Of a stretch of DNA of 64,000 nt, positions 1 to 64,000 are shown one piece after another. Numbering within the stretch: position 1 is the first letter of the stretch; each line of letters opens with the position of its first letter. This DNA comes from Bacillaceae bacterium (lineage in GTDB: Bacteria > Bacillota > Bacilli > JACDOE01): contig JACDOE010000004.1 in assembly GCA_017656255.1 (NCBI GenBank), positions 62,001 through 126,000 of the forward strand, given 5' to 3'. Under the pieces are notes generated by a model. The model did not search any database. It was not told where the DNA came from and was given only the letters and a program-made list of their open reading frames with translations. Both the position numbers and the translations under genes were made by a program.

Positions 1-1234
1 CGATCACTTTTTCCATAAACGCCTTGAAGAAACGATTGGTTCTCGGGTCATTAAACTGGCTGGCAATGGTACCGTAAATCGGAAGTTCTTCATCTTTTGC
101 GTCAAACAAATTATGGCTGCGGCGGTACTGTTTGCGTACATCCCGCAGTGCGTCTTCGGAACCTTTTCGTTCAAATTTGTTGATCACGATCAGGTCAGCC
201 ATATCGATCATGTCGATTTTCTCCAGCTGGGACGGTGCACCGAATTCACTGGTCATCACATAAACGGCGATGTCAGAAACGTTGACGATACCGGCATTCC
301 CCTGTCCGATGCCACTGGTTTCAACGATAATCAGGTCAAAACCGGCCGCTCTGACGATGGCGATGGCATCATCGATCGCTTCACTCAATTCGCTTCCCGA
401 CTGGCGGGTAGCCAGACTACGCATATAAACCCGCGGGGAAGACAGGGAATTCATGCGAATCCGGTCGCCAAGCAGGGCGCCTCCCGTTTTTTGTTTGGTG
501 GGGTCAACGGACAATACCGCGATGGTTTTATCCGGATAGGTAATCAGATACCGGCGGATTAGTTCATCGGTCAGCGAGCTTTTCCCGGCACCGCCGGTTC
601 CAGTGATCCCGACAACCGGGGCCAGCCCTTTCGATGTCTTGACTTCCTGCTGAAGGGTGGCAAGCTGCTCAGTCGCCGCCGTCCACTCCTTTTGCTCTCC
701 GTGTTGTTTGACCTGTTCCGCCAGGGTAATCATCCGGGCAATCGCCTGGTGATCCTGTTCCTTCATTTTTTCTACTTCATCTTTCAACTCACGCACGGTG
801 GGGAAATCACACTGCTCGATCATGGACCGGATCATGCCCTGCAGTCCCATACGGCGCCCGTCTTCCGGGGAGAAAATTTTGCAGATTCCGTAATCCTCCA
901 GTTCCTTGATTTCTCTGGGGATGATCACGCCGCCCCCGCCACCGAAGATTTTGATATGGCCGGCACCTTTTTCCTGCAGAAGGTCGTACATGTATTTGAA
1001 GTATTCCATATGGCCGCCCTGATACGAACTGACGGCGATTCCCTGTACATCTTCCTGAATAGCCGCCCGCACCACTTCTTCCACCGAACGGTTGTGGCCG
1101 AGGTGAATCACTTCAGCTCCATAAGACTGCAGGAGGCGCCTCATGATATTCACCGAGGCATCGTGTCCGTCAAACAGGCTGGATGCGGTCACAAAACGAA
1201 CGTTATGCTGAGGTACATAATCCCTCTCACTCAT
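1..1234 (-). CDS. icmF: Fused isobutyryl-CoA mutase IcmF, N-terminal part (3' end outside window)
   Basis: The visible 411 codons read as an N-terminal B12-binding domain followed by a G-protein chaperone domain; the acyl-CoA mutase body lies beyond the window edge. The B12 motif is at residues 22-27 (D-G-H-D-A-S, the IcmF variant of DxHxxG) and a Walker A motif ([12 protein letters not shown]) is near residue 210, followed by a [15 protein letters not shown] block shared with MeaB. IcmF interconverts isobutyryl- and butyryl-CoA using adenosylcobalamin. The ATG at 1234 follows GGAGAGGAGG. It is the last visible gene of the thl-hbd-acd-acd-meaB-tetR operon, so it should serve branched-chain acyl-CoA breakdown. 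The mutase domain itself was not seen. Confidence 0.93.
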
Positions 1235-1264
1235 GACAATCCTCCTCTCCTTCATTCAGACTCA

Positions 1265-1894
1265 TCAGGTGGTCTGTAATTCGCGAAGTAAAAGTGACGT
1301 CTGCATTTCCGTATATTCTTCAAGCGTGTAATGTTTGCGCAGGGCCCAGCGGCGAAATGTCCACATCTCACCCAGCACGATGATATTATGGGCCATCAGA
1401 TTCACGGATTTTTCCTCGAGGCTGAGACTGCCGTCTTCAATCCCGCGCCGCAGTATATCGGCAAAAATTTCTGTGATCTCTTCTTCTTTTTGCAGCACGT
1501 ATTTCTTCGCTTCCGGGGTTAAAGATTTGGTTTCCTGATAAATTAGAAGTACCTTTTCATCCATCTGGTCCATCACTTTTAAATAATCCAGAATCGCCCG
1601 TTTCAGCATTTCTGCTCCGGATAACGAAGCGTCGATGCTGCTGCGGATCCCTTTTTCCATCTCTGAATGGATTGCATCACACACCAGATATAAGACATCT
1701 TCCTTGGATTCAATATATTCATACAGGGTTCCGATGCTGAAACCCGACTCTCTGGCAATCTCCCGGGTGGTGGTTTTGTGGAATCCTTTTGAGATAAAAA
1801 GTTGAACAGCGGCTTCGATGATCTGTTCTCTTCTTTTTTCCACCAGTTTCGGATCTTTCACCAGAGACGGAATCGATTTACGCATTTCCGTCAT
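1265..1894 (-). CDS. TetR-family regulator of the acyl-CoA operon
   Basis: A 209-residue TetR protein. The helix-turn-helix is near residues 20-60 (AVQLFISKGFHKTTTREIA then GFSIGTLYEYIESKEDVLY), followed by an all-helical ligand domain. I chose the ATG at 1894 because GCGGAGGT lies 6 bases upstream; it overlaps the end of meaB by 17 bases, which implies translational coupling. By position and family it most likely senses an acyl-CoA and represses this operon, like FadR/YsiA of Bacillus. Candidate operators are at 7408-7427 (before thl) and around 9700-9716 (before fadF). The ligand is unknown. Confidence 0.9.
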   Translation of the reverse strand: MTEMRKSIPSLVKDPKLVEKRREQIIEAAVQLFISKGFHKTTTREIARESGFSIGTLYEYIESKEDVLYLVCDAIHSEMEKGIRSSIDASLSGAEMLKRAILDYLKVMDQMDEKVLLIYQETKSLTPEAKKYVLQKEEEITEIFADILRRGIEDGSLSLEEKSVNLMAHNIIVLGEMWTFRRWALRKHYTLEEYTEMQTSLLLRELQTT

Positions 1895-2861
1895 CGTCCC
1901 ACCTCCGCTCTTTCGGCTCATACTCTTCCATCATCTTTCCGATCAGCTTTTGTGCTGCGGTGTAGGGGTCCATGCGGCGTTCAGCAACCTGTTCCATCCA
2001 CGGATACTGTTTCCCCTGTTCCAGTTGTTGCATCACTTGCTGCTGGATTTTGTACCCGACGATTTCCGCCACTTCTTGACGCAGGTGATCCCGCCTCCTT
2101 TTATCCCATTCTCCGCTCTGTTCGAGGTACTGGCGGTGGTTGTTCAATGCTTCCCACAGGCTTTCCATCCCCTCCCGGCGAACACTGATCGTTCTCACAA
2201 CAGGTGGTCGCCAGGGGGCATCATGCCTGGCCAGATCGATCATTTGCTCCAGTTCGGTGTACAATTTTTCCACGCCGGGCAGGTCCGCCTTATTAATGAC
2301 AAACAGATCGGCTATTTCCATGATCCCCGCTTTAAAGGCCTGCACGGAATCACCGCCGCCGGGGTTGAGGACCAGGACGATGCTGTCCGCGATGTTCATG
2401 ATGTCGAGCTCCGATTGCCCGACACCAACTGTTTCAATGATGATCACATCTGTGCCGGACGCATCCAGAATCCTGACCGCTTCTTTGGTCGTGCGGGAAA
2501 GGCCGCCGAGGCTTCCCCGTGTTCCCATACTGCGGATAAAAACGTCCGGATCGAGGGCGTGGTTTTGCATACGCACCCGGTCTCCCAGCAGGGCGCCCCC
2601 GGTAAACGGACTGGTGGGATCAACGGCCACCACACCGATGCGAAGTCCCTGTTGTCTGAGATGCCAGATAAAGGCATCGGTCAGCGAGCTCTTCCCGGCT
2701 CCCGGAGGACCCGTGATACCGATCAGATACGCCTTTCCTGTGTGCGGATAAAGGTCTTTCAACATCTCCGTTTTTTCTGGATGATCATCTTCGACATAAG
2801 AGATGGCACGGGCAATGGCCCGACGTTCTCCATCCAGTACGCGACTGGCCAGTTGATTCAT
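1878..2861 (-). CDS. meaB: MeaB/ArgK-type GTPase, B12-mutase chaperone
   Basis: A 327-residue G3E-type GTPase. Walker A (GITGPPGAGKSS) is at residues 48-59, followed by the [18 protein letters not shown] block typical of MeaB, then the D-and-E-rich switch (IIIETVGVGQSE) and NKAD, the guanine-specificity motif. MeaB proteins gate cofactor loading and protect acyl-CoA mutases. I took the ATG at 2861, preceded by AGGTGG; a GTG at 2873 is also possible. A separate MeaB next to an IcmF that carries its own G-domain is notable: it may serve a second mutase encoded elsewhere. Confidence 0.92.
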   Translation of the reverse strand: MNQLASRVLDGERRAIARAISYVEDDHPEKTEMLKDLYPHTGKAYLIGITGPPGAGKSSLTDAFIWHLRQQGLRIGVVAVDPTSPFTGGALLGDRVRMQNHALDPDVFIRSMGTRGSLGGLSRTTKEAVRILDASGTDVIIIETVGVGQSELDIMNIADSIVLVLNPGGGDSVQAFKAGIMEIADLFVINKADLPGVEKLYTELEQMIDLARHDAPWRPPVVRTISVRREGMESLWEALNNHRQYLEQSGEWDKRRRDHLRQEVAEIVGYKIQQQVMQQLEQGKQYPWMEQVAERRMDPYTAAQKLIGKMMEEYEPKERRWDDDGNA

Positions 2862-2873
2862 GCTGGACACCAC

Positions 2874-4016
2874 CTAGTCTTTTAAGAGATTGCGTGCGAT
2901 AACAAGTCGCTGAATTTCATTGGTTCCTTCATAGATTTGTGTGATTTTGGCGTCGCGCATAAACCTCTCGACCGGATACTCCCGGGTATAACCGTAACCC
3001 CCGAAGATCTGGACCGCTTCCGTGGTCACTTCCATCGCGGTGTCACCGGCGTACAATTTGGACATGGCGGAAGCCTGCCCGTACGGAAGTCCCTGGTCTT
3101 CCAACCAGGCTGCCTGATACGTCAACAGACGGGCGGATTCGATTTTGGTCGCCATATCCGCCAGTTTAAACTGGATCGCCTGCTGTTCGGCAATCGGTTT
3201 TCCGAATTGACGGCGTTCTTTTGCGTAATTGAGCGCATGTTCAAAGGCTCCCTGGGCGATCCCCAGTGCCTGGGCAGCAATGCCGTTTCTTCCGCCGTCC
3301 AGGGTCATCATGGCGATTTTAAATCCTTCCCCCACTTCCCCGAGAATGTTTTCTTTCGGAACCCGGCAGTCTTCAAAAATCACTTCCAGGGTCGGGGACG
3401 AACGAATACCCAGTTTCTTTTCTTTTTTCCCCATGGAAAAGCCGGACATGCCTTTCTCTACAATAAACGCAGTGATCCCTTTGTGTTTCTTTTCCGCATC
3501 GGTCTGGGCGAATACTACATAGATGTCCGCTTCACCACCGTTGGTGATAAAGATCTTGTTGCCGTTGAGGATATAATCGTCTCCGTCTTCTCTGGCTGTT
3601 GTTTTCATCGCCGCCGCATCGGATCCGGAACCCGGTTCCGTCAAGCAGTATGCACCGATTTTGCTTCCTTCCGCCAGCGGGCGCAGGTACTTCTGCTTCT
3701 GTTCCTCCGTACCGAATTTGAAAATGGGCCAGCTGGCCAGCGAAATATGGGCGGAAAGCGTGACCCCGATGGAGGAATCGACGCGAGACAGTTCTTCCAC
3801 GGCAATCACGTAACTGAGGTAATCGAAGCCGGCGCCTCCATATTCTTCCGGCCACGGAATCCCCGTCATCCCCAGTTCCGCCATTTTGTCAAAAATGCTT
3901 CGGTCAAAGCGTTCTTCCTCATCACGTTCTGCCGCAGTGGGCGCCACTTCATTCTCGGCAAAATCCCGCACCATTTTACGCATCATCTGGTGTTCTTCAG
4001 ACAGTGTGAACTTCAT
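2874..4016 (-). CDS. Acyl-CoA dehydrogenase
   Basis: A 380-residue flavoprotein that oxidises an acyl-CoA to the 2-enoyl-CoA and passes electrons to ETF. It has the family signatures: the FAD/substrate segment [13 protein letters not shown] near residue 125 and the C-terminal [18 protein letters not shown], whose Glu is the usual catalytic base in short/medium-chain members. The ATG follows GAAGGAGAGG. It is a tandem paralogue of the next gene and is packed against meaB (12 bases). Chain-length or branched-chain preference cannot be read from the sequence; the icmF/meaB neighbours favour a short branched substrate. Confidence 0.95.
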
Positions 4017-4042
4017 GTTTTTTCCTCTCCTTCTCCCTCTTT

Positions 4043-5182
4043 TTAATCCAATAGATGTCTGGCAATTACCGTGCGCTGAATTTCATTGGTCCCTTCATAA
4101 ATCTGGGTAATTTTCGCATCCCGGAACAGGCGTTCCACCGGATATTCCCGAGTATAGCCGTATCCGCCGAAGACCTGAATCGCCTCTGTGGCCACTTTCA
4201 TCGCCGTGTCGGAAGCAAGCATTTTGGCCATGGACGCTTCCTGGCCGCAGGGGATTCCCTGATCGATCAAATCCGCCGCCCGATAAACCATCAGCCGGGC
4301 CGCCTCCACCTGTGTCGCCATATCGGCCAGTTTAAAGGCGATTCCCTGCTGGGCCCCGATCGGTTTGCCGAATTGTTTGCGTTCGCGGGCATAATCCCGG
4401 GCATGTTGCAGGGCGGCTTCGGCAATTCCGAGTGCCTGGGCTCCGATGCCGATTCGTCCGACATTCAGATTGGACATGGCGATTTTGAACCCTTCGCCTT
4501 CTTCGCCGAGCAGGTTTTCTGCGGGGACCTCCGCATTGTCAAAAATCAGTTCGGCTGTATTGGAACCGTGCAGTCCCATTTTTTTCTCCTGCTTGCCGAT
4601 ACTCAATCCCGGTGTGTCTTTTTCGACAATAAAGGCGCTGATTCCTTTATGCCCTTTTGACGAATCAGTGACGGCGAAGGTGATGTAAGTATCGGCTTCC
4701 CCACCGTTGGTAATAAAGACTTTGGTGCCGTTCAGAATATAGTGATCTCCCTTTTTGGCCGCAGTGGTCCTGAGGGACCGTGAATCGGAGCCGGCACCGG
4801 GCTCGGTGAGCGCGAAGGCTCCGAGATATTCCCCGGCTGCCAGTCGCGGGAGGTACTTTTTCTGCTGCTGTTCATTTCCGAAATATAAAATGGGATTGGT
4901 GCCGACCGAGGTGTGTACAGATAGAATCACCCCGATGGTGGCACTGACCCTGGATATTTCATTGATGGCAATAATGTATGAGGTGAAGTCAGCGCCGGCA
5001 CCGCCCCATTTTTCGGGAATGGGGATTCCCATCAATCCGTAGGACGCCATTTTTTTAATAACTTCCTTCGGGAATGTTTCATTTTCCTCCATTTCCGGCA
5101 CAACCGGGGCGATTTCATTTTCAGCAAAGTCACGAACCATTTTTCTCATCATGTCCTGTTCTTCTGTCCAGCTTAGTTTCAT
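4043..5182 (-). CDS. Acyl-CoA dehydrogenase (MmgC-like)
   Basis: A 379-residue acyl-CoA dehydrogenase, clearly related to its downstream neighbour but diverged over much of its length. It shows [17 protein letters not shown] near residue 125 and [18 protein letters not shown] at the end, with the catalytic Glu retained. The start at 5182 has AAAAAAGGAGGAACC upstream. It lies between hbd and the second dehydrogenase, in the order seen for mmgABC in Bacillus. Two dehydrogenases in one operon suggest different acyl chains, for example isobutyryl- and butyryl-CoA. That is inference. Confidence 0.95.
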
Positions 5183-5214
5183 CCCGGTTCCTCCTTTTTT
5201 AAACCGCCAGGCTG

Positions 5215-6060
5215 TTATTCATAGGTGTAAAAGCCGCGCCCGGTCTTGCGTCCCAGCCATCCGGCCTTCACGTATTTGCGAAGCAGCGGGCAGGGGCGAT
5301 ATTTGGAATCGCCGAATCCTTCATAAAGCACTTCCATGATGTAGAGGCAGGTATCGAGCCCGATAAAATCGGCGAGGGTGAGCGGCCCCATCGGATGATT
5401 CATGCCCAGTTTCATCACTTCATCCACCGCTTCTGGTTCGGCTACGCCTTCATAGACGCAATAAATGGCTTCGTTAATCATCGGCATCAGCACCCGGTTG
5501 GAAACGAAGCCAGGAAAATCGTTGACTTCAACCGGCGTCTTGCCCATGGTTTTGGCCAGATCTTCCACCTTCTGATAAACCTCATCACTGGTGGCCAGAC
5601 CGCGGATGACTTCCACCAGTTTCATTACCGGCACCGGATTCATAAAATGCATGCCGATGACTCTGTCCGGCCGGTTGGTAAAAGCTGCTATTTCTGTAAT
5701 CGGGAGTGATGACGTGTTAGAGGCCAGAATAGCATGCTCCGGGGCAATCTTGTCCAGATCACGGAAGATGCCGGTCTTGACCTCCATTTTCTCTGTGACG
5801 GCCTCGATGGCGATATCAATGTCGCGGGCATTCTCCAGAGAGGTCGATGAGGTGATGCGTTGGAGAACATTCTGTTTTTCCTGTTCGTCCATTTGTCCTT
5901 TCTCCACATTTCGGGACAGGTTTTTCTCGATCACGCCCAGTCCCCGCTGAACAAATTCTTCCTTAATGTCATGGAGCACGACGTCCAGTCCTGCCTGAGC
6001 GGCTACCTGTGCAATGCCGCTCCCCATTTGTCCGGCTCCGATGACCATGACTTTTTTCAT
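5215..6060 (-). CDS. hbd: 3-hydroxybutyryl-CoA dehydrogenase (Hbd/MmgB)
   Basis: A 281-residue NAD(P)-dependent 3-hydroxyacyl-CoA dehydrogenase of the short form (no crotonase fusion). The N-terminal Rossmann motif is [13 protein letters not shown]; the catalytic His sits in [17 protein letters not shown] and the conserved [11 protein letters not shown] follows. It reversibly oxidises 3-hydroxybutyryl-CoA to acetoacetyl-CoA, the substrate of the thiolase encoded just upstream. Its start follows CAAGGAGGAAAAG. A 107-base gap separates it from thl with no obvious terminator. Confidence 0.95.
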
Positions 6061-6167
6061 CTGTCTTTTCCTCCTTGTGTCTCTGTTTTTGTTTTGATGT
6101 ATGAAAGATGTCGCTGATTACTCAGGACCTGTCTATCACGTTGAATCATGGATCGATCTTATCCAGT

Positions 6168-7361
6168 TTATGGAGCGGGTACTTCCACCAGAACAGCATC
6201 CCCCTGAGCCGCTCCGCTGCAGATGGCGGCAATACCCAGTCCACCACCACGGCGACGCAGTTCGTAGATGAGAGTCATCAGGATTCGCGCCCCGCTGGCG
6301 CCGATGGGATGCCCCAGTGCGATGGCACCGCCGTTGACATTGACTTTTTCCCGGTCCCAGCCCACGATTTTTTCACTGGTCAGGGTAACGGCGGCAAAGG
6401 CTTCGTTGACTTCGAACAAATCAATGTCGGCCAGAGATACACCGGTTTTTTTCAGCAACTTGTTGATAGCAAGTCCCGGCGTTGTCGCGATATATGGTGC
6501 TTCCGCCGCCACTTCAGCATGCCCGCGAATAATGGCGAGTGGCTCTTTACCTTCTTTTTGGGCACGGGATTCAGACATGATCAGAACCGCTCCGGCCCCA
6601 TCGTTAACGCCGGGTGCATTTCCGGCAGTCACTGTTCCATCTTCGGTGAAAACCGGCGGTAGTTTGCCTAACTTCTCCAGGCTGGTGTCACGGCGCGGTG
6701 ATTCATCCGTCGTCACCATGGCCGGTTGATCGGATCCTTTTTTCCGCGGGCCTTCAACCGGTACAATTTCTTTTGCCAGTTTCCCCTCATCGATGGCCTG
6801 GATCGCACGCTGGTGACTTCTGAGCGCCCATTCATCCTGTTCTTCCCGGGGAATTTCGTATTCGGCCGCCACATGGCTGCCGTGTACCGCCATGTGAACC
6901 TGATCGAAGGCACAGAAAAGACCGTCATGAATCATCAGGTCCTTGATATCACCATCTCCCATGCGCATTCCCCATCTCGCCCGGGGCAGGGCATAAGGGG
7001 CGTTACTCATGCTCTCCATACCGCCGGCCACCATCACTTCCACATCTCCAGCGCGGATTATCTGGTCGGCCAGCGTGATACTGCGGATGCCGGATGCACA
7101 CACTTTGTTGATGGTTTCCGTGGCGACTTCCCAGGGGAGTCCAGCCAGACGTGCCGCCTGTCGGGAAGGAATCTGTCCGGCACCTCCCTGAAGCACCATT
7201 CCCATGATCACTTCGTCGATCTGTTCCCCTTCGATCCCGGCGCGCTCAAGCACTTCCCGAATCACGATTCCCCCGAGTTCTACCGCTTTCTTGTGCTGAA
7301 GCGAGCCGCCAAATTTACCGAAGGGCGTCCTCGCTGCACTGACGATGACGGAACGTTCCAT
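6168..7361 (-). CDS. thlA: Acetyl-CoA acetyltransferase (thiolase)
   Basis: A 397-residue thiolase, first gene of the degradation operon. The acyl-carrying Cys is in [11 protein letters not shown] near residue 88; the C-terminal [11 protein letters not shown] and CSGAAQGDA give the catalytic His and second Cys. It cleaves acetoacetyl-CoA to two acetyl-CoA (or runs in reverse). The start has AAAAGGAGAGG upstream. A TetR-type inverted repeat lies 47 bases before the start codon, so this is the likely control point of the thl-to-icmF operon. Equivalent to MmgA/AtoB; the exact ortholog name is uncertain. Confidence 0.95.
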
Positions 7362-7407
7362 GAGTTTATCCTCTCCTTTTAGTAAAATGAAACGTAAATG
7401 TTCTTCT

Positions 7408-7427
7408 GACTGAACACTCGCTCAGTC
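7408..7427. promoter_or_regulatory. TetR-type operator before thl
   Basis: Inverted repeat GACTGA-N8-TCAGTC with perfect 6-base arms. On the minus strand it contains CTGAGCGAGTGTTCAG, which matches the element near 9700-9716 (CTGAGCGAGCGCTCG) at almost every position. Two similar sites before two related transcription units fit binding by the TetR encoded at 1265-1894. Binding is inferred. Confidence 0.6.
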
Positions 7428-7438
7428 CAGTTGCGTTG

Positions 7439-7477
7439 AAACCCCCGGTTCCCGATTGTAAGGTGGGACCGGGGTTT
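7439..7477 (-). terminator. Probable terminator or attenuating hairpin after fadF
   Basis: AAACCCCCGGT and ACCGGGGTTT form a GC-rich stem with an 18-base loop. The U-tract on the minus strand is poor, so some readthrough from fadF into thl is possible. Confidence 0.45.
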
Positions 7478-7512
7478 CCCGTGCTGATGACCGTACAAAT
7501 CTTTCCTTTTTA

Positions 7513-9627
7513 TTATATGGCTTTTAGCAGAACTTCGGCAATATCCATCGTCTGAATATCGTCTTCCCGTTCTTTGGCCTTGGTACCATCACTCATCATG
7601 GTCAGGCAGTACGGACATGCGCTGCTGATCATGGTCGGATTCACTTTAAGCGCTTGTTCCGTACGCTCCAGATTGACCCGGGTTCCTTCCGTCTCTTCCA
7701 TCCACATCAGGCCGCCGCCGGCACCGCAGCACATGCTGTCTTCATGGCTGCGCTCCATTTCGACCAGTTCCACGCCCGGAATGGCTTTGAGAATCTCGCG
7801 CGGCTGATCGTAGACCCCGTTGTAACGGCCCAGATAACAGGAGTCATGATAGGTAATCCGTTCCTTGACTTCTTTCGTCGGCTTCAGACGCCCTTCTTTT
7901 ACCAGCTCATACAGCAGTTCCGTATGGTGATAAACTTCAGCTTCCAGCCCGAATTCCGGATATTCATGCTTGAAGGTATTGTAGGTATGCGGGCAGGCGG
8001 TGACGATTTTCTTTACATTGTATTTCTGGAATGTTTCAATATTCTCCATGGCCAGTTGCTGGAATAGGAATTCATTACCGGTACGGCGCGCTGTATCTCC
8101 GGAGTTTTTCTCCTCGTTGCCAAGAATGGCGAATTTGACGCCCGCTTTGTGCATCAGTTCTGCGAATGCACGGGCCACCTTGATGCTGCGGTTATCATAG
8201 GATCCCATCGAACCGACGAAGAACAGGTATTCAAACTCATCGGTTTCTTTAACTGTGGGGACGATGTCTTCCATCCCTTCACGCCAGTTGATCCGCTCGT
8301 TGCGGTTAATGCCCCACGGATTGCTCTGACGTTCGATATTCTGATACGTGCGGGCCATTTCCGCCGGCATTTTCCCTTCTGTCAGGACCAGATAACGCCG
8401 CATATCCATGATAAAGTCCACATGTTCATTGGAAACCGGGCACTGGTCTTCACAGTTGCGGCAGGTGGTGCAGGCCCAGAGTTCCTGTTCGGTGATCACA
8501 TCTCCGATCAGATTGACATCATATTCGGCCAGCGGTTGAACAGCTCCCTCACCGGCTGCTGCCGCTTCGGATTCCGCTCCTTCAGATTTGACCTGAGCCG
8601 CCTGGAAGGCCAACTGGTTGGCTTTCGACCCGGAGAAAGCGAAGGCAGGCATCCACGGAGTGCGGGAAGTGATGGCTGCTCCCTTCTCCGTCAGATGGTC
8701 ACGCATTTTGATCATTAAGTCCATCGGAGAAAGCATCTTACCAGTCCCTGACGCCGGGCACATATTGGTACATCTTCCGCATTCCACACAGGCATACAGG
8801 TCGATCAACTGATCCTGCCGGAAATTTTCAATCCGTCCCACCCCGTATTCTTCCAGGGTTTCGTCTTCAAAGTCGATGGTGCTCAATTTCCCCGGCGGAT
8901 CCAGTTTTTTAAAGAATACGTTGATCGGGGCAAAAATCAGGTGAGCGTGCTTGGACTGCGGCACGTACAGTGCAAAGGAGAGCAGAATCAACAGATGCGC
9001 CCACCAGAATACATAAAAAAGGGCCTTCGCTGCTGCCGGACTGATGCCGCCAAAAGCGAGCACGATCAGGGAGGACAGCGGCGTGTAGGCACTGGCCTCA
9101 TGTCCGAGCCACAGAGATTCAAATCCGAGAGACAAAATAACGGAAAGCATCAGCGTGCTGATAAACAGGATGACGATCCCGGCCTTGAATCCTCTTTTCA
9201 GACGGGGCAACTTTTCGATATAACGGCGATAAAACGCGTATCCCACAGCGAGAAGCACCAGGAACACCGTGATTTCCTGCATCAGGCTAAAGTATTTGTG
9301 GGCACTGCCGAAGGGCATTTTCCATCCTTCAACCAGCCCTTTGATGATCAGTTCGATCGCACCGAACTGCAGGATAATAAAACCGTAAAACATGACGACA
9401 TGCATGATCCCGCTTTTTTTGTCTTTCAGCAGTTTCTTCTGACCGAAGACATTGGTCAGGATCGCATTCACTCTCGCGCCCAGATCCTTTTTCAGATCAG
9501 CGGATTTGCCCAGTTTGATGAACAGATACCGGCTGTAAATGACATGGGCAATCAGGTACACAAAGAATCCGGTTACGGCAATGAAAGCAATAAGATTGAT
9601 CAAGGACAACAATTCCAATTTCTCCAC
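7513..9627 (-). CDS. fadF: Membrane iron-sulfur heterodisulfide-reductase-like protein FadF
   Basis: A 704-residue protein. The first ~230 residues hold about six membrane helices (NarI-like). Then come two 4Fe-4S motifs (CVECGRCTNMCP and CTTCRNCEDQCP) and two CCG-type domains (CPHTYNTFKHEYP with SMCCGAGGG near the end, and ACPYCLTMM). Bacillus FadF (YwjF) is the named relative and belongs to the FadR regulon; it probably passes electrons from ETF to menaquinone. The listed start is a GTG at 9627; a TTG at 9612 has better spacing from GGGGTGGAG. A TetR-type operator lies about 75-90 bases upstream. Confidence 0.88.
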   Translation of the reverse strand: MEKLELLSLINLIAFIAVTGFFVYLIAHVIYSRYLFIKLGKSADLKKDLGARVNAILTNVFGQKKLLKDKKSGIMHVVMFYGFIILQFGAIELIIKGLVEGWKMPFGSAHKYFSLMQEITVFLVLLAVGYAFYRRYIEKLPRLKRGFKAGIVILFISTLMLSVILSLGFESLWLGHEASAYTPLSSLIVLAFGGISPAAAKALFYVFWWAHLLILLSFALYVPQSKHAHLIFAPINVFFKKLDPPGKLSTIDFEDETLEEYGVGRIENFRQDQLIDLYACVECGRCTNMCPASGTGKMLSPMDLMIKMRDHLTEKGAAITSRTPWMPAFAFSGSKANQLAFQAAQVKSEGAESEAAAAGEGAVQPLAEYDVNLIGDVITEQELWACTTCRNCEDQCPVSNEHVDFIMDMRRYLVLTEGKMPAEMARTYQNIERQSNPWGINRNERINWREGMEDIVPTVKETDEFEYLFFVGSMGSYDNRSIKVARAFAELMHKAGVKFAILGNEEKNSGDTARRTGNEFLFQQLAMENIETFQKYNVKKIVTACPHTYNTFKHEYPEFGLEAEVYHHTELLYELVKEGRLKPTKEVKERITYHDSCYLGRYNGVYDQPREILKAIPGVELVEMERSHEDSMCCGAGGGLMWMEETEGTRVNLERTEQALKVNPTMISSACPYCLTMMSDGTKAKEREDDIQTMDIAEVLLKAI

Positions 9628-9699
9628 CCCTCATCGGTTGTTTTTCACAAAAAACCGAAATGATCATTAAAAAATTGTCATAAGTGCATCCGGAAAATC

Positions 9700-9716
9700 T
9701 GAGCGAGCGCTCGTTA
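9700..9716. promoter_or_regulatory. TetR-type operator before fadF
   Basis: Contains the perfect 10-base palindrome CGAGCGCTCG (9704-9713) inside TGAGCGAGCGCTCGTTA. It shares CTGAGCGAG-Y-G-Y-TC with the thl operator. It lies between fadF (minus) and the DUF3905 gene (plus). Confidence 0.6.
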
Positions 9717-9808
9717 GGATATAAATTCTACATCAACTCGAAAATTCCTTCTCTGAACATTTGTCATTTTTAACTCCCTTATCATCATAGCATGTTTTGA
9801 ACAAAAAA

Positions 9809-9822
9809 TGAATGGTCATTCA
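9809..9822. promoter_or_regulatory. Palindrome TGAATG-GT-CATTCA
   Basis: Perfect 6-base arms flanked by an A-tract and a T-tract. It resembles TetR/FadR-type half-sites (TGAATG/CATTCA) but is shorter than the Bacillus FadR box. It lies 92 bases upstream of the DUF3905 start and 182 bases from fadF, so either gene could be the target. Confidence 0.4.
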
Positions 9823-9913
9823 GTTTTTTGCCAGGAAAAATTTTTAATGGCTGAACAACAGAGGGGACGGGGAAACTATGCCTACTCCCTGTATTCGTGA
9901 GGTGATAAAAGGG

Positions 9914-10327
9914 ATGAATCAAAACAAGCCGCAGTACAATGAGCCGGTTACGGACCCCCGACAGATCGGGCAGACAGACCCGGCTTCCGATCGAGATGAT
10001 GAAACTCGACAGCACACCACCGAGACAGAGGATTATCACACGGATTTTCTCCCCGGTTATGAAGACGAGGGACGTCCCCGGGATCCATTCGTCAATGAAT
10101 TTGGCGTTGTCATCGGGGATGGTAAATACCGATCTCCCCAGTCTCCGCTGGAAAACTGGAGCAAAGAAGTGGATCCAGCAGTCATGGCGGGAGACCGATG
10201 GGTTCATCCTTATAATGATATCGGATTTAACACCGATGAAAACCGTGATTATTTTGAAAAGGGCGTGCCTCCGCAGGGATATCCATTCATGCATCCAACC
10301 AAGGATGTCAGTTACGGCAGGGATTAA
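9914..10327 (+). CDS. DUF3905-like conserved hypothetical protein
   Basis: A 137-residue soluble protein without signal peptide. The N-terminal third is polar and low-complexity (Asn, Gln, Asp, Thr rich). The C-terminal ~80 residues look conserved: FVNEFGVVIGDGKY, MAGDRWVHPYNDIG and MHPTKDVSYG. I recall this pattern from DUF3905 proteins of Bacillales, which have no assigned function. ATG 9914 is chosen because GAGGTGAT ends 7 bases upstream; ATG 9878 is weaker. It is a lone gene ended by a strong terminator. Confidence 0.7.
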   Translation: MNQNKPQYNEPVTDPRQIGQTDPASDRDDETRQHTTETEDYHTDFLPGYEDEGRPRDPFVNEFGVVIGDGKYRSPQSPLENWSKEVDPAVMAGDRWVHPYNDIGFNTDENRDYFEKGVPPQGYPFMHPTKDVSYGRD

Positions 10328-10360
10328 CGCATGTCTCTAATGTCTCTAATTCAAAAAAAT

Positions 10361-10400
10361 GGCTTCCGCCCGATGTTGGCTTGGGTGGAAGCCTCTTTTA
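10361..10400. terminator. Bidirectional intrinsic terminator
   Basis: An 11-base stem (GGCTTCCGCCC / GGGTGGAAGCC, one G-U) with an 11-base loop, T-rich on both strands. It lies between the convergent DUF3905 and AAA+ genes. Confidence 0.85.
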
Positions 10401-10428
10401 CAATAAAGGGAACTGGATGAAAAATTGA

Positions 10429-11694
10429 CTACAGCCATTTTTTATGCCGGCGCAAAAACGTGTCTACGTCATTATACAATCCGCTCTGATTGGCATATTT
10501 AACATAATTTTTGATGGTCCTCATCCATTCCAGGGTAGAGGGCTGAACATCCTGCAATGCATGCAACAGGTCCCCGGTTTCAATCGGTCTTTCCTGATCC
10601 GTTTCCAGAATCTCTTCAAGAACATTTTCGGCCGCTCTTTCCACCACATTTTCAATATCCGCACCGGAAAACAACGTGGTTTTGGAAGCCAGCGCCTTAT
10701 AGTCGATATCGCCGACCGGACGCCCTTTTAACTTAAGACGAAAAATGGCCTCACGTGCTTTTTCATCCGGAGGGGGAACAAAAATCATGCGATCAAAGCG
10801 TCCCGGTCGTTTCAATGCGGGATCCACATCCCACGGCATGTTGGTGGCCCCGATGACCAGAATTTGATTATTGTCGCTATCCAGTCCTTCCAGTTCGCTT
10901 AATAAAAGATCAATCAGAAAACGAACGGAAGACGACGATTTGGCACGGTTATACCCGATCGCATCCACCTCATCAAAGAACAATACAGAAGGTTTATGAG
11001 CCCGGGCCGTCTCGAACAGTCTTCTTAGATTCTGTTCACTCACTCCCATATAGGGATCCAAAATATCAGTGATGTGAACATTGATGAAGCGGGCCTGGCA
11101 CTCTCCGGCCGTGGCCCGTGCCATAAAAGTTTTGCCGCACCCCGGCGGTCCATACAGCAGAACGCCCCCGCCGGACTTTTTGCGAAATTTGGAAAAGAGC
11201 CCCTGATTAAAAAAAGGTTTGATAATTTTCATGCTGATGGTTTTCTTCAGTTCATCCAGGCCGCCTACGTCATCAAAGCGGATCGTTTCTTCAGAGTCAG
11301 CCGCATGATTATTCCCTGCAGCACCACTTCCGCCGTCAATCACCTGCAGGTGCGGTGCCGCATTGTCAATTCTCTGTTTGACAACAGATGGTGAATCGGA
11401 AGTATCAGATGAATTGTCCGGGCCTTCCTCCACCTCTAAATCCTCTGAATGCCTGGGAGATTCGTCATATGAGGGGGATTCCTGCTCCAGTTGTTCCTGC
11501 GTCAATCGATTGACTGCATCAATGATTTTTAATTTCAGTTCTTCATCCTCACAATATTTGAGCCCTTCCGTTAAAGAGGATATCGCGTCACGTGTATGGC
11601 CGGCATCGGCATATTCCAGACCGAGCCAGTACCACCCCATGGGGTCCCCGGGGTTCTGTTCAAGCCTGTCTTTCAACCAGTTGATTTTTTCCAT
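10429..11694 (-). CDS. TPR-AAA+ ATPase of the katanin/Vps4-like type
   Basis: A 421-residue protein. Residues ~1-65 form TPR-like helices, ~70-140 an acidic flexible linker, and ~140-380 an AAA+ domain beginning with FDDVGGLDELK. Walker A GPPGCGKT is at 182-189, Walker B VLFFDEVDAIG at 227-237, and RPGRFDR (arginine-finger region) at 276-282. No protease domain is attached, so it is more likely an unfoldase or complex-remodelling ATPase than an FtsH-type protease. ATG 11694 is chosen over an upstream extension because GCGAGGG precedes it and it sits 4 bases after the TPR gene. Last gene of a four-gene membrane operon; substrate unknown. Confidence 0.85.
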   Translation of the reverse strand: MEKINWLKDRLEQNPGDPMGWYWLGLEYADAGHTRDAISSLTEGLKYCEDEELKLKIIDAVNRLTQEQLEQESPSYDESPRHSEDLEVEEGPDNSSDTSDSPSVVKQRIDNAAPHLQVIDGGSGAAGNNHAADSEETIRFDDVGGLDELKKTISMKIIKPFFNQGLFSKFRKKSGGGVLLYGPPGCGKTFMARATAGECQARFINVHITDILDPYMGVSEQNLRRLFETARAHKPSVLFFDEVDAIGYNRAKSSSSVRFLIDLLLSELEGLDSDNNQILVIGATNMPWDVDPALKRPGRFDRMIFVPPPDEKAREAIFRLKLKGRPVGDIDYKALASKTTLFSGADIENVVERAAENVLEEILETDQERPIETGDLLHALQDVQPSTLEWMRTIKNYVKYANQSGLYNDVDTFLRRHKKWL

Positions 11695-11698
11695 GGTT

Positions 11699-12577
11699 TC
11701 ACCCTCGCAACTTATAATAGATTTTGAGTAACAGCGGAACCGTCCATGAATATATAGCATATATCAGATAAATACCGATAAATACCGCTACAAATTTATC
11801 CAGACCCAGCAGTTGCCCTGCCAGGCTAATGGCAATGGCGATGATCCACAACACGGCTGGGCCACCAATCTTGTTCACCCACCTTAACGGCGCATAGAGA
11901 AAGTGTGTATCCTGTTCAAGCTCTTTGACAACCTCTGCCAGAAATTGATTGGTCGGATCGAGAAGATACGCTTCCTTAAAATGTTTAAGGGCTTGTCCGT
12001 GCCGCTCCCGAAACAGCTCATGAAGGCCCAGTTGCAAATGAACCGAAACCTGATTATCTGCCTGCTCAATGAAACGTTCCAGAAGGAAAAACTGCTCCTC
12101 TTTATCTTTGTCACCCAGTTTCATCAGATGAGCATAACGAAGGACCTGTTCATCATCCGGGTCCAGGCGATGGGCTTCCTGTATCAGCCGTTCCGCTTTC
12201 TCTTTATGGCCGGTTTTCTTCATCAGATAGGCATAATGGGCATGGGCTTCTGCGTTATTAGGATTCAACTCCAGCACCTTCAACAGGTTCTCTTCCGCCT
12301 CGACCCATTGGTCGGCATCAATACAGATGCTGGCCAGGAGCAAATAAATCTCTTCCTGATACTCATCCCCATAAGAAAGTGCCTGATGTAAAACCTCAAC
12401 CGCTTCTTCATTCCTGTCCTGACGATAAAAGACATACCCCATATAATAATATAATTCCGGGTCATCGGGACTGTTTTCCAGCGCCTGCTTGATATAATCC
12501 AGGGCCGTTTCAAAACGACCGATTTCCAGATAATGATAAATAATTTGTTTCGTTTTAGCTGCTACAGATTGCTCCAT
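11699..12577 (-). CDS. TPR-repeat membrane protein
   Basis: A 292-residue protein with about five or six TPR units over residues 5-215 (for example AEENLLKVLELNPNNAEAHAHYAYLM and ALKHFKEAYLLDPTN), then two hydrophobic segments near 230-285 and a basic tail. The TPR part is presumably cytoplasmic. GGCGGTGA precedes the start, which overlaps the upstream gene by 16 bases. With the TPR of its AAA+ neighbour it suggests a membrane-docked multi-protein assembly. I do not recognise a named family. Confidence 0.75.
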   Translation of the reverse strand: MEQSVAAKTKQIIYHYLEIGRFETALDYIKQALENSPDDPELYYYMGYVFYRQDRNEEAVEVLHQALSYGDEYQEEIYLLLASICIDADQWVEAEENLLKVLELNPNNAEAHAHYAYLMKKTGHKEKAERLIQEAHRLDPDDEQVLRYAHLMKLGDKDKEEQFFLLERFIEQADNQVSVHLQLGLHELFRERHGQALKHFKEAYLLDPTNQFLAEVVKELEQDTHFLYAPLRWVNKIGGPAVLWIIAIAISLAGQLLGLDKFVAVFIGIYLIYAIYSWTVPLLLKIYYKLRG

Positions 12578-13041
12578 ACGTGACTCACCGCCCCCGCCAG
12601 AGAAAGTAATATAACTTCAACAAAAATAGCTATAGCCACCCAGAAGATACCGTCACCCTTGAGGGAGTTCACCTCTCCACCCATGGCAAGAAATTCTTTG
12701 TATTTGTACTTCATTAAATAGTAGTAGGCTAAAAACAGAAAGATTGCAGCCCCCCGGGAACCCAGTTTAATATACTGGTTGATATCCCTTCCCAGATCCA
12801 GCCCCAACAAGGCTGATACCGCAATGAATTTGGCTGCGAGCAAAATAACCCCTGCTGTGATCAGGGCATTGATCCAGCTTTTGTTGACTCCCAGCCACCT
12901 GGCGTTACGGGCTCCCAGTACCGTTATTGCGATAATGCCTCCGAAAAAGGCCACATACACCAGATAACCGATTTCGTAACTCTGTGTCTTCTGTACCCCT
13001 TTTTCCCGCAGTGTCGGGCGGTACAATTCCTGTGTTTCCAT
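12562..13041 (-). CDS. Four-helix membrane protein of unknown function
   Basis: A 159-residue protein with four hydrophobic segments (about residues 25-45, 58-82, 92-112 and 130-155) and a short polar N-terminus. No catalytic motif is visible. GAAGGTGAGGAG precedes its ATG. Its overlap with the TPR gene shows co-translation, so it probably forms part of the same membrane complex. Function unknown. Confidence 0.7.
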   Translation of the reverse strand: METQELYRPTLREKGVQKTQSYEIGYLVYVAFFGGIIAITVLGARNARWLGVNKSWINALITAGVILLAAKFIAVSALLGLDLGRDINQYIKLGSRGAAIFLFLAYYYLMKYKYKEFLAMGGEVNSLKGDGIFWVAIAIFVEVILLSLAGAVSHVWSNL

Positions 13042-13135
13042 ACGGTCTCCTCACCTTCTTGATATTTACTTTTTTCATAATTAAAATTTTGTCGATTCTT
13101 GCTCAGGGTTAAATCCGACGGTACCTGACTCACTC

Positions 13136-13686
13136 TCACCTTTTAACAATGAGCGATTGGTATTCGTCTTCTGTAATAATTTCCTGATCAAGTAAATATT
13201 TCAAATGATATAACTGATCTTCTGCCGGGAGGTCTGGATCAATTTTGGCCTGCTTTTTCCTTAAATACTGTTTTCTGGCTTCCAAAATATTTTCTACAAA
13301 TTGGTCAACTTCTCCTTCTGAGGGACTTTTTCGAAACAGTACGATACGATTCTGCCCTCCTCTGATAATCATGAGATGAGGACTTTTTCCCCAGTAGATA
13401 CCAAACAAAATGGCAGAAATTATCCCCCACACCACGACGCTGAATGTATCGATATCCCGCCCCGAAACCGCAAAGATTAAAGAAAAAAGAAATAATACCA
13501 GTGTGATACTTGCAGCCATCAACCATCCTTTGCGGATGACACGGCTGACTATTTTTTTATTCCCGATCTCATCAAAAGGTACATCAACTTCGAAGTATTC
13601 CCCGGAAACTTTTCTTTGATACTGACGCCTTTGTCATGAATTTCAAACTCCCGTGTGTGGAGAAAATGACGCTGTTTTAATTTCAT
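13136..13686 (-). pseudogene. Frameshifted SHOCT-domain membrane protein
   Basis: Two reading frames make one protein. An ATG at 13686 (GGGGGAT upstream) opens MKLKQRHFLHTREFEIH, which continues to KGVSIKEK. At an A4 run (T4 on plus, 13610-13613) the frame is lost; adding one A restores KVSGEYFEVDVPFDEIGNK and runs on through two membrane helices to a C-terminal SHOCT-like end (LYHLKYLLDQEIITEDEYQSL). The intact length would be about 183 residues. An ATG at 13522 could still give a 128-residue C-terminal part. It may be a real mutation, slippage or an assembly error. It heads the TPR/AAA+ operon. Confidence 0.7.
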
Positions 13687-13853
13687 TTCATGCTATCCCC
13701 CTGGTATATGTATAATTTAGTAACTATATCGACCATTTTGCTTTTTTTCTTTAATCATTAAATTCCATAAATTTCTGTTAAAAAAATTGCACCCAAAATA
13801 CATCCTCGCGTCGTATATATTAATGAACATCATTTAAAGGGGGTTTTTAGGAG

Positions 13854-14255
13854 ATGAGAGAAACTTTTAAAAAGACACTTCGTCTGCTGGTTGTGCCTTT
13901 CCTGATTCTGGCGCTGGCTGCCTGTGGTGCAGATGACACCACGAATGATCCGGCACCGGAGGACCAGGAGCAGGGTCAGGTGGATGAAGAGACAGATGAA
14001 AACACCGAAGGCAATGAAGAAACAGCAGGAAGTGAAGAAGGAGAAACAGAAGCACTGCAGGTTTCCGGTACTTATGTCGGTCTGGCTGACAATCACACCA
14101 TTGAAATTGAGACCGAAGAAGGACCGGTTGCTTTCCAGGTACCGGATGAACTGAAAGCCGACCTGGAAGAACTGCAGGAAAACGACCAGGTTACCGTTAC
14201 TTATCAAGAAAATGAAAATGGACAGAAAGTTCTTTCTCAGATTGAGAAGCAGTAA
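13854..14255 (+). CDS. Small lipoprotein with acidic linker
   Basis: A 133-residue predicted lipoprotein. The signal peptide ends in a lipobox (LALAAC, Cys near 23), so it should be anchored outside the membrane. Residues ~28-66 are very rich in Glu, Asp and Gln. The last 65 residues resemble a small beta-barrel (VSGTYVGLADNHTIEIET, VTVTYQENENGQKVL). AAAGGGGG lies upstream. Function unknown; monocistronic between a frameshifted operon head and a terminator. Confidence 0.75.
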   Translation: MRETFKKTLRLLVVPFLILALAACGADDTTNDPAPEDQEQGQVDEETDENTEGNEETAGSEEGETEALQVSGTYVGLADNHTIEIETEEGPVAFQVPDELKADLEELQENDQVTVTYQENENGQKVLSQIEKQ

Positions 14256-14268
14256 CATTGCATCATGT

Positions 14269-14302
14269 AAAAAGAGGCGGTTTCATTATCCGCCTCTTTT
14301 GT
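14269..14302. terminator. Bidirectional intrinsic terminator
   Basis: AAAAGAGGCGG / CCGCCTCTTTT, perfect stem with a 9-base loop. It serves the lipoprotein gene and probably argS from the other side. Confidence 0.85.
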
Positions 14303-14354
14303 CATTTCCAATATTCAACTTAATTTCCCCAAATCCATCGTCCACGATGGGTTC

Positions 14355-16025
14355 CTACATCCGTTCCGGTGCACTGACTCCAATCATTTTCAGACCGTTC
14401 TGCAACACCACCTGCACCGCCTTCACCAGTCCGAGGCGAGCCCGCGTCAGTTCCGGGTCATCGGTCAACACCCGTTCCGCATTGTAAAAACTGTGGAACA
14501 GGGAGGCCAGTTCATGGACATAGCGGACCACCCGATGAACCGCCATCTGCTCGGCGGAGGCCGCCACTTCCTGCGGGAACTCACCCATTTTCGTCAACAG
14601 ATCCAGCTCTTTTTCCGATTGAAGTTTGCTGAAATCCGCTTGGCCCACGTCAAAGCTGACATTTTCTTCTTCCGCCTGGCGCAGAATGCTGCAAATACGG
14701 GCATGCGCATACTGCACATAATAAACCGGATTGTCATTGGACTGGGAAACGGCCAGGTCCATGTCAAAATCGAGATGGGAGTCCGGGCTGCGCATGACGA
14801 AGAAATAACGTACCGCATCGGTACCCACCTCTTCCATCAATTCCCGGATGGTGACCGCTTTCCCCGTCCGTTTCGACATCTTCACGATTTCGCCGCCCTG
14901 AATCAGATTGACCATCTGATTGATGATTACTTCAAGCTGATCCGGCTCATAGCCGAGGGCCTGAATGGCTGCTTTCATACGCGGAATATACCCGTGATGG
15001 TCCGCGCCCCAGATGTTGATAACCTGATCAAATCCCCGTTCAAACTTGTTTTTGTGATAGGCAATATCCGGGGTCAGATAGGTATAGCTGCCATCCTGCT
15101 TGACCAGCACCCGATCCTTGTCATCGCCAAACTCGGTTGATTTGAACCAGACGGCGCCGTCCTTTTCATAGACAAACCCGCGTTCACGGAGGTGTTCTAC
15201 AATCTTCTCCACGTCCCCTTTTTCATAGAGGGAGGTTTCACTGAACCAGACATCAAACTCAACACCGAAATCCTGAAGGTCCTGCTTGATCTTGTCCAGT
15301 TCTTTGTCGAGCCCGTAGCGACGGAAAAATTGAAAACGCTCCTGTTCATCCATCTGCAGGTAACGATCGCCTTCTTTCTCCGCCAGCTCTTTAGCCATAT
15401 CGATAATGTCCTGGCCGTAGTAGCCGTCCTCCGGCATCTCCGCATCCTCGCCGAGAGCCTGGCGATAACGGGCCTCCAGAGAATACGCCAGATTGTTGAT
15501 CTGATTGCCGGCATCATTAATGTAATATTCCCGGGTAACGTCATAGCCGGCACAATCCAGGATATTACACAGCGTATCGCCAACCGCGGCTCCCCGGGCA
15601 TGCCCCAGGTGCAGACTTCCCGTCGGATTGGCACTGACGAACTCCACCTGTATTTTTTTACCCTTTCCAGTGTCCGTTCTGCCGTAGCGTTCCCCGGCAT
15701 CCAGTACTTGACGGATCACATCAGTCAGATAATCTTTCTTCATAAAAAAGTTAATAAAACCGGGACCGGCGACTTCGATCCGCTCAACGGATGCTTTTTC
15801 CCGGTCAAACTGGCCGACGATATCTTCCGCAATCTGGCGCGGGGCTTTGCGGGCAACCCGGGCCAGCTGCATCGCGATATTGGTGGCATAATCGCCGTGT
15901 GACTTTTCTTTGGGGACTTCAAGTACAAACTCCGGGATTTCCTCTTCCTTTGCCAGTCCGGCTGCCAGAACGGACCGGATGATTTCCTTTTTCACCGTTT
16001 CCTGGATTTGCTCAACAGCATTCAT
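14355..16025 (-). CDS. argS: Arginyl-tRNA synthetase
   Basis: A 556-residue class I synthetase that charges tRNA-Arg. The HIGH-type motif appears as [12 protein letters not shown] near residue 130, and a KMSKR loop ([11 protein letters not shown]) near 385; the C-terminal helical domain ends in [13 protein letters not shown], typical of ArgS. CTAAAGGAGGTCACC precedes the ATG. The ywiB stop is directly adjacent, as in B. subtilis ywiB-argS. Confidence 0.97.
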
Positions 16026-16466
16026 TCAGGTGACCTCCTTTAGTTCCACTTTCATGGTATAGGCGCCGACTCGATTATCATCGAGAAATAATTCATAATC
16101 CCATTCCCACGCCGCAAGCAGGCTTGATGTTTCCGGGTTCGGCGAGGATCGTCGCTTTTTCACCCGCAATTCACGGGTATCGGTTTCCATCAGCATAGTC
16201 CCGTACGGGCTGCGGTAGGTCCCTCTTGTCCGGCGGCCCTTCTCGTATTCATGCCGCATGGTGACATCCCCGCGGCGAATCAGGGTGATTTTGTCTGGTT
16301 CTATTTTCATCATAGTGGTGGTGTTGCCCATGTTTTCTTCCGGTTCCTGATATTTAAGGTATCCGGTATTTCCTTTTTCTGTCCACTCCCCGCGGCAGGT
16401 CTGGTTGAGAACCTGTTTGGTACCTTCCTGATTGATTCGGGTTTCGAGTTTTACCTGAACGTCCAT
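16026..16466 (-). CDS. ywiB: YwiB-like DUF1934 beta-barrel protein
   Basis: A 146-residue protein made mostly of predicted beta strands, matching DUF1934 (YwiB), a calycin-like fold of unknown function. Recognisable segments are ITLIRRGDVTMRHEYEKG and YRSPYGTMLMETDT. It ends exactly where argS begins and is probably co-transcribed. GGTGGTGA lies before the start. Confidence 0.85.
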   Translation of the reverse strand: MDVQVKLETRINQEGTKQVLNQTCRGEWTEKGNTGYLKYQEPEENMGNTTTMMKIEPDKITLIRRGDVTMRHEYEKGRRTRGTYRSPYGTMLMETDTRELRVKKRRSSPNPETSSLLAAWEWDYELFLDDNRVGAYTMKVELKEVT

Positions 16467-16684
16467 GCTTCACCACCACAAATCCGTTCTTTCCGAGATT
16501 AAAGACTTTTGCTCTCCATATTCTATACGTATTTAATGCCCCACTGCAAGGGGAAAACCGGAACCTGACCCGTTTAAAAAAAGCCTGTTTTTGAATACTT
16601 TAAAGCAAAAAAAGAACCCTACTTCCGTAAGGTCCTTCCATCTACGTATATCCCAAGTAGCACAATGGTTATCCCGTCAACACG

Positions 16685-16834
16685 TTACCGCGCCAGAACT
16701 TCAACAACGGTAAACAATACGGTAATCAACAGGAAGAATCCGAAAGAAACGCCGAACGCTTTTCCGGCTTCGATCGGCTCAATATAATCCACCTGCTTAT
16801 TTTCACGATGTTCAGGATGCTGCGCCTCTGTCAT
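16685..16834 (-). CDS. YqzM-like single-helix peptide
   Basis: A 49-residue protein with a polar N-terminus and one C-terminal membrane helix (FGVSFGFFLLITVLFTVVEV). The VSFGFF core resembles the short YqzM proteins of Bacillales. ATG 16834 has AAAGGAGG at ideal spacing; an upstream ATG at 16879 lacks one. Function unknown; monocistronic. Confidence 0.65.
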   Translation of the reverse strand: MTEAQHPEHRENKQVDYIEPIEAGKAFGVSFGFFLLITVLFTVVEVLAR

Positions 16835-17055
16835 GGAGAATCCTCCTTTCTCTTGCGAGGGTTGTATGTGCATGATCACAATGTCTTAAGTATAAACTTT
16901 CGTTAAAGGTCCACTTTCTATTTTCACCCAAACAGGGGGATGGGGTCAAGACTATTTTGTGACAAATGACTGTCAATTTTTCATAAAAAGGAGGATTTCT
17001 CACAAAGCCAAATTAAGCGTGCGGGTACAGCGGTCTCCCCGTTTTGATATCCCGA

Positions 17056-18135
17056 TTAAAGCGATGATGCCAGTAATTTTTCCAGATGTTTGACAGTGGG
17101 TGTCAAATTTAAAAAGAAATAAGCTTCCCTCAACCTCCTGCACGGTTCGCTATCCTTTAAATAGCCTGCCGCTCCATGATGGAGCATGTTGCCATGAGCC
17201 GCCTTGATGGTCAGATAAGCAACATCGAGGCGAATTTTTAACAGATCTCGCCACTGCCTTTCTATTCCCGGCTGCCGGGCAAGGCGGTAGGTGTTGTCAT
17301 GCTGGCGCACCAGATCCCGATTCAACAAATGAGGCTGGATATCCAGATATTGATTACAACCGGCCTGTTTGTTCCTGACTTTAATCATTGATTGGATGGC
17401 GGCATCCATAACACCAAGCCCCAGGGGGATTTGATACAGAACAAAATAAGAACGGATTTTCTTTACAAAATCGGCTGCATTTTCTGAGATGATCCAGTCA
17501 TTTGAGAGATAGACATCCTGAAATTCACAGGCAAACGTGGCACTTCCATTAACACCGAGATATTCGGTTTTCTTTTTTAACCTTAAGCCACTGACATCAC
17601 AGGGAACAAAGGCCATGATTTGACGATGGTCATTGACGGAAGCAATGACTCCGAATCCATGACCGGAGGCCAAATTGGATACCGATGGCAATCGACCTGA
17701 AATCTTATACCCGCCCGCTGTTTTCCGGGCTTTCAAATAGAGGCTGTCAAGCCCTGCATAAAACTTCATGGGATTGGACAAACCCGTGCCACCAAGTTGT
17801 TTTCCACTTTCAAGAAGTGGCAGAATCTCTTTCTTTAAAAAAGGGTTGTCACTATTCCTCAAGTAAGTTAAAGCGGCCAGATGACACCACAAGCAAAAAG
17901 CGGTGGTCATACACGTTTTGGCGGTTTCTTCGACTAAACGCAGTTCACGACTCAGGACTTCATGCTGAGGTAAATCCTGTGACCGAAGGAGACCGGATCG
18001 GCCAAGTGATGTTAAATATTCACGGGCATAATAGGCTTCTGAATCCACTTTCCGGACCAGAGGCTTTAACTTATTTTGGATTAATGTTTCAACATTATTC
18101 GTTTCACCCGATTCCGCCATTACCATGTTCCCCAC
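17056..18135 (-). CDS. Acyl-CoA-dehydrogenase-fold flavoenzyme (possible monooxygenase)
   Basis: A 359-residue protein with the acyl-CoA dehydrogenase fold: a helical N-terminal domain, a central beta-domain (GGTGLSNPMKF, GYKISGRLPSVSN) and a helical C-terminal domain. It lacks the YEGTNEIQ catalytic segment of true dehydrogenases. That pattern fits the DszC/SfnC-like group, which use reduced flavin and oxygen to attack sulfur or nitrogen compounds, but I cannot prove this. It follows the DUF4242 gene (36 bases) in an operon whose promoter is shared with an SsuABC-like transporter. Confidence 0.65.
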   Translation of the reverse strand: MGNMVMAESGETNNVETLIQNKLKPLVRKVDSEAYYAREYLTSLGRSGLLRSQDLPQHEVLSRELRLVEETAKTCMTTAFCLWCHLAALTYLRNSDNPFLKKEILPLLESGKQLGGTGLSNPMKFYAGLDSLYLKARKTAGGYKISGRLPSVSNLASGHGFGVIASVNDHRQIMAFVPCDVSGLRLKKKTEYLGVNGSATFACEFQDVYLSNDWIISENAADFVKKIRSYFVLYQIPLGLGVMDAAIQSMIKVRNKQAGCNQYLDIQPHLLNRDLVRQHDNTYRLARQPGIERQWRDLLKIRLDVAYLTIKAAHGNMLHHGAAGYLKDSEPCRRLREAYFFLNLTPTVKHLEKLLASSL

Positions 18136-18171
18136 TTCTTTCTTTAAAAATTCTTTTTCAGATTGACCCGT

Positions 18172-18717
18172 TTACTTTTCATCACTGTCAGACGCGATCT
18201 CTATAATCGTATCAACAGGCGCTTTGACGGCTTCCCGTGCCCTTTTTACAGCCGATTCATCCGGTGCATCGTAGAAACACAGGCATTTCGTCATGTCTTC
18301 GCAGACATAGGTTCTCGAGAAAGACACCTCAGGTACCTCAGCATAGTGCACGGAATTTTTCTTTTTCCGCTCCAGGTATTGATCCATCGTCAGGTTTTCC
18401 GGTAAATTCCACTCGACCAGGTAATTGACGATATCCGCCTGTTTTTTGACTTCTTCAAGGTCTTTTCCGACAAGTCGAACGGGTTTAATCAGGGTTACCG
18501 GGATTTCGAGCTCCCTCAAGCTTTCATTGACGTCATCCCGTTGTCCGCTCTCAATAATGAAAAAAGCGCGTGTAAAGTCTCTCGATACCTGTACTTCGAT
18601 AAGGTCAGCGCCTTTTTTGTTAAGCCCTTCCTTAATATCGGAAACCTTTTTTTCAAAATCTGCCCTGGTGTTCACCTTCTGGTTTAAAACTGATTCAACA
18701 AGATAAAGTCCCATCAT
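18172..18717 (-). CDS. Two-domain DUF4242 protein
   Basis: A 181-residue protein with two related halves: MGLYLVESVLNQ... FFIIESG at the start and VSFSRTYVCEDMTKCLCFYDAPDESAVKRA near the end. The second matches DUF4242, a small ferredoxin-like domain (one member binds nickel) with Cys residues at the CLCFYDAPD strand. Reaction unknown. AAGGAGAG lies before the start. It is the first gene after the conserved promoter at 18792-18820, followed by the flavoenzyme. Confidence 0.7.
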   Translation of the reverse strand: MMGLYLVESVLNQKVNTRADFEKKVSDIKEGLNKKGADLIEVQVSRDFTRAFFIIESGQRDDVNESLRELEIPVTLIKPVRLVGKDLEEVKKQADIVNYLVEWNLPENLTMDQYLERKKKNSVHYAEVPEVSFSRTYVCEDMTKCLCFYDAPDESAVKRAREAVKAPVDTIIEIASDSDEK

Positions 18718-18791
18718 TCCATCTCTCCTTACTAAAATTTAATCCATTCTCTGTTATTCCGATAGTTTTAATCGGATTTAAGTCATTAGTA

Positions 18792-18820
18792 ATTTTATTA
18801 TACTAAGTATAAAAATTCAA
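18792..18820 (-). promoter_or_regulatory. Promoter with in-spacer operator, copy 1 (DUF4242 operon)
   Basis: On the minus strand: TTGAAT, 17-base spacer, TAAAAT. The spacer is filled by the perfect 7-1-7 palindrome TTATACT-T-AGTATAA (plus 18798-18812). The layout and about 80 surrounding bases match the promoter at 21974-22002. A repressor sitting between -35 and -10 is implied; the divergent HxlR protein is the obvious candidate. Confidence 0.75.
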
Positions 18821-18823
18821 CCT

Positions 18824-18841
18824 TATTGTTATGTTACAATA
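18824..18841. promoter_or_regulatory. Inverted repeat before the HxlR gene
   Basis: TATTGT-N6-ACAATA, perfect arms, overlapping TACAAT, which could be the -10 of the HxlR gene. It may be an autoregulatory site. Confidence 0.45.
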
Positions 18842-18874
18842 GCACGTGTGAAAAAACGAAATGGAGGTTTCTTT

Positions 18875-19300
18875 ATGAAAGAACGCTACCCATTCCCCTG
18901 TAATATCGCCCAGACCCTTAATATTATCGGGGATCGCTGGACGCTGTTGATTATTCATGAAATTCTGACCGGCCATACAACATTTAATGAAATAAAAAAA
19001 TCTCTGGACGGACTCTCCTCCAACCTGTTATCCGATCGTTTGAAATATCTGGAGGAAAACGGAATTATTACATCCTGTTTATACTCAGACCACCCGCCGA
19101 GATACAAATACGAACTGACAGAAAGCGGGAAAGATCTCGAAGATGTGTTTCACGCCATTATTCTCTGGGGCAGGCACCATTTAAAGAAATGTTATAAAAA
19201 AATGGTGCATGAAGCCTGTCAGCACGAAATCGAAATCGCCTATTACTGCCCACACTGTCAAAAAAATGTAGATGATATGGCGGTCGTTGATATAGGGTGA
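18875..19300 (+). CDS. HxlR-family transcription regulator
   Basis: A 141-residue winged-helix protein. The HxlR signature is visible: an N-terminal Cys (PCNIAQTLNIIGDRWTLLII), TFNEIKKSLDGLSSNLLSDRLKYLEENGII and the wing YKYELTESGK. An extra C-terminal segment carries CPHC. ATG 18875 is chosen because TGGAGG lies 7 bases upstream. It is divergent from the DUF4242 operon and convergent with the ABC operon, so it probably controls both. HxlR regulators often sense thiols or electrophiles. Confidence 0.88.
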   Translation: MKERYPFPCNIAQTLNIIGDRWTLLIIHEILTGHTTFNEIKKSLDGLSSNLLSDRLKYLEENGIITSCLYSDHPPRYKYELTESGKDLEDVFHAIILWGRHHLKKCYKKMVHEACQHEIEIAYYCPHCQKNVDDMAVVDIG

Positions 19301-19314
19301 AATGGAAACGGGTT

Positions 19315-20085
19315 TTATGGATCAAGTTGAATCCCCCATTGTTTTTCAATCCATTTTTCAAATAATTTGATCGCTTTATCCAGCAACAATCCGGAAATGC
19401 CGATGAAGATGATTCCGGCCAAAACCAGATCCATTCTTAATAAATTTCGTGCATCAATAATCAGATACCCGAGTCCGGATTGTGCTCCGACCATTTCTCC
19501 GGAAACAAGAAAAATCCAGGCTGTTCCCAGTGCTATATGAAGACCGTTGGCGATATAGGGAAAAGCGGCCGGGAAAATAACTTTTCTCATGACATGGACC
19601 GGTTTCATTTCGAAATTTTGAGCCACTTTCAGATAAGTCGGATTCACTTTATTGACAGCTGAAACCGTCGAAAGCAATACCGGGAAAAATGCCGCAATAA
19701 ATATAATGACGATGGCCGGCACATCCCCAATCCCAAACCACAATACAATAAAGGGGGACCATGCAATCGGAGAAACCGGTCTTATCACCTGGACAATCGG
19801 GTCAACAATGTTCCACAATCGGTTGACCCGCCCTAAAATTAACCCGAGCACAACAGCCGATGTCACGGCCGTAACATATCCGATAAAAAATCGCGTCATG
19901 CTCACTTTAAGATGCGTGAACAGGGTACCGTCGGTGATCAACGTCATAATGCCCTCCACAACTTTTAAAGGGGAAGGCAGAAGAGCCTTCTCGTAATCCC
20001 CGAAAACGACAATCATCTGCCATATGGCTATTAATATCGTAAAACCGGTAATCACACCCGAGACGTTTTTGAATCCTCTCACCAT
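19315..20085 (-). CDS. ABC transporter permease, SsuC/NrtB type
   Basis: A 256-residue inner-membrane permease with about six helices and the cytoplasmic EAA-like loop (YLKVAQNFEMKPVHVMRKVIFPAAFPYI). This family carries sulfonates, taurine, nitrate or related anions. The gene ends 14 bases from the HxlR stop (convergent) and its start is 1 base from the end of the binding-protein gene. Substrate not readable from sequence. Confidence 0.88.
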   Translation of the reverse strand: MVRGFKNVSGVITGFTILIAIWQMIVVFGDYEKALLPSPLKVVEGIMTLITDGTLFTHLKVSMTRFFIGYVTAVTSAVVLGLILGRVNRLWNIVDPIVQVIRPVSPIAWSPFIVLWFGIGDVPAIVIIFIAAFFPVLLSTVSAVNKVNPTYLKVAQNFEMKPVHVMRKVIFPAAFPYIANGLHIALGTAWIFLVSGEMVGAQSGLGYLIIDARNLLRMDLVLAGIIFIGISGLLLDKAIKLFEKWIEKQWGIQLDP

Positions 20086-20086
20086 T

Positions 20087-21055
20087 TCATCTCACCCCAT
20101 CTATGAAAGAATGATCGACAAACGCTTCATAGGGTGGGGGATTTTCCGACAACCCCATTTCAATAAGAGCCTCCCGCAATTTATCATAGGGGCGCTTATC
20201 CAATCTCAAATCATCGTATGAGATCCATTTGAGTGACAAATCCAGCACTTCTTCATCGACGTTCATGTACTTTGCCGAAGCCTTCCGGGCAAATTCATTC
20301 TTTAATTCCGCCTTATGACCTGCTTCGATATATTTATCCACCAATTCTTCAGTGGCGATCCGATGGTTTTCAATAAATTCCGTTCTGAGAACGAGTGCAC
20401 AATCCACCGAATCTCTCCAGATTTCATCGTCCTGGTACAACACTTTTCCAATTCCCATCACCACGGATTGGGCACCGAAGGGTTCCGCAACAACATACCC
20501 GGAAATACGCCCCTGTGAAAGGGCTGATGGCATTTCCGCTGGCGGAAGTTCAACAACGTTCACATCATTGTAATCCAGGCCTCCCTGCTTCAACATCTTG
20601 TAGAGGAGGATGTTATGCGTGGAAAATTTGTGAGGGATGGCAAAGGTGGTTCCCTTTAAATCCTGTACGGTGTTCACATCATTGGCAACAACCAGGACAT
20701 TCCCTTCTTTGTGACCTAATGCGACCGCTTTGAGATCAACTCCCTGTTCATAGGCTTTCATCGCCAGAATAACCAGCACGGAAGCACCATCGATCCGGCC
20801 GCTATTCAATGCGTCCATTAGATCCGGCCAGGAACCGAATTTGACGAGTTCAAGATTGAAATTTTTAAAACTTTCTTGCGCGGCCAGCTCTTTTTCCAGG
20901 TAGAGCGGGACCGCATGAGTGATCGGTAAGTAACCGATTTTAACCGTGACTTTTTCACTGTTTGATACGCTTTCCCCCGTTCCACAGGCAACAAGGGTAA
21001 AAAACAGTGTTGTGATTAAGAAAGGTAAGGTCAACTTTTTAATTTTTGTACTCAT
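20087..21055 (-). CDS. ABC transporter substrate-binding lipoprotein (SsuA/NrtA/THI5-like)
   Basis: A 322-residue lipoprotein with lipobox LVAC near residue 24. The mature domain is the NMT1/THI5-type binding fold: KIGYLPITHAVPLYLEKELA, GSWPDLMDALNSGRIDGASV, KGTTFAIPHKFSTHNILL and a VVAEPFGAQ hinge. It captures the substrate outside the cell for the permease and ATPase encoded with it. Family members bind sulfonates, nitrate or pyrimidine precursors; the neighbouring flavoenzyme favours an organosulfur or similar compound (inference). Confidence 0.85.
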   Translation of the reverse strand: MSTKIKKLTLPFLITTLFFTLVACGTGESVSNSEKVTVKIGYLPITHAVPLYLEKELAAQESFKNFNLELVKFGSWPDLMDALNSGRIDGASVLVILAMKAYEQGVDLKAVALGHKEGNVLVVANDVNTVQDLKGTTFAIPHKFSTHNILLYKMLKQGGLDYNDVNVVELPPAEMPSALSQGRISGYVVAEPFGAQSVVMGIGKVLYQDDEIWRDSVDCALVLRTEFIENHRIATEELVDKYIEAGHKAELKNEFARKASAKYMNVDEEVLDLSLKWISYDDLRLDKRPYDKLREALIEMGLSENPPPYEAFVDHSFIDGVR

Positions 21056-21093
21056 TGTTTCAACTCTCCCATTTTTGTTTCGATTCTTCGATA

Positions 21094-21882
21094 CTAAATG
21101 TTGTATTCGATTGATGGTTTCGGTTGATTTAAATGAAATTCTTCAAAAATAATTTTCCGGTAACGCTGAAAATCTTCATGACTGCGATCTCTTGGTTTCG
21201 AGAGATCAATATTTAGTTCCCGGTGAATACGACCTGGATTGGCATGCATGATCAGTACCCGGTCAGACAAATATATCGCTTCATCAATATCATGGGTGAC
21301 CAGGACAATGGTGGTTTTCTCTTTTTGCTGAAGACGCAATACCTCATTTTGTAAATGGTAACGAGTAAATGTATCCAGAGCAGCAAATGGTTCATCCATC
21401 AAAATAACTTCCGGTTGCATGACCAGCGCCCGTGCAATCGCCACCCGCTGTTGCATGCCCCCGGACAACTGATGTGGAAAAAGATCCAGTTTATCATCGA
21501 GACCTACTAAATTTAAGTAATGAATCGCTTTTTCCCGGCGTCTTTCAGGAGGGATTCCGGTATCCTCCAATCCCAGTTCCACATTTTTGAGGACGGAACG
21601 CCAGGGCATCAGTCCATAATTCTGGAATAACATGACACATTGGCGACTGGGGCGCTCTACAACATCTCCATTTAATATAACGGTGCCGCTATCCGGCTTT
21701 TCAAAACCGCACAGTATTTTTAAAAGTGTACTTTTCCCACATCCGCTTTTGCCAAGGATCGATATAATTTCTCCCCTTGTCATATTAAAAGAAATATCCT
21801 TTAAGATTTGTTCCGAATAGCCGCTATTTGTAAAACTTTTATTCAGCTGATTAACCTGAATCATTGTTTCATCCAGATGCAA
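21094..21882 (-). CDS. ABC transporter ATPase, SsuB/NrtD type
   Basis: A 262-residue ATP-binding subunit. Walker A GKSGCGKST, Q-loop LFQNYGLMPWRSV, signature LSGGMQQR, Walker B VILMDEPFAALD and the switch His in LVTHDIDEA are all present. The best start is a TTG at 21882, 8 bases after a G9 tract with GGAG; an ATG at 21864 lacks a ribosome site. First gene of the ABC operon. The G9 run inside the ribosome site is unusual. Confidence 0.88.
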   Translation of the reverse strand: MHLDETMIQVNQLNKSFTNSGYSEQILKDISFNMTRGEIISILGKSGCGKSTLLKILCGFEKPDSGTVILNGDVVERPSRQCVMLFQNYGLMPWRSVLKNVELGLEDTGIPPERRREKAIHYLNLVGLDDKLDLFPHQLSGGMQQRVAIARALVMQPEVILMDEPFAALDTFTRYHLQNEVLRLQQKEKTTIVLVTHDIDEAIYLSDRVLIMHANPGRIHRELNIDLSKPRDRSHEDFQRYRKIIFEEFHLNQPKPSIEYNI

Positions 21883-21973
21883 TTTGCCAACTCCCCCCCC
21901 CTTTTTATAAATCAATATTAAATCTAATTACTATAATTCCTATCAGTTTACTTGTATTTAAATTTTGATAGTT

Positions 21974-22002
21974 ATTTTATTACACTATGTTAAAAAAATC
22001 AA
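21974..22002 (-). promoter_or_regulatory. Promoter with in-spacer operator, copy 2 (ABC operon)
   Basis: On the minus strand: TTGATT, 17-base spacer, TAAAAT. The spacer carries TTAACATAGTGTAA, an imperfect version of the palindrome in copy 1. Sequence identity with copy 1 extends past the -10, including an ATTTAA block and a GATAGGAAT-type block. Confidence 0.72.
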
Positions 22003-22123
22003 CCTGAAGAATAGAAATTTTCTTAAACGAATGTGTTATCTCGCAACTACTACGAGTCCGGTATAAAAACCGTTATATTTTCCCATACTGGCTGATAAGA
22101 AGCTGGTGATAAAAAGGGGAACG

Positions 22124-24187
22124 ATGCTGATGGAAGTGATGAGAGAGACCGGATTGATTCGCTGGTGGAAATGGTTCAAACGATTGACCGCCACCTTTTT
22201 TGTGCTGACTGCCCTGGTTATCGTATTTCTGGCGGCCTTTCTGTTATATCTGCGTTCACAGCCTCTTCCGGTTGCGGAGGTCATGGAAACGACCACAATC
22301 TACGACGCAGATCAACAGGTGATTGATACCTTATATAAGGGAGAAAACCGGATCTACGTCCCGCTCGATAACATCCCGGAAGAACTGATCCAGGCGACAA
22401 TCGCCATTGAAGATCGACGTTTTTATTCCCATTTTGGATTTGATTTCAGGCGAATCGCCCGTGCTGTGTATGTGGACTTGAAACACATGGACCTGGTACA
22501 GGGGGCCAGTACCATTACCCAGCAGCTGGCACGTAACCTTTATCTGACCCTGGAAAAAACCTGGGAACGGAAGGTCAAAGAAGCCCTGTTGACTGTTCAG
22601 CTGGAAATGCATTATTCCAAAGACCAGATCCTGGAGAAGTACCTGAATGAAATTTATTACGGACATGCCGCGTACGGGGCCCAGGCAGCAGCAAAGACTT
22701 ATTTTGATAAAGATGTTTCCGAACTCAATCTGGCAGAAGCATCACTGTTGGCCGGAATCCCAAAAGGTCCCAAATATTATTCCCCTTTTCTCAATTTCGA
22801 CGCGGCCAAACAGAGGCAGAAAATCGTTCTGGAAGCCATGGTGCGTGAAGGATATATTACGGAAAGTGATATGACGGCAGCCCTGAATCAACCGATTGAA
22901 TTGAAACCGGCCAGAGAAGCGGAACCGGAAGTGACCGCCCCGTATTTTCGGGACTATATTATCTATCTGGCCGAAGAAAAATACGGCATCGACCGTGACC
23001 TGATTACACACGGCGGGCTGAAAATCTATACGACGCTGGATGCAGACATGCAGAAAAAAGCGGAAGAAGTCGTGGATAAATATCTGCCGGATAACCGCAA
23101 CCTGCAGGCAGCCCTGATCGCGGTGGACCCTCGTACCGGTCATATCAAAGCCATGGTTGGCGGGCGGGATTATCAGGAAAGCCAGTATAACCGGGTCTTC
23201 GCCAGGCGGCAGCCGGGTTCTTCATTTAAACCGTTTCTGTATCTGGCAGCAGTGGAAAATGGGTTTTCCCCGCTGACGGAAATGAAAAGTGAACCGACTG
23301 TGTTTACTTACGGACCGAACGATGAGAAAACCTATGTCCCTCACAACTTTGGGAATCAATACCCTCATGATTTTATTACATTATCGGAAGCCATTGCCCG
23401 CTCCGACAATATATATGCCGTGAAAACCCATATGTTTCTGGGGGAAGAGAAACTGCTGGAAACAGCCAGGCGCCTGGGCATACAGAGCGAGATGCAGCCG
23501 GTTCCCTCTCTCGCTCTGGGGACTTTCTCCGTATCACCTTATGAAATGGCTAGAGCCTACACGACACTGGCCAATCTGGGAGAAAAAGTGGAACCGGTTG
23601 CGATTACGAAAATCGTGGATCGCCGGGGAAATGTACTGGCAGAAGAGGAGTCGGTATTTTCGCGGGTTGCAGAGAAAGCGCCTGTATTTGTCCTGAATCA
23701 GATGATGCAGGGGATTTTTGAACCGGGCGGAACCGGGCATCGGGTCCGTCATCTGTTGGAGCGTCCGGCGGCTGCCAAAACGGGAACCACCGATTATGAC
23801 GCCTGGATGTCCGGTTTTACGCCGCACCTGGTGGCGACCGTCTGGGTGGGATATGATGAAGGAAAGAAACTCAATCCTGTGGAGGATGCCACGCTGGCCG
23901 CTCCGATCTGGGCTGAGTTTATGGAACAGGCACTGACGGAAACACCGCCGGCACTGTTCTCAGTACCGGATGGGGTTTCCGCCGTCTATGTGGATCCGGA
24001 AAGCGGCAAACTGGCTACTGAAGATTGCCCGAAACCGAAACTGATGTATTTCATCTCCGGAACGGAGCCGTCGGCGTACTGTGATATTCACCTGCCACAA
24101 TCGGATCCGCAAAAAGAAGAACCCACCACATCTCCCGATAATCCCGGATCATTCTGGGATCGTATGAAAGACTGGTGGATTCCGTAA
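22124..24187 (+). CDS. pbpG: Class A penicillin-binding protein (PbpG/PBP2D-like)
   Basis: A 687-residue bifunctional peptidoglycan synthase. A cytoplasmic tail and membrane helix (residues ~20-45) are followed by a glycosyltransferase domain (IEDRRFYSHFGFD with the catalytic Glu; GASTITQQLARNLYL; RKVKEALLTVQLE) and a transpeptidase domain (active-site SSFK, SDN, KTGTTDYDAW). The last ~60 residues include a Pro/Asp-rich tail. ATG 22124 or 22130 could be used; AAGGGGA precedes both. PbpG next to ywhD follows B. subtilis order, where PBP2D acts in the sporulation septum and forespore wall. Confidence 0.9.
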   Translation: MLMEVMRETGLIRWWKWFKRLTATFFVLTALVIVFLAAFLLYLRSQPLPVAEVMETTTIYDADQQVIDTLYKGENRIYVPLDNIPEELIQATIAIEDRRFYSHFGFDFRRIARAVYVDLKHMDLVQGASTITQQLARNLYLTLEKTWERKVKEALLTVQLEMHYSKDQILEKYLNEIYYGHAAYGAQAAAKTYFDKDVSELNLAEASLLAGIPKGPKYYSPFLNFDAAKQRQKIVLEAMVREGYITESDMTAALNQPIELKPAREAEPEVTAPYFRDYIIYLAEEKYGIDRDLITHGGLKIYTTLDADMQKKAEEVVDKYLPDNRNLQAALIAVDPRTGHIKAMVGGRDYQESQYNRVFARRQPGSSFKPFLYLAAVENGFSPLTEMKSEPTVFTYGPNDEKTYVPHNFGNQYPHDFITLSEAIARSDNIYAVKTHMFLGEEKLLETARRLGIQSEMQPVPSLALGTFSVSPYEMARAYTTLANLGEKVEPVAITKIVDRRGNVLAEEESVFSRVAEKAPVFVLNQMMQGIFEPGGTGHRVRHLLERPAAAKTGTTDYDAWMSGFTPHLVATVWVGYDEGKKLNPVEDATLAAPIWAEFMEQALTETPPALFSVPDGVSAVYVDPESGKLATEDCPKPKLMYFISGTEPSAYCDIHLPQSDPQKEEPTTSPDNPGSFWDRMKDWWIP

Positions 24188-24214
24188 AACCTGATTTTGG
24201 AGAGGGCACAGATC

Positions 24215-24436
24215 CTAACATTCATCACTGCCGCCCAGTTTTCCTTCACCATCTGTCCAGACGTGATCGTTGTAAATGGTAATCAGGCCCTCTTTATTCA
24301 ATTCACTCAGAACTTCAAAAAGGCTCTCCCGTTTACCGGCTGGTAACCGGCTGATAAAAAGGTTGATCTCATCCGGGGAGGCGTGGTTGGTGAAATGAAC
24401 ACCACCGTGACGGGCAAATAAATCATGTTGGTCCAT
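24215..24436 (-). CDS. Small hypothetical protein
   Basis: A 73-residue soluble, acidic protein (MDQHDLFARHGGVHFTNHAS start). No known domain recognised. The middle (INLFISRLPAGKRESLFEVLSEL) looks like an amphipathic helical pair, and the end has a strand-like WTDGEGKLGG. CATGAGGTGAAACCC before the ATG is a good ribosome site, which supports the call. It is convergent with pbpG, only 27 bases away. Confidence 0.6.
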   Translation of the reverse strand: MDQHDLFARHGGVHFTNHASPDEINLFISRLPAGKRESLFEVLSELNKEGLITIYNDHVWTDGEGKLGGSDEC

Positions 24437-24571
24437 TTGGGTTTCACCTCATGTTCAAGCTGTTCATAGTTTGCTCCCCGCCCGCTCCGTCTATAATGGA
24501 AAGTTTATGTTGAGGTGGCACTGGTGTGCATCTTTGTTACAGACATACCCGTGAGTATGGATGTAACAGAC

Positions 24572-24606
24572 GGAGGTCAGAGGTCGGAAGCCGGAGGTCA
24601 GATTTA
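24572..24606. repeat. Degenerate heptamer tandem repeat
   Basis: Five 7-base units: GGAGGTC, AGAGGTC, GGAAGCC, GGAGGTC, AGATTTA. The first four fit RGARGYC; the last is decayed. Short heptanucleotide arrays of this kind are typical of dispersed bacterial STRR elements. Confidence 0.6.
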
Positions 24607-24683
24607 GGACAGCGGAAACAGAATTCTGCTTATGTGTCACAATTTAGAAATTATGACAAGTATTCGATCACACGTCCCCTGTC

Positions 24684-24740
24684 ATTTCCTAAAAAAATTA
24701 AAAAAGACAAACAGGGTAAGAAAAAGTTTCTTACCCTGTC
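24684..24740 (-). terminator. Intrinsic terminator of ywhD
   Basis: Perfect 13-base stem (ACAGGGTAAGAAA / TTTCTTACCCTGT, 24711-24739) with a 3-base loop, followed on the minus strand by two T-runs. Confidence 0.85.
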
Positions 24741-24903
24741 TGCCCGTCCTAGCAAAAGTTGTGTCTTACAGTAACAGTTTACTTGAGTGGGGGATTTCCC
24801 ACAACGATTTTCGCAAAAAGTTCACAAGAAGGACACAATTATATCCTGCGATCCCCATTTTATTCCATTAATTGACATGATAATAAGTGGGATCTGATTG
24901 CCG

Positions 24904-25416
24904 TCAACCGACCTTAAGTGCTTCTTTCAATTCATCACTGGAATTTTCCCACATGTGCGGCTTATGTTCCTGAAGAAATGTGGCCAGTGCCTTTTTTTCC
25001 GTCTCATTCAAACCATCGAGAATGATCCGGCGTTTCATGGCATAATCCATGTTGTTCACGTGCTCAGCGAGAATTTTGTACCCTTTTCGGGCTTCCCGGT
25101 CAATCAGCATTTCACAGGCGGTAACCCCGGCATAATAAGGGCCTTTTTCATTATGGTCCGTCGCCACCCATACGATCCAGACCCGTTTTCCGTCGGGTAC
25201 CTCATCTTTGTTGGTGGTGAATTTGATCCCGCGCTCCACCTTGCTTCGTGCATGCATCGCCCCCATGTCGATATATGCTTCGTCCCCTTCAATAATAACA
25301 GGAGCTACATTGTTGAGATCGATCACCCCGGACCCAAAGCTGCTGTGATCCTTTTTGGTACTGACAATATTAAAGCCGCCGCCCTTTTTCCCTTTATTGT
25401 TATTGAGCAAATCCAT
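24904..25416 (-). CDS. ywhD: YwhD family protein
   Basis: A 170-residue protein with the YwhD pattern: KGGGFNIVSTKKDHSSFGSG, EAYIDMGAMHARSKVERGIKF and RVWIVWVATD. The family is common in Bacillales and has no settled function. ATG 25416 is chosen because GGGAGG precedes it. It sits next to the pbpG-like gene as in B. subtilis but is on the opposite strand here. Confidence 0.85.
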   Translation of the reverse strand: MDLLNNNKGKKGGGFNIVSTKKDHSSFGSGVIDLNNVAPVIIEGDEAYIDMGAMHARSKVERGIKFTTNKDEVPDGKRVWIVWVATDHNEKGPYYAGVTACEMLIDREARKGYKILAEHVNNMDYAMKRRIILDGLNETEKKALATFLQEHKPHMWENSSDELKEALKVG

Positions 25417-25605
25417 CCGGATGAAACCTCCCTTTTTCAAAAGTGCTTATTCTTATTCTACATCAGTCCTGATCAGCAAAGCAAAAAATAAAACGGCCCG
25501 TTCGTACCCTGATATGTAACACCTGCTCCGTGTTAATCCTGACCGGTTAAAAAAGGGGAATCCCCGCCAAACTAATAAATAAGTACAATAGAACCGGCTC
25601 GCTCA

Positions 25606-25642
25606 GGGGTGGTCGGCTCATCCCCTCGAGAAAGGGGGTGAG
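25606..25642 (+). promoter_or_regulatory. Toxin mRNA leader that hides the ribosome site
   Basis: CTCATCCCCT (25617-25626) can pair with AGGGGGTGAG (25633-25642), which contains the toxin ribosome site: 10 pairs, one G-U. The overlapping segment 25606-25621 is also complementary to 25776-25791 near the mRNA 3' end (14 Watson-Crick pairs and one wobble of 16). Both are hallmarks of type I toxin mRNAs. A possible -10 (TACAAT) is at 25584-25589. Confidence 0.6.
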
Positions 25643-25645
25643 GCC

Positions 25646-25726
25646 GTGACAGTATATGAAGCGCTGTCTCTGATGGTTGCTTTTGCCATGCTTGTGGCTT
25701 TGCTGTCACAGGATAAACAGAAATAG
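25646..25726 (+). CDS. Holin-like type I toxin peptide
   Basis: A 26-residue peptide from GTG: MTVYEALSLMVAFAMLVALL plus a short polar, Lys-ended tail. One membrane helix; it closely fits the putative holin-like toxin family (Hol_Tox), short membrane peptides that depolarise the cell and are silenced by antisense RNA. AAAGGGGGTGAGG provides a strong ribosome site, sequestered in the leader hairpin. The inverted repeat AGATCACCC / GGGTGATCT follows the stop codon. Confidence 0.75.
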   Translation: MTVYEALSLMVAFAMLVALLSQDKQK

Positions 25727-25866
25727 ATCACCCTTGAGCCAGTGTGACGGGTGATCTATTTCATGCCTGTCATGTATGAGCCGACCCCCCTGGGGGGTAC
25801 GTCTATTGTACGGGCCGCGGGTGCATCAGGCACCTGCGGTTTTTCTTATTATGTGTGTTAATCGGT
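25720..25866 (-). ncRNA. Candidate antisense antitoxin RNA
   Basis: A promoter at 25872-25900 fires through the 3' half of the toxin mRNA. The transcript would begin near 25866 and could stop at the hairpin AGATCACCC / GGGTGATCT (about 25724-25759), which is followed on this strand by a T-rich stretch. About 145 nt, complementary to the toxin tail. Ends are inferred. Confidence 0.5.
25816..25846 (+). terminator. Terminator of the toxin mRNA
   Basis: CCGCGGGTGC / GCACCTGCGG, 10 pairs with one G-U and a 5-base loop, then TTTTT. Confidence 0.8.
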
Positions 25867-25871
25867 TTCTT

Positions 25872-25900
25872 ATTATAGTGGAAAATGCTGGTTATTTCAA
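25872..25900 (-). promoter_or_regulatory. Near-consensus antisense promoter
   Basis: On the minus strand TTGAAA, exactly 17 bases, TATAAT. There is no protein gene in reach on this strand before ywhD, so it most likely makes the antitoxin RNA. Confidence 0.72.
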
Positions 25901-25969
25901 TGCAACCTCCGACCGATGAAGACCCGGTTTCAATCTGTTTCATACCCTTTCCCAAACGTTTCTTTTTTT

Positions 25970-26007
25970 TATAAAAAAAACCCCGGCTACATGTTACAAA
26001 CCGGGGT
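25970..26007 (-). terminator. Terminator of the CxxCxGxG gene
   Basis: ACCCCGG / CCGGGGT stem, 12-base loop, T8 on the minus strand. Confidence 0.8.
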
Positions 26008-26055
26008 AAGAAAAGGAGTATGAGTACTCAGGTAGAAAAGACCTTTTTGACCTTT

Positions 26056-26220
26056 TTAAGCATAATAATCCTCAACCGAACCGGTTCCGCTGCAATTCAT
26101 ACATTGAACAGAACCTTCTCCCTGACAGCTTATGCACGGTTCACCCCGGTGATGTCCTTTCCCGTGACAGGAGGGACAGATAACATCACCGTTTCCGTTG
26201 CATCTGCAGCAGTCTCTCAT
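26056..26220 (-). CDS. Small DnaJ-type zinc-motif protein
   Basis: A 54-residue protein almost wholly made of CxxC-G-x-G units (CCRCNGNG, CPSCHGKG, CISCQGEG, CMNCSGTG), the four-repeat cysteine-rich module of DnaJ that binds two zinc ions. There is no J-domain. ATG 26220 has GGAGGGAG upstream. Possibly a stand-alone chaperone-like or redox zinc protein; function unknown. Confidence 0.75.
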   Translation of the reverse strand: MRDCCRCNGNGDVICPSCHGKGHHRGEPCISCQGEGSVQCMNCSGTGSVEDYYA

Positions 26221-26316
26221 TTTTATTCTCCCTCCTTCCAGATGATTTATGGTTAACAAAACGGTCAGCAGACGGAACCAGTTTCGATTTCAGACTTTCA
26301 TCTTCAAAAATTCGGT

Positions 26317-27594
26317 TTAAGCGAACTGTTCTTCTTCGGTGGAACCTTTTAATGCGGTTGTGGATGAGGTTCCGCCTGAAACAACCTGGGATACTTCGTC
26401 AAAATAGCCGGTACCCACTTCACGCTGATGGCGAGTTGCGGTGTAACCTTTCTTCTCGCTTTCAAATTCAGCCTGTTGCAGCTTCGAATAAGCCGCCATG
26501 CCATTGTCTTTATAGTCGTAAGCCAGTTCGAACATGCTGTGGTTAAGGGCATGGAATCCGGCGAGGGTAACGAATTGAAACTTGTAACCCATTTTACCCA
26601 GTTCCTGCTGGAATGTGGCGATTTCGTGATCGCTGAGCTTCTTCTTCCAGTTGAAGGACGGGGAACAGTTGTAAGCAAGTAATTTACCCGGATATTTCTC
26701 ATGAATGGCATCGGCAAAACGCTGTGCCTCTTCCAGATTGGGTTCTGAGGTTTCACACCAGATCATATCAGCATAAGGGGCATAGGCCAGACCTCTTGCT
26801 ATTGCCTGATCCAGTCCTGCTCTGGTACGGTAGAATCCTTCCGCCGTGCGTTCACCGGTAATGAACTCGTGATCATACGGATCCACATCACTGGTAATCA
26901 GGTTGGCGGCATTGGCATCCGTTCTGGCGATCAGAACCGTCGGTACACCCATCACATCAGCTGCCAGACGGGCAGAAACCAGATTCTTCACGGCAGTCTG
27001 TGTCGGAAGCAATACTTTGCCACCCAGGTGTCCGCATTTTTTCTCGGAAGACAACTGGTCTTCGAAGTGAACACCGGCCGCTCCTGCTTCAATCATCGCT
27101 TTCATCAGCTCGAACACGTTCAGTTGTCCGCCGAATCCGGCTTCTGCGTCCGCTACGATAGGAGCGAACCAGTAAGTATCGTTGTTCCCTTCCATGTGGT
27201 GAATCTGATCGGCACGTTGCAGAGCCTGATTAATCCGCTTTACCACGTGCGGCACACTGTTGGCCGGGTAGAGGCTCTGGTCCGGATACATATGTCCGGC
27301 AAGGTTTGCATCGGCAGCTACCTGCCATCCGCTCAGATAAATTGCTTTTAATCCGGCTTTTACTTGCTGGACAGCCTGGTTACCGGTGAGGGCACCCAGT
27401 GCATTGACATAATCCTCGGTGTTAATCAGCTTCCACAGACGCTCTGCTCCCATACGGGCCAGCGTATGTTCGATCTGGATGGAACCTCTCAGGCGGTAAA
27501 CCTCTTCCGCGGTATAAGGTCTCTTGATTCCTTTCCAGCGGCTCTCATCCGCCCACATCTCTTCAATCTTCCTGATCTCTTCCTGTTTGGACAT
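26317..27594 (-). CDS. aceA: Isocitrate lyase
   Basis: A 425-residue isocitrate lyase, first enzyme of the glyoxylate shunt (isocitrate to glyoxylate and succinate). The catalytic KKCGH segment is visible, with [23 protein letters not shown] near the N-terminus and the C-terminal lid. AAAAGGAGTGGAGC precedes the ATG. It lies 37 bases after aceB in an operon. The shunt fits the many acyl-CoA degradation genes in the window, which yield acetyl-CoA. Confidence 0.97.
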
Positions 27595-27631
27595 ACTTGC
27601 TCCACTCCTTTTAATTTTTAATAAAGTTTAT

Positions 27632-29236
27632 TTAAATAAGGTGTTGATAACCGGGGATGGTGAGGAACTCTTCAAATTCATCCTGTCTGGTCAGTTCGGT
27701 AAACAGCCGGGCTGCTTCTTCAAATTTGCCTGCGTTGTAATGGGCTTCGCCGATGGTTTGCTTGAGCTTGTTCAATTCCTCATCTTTCAGCTGCTCAAAC
27801 AGTTCAAAGGTAACTTTGCGTCCGTCCTCAAGGACGCCTTTGGGATGGCGAATCCACTGCCAGATCTGGGCCCTTGAGATTTCAGCGGTGGCCGCATCTT
27901 CCATCAGGTTGTTGATGGGAACAGCGCCTCGGCCCCGCAGCCAGGATTCGATGTATTGAATCCCCACGCTGATGTTGGTTCGGAGCCCTTCTTCGGTGAT
28001 GGTTCCCTGCGGGATTTCCAGCAGGTCCTCTGCGGTTACGTTGACATCATCCCGCTTTTTATCAATCTGGTTGGGTTCAGGCATGATCTCGTTGAAGACC
28101 TCCATTGCCACCGGTACCAGTGCAGGATGCGCTACCCATGTGCCATCGTGGCCGTCACGTGCTTCACGCAGCTTGTCGGCGCGAACCTTTTCGAATGCCT
28201 CTTCATTGGCCTTCGGATCGTTTTTAACCGGGATCTGGGCTGCCATTCCTCCGATCGCCGGGGCGTTACGACGGTGACAGGTTTTGATGGCGAGCAGGGA
28301 ATAGGCTCTCATAAACGGTGTGGTCATAGTGACCTGAGAACGGTCCGGCAAAATAATTTCCGGATGATTCCGAAATTTCTTAAGATAACTGAAAATGTAG
28401 TCCCATCTTCCGCAATTCAATCCGGCGGAATGTTCACGCAGTTCATAAAGGATTTCATCCATTTCAAAGGCGGCTAGAATGGTTTCGATTAACACAGTCG
28501 CCTTGATTGTCCCCTGTGGAATTCCCAGTTCCTCCTGGGCAAAGACGAAAATGTTGTTCCACAGTCTCGCTTCCAGGTGGCTTTCCATTTTCGGAAGGTA
28601 AAAATAAGGACCGCTTCCTTTTTCCATCAGGTTGCGTGCATTGTGATAGAAATACAGGGCAAAGTCGAAAATACTGGCTGAAACAGGTTTGCCATCGAGT
28701 AGCACATGCTTCTCTTCCAGATGCCATCCGCGGGGTCGGACAATCAGCGTTGCTGTTTCATCGTTCAGCTCATAAACTTTGCCGTCGGGGTTTTCAAATC
28801 GAATTGTTCCGTTGACGGCGTCCCGGAGATTGATTTGGCCTTCGATACAATTTTCCCAGGTGGGAGAATTGGCATCTTCAAAGTCGGCCATAAACACTTT
28901 CGCTCCGGAGTTTAACGCGTTGATGATCATCTTGCGGTCGACAGGTCCGGTGATTTCAACCCGCCGGTCTTTCAGATCCTCCGGCAGGGGTGCAATCGTC
29001 CAGGATCCTGTTCGGATATGTTCAGTTTCAGGAAGAAAGTCGGGCATGTGACCCTGATCGATTTCTTTCTGTCTTTCTTCCCTTTTCTGAAGCAGGGTTT
29101 CCCGGGTGTCCGAGAATTCACGGAGCAATTTTTCCAGGAAATTGAGGGCATCCGGTGTCAGGATCTCTTCAAATTCAGGTGTCATCCTGCCGGTGATCTC
29201 AAGTCCGATGGATTTCCTTGCCGTTTCTCCACTCAC
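27632..29236 (-). CDS. aceB: Malate synthase A
   Basis: A 534-residue malate synthase A (glyoxylate plus acetyl-CoA to malate). Signature segments include [53 protein letters not shown] and [12 protein letters not shown]. The start is GTG at 29236 with GGATGAG upstream. First gene of the glyoxylate operon. Confidence 0.97.
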
Positions 29237-29305
29237 TCATTCTCATCCTTTCCGTTTTAATTCTGTGTTCATCTGTAGTAGTACAGTTTAATTTATGTGT
29301 ATTCT

Positions 29306-29335
29306 ATTATGTAACAGGCGGTGAAAGAAAGTCAA
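29306..29335 (-). promoter_or_regulatory. Probable promoter of aceB-aceA
   Basis: On the minus strand TTGACT, 18-base spacer, CATAAT, placed about 70 bases before the aceB start. Single-sequence call. Confidence 0.5.
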
Positions 29336-29581
29336 CCTGTTTTTTGATTATTTTTTCTTTTTTGACTTTCCAGTTTTTAGCATCATCTGTTATGACACAA
29401 TACCCAAAAATTTTTCATGTGTTATATAATAGTATCACTCGGTATATTTTGCAATGGTTTTTTGCACGTTCAATAAAAAAACATATTTTTGATCTATAAG
29501 GTTATGCTTGTGACACAAGCCGAGGGAACCCGGAACAGAAAATCGGGGGCCAAAAATTTTTAAGAAAAACACAAATTGCGA
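29336..29581. other. AT-rich divergent region between aceB and the caiB leader
   Basis: Apart from the palindrome at 29506-29520 and a TATAAT at 29425-29430 with no good -35, I see only A- and T-runs here and no gene. Confidence 0.5.
29506..29520. promoter_or_regulatory. Perfect 7-1-7 palindrome GCTTGTG-A-CACAAGC
   Basis: A 15-base perfect inverted repeat about 60 bases upstream of the caiB -35. Likely a protein-binding site; regulator unknown. Confidence 0.45.
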
Positions 29582-29612
29582 TTGACAATTCTGACAATTG
29601 TATGCGTATAAT
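29582..29612 (+). promoter_or_regulatory. Promoter of the caiB operon
   Basis: TTGACA and TATAAT, both perfect, but with a 19-base spacer. TGACAATT is repeated directly across the -35 and spacer. Expected start near 29619. Confidence 0.6.
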
Positions 29613-29618
29613 AAAACA

Positions 29619-29822
29619 AAGGGTCACGGTTATGAACACCCTCATAACATACTGACTCTCATCGACTACAACAACATGGCTTTCAAGAGACTGCCGTTGT
29701 TTGTCCGTCTTTCCCGCCGGAAAGAAATGCACAAACAAGACGCCAGTCAGACTGCAATAGTGGGATTGCGGTTTGATTGGCGTTTTTTATTTGTCTCAAA
29801 TGTCAAAGAAAGGAGGAATAAC
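29619..29822 (+). ncRNA. Structured leader with competing antiterminator and terminator
   Basis: About 200 nt of untranslated leader. Hairpin 1: GTTATGA / TCATAAC. Antiterminator: GACTG (29689-29693) and TTGTTTGT (29697-29704) pair with ACAAACAA (29731-29738) and CAGTC (29744-29748), capped by CTTTCC / GGAAAG. Terminator: ACGCCAGTCA (29740-29749) pairs with TGATTGGCGT (29774-29783) plus GCAAT / ATTGC inside, then T6. Bases 29740-29748 are used by both, so only one can form. No riboswitch class recognised. Confidence 0.65.
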
Positions 29823-31007
29823 ATGGCAGGGGCACTGGAAGGCATTCAAGTTCTCGATTTGAGCCGGGTACTGGCAGGACCCTATTGCACCATGATTCTC
29901 GGGGATCTGGGAGCAGAAGTGATCAAGGTGGAAAGCCCTTTTCAGAAAGATGATACCCGGGCCTGGGGACCTCCTTTTACCGGGGGAGAGAGTGCGTACT
30001 ACCTCTGTACCAACCGCAACAAACGCGGGATGACGCTGAACCTGAAATCTCCCCGGGGACGGGACGTGTTTAAGAAGCTGGTAGCGCGATCCGATGTGGT
30101 GATCCAGAACTTCAAGACCGGTACCCTTGAAAAATGGGGACTGGGTTACGACACCCTGTCGGACATCAACCCTCAGATCATTCTGGCTTCCATCACCGGT
30201 TTTGGCAACACCGGCCCTTACCGGCACCTCCCCGGCTATGATTACATTATTCAGGCTATGGGAGGACTGATGAGCATTACCGGAGACAGGTCGACACCGA
30301 TGAAAGTCGGAGTCGCCATCGCCGATGTCTTGACCGGCCTTTATACCGCCATCGCCATCCTGGCCGCCCTTCAGGAACGAAACCGGTCAGGGAAAGGCCA
30401 GCAGATTGACATGGCTCTGTTTGATTCCCAGATTGCGGCCTTAATCAACGTCGCCAGTAATTATCTGGTTTCGGGGAAAATCCCGGAAAGGCTGGGAAAT
30501 CAGCATCCCAACATTGTCCCTTATCAGGTCTTTCCCACCCGGGACAAAGAGATGGTGGTAGCAGTAGGTAATGACAAACAATTTGCCCGTTTCGCCGCCC
30601 TGCTGGACATGCCGGAACTGGCCGAGGACGAACGTTTTAAAACCAATGCCGGGCGGGTCAAACACAGAGAAATGCTGGAACAGATCATCAGTGAAAAATT
30701 GCAGCAAAAATCCGCTGCTGAGTGGCGGCCGATACTGGAGAAGGCCGGTATTCCCTGTGGTCCGATCAACGATATGAAAAGTCTGTTTGAAGACCCGCAG
30801 GTCAGGGCACGCGACATGCTGGTCAATATGGCTCACCCCACGGCAGAAACCGTTCGTATGGTGGGCAGCCCGATCAAAATGTCCCGGACCCCGGTGGAAA
30901 TGAGACGACACCCGCCGCTGTACGGCGAACATACGGCAGACATTTTGCAGGAGCTGGGTTATTCCGGTTCCGATGTGGAACAGATGAAACATAATCACGT
31001 GATTTAA
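29823..31007 (+). CDS. Family III CoA-transferase (CaiB/BaiF type)
   Basis: A 394-residue CoA-transferase. The N-terminus GIQVLDLSRVLAGPYCTMILGDLGAEVIKVE is diagnostic, and the acyl-carrying Asp should be that in DMALFDSQIAA near residue 200. It moves CoA between two carboxylic acids. ATG 29823 is chosen because AAGGAGGAATAAC precedes it; the reading frame is open far upstream but lies in the leader. It is paired with an acyl-CoA dehydrogenase, suggesting activation of a dicarboxylic or branched acid, then oxidation. Confidence 0.92.
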   Translation: MAGALEGIQVLDLSRVLAGPYCTMILGDLGAEVIKVESPFQKDDTRAWGPPFTGGESAYYLCTNRNKRGMTLNLKSPRGRDVFKKLVARSDVVIQNFKTGTLEKWGLGYDTLSDINPQIILASITGFGNTGPYRHLPGYDYIIQAMGGLMSITGDRSTPMKVGVAIADVLTGLYTAIAILAALQERNRSGKGQQIDMALFDSQIAALINVASNYLVSGKIPERLGNQHPNIVPYQVFPTRDKEMVVAVGNDKQFARFAALLDMPELAEDERFKTNAGRVKHREMLEQIISEKLQQKSAAEWRPILEKAGIPCGPINDMKSLFEDPQVRARDMLVNMAHPTAETVRMVGSPIKMSRTPVEMRRHPPLYGEHTADILQELGYSGSDVEQMKHNHVI

Positions 31008-31024
31008 AAAAGGAGAGGATCAAT

Positions 31025-32221
31025 ATGCTGGATTTTTCTTTAACAGAAGAACAGGAAATGGTTAAAAAAATGGTGCGTCAATTTGTCGACAATGAAATTA
31101 TGCCCTATATCCAGGAATGGGATGAAAAACAGCATTTTGAAACGTCTATTCTAAAGCGGCTGGCCGAACTGGATCTGATGGGTGTCTGTATCCCTGAGAA
31201 ATACGGCGGAAGCGGGATGGATTACAACACCCTGGCCATTGTCTGTGAAGAACTGGAACGCGGGGATACTGCTTTTCGCACCGCCGTTTCCGTACACACC
31301 GGGCTCAACAGTATGACCCTTCTGCAGTGGGGAACCGAAGAACAAAAGCAGAAGTACCTGGTGCCGCAGGCAAAGGGCGATCAAGTGGGAGCATTCGGCC
31401 TGACCGAGCCCAATGCGGGATCTGACGTGGCCGCCATTCGAACCACGGCACGCCGAGATGGCGATGACTATATTTTAAATGGACAAAAAACATGGATTTC
31501 CTTATGTGATGTCGCCGACAACTTCATCATTTTCGCCTATACCGATCCCGAAAAGAAACATAAAGGAATGTCCGCCTTCATCGTGGAACGGACCATGCCC
31601 GGTGTCAGTACCCGAGCAATCAAGGGAAAACTGGGTATTCGTGCCGGAAACACCGGTGAAGTCTTTCTTGAAGACGTGCGGGTCCCGAAAGAGAATCGGC
31701 TGGGTGAAGAAGGAGAAGGTTTTAAAATCGCCATGTCCGCCCTCGACAATGGCCGGTTTACCGTTGCCGCCGGCGCTTGCGGATTGACCAATGCCTGCCT
31801 GGAAGCCAGTTTGAAGTACTGCCATGAGCGGAAAACATTCGGGAAGGAAATCGGAAAACACCAGTTGGTGCAACAGATGATCGCTAAAATGGTACTGGGA
31901 CTTGAAAATTCACGCCTGCTGGTTTACCGGGCCGGCTGGTTGAAAAATCAGGGAAAACGCAACACACGGGAAACGTCCCTGGCCAAGTGGTACGCCTGCG
32001 ACGTCGCTTTCAATTCCGCCAATGACGCCATTCAAATTCACGGCGCCTACGGATACTCCAATGAATACCCGGTAGAACGTTACCTGCGAAACGCCAAGGC
32101 ACCGGTGATCTACGAGGGTACCCGTGAAATCCATACCATTATGCAGGCGGAATATGCCCTGGGTTACCGACAGGACAAGAAATTGAACAAAATGCTTCCG
32201 GCCTGGCCTTTTGAAGAATAG
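31025..32221 (+). CDS. Acyl-CoA dehydrogenase (glutaryl-CoA-dehydrogenase-like)
   Basis: A 398-residue acyl-CoA dehydrogenase. FGLTEPNAGSDVAAIRTTA marks the FAD site; VIYEGTREIHTIMQAEYALGYR holds the catalytic Glu in an E-I-H-T context reminiscent of glutaryl-CoA dehydrogenases, and a short extension ends in WPFEE. AAAAAAGGAGAGG lies upstream; the gap to caiB is 17 bases. Substrate is presumably the product of the CoA-transferase. Whether it also decarboxylates cannot be judged. Confidence 0.92.
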   Translation: MLDFSLTEEQEMVKKMVRQFVDNEIMPYIQEWDEKQHFETSILKRLAELDLMGVCIPEKYGGSGMDYNTLAIVCEELERGDTAFRTAVSVHTGLNSMTLLQWGTEEQKQKYLVPQAKGDQVGAFGLTEPNAGSDVAAIRTTARRDGDDYILNGQKTWISLCDVADNFIIFAYTDPEKKHKGMSAFIVERTMPGVSTRAIKGKLGIRAGNTGEVFLEDVRVPKENRLGEEGEGFKIAMSALDNGRFTVAAGACGLTNACLEASLKYCHERKTFGKEIGKHQLVQQMIAKMVLGLENSRLLVYRAGWLKNQGKRNTRETSLAKWYACDVAFNSANDAIQIHGAYGYSNEYPVERYLRNAKAPVIYEGTREIHTIMQAEYALGYRQDKKLNKMLPAWPFEE

Positions 32222-32261
32222 GCATTGAGCCATACAACCTGAGGCCGTTACGCATGAGAAA

Positions 32262-32290
32262 ATCCCGTACCAACTCTGATGGTACGGGAT
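32262..32290 (+). terminator. Perfect 11-base inverted repeat after the caiB operon
   Basis: ATCCCGTACCA / TGGTACGGGAT with a 7-base loop. Followed by CCTTAT rather than a T-tract, so termination may be weak. Confidence 0.6.
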
Positions 32291-32378
32291 CCTTATGGTT
32301 AGGGAATATTGACGGGGCGCCCCCTTACCGGTACGATGAATGACAAACACCACACCAAAATGGAAAGGAGCCTGCCCG

Positions 32379-32705
32379 ATGTATGCCGCTAACACTTATT
32401 TTATTGCGGGTCATGCACGCCTCCCTCAGGGAATGGCAGCCAAAAGCGTCTTTGATTCCCTCACCATCACCGCGGAGGTAGACGCCAAATACGGGGTGAT
32501 CCTGGAAGCGTCCTGTACACTGGCCACCGAACATGGAAGGGATTTTATCGGCCGTTTGTTGCGCGGCCACAGCCTGAGAGATGGTATTGATGAACCGATC
32601 CGGTTATTGCAGACCCATTACCGGGGTAAAGCCACCAATGCCCTGGTTGCCGCCCTGAAAGATCTGCATCTGCAGTTTCAGCAGATTCAGGATGAAAACC
32701 TATAA
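32379..32705 (+). CDS. DUF3870 family protein
   Basis: A 108-residue protein matching DUF3870: NTYFIAGHARLPQGMAAK, ILEASCTLATEHGRDFI and a C-terminal NALVAALKDLH helix. The family occurs in Firmicutes near acyl-CoA or CoA-transferase genes and has no known function. ATG 32379 follows AAAGGAGCC. Its stop overlaps the end of ywfO by 6 bases (convergent). Confidence 0.75.
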   Translation: MYAANTYFIAGHARLPQGMAAKSVFDSLTITAEVDAKYGVILEASCTLATEHGRDFIGRLLRGHSLRDGIDEPIRLLQTHYRGKATNALVAALKDLHLQFQQIQDENL

Positions 32706-34007
32706 ATTGCGGGAGCGGTATTTGAGTAATTTTTGAATCTCCTGAACGGTCCCCGGATTCCGGGATGGATCTTCGAGAAAATCCAGCGGAAAATAGAGTT
32801 TGTGATCATATCTCTCTTTGCCGGAAATAGCATCCACAATTTCGGAAGCCTGAGACAGTTCCTCGAGGCTGCCATCCGCCATGAGCAGGAAAATGGGCGT
32901 CCGCTCCTCCTGTCCCGGACGATAGACATCATACGGCAGGTCGGATGGCGAATCCATCTCCAGATAATAGTCCGGATCAATCCCGGCTTCCCGAAACAGC
33001 CGTTTCAATTGATCCAATTCTTCTCTACGGCTCCGGTCCCATTCCACATATTTGAACAGACGCCGGTTGATAAAACGATCGCACAGATCGGACAGGATCG
33101 GATCCTGTTCCTGTGACCACTCATGAAAGTAAAAGATAACCACTGATTCATCCAAGTTCAGATAGTCCTGCAGGGGGACTTCCGTTTCTTCAAAGAAGGG
33201 AATCAGGTGCACCGGCTCACGCTGATACTGGTAACCCTGCCGGTAAAGATCCCGCGCCCGCTGAAAAATTTTGCGGAGCAGCACATCACCGCTACGGGTG
33301 ACGGGATGAAAATAGACCTGCCAGTACATCTGGTAGCGTGACATGATATAGTCTTCCACCGCATGCATCCCGGTGTACTTGATCACGACATGATCCTTAT
33401 ACGGTCGCATGACGCGAAGGATCCGTTCCATGTCAAAGTCACCGTAATGGGCACCGGTATAGTAGGTATCCCGCAGCAGATAATCCATCCGATCAGCGTC
33501 AATCTGACTGGAAATCAGACTGACGATCAATTTATTTTCATAAGTCTTTTCAATCACTTTTTCCACTTTATCCGGGAAACTGGGCGACACGCGGGACAGG
33601 ATCTGGTTAATGCCCGTATCCCCCAGTATGATGCGGCGAGTCCAGTCCTCGTGATGGGTATGGAACACTTTTTCAAACGAATGGGAAAAAGGACCGTGAC
33701 CGACATCATGCAACAGGGCCGCACATAGACAGAGCCATTTTTCTTCCTCACTGAATTCAATCCGGCCTTCAAATTTCTCCAGAATGCGTCGCATGATTTC
33801 ATAGACACCGAGCGAGTGATTAAAACGGCTGTGTTCCGCTCCGTGAAAGGTCAGAAATGAGGTCCCCAGCTGTCTTATGCGACGGAGCCGCTGAAATTCA
33901 CGGGTGTTGATCAGATCCCAGATCAGCCGGCTACGCACATGAATATAGCGGTGTACGGGATCTTTGAATACTTTTTCTTCATCCAGCTGATCATCCGTTA
34001 AATACAT
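32700..34007 (-). CDS. ywfO: HD-domain phosphohydrolase YwfO
   Basis: A 435-residue HD-superfamily enzyme of the SAMHD1-like dNTPase group. Metal ligands are visible in HSRFNHSLGVYE, LLHDVGHGPFSH and SSQIDADRMDYLLRD. YwfO hydrolyses deoxynucleotides such as dTTP in Bacillales studies. The N-terminus FKDPVHRYIHV is typical. Its ATG is at 34007 with no strong ribosome site (GGATCCAT region upstream). Confidence 0.9.
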   Translation of the reverse strand: MYLTDDQLDEEKVFKDPVHRYIHVRSRLIWDLINTREFQRLRRIRQLGTSFLTFHGAEHSRFNHSLGVYEIMRRILEKFEGRIEFSEEEKWLCLCAALLHDVGHGPFSHSFEKVFHTHHEDWTRRIILGDTGINQILSRVSPSFPDKVEKVIEKTYENKLIVSLISSQIDADRMDYLLRDTYYTGAHYGDFDMERILRVMRPYKDHVVIKYTGMHAVEDYIMSRYQMYWQVYFHPVTRSGDVLLRKIFQRARDLYRQGYQYQREPVHLIPFFEETEVPLQDYLNLDESVVIFYFHEWSQEQDPILSDLCDRFINRRLFKYVEWDRSRREELDQLKRLFREAGIDPDYYLEMDSPSDLPYDVYRPGQEERTPIFLLMADGSLEELSQASEIVDAISGKERYDHKLYFPLDFLEDPSRNPGTVQEIQKLLKYRSRNL

Positions 34008-34297
34008 CGTGATATGGATCCACCCCTTTTTTGCAGAGCGCTTTTGTTTTATTATACCAGAATGGCGGGCATGTTTAGGAAAGCGGGGTGGTGAAAATTT
34101 TTGATGAGCTCTTACGAAAATATGAGGGTGGGGGATAACAGGGCTGACGAAAATATCGTGGCTGAAGGATTAGATAGCGGAAACTATTTCCGTTATTTTT
34201 TGCGTCCCATACATGGATAAACATGATGCGAAGCTCCAATTTCTTGCCATCTAATCATTGAAAAAGACGACCAACCAATAGCCGGTCGCCTTACACT
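34008..34297. other. Intergenic region with direct repeats and a plus-strand terminator
   Basis: ACGAAAATAT occurs twice (near 34116 and 34147) in similar context, followed by the hairpin at 34174-34201. It looks like the remnant of a short mobile or repetitive element; no protein gene supported. Confidence 0.4.
34174..34201 (+). terminator. Orphan intrinsic terminator
   Basis: ATAGCGGAAA / TTTCCGTTAT, 10 pairs with one G-U, 3-base loop, then T6. No plus-strand gene lies before it. Confidence 0.6.
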
Positions 34298-34690
34298 TTA
34301 TTTCAACAGAACTTCCAGAGCGGAAATCAATCGATTCTGTTCATCCCTCGGTTTGCGGGAAAGCTCCTTCAGCACATCCTTCAATTTACGGTTGCGCTGG
34401 ATCCACGCAATCATTTCCATCATTTCCTGGTCCACTTCTTCTTCAGACTGGTACAGTTTTTGCACTTCACGCAAAATGTTTTCCATCTGGTAGGGTCGCC
34501 CCACCAGGTTGTCCAGACTGATATCAAAAATATCCGCCATTTTGATCAGAGTATGTAAATCGGGAACGCGTTCACCGGTTTCATATTTAGCCAGAGTTGA
34601 ACGGGAGATATTCAGCCTGTCGGCCAGTTCCCGTTGATACCAGTTTTCACGTTCTCTTAGAAATTTGATGTTTTCCCCTATTTTCAACAA
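34298..34690 (-). CDS. XRE-family transcription regulator
   Basis: A 130-residue repressor-like protein. The N-terminal helix-turn-helix (NIKFLRERENWYQRELADRLNISRSTLAKYETGERVPD) is canonical; the C-terminal half is a charged helical region, probably for dimerisation or ligand sensing. TTG start at 34690 or 34687 with GGTGATG upstream. Target unknown; monocistronic. Confidence 0.88.
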   Translation of the reverse strand: MLKIGENIKFLRERENWYQRELADRLNISRSTLAKYETGERVPDLHTLIKMADIFDISLDNLVGRPYQMENILREVQKLYQSEEEVDQEMMEMIAWIQRNRKLKDVLKELSRKPRDEQNRLISALEVLLK

Positions 34691-34785
34691 TGGGCATCAC
34701 CGATGCTGTAAGATTTATACTGACAGTGTATCATTTAAAAATGCCCCTCAAAGCGTTATCATGCCCCATAATGAAACATAATAAA

Positions 34786-34808
34786 ACAGGTTCCATAACG
34801 GAACCTGT
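34786..34808 (-). terminator. Terminator of bioB-bioY
   Basis: ACAGGTTCC / GGAACCTGT with a 5-base loop, TTTTATTATG on the minus strand. Confidence 0.75.
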
Positions 34809-34834
34809 TCACAGGGAAAAACGAGTCATTAGAA

Positions 34835-35413
34835 TCAGGTTACAGCTGTATGGTTCCGGGCCGATGGCAAAACCCGTTCCGCCACCCTTAACCCGATCAC
34901 GGATGCTACCACCGCTTTGACAACATCCAGAGTAATAAAAGGAATAAATCCTATTTTTATGACATACATCCAGGATGCCTGTTCCAGTTCAAGTACATAT
35001 TTTAATACCACATACAGATACGGAAGACCGACCAGATACATGGCGACAACGCCCAGCAACGTTCCTGTGACATATCGTGCCAGGCTTTTCTTTTTGCCTT
35101 CGATGAACAGGCCGATGATATACGGGGTCAGTACAAATCCCAGCAAAAACCCAAACGTGGGTTGCAGCACATAACTGAACCCCCCAAACGGTGCTTTAGC
35201 GAAAACCGGAACACCCACCAGTCCCAGCAGGATGTAAACCCCGATGGCGAGCGGACCCAGCCTTTTTCCCAGGATCACCCCCGCCAATAGCGCCACAAAC
35301 GGCTGCAAACTAAATGGAACAACCGTCGGGAAAAAACGGGCCACCATCGCTGAAATCACCATCAACGCGACAAACAAACTGACCAGCGTGATATCCCTTG
35401 CCTGTAACTTCAT
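34835..35413 (-). CDS. bioY: Biotin transporter S-component BioY
   Basis: A 192-residue membrane protein with about six helices. The BioY pattern is clear: VPFSLQPFVALLAGVILGKRLG and GGFSYVLQPTFGFLLGF. It binds biotin for an ECF transporter. Its start overlaps the end of bioB by 4 bases, so the two are translated together. Confidence 0.92.
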   Translation of the reverse strand: MKLQARDITLVSLFVALMVISAMVARFFPTVVPFSLQPFVALLAGVILGKRLGPLAIGVYILLGLVGVPVFAKAPFGGFSYVLQPTFGFLLGFVLTPYIIGLFIEGKKKSLARYVTGTLLGVVAMYLVGLPYLYVVLKYVLELEQASWMYVIKIGFIPFITLDVVKAVVASVIGLRVAERVLPSARNHTAVT

Positions 35414-36411
35414 ACCGATCCCATCCTTTCCATATGATTTTCTTCAATTTCAAATCCCAGATCCTCAATCATGCGGTAATCCGCTTCCGCCTGCTGCCCG
35501 TCCGTCGTCAGATAATCGCCGAGAAAAATAGAATTCACGATATAAAGCGCCATCGGCTGCAGGCTGCGAAGATTCATCTCACGTCCACCCGCCGCCCGTA
35601 ATTCCCTGTCCGGATTGATGAAGCGGAACAGGGCCAGATGCTTGAGACAGGTCAGCGGTGTCAGGTACCGGTGATCCTGCAGCGGGGTTCCCGGAATCGG
35701 ATTTAAAAAATTGATCGGGATGGAACGAATCTGTAGCCGATTCGCCTCATAAGCCATGTCCAATACATCATCAACCGATTCTCCCATCCCGATGATCACA
35801 CCGGAACAGGATGTGATTCCCGACTGCTGCACCTTCTTGACAGTCTCCACCCGATCCTCATAGGTATGGGTAGAGGTGATATTGGCATAATGCGCAGCAC
35901 TGGTGTTCAGATTGTGATTGTAGCGGTCGACACCGGCTTCCTTCAGCGCCCGGGCCTGTTCATCCGTCAGAATCCCGAGGCAGGTACAGACTTTCAGATC
36001 CGTTTCCTGTTTGATAGTCCGAACGGCTTCAATCACTTCCTGCAGTTCCTTCTCAGAAGGCCCTCGTCCGCTGGCAACGATACAGTATGTACCGACATTC
36101 ATTTCTTTTGCTTTTTTGGCACCGGCAATTAACGTATCTTTCGACAACAACGAATATTTGTCGATCGGTGCTTCTGAAACAGACGATTGTGAACAATAGC
36201 CGCAATCTTCCGGACACAATCCGCTTTTGGCATTCACGATCATATTCAGTTTCACTTTGTTTGCGAAAAAATGTCTTCTGACGCGATAGGCTGCTGCGAC
36301 GATGGACGGCACCTCCGTATCGGGTGCTTCCAGGACGGCCCGCGCTTCGTCACGTTCGATTTCATGGCCGGAGATGGCATCATCGGCCAGTTTCTCCCAT
36401 AACACGTGCAT
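35410..36411 (-). CDS. bioB: Biotin synthase
   Basis: A 333-residue radical-SAM enzyme that inserts sulfur into dethiobiotin. The 4Fe-4S motif is CPEDCGYC; other BioB segments are YNHNLNTSAAHY and INFLNPIPGTPLQ. ATG 36411 follows AGGAGGAG closely; a GTG two codons later has better spacing. A BirA operator lies upstream. No bioA/D/F in the window, so biotin may be made from an imported precursor or from genes elsewhere. Confidence 0.95.
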   Translation of the reverse strand: MHVLWEKLADDAISGHEIERDEARAVLEAPDTEVPSIVAAAYRVRRHFFANKVKLNMIVNAKSGLCPEDCGYCSQSSVSEAPIDKYSLLSKDTLIAGAKKAKEMNVGTYCIVASGRGPSEKELQEVIEAVRTIKQETDLKVCTCLGILTDEQARALKEAGVDRYNHNLNTSAAHYANITSTHTYEDRVETVKKVQQSGITSCSGVIIGMGESVDDVLDMAYEANRLQIRSIPINFLNPIPGTPLQDHRYLTPLTCLKHLALFRFINPDRELRAAGGREMNLRSLQPMALYIVNSIFLGDYLTTDGQQAEADYRMIEDLGFEIEENHMERMGSV

Positions 36412-36461
36412 CCCTCCTCCTGTCAGGCATTATGGTTCCATTAAACAATGAGGCTTGTTAA

Positions 36462-36493
36462 TTGTCAACCTATTTTGTTTATTTGGTTTACAT
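36462..36493 (-). promoter_or_regulatory. BirA operator of bioB-bioY
   Basis: TTGTCAACC-N14-GGTTTACAT, the expected 9-14-9 layout of BirA sites in Firmicutes. TTGACA on the minus strand (within one arm) can act as the -35. Biotinyl-AMP-bound BirA should repress here. Confidence 0.78.
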
Positions 36494-36507
36494 TTAGTTG
36501 ACAATAA

Positions 36508-36540
36508 AGCCGGAACCCCAAACATGCCCGGGTCCCGGCT
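36508..36540 (-). terminator. Terminator of yuzB
   Basis: AGCCGGAACCC / GGGTCCCGGCT stem (one mismatch), TTTATTG on the minus strand. Confidence 0.65.
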
Positions 36541-36553
36541 CATCCTACCTGCA

Positions 36554-36775
36554 TTATTTGATATATTTTTTCATTTTCTCCAGAAGCGCCTCTTCGTCCG
36601 GTGCCGTGATATGGCGACCGTTGATCAACATCACCGCTCGTTTTGTACAGTGGCCACAGTATGAGATGCATCCCGATTTGATCTCGGCATCGGGATACAA
36701 TTTTTTCAAGCGGGCCAGCAGTCTTTTTTCACTTGTTTTTTTACATTCATCACAGATCTGGATTTCGTTTGCCAT
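36554..36775 (-). CDS. yuzB: YuzB-like DUF1450 protein
   Basis: A 73-residue protein with CDEC near the N-terminus and the conserved CISYCGHC core; MLINGRHITAPDEEALLEKM follows. DUF1450/YuzB proteins look like small thioredoxin-fold or metal-binding proteins without a fixed function. ATG 36775 is chosen (AGAGGGAA upstream); the frame is open further upstream but without start support. Confidence 0.78.
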   Translation of the reverse strand: MANEIQICDECKKTSEKRLLARLKKLYPDAEIKSGCISYCGHCTKRAVMLINGRHITAPDEEALLEKMKKYIK

Positions 36776-36955
36776 ATCTGATTCCCTCTTCTTGGACAAC
36801 ATGTTGTGAATCGTGATTCCGGATAAAGGTTCCACTGTACAGGATATACGTTTTAAGTCAATCGGACAAGTCGTTTTGTTACAGTTTGAACATTCCCTTT
36901 CCACCCGGCAACTTTTATAATGATGAACAAACCCACTGGAAAGGACGAACTCAGG

Positions 36956-37063
36956 ATGACAACAGAAAACAATGCCCCCCGTTGCCCCGTATGCGGGTTT
37001 CATCTCAAATGGTGGTTCGGAAAATGGAAATGCATGAACTGCGGCCAGTGGAACGGCTGTTGA
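36956..37063 (+). CDS. Tiny zinc-ribbon protein
   Basis: A 35-residue protein whose two CxxC knuckles (RCPVCGF and KCMNCGQW) are 15 residues apart, a minimal zinc ribbon, with a final Cys. GGAAAGGACG precedes the ATG. Such peptides are common in Bacillales and unassigned. Divergent from yuzB. Confidence 0.6.
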   Translation: MTTENNAPRCPVCGFHLKWWFGKWKCMNCGQWNGC

Positions 37064-37176
37064 GGCGATGTGTCCAGCGATCCCGCAGGTCTGTGGGATG
37101 AACCGGACGGATGCCGGGAAAACAACCGAAAGCCTTCGTCATAGTTATCAGTACCCGGAAACTCTGCCATTTCCCT

Positions 37177-37938
37177 TTATCTTACCAGTTTACCCATTCG
37201 GGTTGCCGATTGGATCACTTCCGGTGCAAACTCTTCCATTTTTTCCGGTGTCATCCGGCTGGATGGTCCTGAAACAGCGAGAGCGGCGATCAACTGCCCC
37301 GAGCGGTTAAAAATGGGGGCCGCAACGGCAGAGGTTCCCGGTTCTCTTTCTTCGATACTGGTGGCATATCCTTTTTGCATAATTTCCTCCAGCTGTTTTT
37401 TAAAAGCTTCCCGGTCCACCGAGTCAATCCAGTCCGGGTCCTGTAAAATCTGTTCCTGGACTTCCGGGCTGGACCAGGCCACCAGCACTTTACTGGACGC
37501 CCCCAGTGACAGCGGCATTCTCGCCCCGATCGGTGCCACACGCCGGATTGCCTGATTACTTTCCACCGCCTGAATCCGAAACCGCTCATTGTGATCCCTG
37601 ACATAGAGACTGACCGTTTCGCCAAGCGCATCCCGCAGCGCCGTCATTTCTGGCAAAAACAGGTTGGCGATATCATCGGCGAGTGTGACATTGACGGAAA
37701 GTTCCCACATCCTCAGTCCCAGCCGGTATTTTTCCGTATCCGGGTTCCGAACGAGAAAGCCTTTCCGTTCAAGTGTCTGGAGCAATCGAAAGACGGTGCT
37801 TTTATTCAGGGATGTCTTTCTGGAAATTTCCGTCAAGCTTAATTCATTTTTATCCGTAAAACAAATCAGAATATCCAGGGCCCGTTCGACAGAACGAACC
37901 GATTTATATCCATGGTTCTCCTTCATTTCCCCCATCAT
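37177..37938 (-). CDS. IclR-family transcription regulator
   Basis: A 253-residue regulator. The N-terminal winged helix (SVERALDILICFT, LSLTEISRKTSLNKSTVFRLLQTLERKGFL) is followed by the IclR effector domain (IGARMPLSLGASSKVLVAW, GYATSIEEREPGTSAVAAPIF). ATG 37938 is taken; GTG 37944 and ATG 37935 are alternatives. It is divergent from acnA and may act on acnA or on distant catabolic genes such as aceBA. Target not shown by sequence. Confidence 0.9.
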   Translation of the reverse strand: MMGEMKENHGYKSVRSVERALDILICFTDKNELSLTEISRKTSLNKSTVFRLLQTLERKGFLVRNPDTEKYRLGLRMWELSVNVTLADDIANLFLPEMTALRDALGETVSLYVRDHNERFRIQAVESNQAIRRVAPIGARMPLSLGASSKVLVAWSSPEVQEQILQDPDWIDSVDREAFKKQLEEIMQKGYATSIEEREPGTSAVAAPIFNRSGQLIAALAVSGPSSRMTPEKMEEFAPEVIQSATRMGKLVR

Positions 37939-38117
37939 CCTCACCAGCCTCTTAAAGCTCCATTTATTGTCAACCGTTTCACTCTACGAAACATTTAGTG
38001 TGTTAAAGTACATTATAGCCAACCTGTGCCCCCCCGTAAAGTAGGGATTTAACCGTTTTCATCAAGAAAAAAGAAAAAAATCACGTAGAAAAGGTGTACG
38101 CCGCCACAAAAAAATTA

Positions 38118-38178
38118 TATAATGATAACGGATAAAAACTGAGTTTCACGGTGTGAAACCTATAGTTTTATCTTTTTT
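38118..38178 (+). promoter_or_regulatory. acnA -10 and initiation-site hairpin
   Basis: TATAAT at 38118-38123 is followed at once by a nested inverted repeat: GATAAAA (38131-38137) with TTTTATC (38166-38172) outside and GTTTCAC (38143-38149) with GTGAAAC (38153-38159) inside, then TTTTTT. In RNA this is a terminator-like hairpin right at the 5' end; in DNA it could be a dimeric operator. Confidence 0.55.
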
Positions 38179-38211
38179 GAGTAAACTATATAAGAAACAG
38201 GAGGGAAACAT

Positions 38212-40938
38212 ATGGCTCAAAAAGATCCTTTTTCCGTGAAATCGACGCTCCAGGCAGGAAACAAGTCTTATACCTACTTTAACCTGCAAGGGCTCGAAGA
38301 CCAGGGCATCGGAGCAGTATCAAAGCTTCCTTTTTCCATTAAAGTTTTGCTTGAAGCTGCTGTCCGCCAGTTTGACGGTCGTGCGATCACGGAGGAACAC
38401 GTCAAGCAGCTGGCCAACTGGGCAGATAACCGTACCGACAAAGAAGTCCCGTTTACACCGGCCCGTATCGTGCTGCAGGACTTTACCGGTGTTCCTGCCG
38501 TCGTGGACCTGGCAGCGCTTCGCGAAGCAATGAACCGTGTAGGCGGAGATCCTGAACGCATTAATCCGCTGGTTCCGGTGGATCTGGTTATCGACCACTC
38601 CGTTATGATTGATAAATTCGGAACGGAAGACGCCCTTGAATATAATATGAACGTGGAGTTCGAACGTAACGAAGAACGTTATAAATTCCTGCGCTGGGCA
38701 CAAAAGGCATTTGACAACTTCCGCGTCGTGCCGCCGGCAACCGGTATTGTGCATCAGGTTAACCTTGAGTATCTGGCTAAAGTAGCGGCCACGCGTGAAG
38801 TGGACGGCGAAACCCAGGTATTCCCGGATTCGCTCGTCGGTACAGACTCTCACACCACCATGATCAACGGTCTTGGTGTCGTCGGATGGGGAGTCGGAGG
38901 TATCGAGGCAGAAGCAGGCATGCTTGGACAGCCGCTCTACTTCGTCACGCCGGAAGTCGTTGGTTTCAAACTGACTGGAGAGCTTGCCGAAGGAGCTACG
39001 GCTACCGACCTGGCGCTGACGGTTACCGAAATGCTGCGTAAAAAAGGCGTTGTCGGCAAGTTTGTTGAGTTCTATGGTTCCGGACTCAGCAACATCAGCC
39101 TGGCTGACCGTGCGACTGTTGCCAACATGGCTCCTGAGTACGGTGCTACCATGGGATTCTTCCCGGTTGACGAAGAAACACTGAACTACCTGAGAAATAC
39201 CGGCCGGGATGAAGAACTGGTTGAACTGGTTGAGAAATACTACAAGGCACAGGGTCTGTTCCGTACGGACGATACGCCGGATCCGGTATTCACTGACACC
39301 ATTGAACTGGATCTGTCTACGGTTGTCCCGAACCTGGCCGGACCGAGACGTCCGCAGGACCGTATTGAACTGAGCAACATGAAGTCCGCCTGGAATGAAA
39401 CAGTTCGCAAGCCTGTAGACGAAGGCGGATTCGGTCTGTCTGAAGACGAAATCAACAAAAAAGTGGAAATCGATCATCCGAACGGTGAAAAATCTGAATT
39501 CGGTACCGGTTCTGTTGCCATTGCAGCGATCACCAGCTGTACCAACACATCCAACCCGTCCGTCATGCTTGGAGCGGGTCTCCTGGCTAAAAAAGCCGTG
39601 GAAAAAGGTCTTAAAAAGCCGGCTTATGTCAAGAGCAGCCTGGCACCCGGTTCCCGTGTCGTAACCGAGTATCTTAAGAACGCCGGCCTGCTGGATTATC
39701 TGAACCAGCTCGGATTTAACGTAGCCGGATACGGATGTACCACCTGTATCGGAAACAGTGGTCCGCTTCCGGATGAAGTGACCAAAGCGATTGAAGAAAA
39801 TGATCTGACTGTCGCTTCCGTTCTATCCGGTAACCGGAACTTCGAAGGACGCGTTCATCCGTTGATCAAGGCGAACTACCTGGCTTCACCGCCGCTGGTT
39901 ATCGCCTATGCTCTGGCTGGAACAGTCGATATCGATCTGCAGAACGATCCGATCGGATACGATCAAAACGATCAGCCGGTTTACCTGAAAGACATCTGGC
40001 CTTCTTCCAAAGAGATTCAGGAAACCATGAACAAAGCCATGAATGCTGAACTGTTCAAAGAACAGTATGCCAGAGTATTCGATGCCAACGAACGCTGGAA
40101 TCAGATCGAAGTCACCGGCGGCAAGCTGTACGACTGGGATGAAAAGTCCACCTATATTCAGGAACCGCCTTTCTTTGTCGGCCTGAAACCGGAACCCGAG
40201 CCGATTCAGGAAATCAAAAACGCCAGAGCACTGGCTCTGCTCGGAGATTCTGTGACCACGGACCACATCTCACCGGCCGGACCGATCAAGGAAGACAGCC
40301 CTGCCGGAAAATACCTGCGTGAACACGGGGTAGAGCCGAAAGACTTCAACTCCTACGGTTCACGTCGTGGTAACGACCGTGTCATGACTCGCGGAACCTT
40401 CGCCAACATCCGGATCCGTAACCAGATGGTTCCCGGCACCGAAGGTGGCTATACGAAGTATGTTGAATCCGGTGAAACCATGTCCATCTACGATGCGGCC
40501 ATGAAATATAAAGAAAACAACACGCCGCTCGTGGTCATGGCTGGTAAAGAATACGGTACCGGAAGCTCCCGTGACTGGGCAGCCAAAGGAACCAACCTGC
40601 TGGGTGTGAAAGCTGTTATCGCGGAAAGCTTTGAACGGATTCACCGCAGCAACCTGGTTGGAATGGGTGTGCTTCCGCTACAGTTCACGGAAGGAAACAG
40701 CTGGAAGTCTCTCGGCATTACCGGTGAAGAAACCTTTGATATCATCGGCCTGAATGACGATCTGAAGCCCGGACAGAAAGTGAAAGTCAAAGCGACTCGT
40801 CCGGACGGCAGCAGCTTTGAATTTGACGCCATCGTCCGCCTCGACAGTCAGGTGGATGTGGATTACTACCGCAATGGTGGTATTCTGCAGGCTGTGTTGC
40901 GTCAGTTGCTGGATCGTAAAGAGCCGGTAACCAGCTAA
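38212..40938 (+). CDS. acnA: Aconitate hydratase A
   Basis: A 908-residue aconitase of the IRP1/AcnA type (citrate to isocitrate, TCA and glyoxylate cycles). The three 4Fe-4S ligands are Cys443 (SCTNTSNPS), Cys509 and Cys512 ([11 protein letters not shown]). [19 protein letters not shown] and the swivel domain [10 protein letters not shown] are present. AACAGGAGGG precedes the ATG. In Bacillus the homologue also binds RNA when its cluster is lost. Monocistronic, with a strong terminator. Confidence 0.97.
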
Positions 40939-40967
40939 TAAAAACACCTGGCAAATAACTTATAAAC

Positions 40968-41012
40968 AAAATCGCATGTGAAATCTTGATGGTTTCACAT
41001 GCGATTTTTTTG
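40968..41012 (+). terminator. Terminator of acnA
   Basis: AAAATCGCATGTGAAA / TTTCACATGCGATTTT, 16-base perfect stem, T-tract. Confidence 0.92.
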
Positions 41013-41090
41013 TATAAATCCTTTTTTTACTTCAAAAAGGAAAATAAGGTTTGCTGTTGAATGGTTATTTTTAAAGAAGGAGAGAATGAC

Positions 41091-41144
41091 ATGATAACCA
41101 CCCGGATAGCATATATATCCCTCTTGACGAATCACCGCCCGTAA
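41091..41144 (+). CDS. Putative 17-residue leader peptide
   Basis: A short frame (MITTRIAYISLLTNHRP) with an excellent ribosome site (AAGAAGGAGAG) ending 24 bases before the methyltransferase start. Short leader peptides before methyltransferase or ABC-F genes often mediate ribosome-stalling control by antibiotics. Whether this peptide stalls ribosomes is unknown. Confidence 0.45.
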   Translation: MITTRIAYISLLTNHRP

Positions 41145-41168
41145 CCGAAAGGAAAATGGAGGAGAACG

Positions 41169-42101
41169 ATGTTCACTCTGTCAGATTTTCAGGAATTAAT
41201 CGAGCAACAGTTACACCATAATCGAAACAAAAGTCTTTTTTATGAGTTGTCCAACGGGCGATTTGTGTTAACCCCGTCCAGAGAAATGAGACAATTGTTC
41301 AAACAAAAAGCCCGTGAAATCTCGGATTTTATTCATGCTGCCTATCGAAAGAATACCTTACAACCGCTGATTGAATATGTTGCGGATAAATCCATTCAAT
41401 TGTTCATGGAAGTGAATCAGTATTTGGATTTTACCCGTGAAGATCATCATCAACTTCAAAGGATTTATGAAGATTTATTTGAACGCGTTTATATGATCGG
41501 GAAACAGGAAAAAATAACGGACGCTGATATTGATCAATTATTCAATTCCCACTATAAACATTTACAAACTTTTTTATTAGACTCAAACGGCAATGAGATC
41601 TTTAAAAAGTACAGGGAAAGCCCGCATTTATTCAAGATAGAAAACGCTGAATATTCGCCTGAATTTCAAATGAGACTATTAAACATTGATCCGGCGACGA
41701 TTAAACAACCCGTTTTAGACATTGGATGCGGACAGCAGGCAAGCCTTGTTCTCTTTTTAAGGGAGCAAGGCATTGAAGCATACGGGATGGACCGGCATGC
41801 TAACAATATCGGCATTTTTAAAGTCAACTGGTTGGAATATGAGTTTGTACCGGACACCTGGGGGACGATTGTTTCCCACATGGCATTTTCCAATCATTTT
41901 ATGCATCATCATCTGAGGACGGACGGGGACTATGAGATGTACGCCAAAAAATACATGGAGATATTAAAAGCATTGAAATCGGGGGGCCGTTTTCTCTATG
42001 CCCCGGCCCTTCCTTTCATGGAAGACATCCTATTACGTGTGAGCCGTCATTATGTTGTCGATAGAATGGGGCATGCAACAGCAGTCATTAAGCTCAAGTA
42101 A
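41169..42101 (+). CDS. Class I SAM-dependent methyltransferase
   Basis: A 310-residue protein. Residues ~1-165 are helical and unrecognised; the SAM-binding motif I (VLDIGCGQQASL) is near 178-189, with an acidic loop (AYGMDRHANNIG) after it and a later SGGRFLYAP strand. The base composition is richer in A and T than in neighbouring genes, which suggests transfer. GGAGGAGAACG precedes the ATG. Substrate unknown; RNA, protein and small molecule are all possible. Confidence 0.72.
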   Translation: MFTLSDFQELIEQQLHHNRNKSLFYELSNGRFVLTPSREMRQLFKQKAREISDFIHAAYRKNTLQPLIEYVADKSIQLFMEVNQYLDFTREDHHQLQRIYEDLFERVYMIGKQEKITDADIDQLFNSHYKHLQTFLLDSNGNEIFKKYRESPHLFKIENAEYSPEFQMRLLNIDPATIKQPVLDIGCGQQASLVLFLREQGIEAYGMDRHANNIGIFKVNWLEYEFVPDTWGTIVSHMAFSNHFMHHHLRTDGDYEMYAKKYMEILKALKSGGRFLYAPALPFMEDILLRVSRHYVVDRMGHATAVIKLK

Positions 42102-42183
42102 TCGGAAGTCTTTATCTGTGGGCATCCATCAACAAAGGGTGGAACGGCTCACGAAATAATCGTTTGAAAATGGGAGGCTTATC

Positions 42184-42825
42184 ATGACAGAACATAAATG
42201 GATGATCGTCAGTATTTTGTTTGGCGCTGGCATCTCCCTCATCTCGTCGCTACTCTTTGTTGCAGGTGCCCTGTTAATGGCTGCAGGACTGGCTGGATCA
42301 CTTTTATATTTTTTGATAGAAAACTGGATATACGTCATGGCATTTCTACTGATTCTATTAATATTTGTCCTGTTGAGCCAATACTTTTTTAATCAGACAT
42401 TCAAGAAACGCATCTCTATTCTCGCATCATTATTTTTTGTGACCGGGTCTGCCTGGTTGATCACAGCAGGCCTAACAACGGGACACATCTCTATCCGACA
42501 GGAGAGCTGGCTTTACATCGCACCACTGCTCCCGTTCATCATCACATTTTTACTGCTGGGCCGATACCTGACCAGGCAGGAAAGAATAACGAATAAACAG
42601 TTGTGGAAAATCAGTGTGATAACGGCTTTTTGCGTCACATTATTCAGTGCCACCATCGGTACCATCACAGGCGAATTTCTGGTTCGGGGTGAAATGAAGA
42701 CGATCAATATAGACGGGACACTTATCTGGGGAACAATCTACACGTTTATTTTACTTCCCTTTACAACCCTTTTTGCCAGATTCATCATCCAAATCTTTAA
42801 CAGAGTCTTAAAGAAAATAACGTAA
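42184..42825 (+). CDS. Polytopic membrane protein of unknown function
   Basis: A 213-residue protein with six likely membrane helices in three pairs (about 8-45, 48-68, 78-98, 108-125, 143-165, 178-200). No transport motif. TGGGAGG precedes the ATG. It follows the methyltransferase and shares its AT-rich composition, so the two may have arrived together. Confidence 0.65.
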   Translation: MTEHKWMIVSILFGAGISLISSLLFVAGALLMAAGLAGSLLYFLIENWIYVMAFLLILLIFVLLSQYFFNQTFKKRISILASLFFVTGSAWLITAGLTTGHISIRQESWLYIAPLLPFIITFLLLGRYLTRQERITNKQLWKISVITAFCVTLFSATIGTITGEFLVRGEMKTINIDGTLIWGTIYTFILLPFTTLFARFIIQIFNRVLKKIT

Positions 42826-42859
42826 AAAAGGGAGACACGGCATAATCCGCTGTTCTCCC
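42824..42859 (-). terminator. Terminator of the M32 carboxypeptidase gene
   Basis: GGGAGA-CGG arms pair with CCG-TCTCCC around a short loop; T6 on the minus strand. Confidence 0.7.
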
Positions 42860-42874
42860 CTTGTCATTTGCCTT

Positions 42875-44398
42875 CTACGATAGTTTATACACATTCCGAT
42901 ATTTCTCTGTCAGGTAATCCACCAGATGTTGTGGGTTCACCCCTTCTCCCGTCACATCCTGCAAAATCTCAATCGGCTTTTTCATTTTTCCATGACGGTG
43001 AACTTTGTCTGTCAGCCATTCCCTGATTGGCGAGAGCTCCCCGCGGGCCAGCTTCTGGTCAAAGTCCGGTATATCCCGGTCCATCGCCCGCTTTAACTGG
43101 GCCGAATAAATATAGCCCAGGGCATAGGACGGAAAATAACCGAAATCCCCCATCGACCAGTGTACATCCTGCAGAACGCCCTCACGATCGGAGTCCGGCC
43201 GCACCCCGAGGTATTCTTCCATCTTGTCATTCCAGATCTGCGGCAGATCTTCCGCCTTGATTTGATCCGTAATCAACGCCTTTTCAATCTCGTAACGAAC
43301 CATCACATGCAGACAGTAGGTCAGTTCATCCGCCTCAATCCGAATCAGGGAGGGTTGCACCACGTTAATACCCCGGTAGAACTGGTCCAGCGATATCCCG
43401 TCAAACTGGTCCGGATTCAATTTCCTCAGCTCCGGATAAAAATGTTCCCAGAAATAACGATTCCGCGCCACAATATTTTCCCAGAAAAGAGATTGCGATT
43501 CATGGATGCCGTAAGAGGTTCCGGTACACATCGTGGTCCCGATCAATTCCGGGGCGATATTCTGTTCATAGAGGGCATGACCGCCTTCGTGAATGGTACC
43601 GAACACCGACGTGCGGAAGTCCCCCTCATCATATTTGGTCGTGACCCTGACATCTCCCGGATTTAAACCCGTGGCAAACGGATGAACCGTCTCATCCAAT
43701 CTGCCTGCATCAAAATCGTACCCCATCGCTTTCAGCACCACATAATGAAATGCCTCCTGACGGCGGGCATCAAATTTTTGAAAAATAAAATCGGTGTCCG
43801 GACGGTGCGGCGAATCCATGACCTGCTGAAGCAGTTCCACCAGCTGTCCGCGAAGTTTGGCAAAGACTTCATCAAGGATTTTGACCGTCATCCCCGGTTC
43901 ATATTCATCCAGCAGGGTATCATAGGGATGCTCATCATAGCCCCAGTATTGCAGAAACTCCTTTTTAAACGCAATAATCTTCTTTAAATGAGGCAAAAAG
44001 AGTGAAAAATCATCGTTCTTCTTCGCATCTTCCCAGGCATCCCCGGCGTTGGCAGCCGCCACTTTAAACGCCCGGTACCGCTCCCCGGGAATCCGGTGAT
44101 TCCGCTCGTATTCCTTCTGATAGTATTCCACCGTTTTTTGGGTGATGATCGACACCTTTCCTTTTACATCCGGATCGGACAGGCGTTCCAGGTAATCTTT
44201 CATCTCCGGGGAAATCATCATATTAAACGCCTGCTCCGAAAGGGTTCCCATCACTTCCGAGCGCTGGGCCCTGCCTTTCTTGGGCGCTTTGGTATGTAGA
44301 TCCCAGTCGATCAAACCGATTGCTTCCTCATAGTGTTCAATCTTGTGAACAAAGTCCATAAAAGCTTTCTCCAGATTCTGAATCTCCGTCTGGTTCAC
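42875..44398 (-). CDS. Thermostable carboxypeptidase 1 (M32 family)
   Basis: A 507-residue metallo-carboxypeptidase. The zinc motif is HEGGH in FGTIHEGGHALYEQ near residue 268, followed by GTSYGIHESQSLFWEN, which gives the third ligand. M32 enzymes trim C-terminal residues in the cytosol; B. subtilis YpwA is a relative. GTG start with AGGGGGATC upstream. Confidence 0.95.
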   Translation of the reverse strand: MNQTEIQNLEKAFMDFVHKIEHYEEAIGLIDWDLHTKAPKKGRAQRSEVMGTLSEQAFNMMISPEMKDYLERLSDPDVKGKVSIITQKTVEYYQKEYERNHRIPGERYRAFKVAAANAGDAWEDAKKNDDFSLFLPHLKKIIAFKKEFLQYWGYDEHPYDTLLDEYEPGMTVKILDEVFAKLRGQLVELLQQVMDSPHRPDTDFIFQKFDARRQEAFHYVVLKAMGYDFDAGRLDETVHPFATGLNPGDVRVTTKYDEGDFRTSVFGTIHEGGHALYEQNIAPELIGTTMCTGTSYGIHESQSLFWENIVARNRYFWEHFYPELRKLNPDQFDGISLDQFYRGINVVQPSLIRIEADELTYCLHVMVRYEIEKALITDQIKAEDLPQIWNDKMEEYLGVRPDSDREGVLQDVHWSMGDFGYFPSYALGYIYSAQLKRAMDRDIPDFDQKLARGELSPIREWLTDKVHRHGKMKKPIEILQDVTGEGVNPQHLVDYLTEKYRNVYKLS

Positions 44399-44556
44399 GT
44401 TGATCCCCCTGTTCTTTTTACATGAATATCCTGACGGTTTTATTGTATCAGAAAAAACTGGGGTGAATAAAATCTGCCGCTTTTCATTTTGTTTTTCGGC
44501 CGAGTTGGCATATAATTAATGATTGAGAACGGAATGGCACACAAGAGGTGATGGAC

Positions 44557-44982
44557 GTGAGTCCTGTCTTTGGCATCAGTATCGTCATATGGTCTGTAAT
44601 CCTGCTCGGCATCATGTTGATCGGCGGCTTTTTTATGTTCCGCAAGTTTTTGAAAAGCATGCCGAAAAAGGACGGCAAGTCCGATCTGGACTGGCAGGAC
44701 TACTATATCGAACAAACCCTGCCCCTGTGGAACGATGAAGGAAAACAATTGTTGAATGAGCTGGTGGAGCCGGTTCCATCCCTTTTTCGTGACACGGCGA
44801 AGAAAACCATTGCCGCCAAAATCGGTGAACTAGCGCTGAAAGAAAAGGCCTCGGAGATCACGCAGGACCTGATTATCAGGGGATACATCGAAGCCACCCC
44901 GCGGCGCGATCATAAATTTCTGATCAAGCGTCTGGAAGAAAAGAATATCGACTACACGCCCTATCAAAGTTTGCTGGAATGA
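44557..44982 (+). CDS. DUF2621 (YneK-like) membrane protein
   Basis: A 141-residue protein with one N-terminal membrane helix and a conserved cytoplasmic part (GKSDLDWQDYYIEQTLPLW, PVPSLFRDTAKKTIAAKIGELAL, GYIEATPRRDHKFL), matching YneK of B. subtilis. Function unknown. GTG 44557 has AGAGGTGA upstream at good spacing; ATG 44551 is an alternative. Confidence 0.82.
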   Translation: MSPVFGISIVIWSVILLGIMLIGGFFMFRKFLKSMPKKDGKSDLDWQDYYIEQTLPLWNDEGKQLLNELVEPVPSLFRDTAKKTIAAKIGELALKEKASEITQDLIIRGYIEATPRRDHKFLIKRLEEKNIDYTPYQSLLE

Positions 44983-45078
44983 CAAAATGTGAAGGTTGAA
45001 TCTGTGTTATATTGATAGTGGGAAAGGTTTACAATAAGTCTGTCTACCATAATCTGTACGTCAAGGAGTGAATGACTG

Positions 45079-45822
45079 ATGAGTGTTGTTCAAACGCTGG
45101 AAGGCTGGTATGCATTGCATGATTTTCGCACCATAGATTGGACGGCCTGGAAAGCGGCTTCACCGGAGGTTCGTAAGGCTGCTCTCGATGAACTGTTTAG
45201 TCTGCTTCAGTCCTATCGGGAAACCGAAGAGAAAAAAGAAGGTAGCACCGCTTTTTACAGCATTGTAGGGCAGAAAGCGGATTTTGTCCTGATGCACCTG
45301 CGTGAAACGCTGGATGAATTAAATGAGCTGGAGACGGCGTTCAACAAAAGCAAATTTGCTGACTTCACGTTGCCGGCACATTCTTATGTATCGGTTGTGG
45401 AGTTGAGCAATTACGTCAATCAGCCCGGGGAAGATCCTTACCAGAATCCGGAAGTCGTGGCCCGTTTAAAGCCGATCCTTCCAAAGTCGGATCACATCTG
45501 TTTTTATCCGATGGACAAGCGGCGTGAAGGTAATGACAACTGGTACATGCTGGCCATGGAAGAACGCCGTGAACTGATGAAAAGCCACGGGATGATCGGC
45601 CGGAAATATGCCGGAAAGGTCAAACAGATCATTACCGGTTCTGTCGGTTTCGACGACTGGGAATGGGGCGTCACCCTTTTTGCCGATGACGCACTGGTAT
45701 TCAAAAAGATGATTTACGAAATGCGTTTCGATGAAGTAAGTGCCCGCTACGGTGAGTTCGGGGAATTCTTCGTTGGCAACCTGCTCACTGACGACAAACT
45801 GAAACAAATGCTGGATGTGTAA
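45079..45822 (+). CDS. chdC: Coproheme decarboxylase ChdC (HemQ)
   Basis: A 247-residue chlorite-dismutase-fold protein, last step of the coproporphyrin-dependent haem pathway of Gram-positives. The catalytic Tyr is in CFYPMDKRR and the haem His in [15 protein letters not shown]. It decarboxylates Fe-coproporphyrin III to haem b using peroxide. AAGGAGTGAATG precedes the ATG. Confidence 0.95.
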
Positions 45823-45831
45823 TGTAATAAA

Positions 45832-45875
45832 GCCGCCTGCTCCCTTAAATAGGAACAGGCGGCTTATTTTATTGT
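45832..45875. terminator. Terminator between chdC and the ArsC-like gene
   Basis: AAGCCGCCTG / CAGGCGGCTT with an inner TCC / GGA pairing, then ATTTTATT. Confidence 0.85.
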
Positions 45876-45879
45876 GGCT

Positions 45880-46224
45880 TTAGCCGAGAATTTCATCTAT
45901 TTTTTCTTCATCGACACCAACCACATACTGATCATCTATTTTCAAAAGAGGCCGCTTAATCAACCCCGGTACTTCCGACATCAACCTGGCCAGTGTTTCC
46001 TCATCCATCTCTTTTAACTCATCTTTACGCTCTTTATAGACCGGATCATTCGTCCGGATCAGATCATGGACTTTAACGTCCAGCTTCCGGGCTATCTCCA
46101 TGATTTCTTCTGCCGTCAGCATTGATTCAACCAGATTACGTTCTTCAAAATCACGTCCTGAGAGAACCTCTCTCATTTTTTTGGTTTTCCTTCACCTGGG
46201 ATGATAATACATGGTGATCATCAT
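45880..46224 (-). CDS. ArsC/Spx-family protein with in-frame UGA at the catalytic Cys (candidate selenoprotein)
   Basis: Read with UGA as selenocysteine it is 114 residues. It opens MMITMYYHPR-U-RKTKKM, where ArsC relatives have Y-x-N-P-R-C-x-K-S-R, so UGA (46192-46194) is codon 11, at the catalytic Cys. The rest is a full ArsC/Spx fold: LTAEEIMEIARKL, DLIRTNDPVYKER, and GLIKRPLLK with the conserved Arg-Pro. GAAAGGAG ends 6 bases before ATG 46224, so translation is set to start before the UGA. A SECIS-like hairpin follows it. A shorter product from ATG 46176 would lack the active site. A nonsense mutation is the alternative. Confidence 0.75.
46159..46175 (-). promoter_or_regulatory. Bacterial SECIS-like hairpin
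   Basis: On the minus strand TGAGAG-AGGTT-CTCTCA: a 6-base perfect stem with a 5-base apical loop holding GGU. The stem starts 16 nt after the UGA and the loop G is about 23 nt after it. This matches bacterial SECIS rules (loop 16-37 nt after UGA, G in the first two loop positions, GGU as in E. coli fdhF). Confidence 0.7.
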
Positions 46225-46241
46225 GCATCGCTCCTTTCGTG

Positions 46242-46616
46242 TTATTTACTTGTTTTAAAAACGGATACGGCCAGTAGAATCCAGCCGATTAAAAAGGACA
46301 CCCCGCCAAACGGCGTGATCATCCCCAGACCCCGAACGCCTGTCATACTCAGGGCATAGAGACTTCCTGAAAAAAGGATGATCCCCAGAAAAATCAACCA
46401 GCCGGAACGTGCGACCAGCCTGGATCCCTGAAGCCTGTCCGAAAGAATGCCGATCAGCACCAGAGCCAGCGCATGCACCATGTGATAATACGTTCCCGTA
46501 TGATAGACTTCCATCATGTCCGGGGAGAGGACGGATTCCAGGGCATGTGCACCAAATGCGCCCAGTGCGACAGCCAGAAACGCGTTGATACTGCCGAGAA
46601 AGACAAATATTTTCAC
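46242..46616 (-). CDS. ywdK: DUF423 membrane protein (YwdK-like)
   Basis: A 124-residue protein with four membrane helices. The family marks are GAFGAHALE near the N-terminus, YHMVHALALVLIG and MITPFGGVSFLIGW. Function unknown. It ends 17 bases before the ArsC-like start, so the two form an operon. Confidence 0.85.
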   Translation of the reverse strand: MKIFVFLGSINAFLAVALGAFGAHALESVLSPDMMEVYHTGTYYHMVHALALVLIGILSDRLQGSRLVARSGWLIFLGIILFSGSLYALSMTGVRGLGMITPFGGVSFLIGWILLAVSVFKTSK

Positions 46617-46761
46617 GTTTTATTCTCCTTTTTATCCAGATCTGTTGTTATGCAATCACCCAATTATATACATATCCAGAATCCGGTTTTCAAGGGATAA
46701 ATCGTGACAATTCGGCTACAGAGTTATGGTACCATAGAAGGGGTGAAAGGAGGAAACAGCC

Positions 46762-47409
46762 ATGAGTGAGAATCGGCGGATCCTGCTGTTTAGTGGCGGA
46801 GAGCTCGGAGACTGGGCGTTAAGACATATTGAAGATGATGATAGGCTGGTCGGCGTGGACCGCGGCACCCTTTTTTTGATAAGCCGGGGGATTCAACCGG
46901 ATTTTGCCATGGGAGACTTTGATTCGGTGACGCCCCGGGAGTTGGAAGAGATTCGCAGAGCATGTCCCCGGTTTGATTGTGTGGATCCGATCGACAAGGA
47001 TCATTCCGATACAGAACTGGCTTTGATGTGGGCCATCGAACAAAAACCTGAGGAAATTCTCCTGCTTGGGGTTCTGGGAAGCCGTTTTGACCATTCCCTG
47101 GCCAACATCCAACTCCTGATCAGAGCGTTAAAAGCCGGGATACCGGCTCGCATTCTCGGTGAAAATAATGAAATGATGCTGGTGGATCGTGTGGCCGAAC
47201 TGGCCTATGATCCGCATTTCTCACATGTATCGCTGCTCCCTTTTACCGAGCAGGTAACGGGTATTACCCTGGAAGGTTTCCAGTATCCGTTGCATGACGC
47301 GACACTGAGCATGGGAGAATCCCGGGGAATCAGCAACGTGTTACAGGAGGAAACGGGAAAAATACATGTGAAGTCTGGAATACTTCTGGTTATAAAAAGT
47401 AAAGACTAG
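46762..47409 (+). CDS. thiN: Thiamine diphosphokinase
   Basis: A 215-residue enzyme that pyrophosphorylates thiamine. Motifs: GVDRGTLFLISRGIQPDFAMGDFDS, DPIDKDHSDTELAL and LGSRFDHSLANI, all metal/ATP sites of the family. GGGGTGAAAGGAGG lies before the ATG. Monocistronic. Confidence 0.93.
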   Translation: MSENRRILLFSGGELGDWALRHIEDDDRLVGVDRGTLFLISRGIQPDFAMGDFDSVTPRELEEIRRACPRFDCVDPIDKDHSDTELALMWAIEQKPEEILLLGVLGSRFDHSLANIQLLIRALKAGIPARILGENNEMMLVDRVAELAYDPHFSHVSLLPFTEQVTGITLEGFQYPLHDATLSMGESRGISNVLQEETGKIHVKSGILLVIKSKD

Positions 47410-47422
47410 CCCAGCCCCAGTC

Positions 47423-48613
47423 TTACTGAATTTCCAGATGATGAAGTGCCACCCGGCACATCAGCTCCGCCGCCTGCGGAAGGACCGATTCATCGATATC
47501 AAATTTGGGATGGTGATGCGGATAAGCCGTCGGACTCCCTTTTCCGCCGGCACCGACGAAGCAAAAGGCACCGGGGACTTTCTGCAGGTAATAGGCAAAG
47601 TCTTCCCCGGCCATGATCGGGGACATGGTTCCCACATGTTCCTGTCCGAATACCTCGTTAGCCACTTCCGTCAACCGGAGTACCTCAACCGGATGATTGA
47701 CCACCGGCGGATAGCCGGTATGATAGTCAAAATGATACTCCGCTCCGTACATCCGGCAGGTGTGTTCAATCACCTGCTCCAGCTTTTCACGAATATGGTC
47801 GCGCACGGATTCATCCAGTGTCCGGACCGTTCCCTGAATCCTTGCTTTGTCAGCAATCACGTTGAAACTGGAGCCGGACTCCATTTTACCGAAGGTCACA
47901 ACCCCCGAGTGCAACGGGTCAACCTGACGGCTGATAATCTGCTGGGCATTGACGATCAGATGGGAAGCTGTCAGCAGCGCATCCACCGCTTCATGGGGCA
48001 TGCCGGCATGGCCACCCCGTCCATAAATGTCGATAAAAAATTTGTCCGCCGCCGCCATCATTGGGCCGGAAACCGTCCGAAACACACCGGAAGGGAGGCC
48101 GGACCACAGATGAAGACCGTACACAAAATCCACTTCATCTAAAAAACCCTGTTCAATCATTCGGCGAGCACCACCCGGTGCCAGTTCCTCCGCCGGTTGA
48201 AACAGGAGACGAACCCTACCCCGCCATTGATGCTTCTGTTCGTTCAGGATCCGGGCACAGGCCATCAAGACGGATATATGCCCGTCATGCCCGCACGCAT
48301 GCATGACACCATCCCGGGTTGACGCAAATTCCAGCCCGGTCTCCTCATGAATCGGCAGTGCGTCCATATCTGCACGCAGGGCCACTGTTGGACCCGGTTC
48401 CGCTCCTTCAATGTCAGCGACGACGCCGATGCCTCCCTTACCGACCACTGGTTCCAGCCCCATGCTTTTCAAATATTCAGACACTTTTTGCGTCGTACGA
48501 AATTCATGAAACGATAATTCGGGATATCGGTGAAAATCCCGGCGCCAGCCGATCATCTGATCTTTTAATTGTTCCGCCATCAACCGGCAGTCCTGTTTGA
48601 CGGTGCTCTCCAT
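47423..48613 (-). CDS. M20-family amidohydrolase
   Basis: A 396-residue metal-dependent amidohydrolase of the N-acyl-amino-acid/IAA-amino-acid hydrolase group (YxeP-like). Metal ligands appear in MHACGHDGH, AEELAPGG and a C-terminal HHHPKFDIDE. ADMDALPIHEETGLEF is typical. ATG 48613 follows GGGAGGATG; an open extension to 48697 lacks a ribosome site. Substrate not readable. Confidence 0.9.
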   Translation of the reverse strand: MESTVKQDCRLMAEQLKDQMIGWRRDFHRYPELSFHEFRTTQKVSEYLKSMGLEPVVGKGGIGVVADIEGAEPGPTVALRADMDALPIHEETGLEFASTRDGVMHACGHDGHISVLMACARILNEQKHQWRGRVRLLFQPAEELAPGGARRMIEQGFLDEVDFVYGLHLWSGLPSGVFRTVSGPMMAAADKFFIDIYGRGGHAGMPHEAVDALLTASHLIVNAQQIISRQVDPLHSGVVTFGKMESGSSFNVIADKARIQGTVRTLDESVRDHIREKLEQVIEHTCRMYGAEYHFDYHTGYPPVVNHPVEVLRLTEVANEVFGQEHVGTMSPIMAGEDFAYYLQKVPGAFCFVGAGGKGSPTAYPHHHPKFDIDESVLPQAAELMCRVALHHLEIQ

Positions 48614-48882
48614 GGCACATCCTCCCTTCCCTCGCATCTGTCTGTTACTACCATTATACACCCTTTGCCACGTGTACCATAGGAAAAATCCTTCCATCTC
48701 TGACTGCGAACTTTGTGTTGATCTACTAAAAATACAGGAGAATCATTCTATTCCCTATCAGTATATGAATGCGGAGAGGCGCATGCGCTTTACGTGGAGG
48801 CTTGAATGTGTTTGTAATGGATTGGTTCACAACAGGAAAGAGTAAGGATAGACGTCTATTCATGTGAAGGAGTTAGTTACAA

Positions 48883-49308
48883 ATGCTCGAATACCTGGTG
48901 TTTGGCGGTATTATGGGAATCGGTCTTTTTTACAGCTACAAATTAAGCAAGATAAAAAAATATGAACCCTATCCAGATCATTTTTATGAAATATGGAAAA
49001 CCGAATCTCCGATTGAAAGAAGGTTATACCGTGATTTGACAGCAAAAGGGTATGTCGTCAAGACACAGGTACCCTGTGGAAAATATCGGATAGACCTTGC
49101 ACTACCTTCGTATAAAATCGCGATAGAATGTGACGGTAAGGCTTACCACAGTACTCCGGAACAAAAAGCACATGACCGTAGAAAAAATCAATACCTGCAA
49201 AGAAACGGCTGGAAAGTGCTACGTTTTTCAGGTAAAAAAATATACCGGGATTTACCCGGCATATTAAGAGAAATCGAACCATTAACGAACCCAAAAGAAA
49301 AACAATAA
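48883..49308 (+). CDS. Membrane-tethered DUF559-like nuclease-fold protein
   Basis: A 141-residue protein. Residues 1-22 form a membrane anchor, followed by a PD-(D/E)XK-type core like DUF559/Vsr: SPIERRLYRDLTAKG, YRIDLALP, AIECDGKAYH and NQYLQRNGWKVLRFSGKKI. The catalytic-type residues (Glu, Asp, E-x-D-G-K) are intact. A fused N-terminal helix is unusual. AAGGAG precedes the ATG. Role unknown. Confidence 0.75.
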   Translation: MLEYLVFGGIMGIGLFYSYKLSKIKKYEPYPDHFYEIWKTESPIERRLYRDLTAKGYVVKTQVPCGKYRIDLALPSYKIAIECDGKAYHSTPEQKAHDRRKNQYLQRNGWKVLRFSGKKIYRDLPGILREIEPLTNPKEKQ

Positions 49309-49328
49309 CAGGAGGAACTATCCTCCTG
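49309..49328. terminator. Hairpin between convergent genes
   Basis: CAGGAGGA / TCCTCCTG, 4-base loop; on the minus strand TTATTGTTTTTC follows. Confidence 0.7.
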
Positions 49329-49329
49329 A

Positions 49330-49839
49330 TCACACAAACATCATCATATGTTCTTCGTCATAATACTCGCCGTCTACTTTCAACGCCTGCTTCTCCACGC
49401 CATAGGTTTTAAAGCCGGCCTTCTGATACAACCGTTTCGCCTTCACATTCCGGCAGGAGACCGTCAACTGGATCTGCTCCAGGCCATGACACTTTTGGGC
49501 CTGTTCCTTGACGTATTTCAACAGCCGGGTTCCGATTCCCATCCCATGATACCGGGAATGGACATACATCCCCCAGATGTAACCTTTGTGCCTGATTTTT
49601 TTGAGCGGATATTGATAGAATCCGACAACCCCTACTAATTCGTCTCCTTTAAATGCTCCCGCAATAAAATCCGTACAGGTACTTCTTTTTTCTAATTTTT
49701 TCCGGATATCTTCAAGGGTACTGCTTGATTCCTCATCTACCGAATCCACAAATGATGACGGGTAATCCTGCAGGGATTGTAGCCGAAGACGTCTGTATTC
49801 CTCAGCATCCTCACCGGTCAATTTCCGTATTGTGATCAA
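49330..49839 (-). CDS. GNAT-family N-acetyltransferase
   Basis: A 169-residue GNAT enzyme. The acetyl-CoA pyrophosphate loop is in SRYHGMGIGTRLLKYV (R-x-x-G-x-G), with VGVVGFYQYPL and LYQKAGFKTYG around it. The start is a TTG at 49839 after AGGAGGGTG; the frame is open to 50196 but that part runs through a terminator region. Acceptor unknown. Confidence 0.85.
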   Translation of the reverse strand: MITIRKLTGEDAEEYRRLRLQSLQDYPSSFVDSVDEESSSTLEDIRKKLEKRSTCTDFIAGAFKGDELVGVVGFYQYPLKKIRHKGYIWGMYVHSRYHGMGIGTRLLKYVKEQAQKCHGLEQIQLTVSCRNVKAKRLYQKAGFKTYGVEKQALKVDGEYYDEEHMMMFV

Positions 49840-50069
49840 TGGGTCACCCTCCTGCGAGAGTCGATTTTGTATCATTATACTCACAGCGGGGCCGGTTATA
49901 AAACGTCGCCAGAAAGGATCTCCTGCCAAAACCTGTAATCCTGTCAGATCATCCGGGATAGCAACTCGTTTACAAAGGATTTGAAGCGATTTAACGTGAT
50001 ATCTCCTGAACTGATACGATGCCAACATGAACAGGGAAACGTGATGCGTCCCACTTTCATCGTGAACAT

Positions 50070-50103
50070 GAAAAAACCCCCTTCCCACAGGAAAGGAGGT
50101 GTT
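50070..50103 (-). terminator. Probable terminator of the Liv operon
   Basis: AACCCCCTTCC and GGAAAGGAGGTGTT form an imperfect stem; T6 on the minus strand. Confidence 0.5.
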
Positions 50104-51283
50104 AGTCCCATTTTCGCCGGTCCGCCAGTTGAGGCTCATCCCGATCGATTGAGCCGGGTTCCGACCATTCCAGCGAGGGCGTAACGCGCAACACATCTTT
50201 TAATCGGACCGCCACTTTGTCCCTGTCGATCCTGTTTTCTTCACACTCCAGTTGAATGGTAAACTGGTCCCGGTTATCTTCCCGGGTGACAACCGCCTGA
50301 AAATAAGAAATCCCGGGAAATTCCTCCAGCACTTTTTCAATTTGTTGCCGGTGTACGAACATGCCTCTCACTTTGACACCATCCCCGACGCGCCCCAGCA
50401 CACCAGCCATACGTTGTCCGACATAACCTTCCACCCACCTGGACAGATCCCCGGTTCCAAATCGAATAAGCGGGTAATCCCGATCCAGCAGGGTGACGAC
50501 AATCTCCCCGACTTCTTCGGGATGATGAATGGGATCACCAGTATTCGGGTCACAGATCTGAACCACCGCAGATTCGGTTATTTTCATGCCGGGATCGTGC
50601 CCCGTTTGATATGCAATACATCCCGCATCTGCAGTTCCGTAACCTTCCGATACCCGGATTCCCAGGTTTTCAAATCGCCTGCGCAGGGTATCGGGAAGCA
50701 TTTCCGCTGTAAAAAAAGCCTTCTGCAAACGCAGATCCTTCTCGGGATCCACACCTGACTGCTCTGCTTTGTCCAACAACGCCGCCAAAAAACTGGGGGT
50801 CCCAACGAAACCGTTCACCCCGACATCCCGCATCATCTGTACCTGAAGTTCCGAGTTGCCGACTCCGGCAGGAATGACCGATGCACCAATTTTCCGCAGT
50901 GCTGAATCAAACATAAACCCGGCCGGTGACAGATGATAGGAAAAGGTGTTCTGTACGATATCTCCAGGTCCAAATCCCGCCGCAAGCAATGCATCAGCAA
51001 AACGCCAGTAATCTCCATCAGACGCCTGGGGATCATAAATTGGGCCCGGAGACATAAAAATACGAGCCATGTGAGCCGGTGATAAGGTTGCCAGACCACC
51101 AAACGGCAGATTTTCACTTTGCACACCCGGCAGTTGATCTTTTCTCAACACTGCAATGCGTGACAGGTCCGCCTCACTGCGGATCTCCTCCGGTCGGATC
51201 CCCTGTTCGTCCAACCTTTTCTTCCACCCGTCAGCGTGTTGATAAGCATATTGAATCAGTTCCGTGATTTTTTGATCTCTCAT
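50102..51283 (-). CDS. Phenylacetate-CoA-ligase-like AMP-forming enzyme
   Basis: A 393-residue adenylate-forming protein of the PaaK type: VLRKDQLPG, SEGYGTADAG, IVVTLLDRDYPLIRFGTGDL and the C-terminal VKVRGMFVHRQQIEKVL. The usual Gly/Ser-rich P-loop region is atypical (IFMSPGPIYDP), so its activity is uncertain. ATG 51283 overlaps the livF stop (TGATG). Last gene of the Liv operon; an aryl or acyl acid imported by the transporter would be a sensible substrate (inference). Confidence 0.82.
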   Translation of the reverse strand: MRDQKITELIQYAYQHADGWKKRLDEQGIRPEEIRSEADLSRIAVLRKDQLPGVQSENLPFGGLATLSPAHMARIFMSPGPIYDPQASDGDYWRFADALLAAGFGPGDIVQNTFSYHLSPAGFMFDSALRKIGASVIPAGVGNSELQVQMMRDVGVNGFVGTPSFLAALLDKAEQSGVDPEKDLRLQKAFFTAEMLPDTLRRRFENLGIRVSEGYGTADAGCIAYQTGHDPGMKITESAVVQICDPNTGDPIHHPEEVGEIVVTLLDRDYPLIRFGTGDLSRWVEGYVGQRMAGVLGRVGDGVKVRGMFVHRQQIEKVLEEFPGISYFQAVVTREDNRDQFTIQLECEENRIDRDKVAVRLKDVLRVTPSLEWSEPGSIDRDEPQLADRRKWD

Positions 51284-52071
51284 CACAGCCACCGCTTTCT
51301 GCGTTTATATGATTTAACATCCCGGTAACTCTTTTTCCCGACTTCACTCAGACCCAGGTAAAATTCGCGAACATCTTCATTAGAAAGCAGATAATCAACC
51401 GTTCCTTCCAGAACAATCCGGCCATTTTCCATGATATAACCGTAGTCGGCGATCGACAGGGCAATGTTGGCATTCTGTTCCACAACCAGAATGGTCGTTC
51501 CCTCTTCTTCGTTGATCTGCTTGATGATACTGAAAATTTCTCTGACCAGAAGTGGTGCCAGCCCAAGGGAGGGTTCATCCAGAAGCAGAACCTTGGGTTT
51601 GGCCATCAACCCCCGGCCAATGGCCAGCATCTGCTGTTCCCCGCCGGACAAATAGCCCGCGACCCGACTGCGGAGGGTTTTCAGTTTGGGAAAATAATGA
51701 TAGACGCGTTCGATATCACTTTTCAGGTTTCCACGGTCTTTTCGGGTGTGGGCACCGGCAATCAGGTTTTCTTCCACCGTCAAATGTTCAAACACCCGTC
51801 TTCCTTCCATGCATTGAAAGATCCCCTGTTTAACGATGGCCTCGGCATCTTCGCCGTCGATACGCTGCCCCTCAAATTCGATGTACCCGTCGGTGACCTG
51901 ACCGTTTTCACTTTTAAGCAAACCGGATATGGCCTTAAGTGTCGTCGTTTTGCCGGCACCGTTACTGCCCAGTAGCGCCACGATTTTTCCCCGGGGCACC
52001 TCCATCGACATGCCCTTCAACACGAGAATGACCCGGTCATACATCACTTCAACATTGTTTAAACGGAGCAT
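51283..52071 (-). CDS. livF: Branched-chain-type ABC transporter ATPase LivF
   Basis: A 262-residue ATPase with Walker A GSNGAGKTTT, signature YLSGGEQQM, Walker B VLLLDEPSLGLAP and the VVEQNANIAL switch typical of LivF. The basic C-terminal tail (KSYKRRKRWL) is extra. It runs in an operon with livGHMK and two CoA ligases, an arrangement more often tied to carboxylic or aromatic acid uptake than to amino acids. Confidence 0.93.
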   Translation of the reverse strand: MLRLNNVEVMYDRVILVLKGMSMEVPRGKIVALLGSNGAGKTTTLKAISGLLKSENGQVTDGYIEFEGQRIDGEDAEAIVKQGIFQCMEGRRVFEHLTVEENLIAGAHTRKDRGNLKSDIERVYHYFPKLKTLRSRVAGYLSGGEQQMLAIGRGLMAKPKVLLLDEPSLGLAPLLVREIFSIIKQINEEEGTTILVVEQNANIALSIADYGYIMENGRIVLEGTVDYLLSNEDVREFYLGLSEVGKKSYRDVKSYKRRKRWL

Positions 52072-52101
52072 AACGTCCCTCCTTTAGCAGTGTGAAAGAA
52101 A

Positions 52102-52161
52102 GGGGAACCGCCTGTCCGTTCCCCTGCAAGAAAATGACATAACGGGAAAACAGGCGGTTCC
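52102..52161 (-). promoter_or_regulatory. Intercistronic alternative hairpins between livK and livF
   Basis: GGAACCGCCTGT (52104-52115) and ACAGGCGGTTCC (52150-52161) are perfect 12-base arms. GGGGAAC (52102-52108) and GTTCCCC (52118-52124) form a second stem using the same bases. Only one can fold. It may protect livK mRNA or limit livF expression. Confidence 0.6.
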
Positions 52162-52186
52162 TGCCATGCCGGGAAATCCGGTTCCT

Positions 52187-53419
52187 TTAATATCCGATGT
52201 AATCGGTGAACACTTCAAATTTGCCGTTTTCCACCCGGGCGAGGCGGATCTGGTTGGTTCCGGCATGGTCATCCGGCCCGAACGTTACAGGCGCTGCCAG
52301 GCCACCCAGATCAAGGTTTTGAATTTGTTCGATTCCTTTACGGATTCCTTCACCAGACAGATCATCACCGGCCAGTCTGATCCCTTCAGCCAATATTTTG
52401 GCGGTAACCCATCCCTGAATGAATTTCTGATCCTTGGATTCCAATGTTTCGCCTTTACTTTCCAGATACTCTTTCACTTCCGCCATTCCCGGCAAATCTT
52501 CATAAGGGAAGGCGTGAGTGACGACTCCGATAAACCCTTCTGCTGCATCTTGTGCCAGCGGAATCAAGCCTTCACCGGTGGCCCAGTTCAGGCCGATAAA
52601 CTGTGTTTCAATTCCCAGTTTTTTGGCGTCCTTCAAGATGGTAGCTGTTGCTCCCCAGGTCTCCTGGATAATGGCATAATCCGGATTTTTCTTCTTCATG
52701 TTGAGTAACTGGGACGTGGCATCCAGTGCTTTCAGATCAACTATTTGTTCATCTACAATGTCCACTCCGATTTCAGCTGCAAAATTTTTTGCATCTTCAA
52801 TCGGTGACTTTCCGAATGGCGTGTCGTTATAGATGAGAGCCACTTTAGGCGTGCCGCCCTCGTGATTATCCTTGATCCACTTGAGTACACTGCGGGCCTG
52901 GTCGGAGTAGGAGGCCGCCGTCAAAAAGTTGTAGGGACTCTCCTCGATATTTTTCAGATTCTCGGAATAGGAAGCGGAAAAGAACGGGATTTTATCAGCC
53001 GCCACCTGCTGCCGCAGAGCTTCCGTATCACCAGTACCCCACCCGAGAATAGCGGATACCTTTTCTTTGGATTTAAAACGGGTGTACAACTTTTGGGCTT
53101 CCGGGATTTTATAACCGTAATCCTCCCCGATTAGTTCAATCTTGTAACCATTCACGCCACCTTTACTGTTGATGTATTCAACAAAAGCTTCTTCCCCTCT
53201 TGCATAAGGTTCTCCAACATCACCGGTTGCTCCTGTAATGTCGAACAGTCCACCCACTTTAACAGTCCCTTTAAACTCTCCTTCAGCAGAGGATGAGCCT
53301 TGATTCTGGTCACTAGAACCTCCGGCTGTATCACTGCTACTTCCACACCCGGCAAGAATCCCCATTAACAGGATCAGGCAGGCCAGAATCAACCCCGGCT
53401 TTTTAATGTTATTTTTCAT
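52187..53419 (-). CDS. livK: Branched-chain-type ABC substrate-binding lipoprotein
   Basis: A 410-residue lipoprotein (lipobox ILAGC near residue 25) with a Ser/Gly/Gln-rich linker and a periplasmic-binding fold type I: VGGLFDITGATGDVGEPYARG, SAILGWGTGDTEALRQQVAADKIPF. Members bind Leu/Ile/Val but also amides, urea and aromatic acids. The overall operon makes a carboxylic acid ligand plausible. Confidence 0.9.
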   Translation of the reverse strand: MKNNIKKPGLILACLILLMGILAGCGSSSDTAGGSSDQNQGSSSAEGEFKGTVKVGGLFDITGATGDVGEPYARGEEAFVEYINSKGGVNGYKIELIGEDYGYKIPEAQKLYTRFKSKEKVSAILGWGTGDTEALRQQVAADKIPFFSASYSENLKNIEESPYNFLTAASYSDQARSVLKWIKDNHEGGTPKVALIYNDTPFGKSPIEDAKNFAAEIGVDIVDEQIVDLKALDATSQLLNMKKKNPDYAIIQETWGATATILKDAKKLGIETQFIGLNWATGEGLIPLAQDAAEGFIGVVTHAFPYEDLPGMAEVKEYLESKGETLESKDQKFIQGWVTAKILAEGIRLAGDDLSGEGIRKGIEQIQNLDLGGLAAPVTFGPDDHAGTNQIRLARVENGKFEVFTDYIGY

Positions 53420-53445
53420 GCATTCATTTCCCCCTTTTTACTTCT

Positions 53446-54507
53446 TTAATATGAGAAGGGCCACAACTTGAAATAATCTTTCAAGTTGCGCCACATCTTG
53501 GCTAATCCTTCAGGTTCATAGATCAGAAACAGGATAATAATTGCCCCGAACACCACTTCCCTTAAACCTGCAAAGACGCCTTCGAGTCCCGGCATAAACA
53601 CAGACAGGGTTTCAATCAGGCCACGAAGCACGACTGGAAGCAACGTGATAAAGACAGCTCCATAAATAGATCCCATGACACTTCCCAGTCCACCTACCAG
53701 AATCATGGCCAGATATTCGATGGACACCTGAATGCTGTATAATTCCGGGCTGACAATCATGGTATAGTGGCCGAGAAGAGCCCCGGCAATTCCCACGAAG
53801 AAAGAACTGACTGCAAACGCAAGCACTTTATATTTAAACAGGTTGATTCCCATCACTTCCGCCGCCAGATCCCGATCACGGACAGCAACGAAAGCTCTTC
53901 CCGTTCGGGACCGGAACAGATTCATCGCAAAAATGGCAGTAAAGATGAGAATAACAAACATCAGGTAGTAATAGCCGGTTTCCGAGCTTAACATATACCC
54001 CCCGATACTGGGGCGCTGCAGGACCATACCTGCCGTTCCACCGGTCAAGCTATCCCAGTGACTGATCACGAACAGGATGATCACCTGGGCAGCCAGGGTG
54101 GCCATGGCCAGGTATAACCCTTTCAACCTGAGTGACGGAATGCCGAACAGTGCACCGACTGCAGCCGTTACAATTCCGGCCAGCGGAAAGGATATCCAGA
54201 AACTTAACCCAAGTTTAGTCGTCAAAATAGCCGACGTGTAACCACCCACTCCCAGGAACGCCCCGACGCCAATGGAAATAAGTCCGGTAAATCCGGTCAG
54301 AATGTTAAGCCCGATTGCTCCGATGGCCGCAATTCCGCAGAGGGTGGCCAGTCCGACATAATATTCGGGAAAAATAAGAGGGAATACAGCGAAAAAAGCA
54401 ATGATCGCATACACCCGGTAACGTACACGGGGAATCTTGTACAGAGCCATATCTTCTTTATAACTGGCACGAAATTCGCCGCATTCCATCACAAACGGAT
54501 TTCTCAT
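53446..54507 (-). CDS. livM: Branched-chain-type ABC permease LivM
   Basis: A 353-residue permease with about ten membrane helices and the LivM signature LNILTGFTGLISIGVGAFLGVGGY, plus FVAVRDRDLAAEVMGIN. The ~30 polar residues before the first helix are longer than usual. AGAGGGTG precedes the ATG; it ends close to livK. Confidence 0.92.
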   Translation of the reverse strand: MRNPFVMECGEFRASYKEDMALYKIPRVRYRVYAIIAFFAVFPLIFPEYYVGLATLCGIAAIGAIGLNILTGFTGLISIGVGAFLGVGGYTSAILTTKLGLSFWISFPLAGIVTAAVGALFGIPSLRLKGLYLAMATLAAQVIILFVISHWDSLTGGTAGMVLQRPSIGGYMLSSETGYYYLMFVILIFTAIFAMNLFRSRTGRAFVAVRDRDLAAEVMGINLFKYKVLAFAVSSFFVGIAGALLGHYTMIVSPELYSIQVSIEYLAMILVGGLGSVMGSIYGAVFITLLPVVLRGLIETLSVFMPGLEGVFAGLREVVFGAIIILFLIYEPEGLAKMWRNLKDYFKLWPFSY

Positions 54508-54511
54508 CTCA

Positions 54512-55393
54512 TTACACCCTCTCTATTTCTTCTTTACCAAACAGGCCATACGGCTTGAACATCAGAATCAGAACCAGAACGATAAACGGAACCACTTCTT
54601 TGACGCCCCCTATGATGGGATCGAGGTAGCCTCCTGCCATACTTTCCAGAATGCCGATGATAAAACCTCCGATAATCGCTCCCGGAATACTGTCCAACCC
54701 GCCGAGAAGGGCAACCGGGAGTACCTTCAGCCCGATCAGGGCCATGGAAGAATTAACACCGTTGATATTTCCCAGTAGAACCCCACCGACCGAAGAAACC
54801 ACTGCCGAGATAGCCCAGGAAACGGCAAAGACCATTTTAACGCTGATCCCCATGGAGAGGGCTGCCTGTTGATCATCCGCCGTTGCCCGCATGGCAATTC
54901 CAATTTTGGAATACTTGAAAAACAGGGTAAAGAAGGCCAGCAAGATCAACACAATAATCAGCGACCATACATAAACCGGTGACACCACCACTTCTCCCAG
55001 CCTCACCGGGGTATCGGGGAATATCTGCGGATAAACCCGGGTTTCATGCCCCCAGATGATGTGCACGATTCCGGCCAATAAACTGGATAGACCGATCGTG
55101 GCCATGATCATCGAAATGACCGGTTCCCCGATAAAAGGACGAAGCACGACCCTCTCGATCACAAAACCGAGCAGACCGCTGAATACCAGCGTTAGCACCA
55201 TCGCGACCAGAAAAGGAATCTGATAGGTCGTGATCAGGGTCAAACAGATATACGTCCCGATCAGCAAAAACTCACCCTGGGCAAAATTAATGGCATCACT
55301 CGCTTTGTATATCAATACAAACCCCAGTGCTACCAGTGCATAGACACTTCCAACCACAATACCTGTAACCAGCATCTGCAGAAAAAAAGTCAT
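54512..55393 (-). CDS. livH: Branched-chain-type ABC permease LivH
   Basis: A 293-residue permease with about eight helices. LivH marks: GSVYALVALGFVLIYKASDAINFAQGEFLLIG and AMRATADDQQAALSMGI. AGGTGGC precedes the ATG. Packed 2 bases after the CoA-ligase gene. Confidence 0.93.
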   Translation of the reverse strand: MTFFLQMLVTGIVVGSVYALVALGFVLIYKASDAINFAQGEFLLIGTYICLTLITTYQIPFLVAMVLTLVFSGLLGFVIERVVLRPFIGEPVISMIMATIGLSSLLAGIVHIIWGHETRVYPQIFPDTPVRLGEVVVSPVYVWSLIIVLILLAFFTLFFKYSKIGIAMRATADDQQAALSMGISVKMVFAVSWAISAVVSSVGGVLLGNINGVNSSMALIGLKVLPVALLGGLDSIPGAIIGGFIIGILESMAGGYLDPIIGGVKEVVPFIVLVLILMFKPYGLFGKEEIERV

Positions 55394-55395
55394 GT

Positions 55396-57300
55396 TTATG
55401 CCACCTCTCCATCGAGCGACATCACGCGTAGATTGGTCTTGATAACCGTCTCTTTTCCATCCCGGTACCGAATTCGGCCTTCGACATGGATTTCATCCGT
55501 TTCACTGTACAATCCTTCGATCAGATCACGGTACTTCTCAGCAACAAAGCCCCGCCGCACCTTTTTGGTTCGGGTCAGCTCCTCGTCATCAGCATCCAGT
55601 TCCTTGTAAAGCAACACAAATTTTTTGATCCGAGCCTTTTCTTCCAGTCCTTCGTTGATTTTCGCCACCTCTTTATGAATCAAATCCAGCACTTCCGGCT
55701 TGGCCGACAAATCGGTGTACGTGGTATAGGCAATCTGATTCAATTCAGCCCAGCGCCCCACATTGGACATATCGATATTAATGATGGCGACTACATAAGG
55801 ACGCCCTTTTCCAATGGCAACCGCCTCCTGAATGTACGGGCTGAATTTCAGTTTGTTTTCAATAAATTGCGGGGAGAACATCTCGCCGGTATCGAGCCGG
55901 ATCACATCTTTCAACCGGTCGATGACATAGAGATGTCCATCATCGTCGATGTAACCCGCATCTCCGGTATGAAGCCAGCCGTCTTCAATCGTTTCCCGGG
56001 TTGATTTCTCGTTGTTGTAATACCCGGCAAACACACTGGGGCTCTTTAACAGAATCTCGCCTTCCTCGGATATTTTAGCTTCCGTTTCCGGGATCGGGAC
56101 CCCGACACTGTCAAACTTGATATCCCCGTCTCGGTGGGCGACGGCAATTCCGACAATCTCTGTCTGTCCGTATATCTGCTTTAAATTGACCCCGATACCG
56201 TGAAAAAAGCGGAAGATATCCGGCCCCAGCGCCGCTCCTCCGGTATAGGCCCGTTTTAACCGGAGCAGACCGAAATGATCCCGAATCGCACTGAATAACA
56301 GGTAATCGGCAAAACGGTAAAGAAGACGTGTCCCTCCCGATACCGGTTCCCGGTTAAATGCGGCATCGGCCATTTTTTCACCAATTGGTTTCAACCACTG
56401 GTATATTTTTCGCTTTAACCAGCTGGCATCCTGAATGCGAACCTGAAATTTGGAGATCATCTCTTCCCAGATACGTGGGGGTGCAAACATCACATGAGGC
56501 CCGATTTCTCGCAGGTTTTCTTTGACTGTGGAAGGTTCTTCCGGAAAGTTAACGGTAATCCCGATGGAAAGTCCCACACAGATGGTCATCATCTGTTCCC
56601 CGATCCAGGCCAGGGGAAGGAACGATAGATACTCGTCCCCCTCTTCCAGCGGATCAACCTGTGTCAGGTTTCGGGCCATTTTAACCAGGTTGTCGTGGGT
56701 TAACATGGCCGCCTTGGGATTCCCTGTTGTCCCGGATGTATAAGAAAAGATCGCAATATCTGAAGATTCTCCGAGTTTCACCTGTTCGTCAAAGTAATCA
56801 GGGTTCTCTTTTTCAAATCTGCTTCCGAGTTCCTGCACATGTTCAAAAAACATGATTTTATCATGTTGATAATTCCGGATCCCCCGCGGGTCATAGTAGA
56901 TGATGTTGGATACATGGGGGATTTCTGATTCAATCTCCAGCACCTTGTCCAGCTGTTCCTGGTCTTCCACTACCACAAATTTGGCTTCACAGTGGTTGAG
57001 GACATAGGAGATTTCAGCCGGAAGAGACTCCTGATAAATACCGACTGAGATGCCGCCAAGCGACTGAGCGGCAAGTTCGGAAAACACCCATTCCGGTCGA
57101 TTATCTCCGATGATCGCCAGTTTATCCCCTCTCTGAAAGCCCAGATTCGCCAGGCCGAGGGCCAAGGCCTTGACATTTCGGTAATAAGACTCCCAGGTAA
57201 ACTCGTTCCAGATTCCGTAATCTTTTTCACGAAGAGCGACACGCTCGGGTCTGCTCTCAGCGCGTTCGATCAAAATTTGCGGAAGTGTTTGTCCGGCCAT
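55396..57300 (-). CDS. Long-chain acyl-CoA synthetase-like ligase
   Basis: A 634-residue AMP-forming ligase. The P-loop is YTSGTTGNPKAAMLTH near residue 187; YGQTEIVGIA and DGWLHTGDAGYIDDDGHLYVIDRLKDVI complete the ANL pattern. The length and the internal LLFSAIRDHFGLLRLKRAYTGGAAL segment match long-chain (ACSBG-like) synthetases. ATG 57300 follows AAGGAGG. Its place inside a Liv operon suggests vectorial activation: import, then CoA attachment. Confidence 0.9.
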   Translation of the reverse strand: MAGQTLPQILIERAESRPERVALREKDYGIWNEFTWESYYRNVKALALGLANLGFQRGDKLAIIGDNRPEWVFSELAAQSLGGISVGIYQESLPAEISYVLNHCEAKFVVVEDQEQLDKVLEIESEIPHVSNIIYYDPRGIRNYQHDKIMFFEHVQELGSRFEKENPDYFDEQVKLGESSDIAIFSYTSGTTGNPKAAMLTHDNLVKMARNLTQVDPLEEGDEYLSFLPLAWIGEQMMTICVGLSIGITVNFPEEPSTVKENLREIGPHVMFAPPRIWEEMISKFQVRIQDASWLKRKIYQWLKPIGEKMADAAFNREPVSGGTRLLYRFADYLLFSAIRDHFGLLRLKRAYTGGAALGPDIFRFFHGIGVNLKQIYGQTEIVGIAVAHRDGDIKFDSVGVPIPETEAKISEEGEILLKSPSVFAGYYNNEKSTRETIEDGWLHTGDAGYIDDDGHLYVIDRLKDVIRLDTGEMFSPQFIENKLKFSPYIQEAVAIGKGRPYVVAIINIDMSNVGRWAELNQIAYTTYTDLSAKPEVLDLIHKEVAKINEGLEEKARIKKFVLLYKELDADDEELTRTKKVRRGFVAEKYRDLIEGLYSETDEIHVEGRIRYRDGKETVIKTNLRVMSLDGEVA

Positions 57301-57316
57301 AAAACTGGATTCCTCC

Positions 57317-58087
57317 TTATCCCGTTTGTTCTTCTCCCAGATAAGCCTCAATCACTTTCGGATTCTGTTGAATTTCTGACGGCGTTCCAAATCCAATCAG
57401 CTTTCCGAAATCAAGTACCGCAATGTGGTCGGACAAATCCATCACCACCCCCATATCATGTTCGATCAGTACGACGGTCGTTTTGCGTTCTTCATGGATC
57501 TCAATGACAAAGCGGGCCATGTCCTCTTTTTCCTCACTGTTCATTCCTGCCATCGGCTCATCCAGCAATAAAATCTTAGGGTCCAGTGCCAGCGCACGTC
57601 CTACTTCTACCCGCTTCTGCAGCCCGTAAGACAACATACCCACAGGCTGATCCCGATAATGTTCAATTTCAAGAAAATCGATGATATCCTCGACAGCTTT
57701 GCGGTGTTCAATTTCTTCTTTCTGTGCCAGTCCCCAGTAAAAGCCTCCGGATAGTACCCCGGATTTCATCCGGACATGCCGGCCGAGCATCAGGTTTTCC
57801 AGAACCGTCATATTCTTGAATAATTCGATATTCTGAAAGGCCCGGGCAATGCCCAGTTCGGTTCTTTTATACGATTTCATATGGGTAATCTCTCTACCAT
57901 CAAATTTGATAGAGCCCTGAGAAGGGTGATAGAGGCCGCTGATGCAATTGAGCATACTCGTTTTCCCTGCACCGTTCGGTCCAATCAGTGAAAAAATCTC
58001 CCCTTCCTCAATATGAAAACTGACTTCATTTAACGCTGCAACACCACCAAAATGAAGTGACAGATTTTCAACTTCCAGTAACGGCAT
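57317..58087 (-). CDS. livG: Branched-chain-type ABC transporter ATPase LivG
   Basis: A 256-residue ATPase: Walker A GPNGAGKTSM, signature LSYGLQKR, Walker B ILLLDEPMAGMN and LIEHDMGVVMD. Its PxxG-E-C-terminal region is typical of LivG. First gene of the seven-gene operon; AAAGGGGGAAG lies before the ATG. Confidence 0.93.
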   Translation of the reverse strand: MPLLEVENLSLHFGGVAALNEVSFHIEEGEIFSLIGPNGAGKTSMLNCISGLYHPSQGSIKFDGREITHMKSYKRTELGIARAFQNIELFKNMTVLENLMLGRHVRMKSGVLSGGFYWGLAQKEEIEHRKAVEDIIDFLEIEHYRDQPVGMLSYGLQKRVEVGRALALDPKILLLDEPMAGMNSEEKEDMARFVIEIHEERKTTVVLIEHDMGVVMDLSDHIAVLDFGKLIGFGTPSEIQQNPKVIEAYLGEEQTG

Positions 58088-58111
58088 TGTCTTCCCCCTT
58101 TATCCTGTGTG

Positions 58112-58125
58112 TTTGTTTAAACAAA
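58112..58125. promoter_or_regulatory. Palindrome TTTGTTTAAACAAA
   Basis: Perfect 14-base inverted repeat about 25 bases before livG, in a position where bound protein would block the transcript leader. Confidence 0.45.
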
Positions 58126-58352
58126 AAAACCGGGGACACCCGGCCTGGTACGATTGTTCACATAGAACACCTGAATATGTACCTTGTTCCAGTACCGAAC
58201 CATCCTGCACACTTGATGATATTGTTGTCAAAAAATCTATGATATTACTGAGCCGTTTAAAAATGATTCATCGAGGTGCGGATTCTCGATACCGCAAAAT
58301 TATGTATATTTTGAAAATATTTCAGCTTCATATCCGGCCCCTGCCTCAATCA

Positions 58353-58368
58353 TTATGAATATTCATAA
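58353..58368. promoter_or_regulatory. Palindrome TTATGAATATTCATAA
   Basis: Perfect 16-base inverted repeat. Its TGAAT/ATTCA core resembles FadR-type half-sites of Bacillus, which fits an operon with a fatty acyl-CoA synthetase. Confidence 0.5.
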
Positions 58369-58553
58369 GAATCATTACATATCTATTGAACCTTAAACAG
58401 GTTTATGACATCCCATTCCATGATGTCTAAAATGTTAAAAACATTATATCCAGTTTCTATGAACACAGTCAACAATCTATTAAGAATTTTTAAAAAATTT
58501 TATCTATTATACCCCTCGGGGTTGTATATCACATGCATTCCAGCTTCAGTGCT

Positions 58554-59543
58554 TTAACGGGCCTCAGATTCCAGATGTTCCAGTTGGGCCAGTGTCCCCA
58601 TGGCAATGATTCGGTCATGTTCCTTTAATATTTCATCGGCGGAAGGATTGCTGATGAATTGATCTCCCCGTTTAATGGCGACGACGGTCACCCCGTAATC
58701 CGATCGAATCCTGAGCTCAGCCAGTGTTTTGCCGGCCAGTTGAGACGACTCGCTGACCTCAAGTTCTTCTATGGCAAAATCGCCATGCTGGTGATGCAGA
58801 ATGGTATCCACGTAATCGACACTGGTCGGTTTCAAAATGGATAACGCCATTCGTCGACCGCTGATATTGGAAGGATTAATCACTTTGTCTGCCCCGGCTC
58901 GACGCAATTTTTCTTCCGAACCAGATTTTTCCACCCGAGCAACGACCTGAATATCACGGTTCAACCCTTTTGCGGTAAGGGTGATAAATACATTGTCGGC
59001 ATCCTGCGGCAGGGTGGTAATCAGGCCCGACGCCCGTTTGATTCCCGCCTTGAGAAGCGTGTCATCTTCCGTCGCATCTCCCTGTATGTACAGCATATCT
59101 GAATCCAGTTCTTCTAACTGTTTTTGATCACATTCAATGATCACAAACGGAGTACCTGCGTTTTCAAGTTGTTCTGCTACCTGTAGCCCGACCCGCCCGA
59201 GACCGCAGATAATAATATGACCCTGAAGATTCTCAATCGCCTTTTCCATCCGTCTTCTCACCACTTCCTCTGAAAATTCTCCTTCAATGATCCCCGCTGC
59301 TACGACACCGAGGGCGTAAGCAACCAGCCCGATTCCCACCGGGATGATGATCAGCGCAAAAACTTTCCCTTCCATGGTTAGCGGATACAGATCCCCGTAT
59401 CCGACCGTTAACAGCGTAATCACCGTCATCCAGAGTGCATCAAAAAAATTCAGACCTTCTAACATTTGAAAGCCGGCCGTTCCGATAAGAGTGGTCATCA
59501 ACATCCCGGTCAGTGCGGCCCACAGTCTTCTTTTAACTTTCAT
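58554..59543 (-). CDS. Two-helix potassium channel with RCK domain
   Basis: A 329-residue channel of the MthK/YugO type. Two membrane helices flank the selectivity filter (TVGYGD near residue 45); an RCK domain follows with the nucleotide motif GLGRVGLQVAEQL and a TrkA-C lobe (SSQLAGKTLAELRIRSDYGVTVVAI). ATG 59543 follows CGGAGGAATTC. Ligand (Ca, NAD or c-di-AMP) not readable. Confidence 0.93.
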   Translation of the reverse strand: MKVKRRLWAALTGMLMTTLIGTAGFQMLEGLNFFDALWMTVITLLTVGYGDLYPLTMEGKVFALIIIPVGIGLVAYALGVVAAGIIEGEFSEEVVRRRMEKAIENLQGHIIICGLGRVGLQVAEQLENAGTPFVIIECDQKQLEELDSDMLYIQGDATEDDTLLKAGIKRASGLITTLPQDADNVFITLTAKGLNRDIQVVARVEKSGSEEKLRRAGADKVINPSNISGRRMALSILKPTSVDYVDTILHHQHGDFAIEELEVSESSQLAGKTLAELRIRSDYGVTVVAIKRGDQFISNPSADEILKEHDRIIAMGTLAQLEHLESEAR

Positions 59544-59629
59544 AGAATTCCTCCGATGTTTTACAAAACTAATACTCTTATTATATATGAATAGATAAAA
59601 TGGTAAACTTTGTCGAAAAAATTTGTTCA

Positions 59630-59656
59630 TAAAAAAACAGGTACCAGATGTACCTG
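59630..59656 (-). terminator. Terminator of fdhD
   Basis: CAGGTAC / GTACCTG with a 5-base loop, T7 on the minus strand. Confidence 0.85.
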
Positions 59657-59688
59657 CACGGTAAAGAACCTGTCAAATCAAGATTTCG

Positions 59689-60495
59689 TTATACTTTTTC
59701 CCTGTCTGAAGTGACGATACGATCGGGATGTGTATAGATATTCATACTCTGATTGCGGATAAATCCGACCGTTGTAATGCCAAGATCATCCGCAAGCTCT
59801 AAAGCGAGATCGGTAGGCGCTGATTTGGACAACAGAATTCCGACTCCGATTTTTGAAATTTTCAACAGGACCTCAGATGAAATCCGACCGCTGAACACGA
59901 TCAATTTGTCTCCAAGGCGGATCTTGTGTTTCAGGCAGTATCCGTAGATTTTGTCCAGGGCATTGTGTCTTCCAATATCCGTCCGGCTTATGATTATCTC
60001 CTCCGTTGTGCAGAGGGCAGCATTATGGACGCCACCTGTTTTGATGAAATCCGAGGAACGCCGGTTCAACCCGTCCATCAAGGCAAAACAATGGTCCAGT
60101 GACAATTTGAGCCGATGATTCATCACGGTTTTTGCCGTTTTAACATCATTTTGAAAGTAAAACTGTCTGCTTTTGCCACAGCATGATCCGATAAAACGTT
60201 TGGATGATGCGTCCTTTTCCAGATCAAAGTCCCGCTCTAGTTCCACATAGGCAAATCCCTGTTTGCTGACAGAAAGGGATTGAATCTCATCAGCAAGACG
60301 GATAATTCCTTCTGAGGCCAAAAACCCAATCACAAGGTCTTCCATGTGTTCGGGCGTGCAGACCATGGTCGCAAATTCCTGACCATTTATAACAATGGTA
60401 AGTGGAGATTCAACGGCGATCAGGTCATCTTGCCGGTTGAGACTACCCGCTTCATATTTTAAAATCTGTCGCTGGGACTTCACCCTTTTATCCAT
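59689..60495 (-). CDS. fdhD: Formate dehydrogenase accessory sulfurtransferase FdhD
   Basis: A 268-residue FdhD, which sulfurates the Mo/W-bis-MGD cofactor so that formate dehydrogenase becomes active. Markers: ESPLTIVINGQEF, CTPEHMEDLVIGFLASEGII, GSCCGKSRQFYF (the cysteine loop, here with adjacent Cys) and VFSGRISSEVLLK. GGTGAGGGGAG precedes the ATG. No formate dehydrogenase gene is in the window; it must be elsewhere. Expression appears to be controlled by the RNA element at 60637-60716. Confidence 0.93.
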   Translation of the reverse strand: MDKRVKSQRQILKYEAGSLNRQDDLIAVESPLTIVINGQEFATMVCTPEHMEDLVIGFLASEGIIRLADEIQSLSVSKQGFAYVELERDFDLEKDASSKRFIGSCCGKSRQFYFQNDVKTAKTVMNHRLKLSLDHCFALMDGLNRRSSDFIKTGGVHNAALCTTEEIIISRTDIGRHNALDKIYGYCLKHKIRLGDKLIVFSGRISSEVLLKISKIGVGILLSKSAPTDLALELADDLGITTVGFIRNQSMNIYTHPDRIVTSDREKV

Positions 60496-60636
60496 ATTTC
60501 TCCCCTCACCTAAGCTTGCATTTCCAGTTCCGCTATGTGTTATTCTTCATGCCGGGTTTTCCGCCTTGTTCACTATTATACTGGTATTATATTCAGGTAT
60601 GCCGTCATAAGGTAATTTAGAATTTTTAAAAAAACA

Positions 60637-60716
60637 AACCGCCGTGATCGGATCTTAAATTTTAGAGGTCCGACACGGCGGTTAGCCTTCGGCAGGGCCG
60701 CTGCCAAGTACCAACC
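60637..60716 (-). ncRNA. Candidate cis-regulatory RNA, copy A (before fdhD)
   Basis: A 37-nt hairpin (60680-60716) has outer arms GGUUGGU / GCUAACC (two G-U), a 2x2 internal loop AC/AG, inner arms UUGGCAG / CUGCCGA and loop CGGCC. Its final AACC is also the start of a terminator: AACCGCCGTG / CACGGCGGTT (60637-60683) followed by T8. The two folds exclude each other in part. It begins 22 bases after the DUF2294 stop and lies 141 bases before fdhD. Copy B at 62489-62585 has the same length and nearly the same sequence. Confidence 0.75.
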
Positions 60717-60738
60717 TGATCGTCTATCGTGCTGTTAT

Positions 60739-61098
60739 TCAAGATTTGAACTTCTTTTCAATATCACGATCAAATACAAAAATGGACATGCCAAAGTCTT
60801 TATCAATATCAATGTCGACAAACAATTCTACAAAGTTGGCTCCCAGAAATTCTTCCATTTCCACCGGGCGGTTCTTGCGGTAGATTTCTTTCACCATCTC
60901 TGTTCGGGCAGCACGAAGCATCTGTTTTCCTTCGTCAGCGGTCGCAATAAATTTTTCCACAGGTGACAGGTTTCCTTCCATTTCACAGATCGCCCAGTTC
61001 TTACAGAAAGTCGTTTTGATTTCCCTGGGTCCTTTGCCCATATGACGCTTCCTGAAGGATCGTACCAGATTGCTGAATTCCGCTTCATACTTGTTCAT
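60739..61098 (-). CDS. DUF2294 protein
   Basis: A 119-residue soluble protein matching DUF2294: MGKGPREIKTTFCKNWAICEMEGNLSPVEKFIA and a C-terminal VDIDIDKDFGMSIFVF. The family often sits beside formate dehydrogenase genes in Bacillota; biochemical role unknown. AAAAGGG before the ATG. It is the first gene of a transcript that continues through RNA copy A to fdhD. Confidence 0.78.
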   Translation of the reverse strand: MNKYEAEFSNLVRSFRKRHMGKGPREIKTTFCKNWAICEMEGNLSPVEKFIATADEGKQMLRAARTEMVKEIYRKNRPVEMEEFLGANFVELFVDIDIDKDFGMSIFVFDRDIEKKFKS

Positions 61099-61138
61099 AT
61101 GGTCTCAACCCTTTTAATTTTCCATCTTCTGATGATAG

Positions 61139-61167
61139 ATTTTATCACCAGTGGTTTGTATTTTCAA
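61139..61167 (-). promoter_or_regulatory. Promoter of DUF2294-fdhD
   Basis: On the minus strand TTGAAA, 17-base spacer, TAAAAT, about 40 bases before the DUF2294 start. Confidence 0.65.
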
Positions 61168-61181
61168 TTTTTTTAAAAAAT

Positions 61182-62447
61182 TTAACTTGCCAGATTAACA
61201 GTGGACTCTTTTAAATCTGCCTGCAGTTTTTTGATATCTGCCCGGATCCAGATGGAAACGATCAACGCCACCAGGAATAACCCGGCAAATATGTAAAGGG
61301 TTCCGATATAACTTTCCGTCGTCGTCCGTACCCAGGACGCAATGGACGGACCTGCCAGACCGGCTGCAGCCCAGGCCGTCAGGATGTACCCATGAATAGC
61401 ACCCAGTTGTTTTGTTCCAAACAAGTCGCCGATGTAGGCTGGAATGGAAGCGAATCCTCCGCCATAACAGGTCAGGATCAAAAATAGCAGAATTTGGAAC
61501 AACAAAGCATTTGTTGATTGCGGTAGTAACAGAAATGCGATGATCTGGATGGCAAAAAAAGCGGTGTATGTGTTAGGGCGTCCGATATAATCCGACAGCG
61601 AGGCCCACCCGATACGTCCCAGACCGTTGAAGAGTCCCAGCAGTCCGACCATGGTTGCAGCTGCAATACTGGACATACCGGCAATTTCCTGTGCCATTGG
61701 AGATGCTACGGATAATACGGCAATACCGCAGGTCACATTAATAAACAACATTAACCACAGGAAATAAAAACGACGAGTTTTGACCGCTTCGTTAGCCGTC
61801 AACTGGGACAGGTCGGCCTTTATTTTCTTCTTGCCGGACTCAACCTGTTCTTTAAACCCTGCCGGCATCCATCCCTCCGGTGGCGGTGCAAGATATTGAG
61901 ATGAAGCAAACATAATAACAAAATAAGCTAACCCCAGGATGAAAAAGGTACTTGCTATGCCAACCGAATCAATTAACCGGGCCATAATCGGACTGCTGAT
62001 CAGCGAGGCGAATCCAAATCCCATGATGGCCAGTCCGGTAGCCAGCCCTCTTCGATCCGGAAACCATTTGACCAGTGTGGAAACCGGCGCAATATAGCCC
62101 ACCCCGAGTCCGATTCCACCCAGTACGCCATAGAACAGGTATAACAAGATGAGTGATTCGGATTGAACAGCCAATCCAGAACCTGCAATCCCCACACCGA
62201 AAAAGACGGCGGCCAGGGTTCCCGATTTCCTGGGACCATGTTTTTCGACAAAATGACCCAGAAAGGCTGCGGCCAGACCCAGAAACAGTATGGCCAGGCT
62301 AAACGTAAACGTCACCTGTTGCAATTCCCAATTCATCTGGTTCATTAAAGGTTTGGTAAACACACTCCAGGCATAAACGGATCCGATGGAAATGTGGATC
62401 CCCACTGCAGAAAGCGCAATAAGCCAGCGGTTTTTGATGTTTTCCAT
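61182..62447 (-). CDS. OFA-family MFS transporter (oxalate/formate type)
   Basis: A 421-residue major-facilitator protein with twelve helices. OFA/OxlT marks: IGSVYAWSVFTKPLM in helix 1, VEKHGPRKSG in loop 2-3, and FPDRRGLATGLAIMGFGFASL. ATG 62447 follows AAGGAGGACG; frames further upstream lie in the RNA leader. Members exchange oxalate and formate or related carboxylates. The shared RNA element with fdhD supports formate as the substrate. Confidence 0.88.
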   Translation of the reverse strand: MENIKNRWLIALSAVGIHISIGSVYAWSVFTKPLMNQMNWELQQVTFTFSLAILFLGLAAAFLGHFVEKHGPRKSGTLAAVFFGVGIAGSGLAVQSESLILLYLFYGVLGGIGLGVGYIAPVSTLVKWFPDRRGLATGLAIMGFGFASLISSPIMARLIDSVGIASTFFILGLAYFVIMFASSQYLAPPPEGWMPAGFKEQVESGKKKIKADLSQLTANEAVKTRRFYFLWLMLFINVTCGIAVLSVASPMAQEIAGMSSIAAATMVGLLGLFNGLGRIGWASLSDYIGRPNTYTAFFAIQIIAFLLLPQSTNALLFQILLFLILTCYGGGFASIPAYIGDLFGTKQLGAIHGYILTAWAAAGLAGPSIASWVRTTTESYIGTLYIFAGLFLVALIVSIWIRADIKKLQADLKESTVNLAS

Positions 62448-62480
62448 GATACGTCCTCCTTCTACAAAATTTTTTGTGAC

Positions 62481-62585
62481 AAAACAAAAACCGCCAACAT
62501 TCAACTTTCTCAAAGGACAAAAAAATCCTCTTAAAGTTGAAAATTGGCGGTTAGCCTTTGGCAGGGTCGCTGCCAAGTACCAACC
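62481..62585 (-). ncRNA. Candidate cis-regulatory RNA, copy B (before the OFA transporter)
   Basis: The 37-nt hairpin (62549-62585) is almost identical to copy A; loop CGACC versus CGGCC and inner arm CUGCCAA versus CUGCCGA, the latter keeping pairing with UUGGCAG. Its AACC again opens a terminator: AACCGCCAA / TTGGCGGTT (62489-62552) with an inner TTCAACTTT / AAAGTTGAA stem and a T-rich tail. The terminator loop and lower stem differ completely from copy A, so only the hairpin and AACCGCC are conserved. Spacing to the start codon is about 40 bases after the T-tract. Confidence 0.78.
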
Positions 62586-62749
62586 CGACCTTTTTTTGGG
62601 GCAGGACATGTTTAACCGGTGACAGGTAGCCGCTGTCCCGTGTCAAACATTAATTGTGTCATTTTTGTGAAAATTTAATATATATCGTAACATGAAACTC
62701 CTACTTTTTCAATAGGATTAATATTATTCATAAGATAGATTCTGATCTA

Positions 62750-62815
62750 TTAACTGTCCTGTACAAATCCCAGTTCATTTCCGTCCGGATCCCGTATTGT
62801 AAATTTTCGGCTTCC
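62750..62815 (-). pseudogene. C-terminal remnant of a VOC/glyoxalase-type gene
   Basis: Twenty-one codons reading GSRKFTIRDPDGNELGFVQDS then TAA, the typical end of a vicinal-oxygen-chelate protein. A TAG stands immediately before them and no start is available. Nothing of the upstream part remains because the dsrE-like terminator abuts it. Confidence 0.6.
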
Positions 62816-62820
62816 CTATA

Positions 62821-62850
62821 AAAAAGGCACCTGAACCGGAATCAGGTGCC
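62821..62850 (-). terminator. Terminator of the DsrE-like gene
   Basis: GGCACCTGA / TCAGGTGCC with a 7-base loop, T6 on the minus strand. Confidence 0.9.
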
Positions 62851-62865
62851 CAATTGATCTCCGTA

Positions 62866-63198
62866 CTAGAATACCATCGGCGTATAACCTTCTCCGATAT
62901 AATCCGATACCATTTTTCCCACATATTCCACTTCAATCCCCAGTGACGCCAGATTTTCCGAAATACCCTGATTGTCGGAGATAAACTTGCAGGCAACGGG
63001 TGTCTGATATTCCTTGATTTTCGCCGCCTGCTCCTGAAAATCCGGATCTTCCGCCAGTAACTTTTCACTCGGCCCAAAAAACATGATCTTCACATCATCC
63101 AGCCATCCGTTTTTCATCGCATTGACGCCATACAAAATGCCGGTCAACGCTTTTTCTTTTTCCGCCGTTGAAATGATGATCAAAACCTTTTTACTCAA
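62866..63198 (-). CDS. DsrE/DsrF-like small protein
   Basis: A 110-residue protein with the DsrE-like fold: VLIIISTAEKEKALTGILYGVNAMKNG, DVKIMFFGPSEKLL and ACKFISDNQGI. The single Cys (TPVACKF) is at the position where related proteins carry sulfur. TTG start with GGGGAGGGG upstream. Possibly sulfur-transfer related, which would fit FdhD-type chemistry, but this is weak inference. Confidence 0.75.
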   Translation of the reverse strand: MSKKVLIIISTAEKEKALTGILYGVNAMKNGWLDDVKIMFFGPSEKLLAEDPDFQEQAAKIKEYQTPVACKFISDNQGISENLASLGIEVEYVGKMVSDYIGEGYTPMVF

Positions 63199-63272
63199 GA
63201 TGACCCCTCCCCTTTATTTTAGCCAGATCAATCCAGTCATGATCTTATTCGGGATGACCGGACTTTATTCCT

Positions 63273-64000
63273 TTATTCCCATTTAAATGTATAACTGGCC
63301 ACCAGGAATGAAACGATCATCCATCCGAATAAAACAAGGGCCTGGGGCCAGAGTGCCACCAGATCCGCTCCGACATTCATCACCTGACGGAGAGCCGTTG
63401 ACAGGTGGGAGATGGGTAATGTTTTCACCATAGCCTGCAGAAACGACGGCATACTGGAAATCGGAAAAAACACCCCTCCCAGAAATAACATGGGAAACGA
63501 AATCATGCCCGCAATCGGGCCTGCACTTTCCGGCGTTCGCGCCAGTCCCGCTATGATGAATCCCATCGCAATAAATGTCAGTGTTCCCAAAATGACAAAT
63601 AACAATAATAACAACCATGAACCCCTGACCTGGGTATCAAAAAACAGAAAACCGATCAGCAGCACAATAACAGCCTGGAATCCGTTAAGTAACAGTCTGG
63701 CGGTAATCTGGGCGCTGATAAACGTAGACGCCCGAAGCGGCGTACTCTGCATCCGGCGGAGAATACCGCGTTCACGCCATGCCGCTATCTGTCCGGCCAC
63801 GCCGTTTAGATTATTGGACATAATCATCATGGCCACAATACCGGGAACCAGAAAATCAATGTACTGAAGACCCAATGATTCCACCGGTTTTTGCTCCATG
63901 ACCAGTGCCGGCTGATAATCGGTCAAATTTTTGCTGATGCCGTCGATAACCTGTCTAACCGCCACCAGTCCCAGCTGGGATGTGACCATGTTGGTTTCAT
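63273..64000 (-). CDS. ABC-2-type transporter permease, C-terminal part
   Basis: About 242 visible codons of a permease whose N-terminus lies past the window edge (the frame is open to 64000). Six helices, with LRRMQSTPLRASTFISAQI and the conserved GLARTPESAGPIAGMISFPMLFLGGVFFPISSMP region of drug/lipid exporters. Its ATPase is expected just upstream. ATG 63989 is internal, not the start. Confidence 0.82.
   Translation of the reverse strand, partial: ETNMVTSQLGLVAVRQVIDGISKNLTDYQPALVMEQKPVESLGLQYIDFLVPGIVAMMIMSNNLNGVAGQIAAWRERGILRRMQSTPLRASTFISAQITARLLLNGFQAVIVLLIGFLFFDTQVRGSWLLLLLFVILGTLTFIAMGFIIAGLARTPESAGPIAGMISFPMLFLGGVFFPISSMPSFLQAMVKTLPISHLSTALRQVMNVGADLVALWPQALVLFGWMIVSFLVASYTFKWE

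Follow-up and report, generated by a model that had tools for sequence, protein, structure and literature searches.

Why would a bacterium keep two nearly identical 37-nt hairpins in front of two different genes, and what would respond to them? The question is raised by the window, by which we mean the whole 64,000-nt stretch of Bacillaceae DNA analysed here, on whose minus strand one such hairpin lies in the leader of a transporter gene (62549-62585) and the other in the leader of fdhD (60680-60716). The initial annotation had picked out this pair, and the two copies indeed differ at only 2 of their 37 positions (19 and 27). Allowing for up to three mismatches, a search returned these 2 matches in the window and 0 in 100 dinucleotide shuffles; within the 3.4-Mb genome there are exactly two close copies, both in the window, while a diverged third site (G000:C9:24374-24413) was recovered with covariance models. 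The hairpin in the transporter leader, hereafter H2, reads GGUUGGU[A]CUUGGCAG-CGACC-CUGCC[A]AAGGCUAACC and scores 69.6 bits with covariance model R1 and 58.6 bits with R2; its counterpart in the fdhD leader scores 66.7 and 55.1 bits. The folding energies of the two are -17.7 and -18.0 kcal/mol (z -2.6 and -3.2).

Each hairpin runs into an intrinsic terminator that opens with the hairpin's own AACC, as had been claimed. In the transporter leader this terminator (62489-62552, minus strand) has the 5' arm AACCGCC, which takes in the final four bases of the hairpin; in the fdhD leader it spans 60637-60683 on the same strand, as AACCGCCGTG...CACGGCGGTT followed by a T-run reaching 60628. Both are of the form AACCGCC...GGCGGTT with subsequent T-runs, and it was rightly noted before that their bodies are unrelated in sequence, as AACCGCC alone is common to both and the remainder is wholly different. 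Taken as units, hairpin plus terminator fold more strongly still (z -4.4 and -6.9 compared to shuffles). The earlier list of features was right about the pair of hairpins, but passed over both mpsC and a tandem hairpin H1, located 5' of H2 in the transporter leader (62610-62648, minus strand; R2 17.4 bits). H1, with the sequence GUUUGAC[A]CGGGACAG-CGGCUAC-CUGUC[A]CCGGUUAAAC, is separated from H2 by 24 nt and has the same shape, its stems being swapped by compensation (e.g. CGG/CCG for CUU/AAG). A promoter-like TTGAAA-17-TACGAT upstream of H1 (62684-62712, minus strand) is a consensus match alone and is no commoner than in shuffles.

Three minus-strand genes make up the surroundings. The first, at 61182-62447, encodes a monocarboxylate (SfMCT / OFA-like) MFS transporter. 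It scores 468.7 bits (cut-off 320) with SfMCT, the NCBIfam model for L-lactate MFS transporters, and does not pass the NCBIfam oxalate/formate models, so that its substrate is uncertain, which corrects the OFA label given to it initially. Next comes mpsC (60739-61098; PF10057, DUF2294, YrhF family), which has one attenuator on each side and is our candidate for an RNA-binding antiterminator. The third gene, fdhD (59689-60495), encodes the formate dehydrogenase accessory sulfurtransferase (PF02634 E 4.9e-81; TIGR00129 above cut-off). Elsewhere in the same genome, on another contig and in a region spanning G000:C9:19000-26400 (L079), a diverged tandem hairpin pair lies 5' of a gene for the alpha subunit of formate dehydrogenase (3057-5147 of that region, minus strand). 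This gene has an in-frame UGA at the position of the active-site selenocysteine (NNIDSCNRT-UGA-HAPSV), and its product is therefore probably a selenoprotein.

Is the hairpin a peculiarity of this genome? Among 151 relatives searched by pattern, two genomes from another family carry this element in the gap between mpsC and moaA-fdh; their sequences, together with the two window copies, made up the four from which model R1 was built. At E up to 0.05, R1 has matches in 48 of the 399 genomes sampled from the class. Every class-wide match of at least about 25 bits adjoins mpsC, a formate dehydrogenase gene, fdhD or the transporter, while the weaker tail is partly chance; L070, L072 and L075-L078, among other low-scoring matches, were counted as chance. 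Among named genomes, the exact pattern occurs at 71 loci in Bacillus, Cytobacillus, Mesobacillus, Neobacillus, Paenibacillus, Brevibacillus and relatives, 70 of them directly 5' of a formate dehydrogenase gene of the FdhF/YdeP family and mostly just 3' of mpsC. Searches for copies 5' of formate genes, of the kind proposed as a check at the outset, find them in many Bacillota, and the element thereby passes a refuting condition set there, the lack of further copies. In a phylum-wide sample of 398 genomes, true matches were confined to the window's own class, the Bacilli. Two matches, one in Collinsella (L096) and one in G653 at the end of an alanine racemase gene, were put down to chance.

The initial annotation had matched the element to no known class, and the comparison with Rfam 15, which had been set beforehand as the test to refute this, bore it out: at gathering thresholds the element in the window remained unmatched, and at E up to 1 nothing relevant was found at four related loci. 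The same scan of the window gave a strong match to BsrG (RF01412, 124.8 bits) at 25584-25838 on the plus strand. BsrG is known from Bacillus as a type I toxin-antitoxin RNA. A scan for viral contigs was negative. The hairpin represents a conserved RNA family that is not in Rfam 15 and was found only in the Bacilli, and very probably it serves formate-linked genes as a regulatory RNA. Tandem arrangements occur as well, with an upstream hairpin recognised by one regular expression in 37 of the 127 leaders examined, the others apparently having a single hairpin.

A 2x2 internal loop had been proposed for the hairpin, and we compared it with a model of two offset one-base bulges, in which stems 1-7/31-37, 9-11/28-30 and 12-16/22-26 leave single bases at 8 and 27. 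Over 44 distinct sequences, the two-bulge model has 84.6% of its cells paired, and 36 cells show changes on both sides, compared to 14.3 expected from shuffles, with such changes at 9 of its 15 pairs; the 2x2 model gives 82.2% and 30 double-change cells. Within a larger set of 96 distinct hairpins, tandem ones included, pair 9-30 holds in 94 sequences and pair 10-29 in 95, the latter as U-A, G-C, C-G, A-U or G-U, while pair 11-28 holds in 84 and pair 11-27 in only 49. As such, covariation within the aligned sequences favours two bulges over the internal loop. RNAalifold, run on alignment A3, recovered the apical stem alone, probably because a few rows of A3 are misaligned in the lower stem. 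By eye, some Brevibacillus variants have the CUGA/UGAUGA look of a K-turn, an idea that was dropped because the inner stem runs on where a K-turn would have its three-base loop.

The two-bulge structure, supported by 44-96 distinct relatives, alters the reading of one of the two differences between the window copies. An A-to-G change opposite U had been taken to preserve a pair, whereas position 27 stays unpaired as a bulge and varies freely (A 48, G 23, T 13, C 12), which means that the difference is not compensatory. An invariant G-C pair closes the apical loop, a pentaloop of the form C-G-N-N-C. It should be noted that the set of 96 was selected by the apical anchor AG[CTA]G..CCT, so that its anchor bases are bound to be invariant; the alignment made without an anchor likewise shows A15, G16, G18, C22, U23 and G24 as invariant. 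Conserved unpaired positions are few, namely G18, C21, mostly C17, and the bulged purine at 8.

This last point bears on whether the hairpin itself could be the sensor, as in a very small riboswitch whose ligand (formate, a related carboxylate, molybdate/tungstate or a pterin cofactor) would switch the terminator. The targets do have formate and Mo/W-cofactor biochemistry in common (formate dehydrogenase, fdhD, moaA), and many leaders have tandem copies. However, so few conserved unpaired positions leave little for a selective aptamer, and a lactate-type transporter is an odd target for a Mo sensor. The element resembles the Mo-cofactor riboswitch and other Rfam riboswitches in being a leader RNA 5' of genes for Mo-enzymes and their cofactor, but differs from them in being far smaller, with few conserved unpaired bases, and in having no counterpart in Rfam 15. 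In the two window leaders, with the upstream hairpin omitted, about 1 kcal/mol separates the full-hairpin fold from the full-terminator fold. The balance could therefore be tipped by a modest binding energy, and such near-equality supports switching, though it does not prove it; it would suit a riboswitch, too. We nonetheless regard direct ligand sensing as improbable, and as less likely than antitermination by MpsC.

Close contact between hairpin and terminator is the rule. Of 113 distinct leaders, 112 have a stem that leads into a T-run directly beside the hairpin. The 5' arm of the terminator begins at hairpin position 34 in 77 leaders, and in about 90 of the 112 terminator-bearing leaders the terminator shares at least the last bases of the hairpin. 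In some 20 others, mostly from Paenibacillus, it starts at 37-38 and abuts the hairpin without shared bases, which indicates that pure sequence competition is not universal. Leaders L085, L097, L099, L104, L105, L110, L113 and L134 are Paenibacillus examples of this abutting arrangement. One might argue that nothing is regulated here, and that a constitutive terminator or an mRNA-stability hairpin merely reduces expression of the downstream gene within an operon, as many copies are intergenic inside one operon, in the gap between mpsC and fdh. Against this stand the preservation of loop and bulge positions across families of the Bacilli, the presence of the tandem form in the 5' leader of the transporter as well, and the persistence of the hairpin-terminator arrangement while terminator bodies diverge. 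The earlier suggestion that selection acts on the hairpin is supported, and we consider an absence of regulation very improbable.

A protein-bound antiterminator in the manner of LicT and its RAT site had also been suggested initially. Of the alternatives offered there this is the nearest, although the LicT family itself does not fit. The RAT of BglG/SacY/LicT is, like the present element, a short hairpin with asymmetric unpaired bases that overlaps the 5' arm of a terminator. The E. coli bgl operon has bglG flanked by two attenuators, just as the candidate regulator gene mpsC lies between attenuators. Unlike RAT, however, the hairpin found here has a different sequence and bulge pattern, and its targets are formate and monocarboxylate genes instead of sugar PTS genes. 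Furthermore, 9 of 32 motif-bearing genomes have no CAT_RBD domain (PF03123), and the window's own genome, 98.9% complete, is one of the nine, so that LicT/SacY/BglG proteins cannot be the general partner and were rejected.

ANTAR regulators were rejected on similar grounds. The domain (PF03861) is absent from 10 of 20 motif-bearing genomes, among them again that of the window, and 2 more score below cut-off; ANTAR proteins thus cannot be the general partner either. Targets of ANTAR proteins (NasR/AmiR/EutV) are dual hairpins with short stems and hexanucleotide loops that carry A1 and G4 (PMC3369931). Where hairpins stand in tandem, they resemble these in their conserved loop bases and in the second hairpin lying against the terminator. 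In contrast, the present element is made of about 15 base pairs interrupted by two bulges, its loop has the five bases CGNNC, so that the ANTAR loop rule does not apply, and its tandem form is apparently optional. With the defining protein missing in many carriers and a loop unlike that of ANTAR targets, the element belongs to neither the RAT nor the ANTAR group.

So which protein would be present wherever the hairpin is? The PF10057/DUF2294 family is found in 224 of the 399 sampled genomes of the class, and in all motif-bearing genomes of that sample. A close mpsC (at least 73% identity) is present in 46 of the 399, and 33 of these 46 have an R1 match; from the other 13, six were examined and all six carry the motif (G120, G153, G185, G213, G249 and G312). 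Motif-bearing genomes G022, G040 and G130 have a more diverged mpsC nearby, and the motif is absent from 30 of 30 loci of distant mpsC subfamilies. The co-occurrence of close mpsC and hairpin is almost strict. Attenuators on both sides of mpsC are seen in many relatives as well as in the window. Some Cytobacillus loci (L098, L111, L133 and L147) have the order transporter-hairpin-fdh without mpsC, and in these genomes a close mpsC adjoins fdhD elsewhere.

Does the hairpin change along with mpsC? A second type of hairpin, type II, is found between genes for 2Fe-2S formate dehydrogenases and the mpsC genes 5' of them, which are 43-59% identical to that of the window (among loci L221-L275, e.g. 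L229, L233, L245 and L249). It reads GGAUUGG...AGUAC-N-GUGCU...CUACUCC or CUAUUCC, is adjoined by an intrinsic terminator, and shows modest covariation over 13 sequences. Further types, each recognised by eye from few sequences, occur beside other mpsC clades: type III (L237, L238), type IV (L242, L243) and type V (L250, L263, L270, L273, L277). Placed on the mpsC tree, the hairpin types require 8 changes, compared to 33 with shuffled labels, and type I, that of the window, forms one clade (99/99). This match is partly due to vertical descent of the genomes. However, one genome (G146) has two mpsC paralogues, one with a type II and one with a type V-like hairpin, and neither genome descent nor a shared ligand would explain that pairing. 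The comparison shows that hairpin and mpsC co-diversify. Since a shared ligand would leave these differences between clades and between paralogues of one genome unexplained, they weigh further against direct sensing; with few conserved unpaired bases, a hairpin that may be single or tandem, and types that track mpsC paralogues, the formate, Mo-cofactor or metal riboswitch that was initially proposed finds no support.

We must however take into account that the linkage of mpsC to formate dehydrogenase genes could, on its own, mean just that MpsC serves formate dehydrogenase. The same attenuator may then be bound by another RNA-binding protein, with MpsC as an accessory or maturation protein of formate dehydrogenase within the regulon. 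MpsC is tied to formate dehydrogenase, FdhD and the transporter with or without an adjacent leader, some mpsC genes lying directly 5' of fdhD with no leader in between. The AlphaFold model of MpsC (pLDDT 93) yields weak fold matches (TRAPPC3 at E 1.7e-3, H-NOX), with no convincing RNA-binding fold among them. Literature searches on DUF2294/YrhF, and on antitermination in connection with formate dehydrogenase, gave nothing bearing on function. MpsC of Staphylococcus aureus belongs to the same family (PF10057); its gene carries no functional assignment, deletion of it gives no growth defect, and mpsC is not collocated with mpsAB outside staphylococci (PMC6689103). What another binder does not readily account for is that the type of hairpin shifts with the mpsC clade and that paralogues in one genome differ at the same position, and two well-known hairpin-binding antiterminator domains are missing in many motif-bearing genomes. 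We therefore hold this alternative to be possible, though rather unlikely.

Our preferred explanation, held with moderate confidence, is transcription antitermination under the control of a protein, most likely the product of mpsC. The 37-nt hairpin would form during synthesis of the leader, its final bases doubling as the first bases of the terminator. An RNA-binding protein clamping the hairpin would then keep the terminator from fully closing, allowing RNA polymerase to read on into the transporter-mpsC pair or into the formate dehydrogenase genes (fdh, fdhD, moaA-fdh). The clamping protein would most likely be MpsC, encoded between two attenuators. The RNA family and its structure, the terminators and the bases they share with the hairpin, the gene context and the linkage to mpsC are shown here. 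That MpsC binds RNA, that the bound state is the on state, and that the signal is formate-related, are what we infer from these patterns.

More generally, there is in our view about an even chance that MpsC/DUF2294 is an unrecognised family of RNA-binding antiterminators, in which each clade has its own hairpin (types I to V), controlling formate dehydrogenase and monocarboxylate transport in the Bacilli. If so, DUF2294 would gain a concrete role as an RNA-binding regulator, and a family of hairpin-binding antiterminators would be added to those of BglG/SacY and ANTAR. Moreover, if the pairing of clade and hairpin type is real, it would provide natural orthogonal RNA-protein pairs, both for studies on the evolution of specificity and for engineering. 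The finding adds a conserved family of leader RNAs that would control formate dehydrogenase in Brevibacillus, Paenibacillus and many Bacillaceae.
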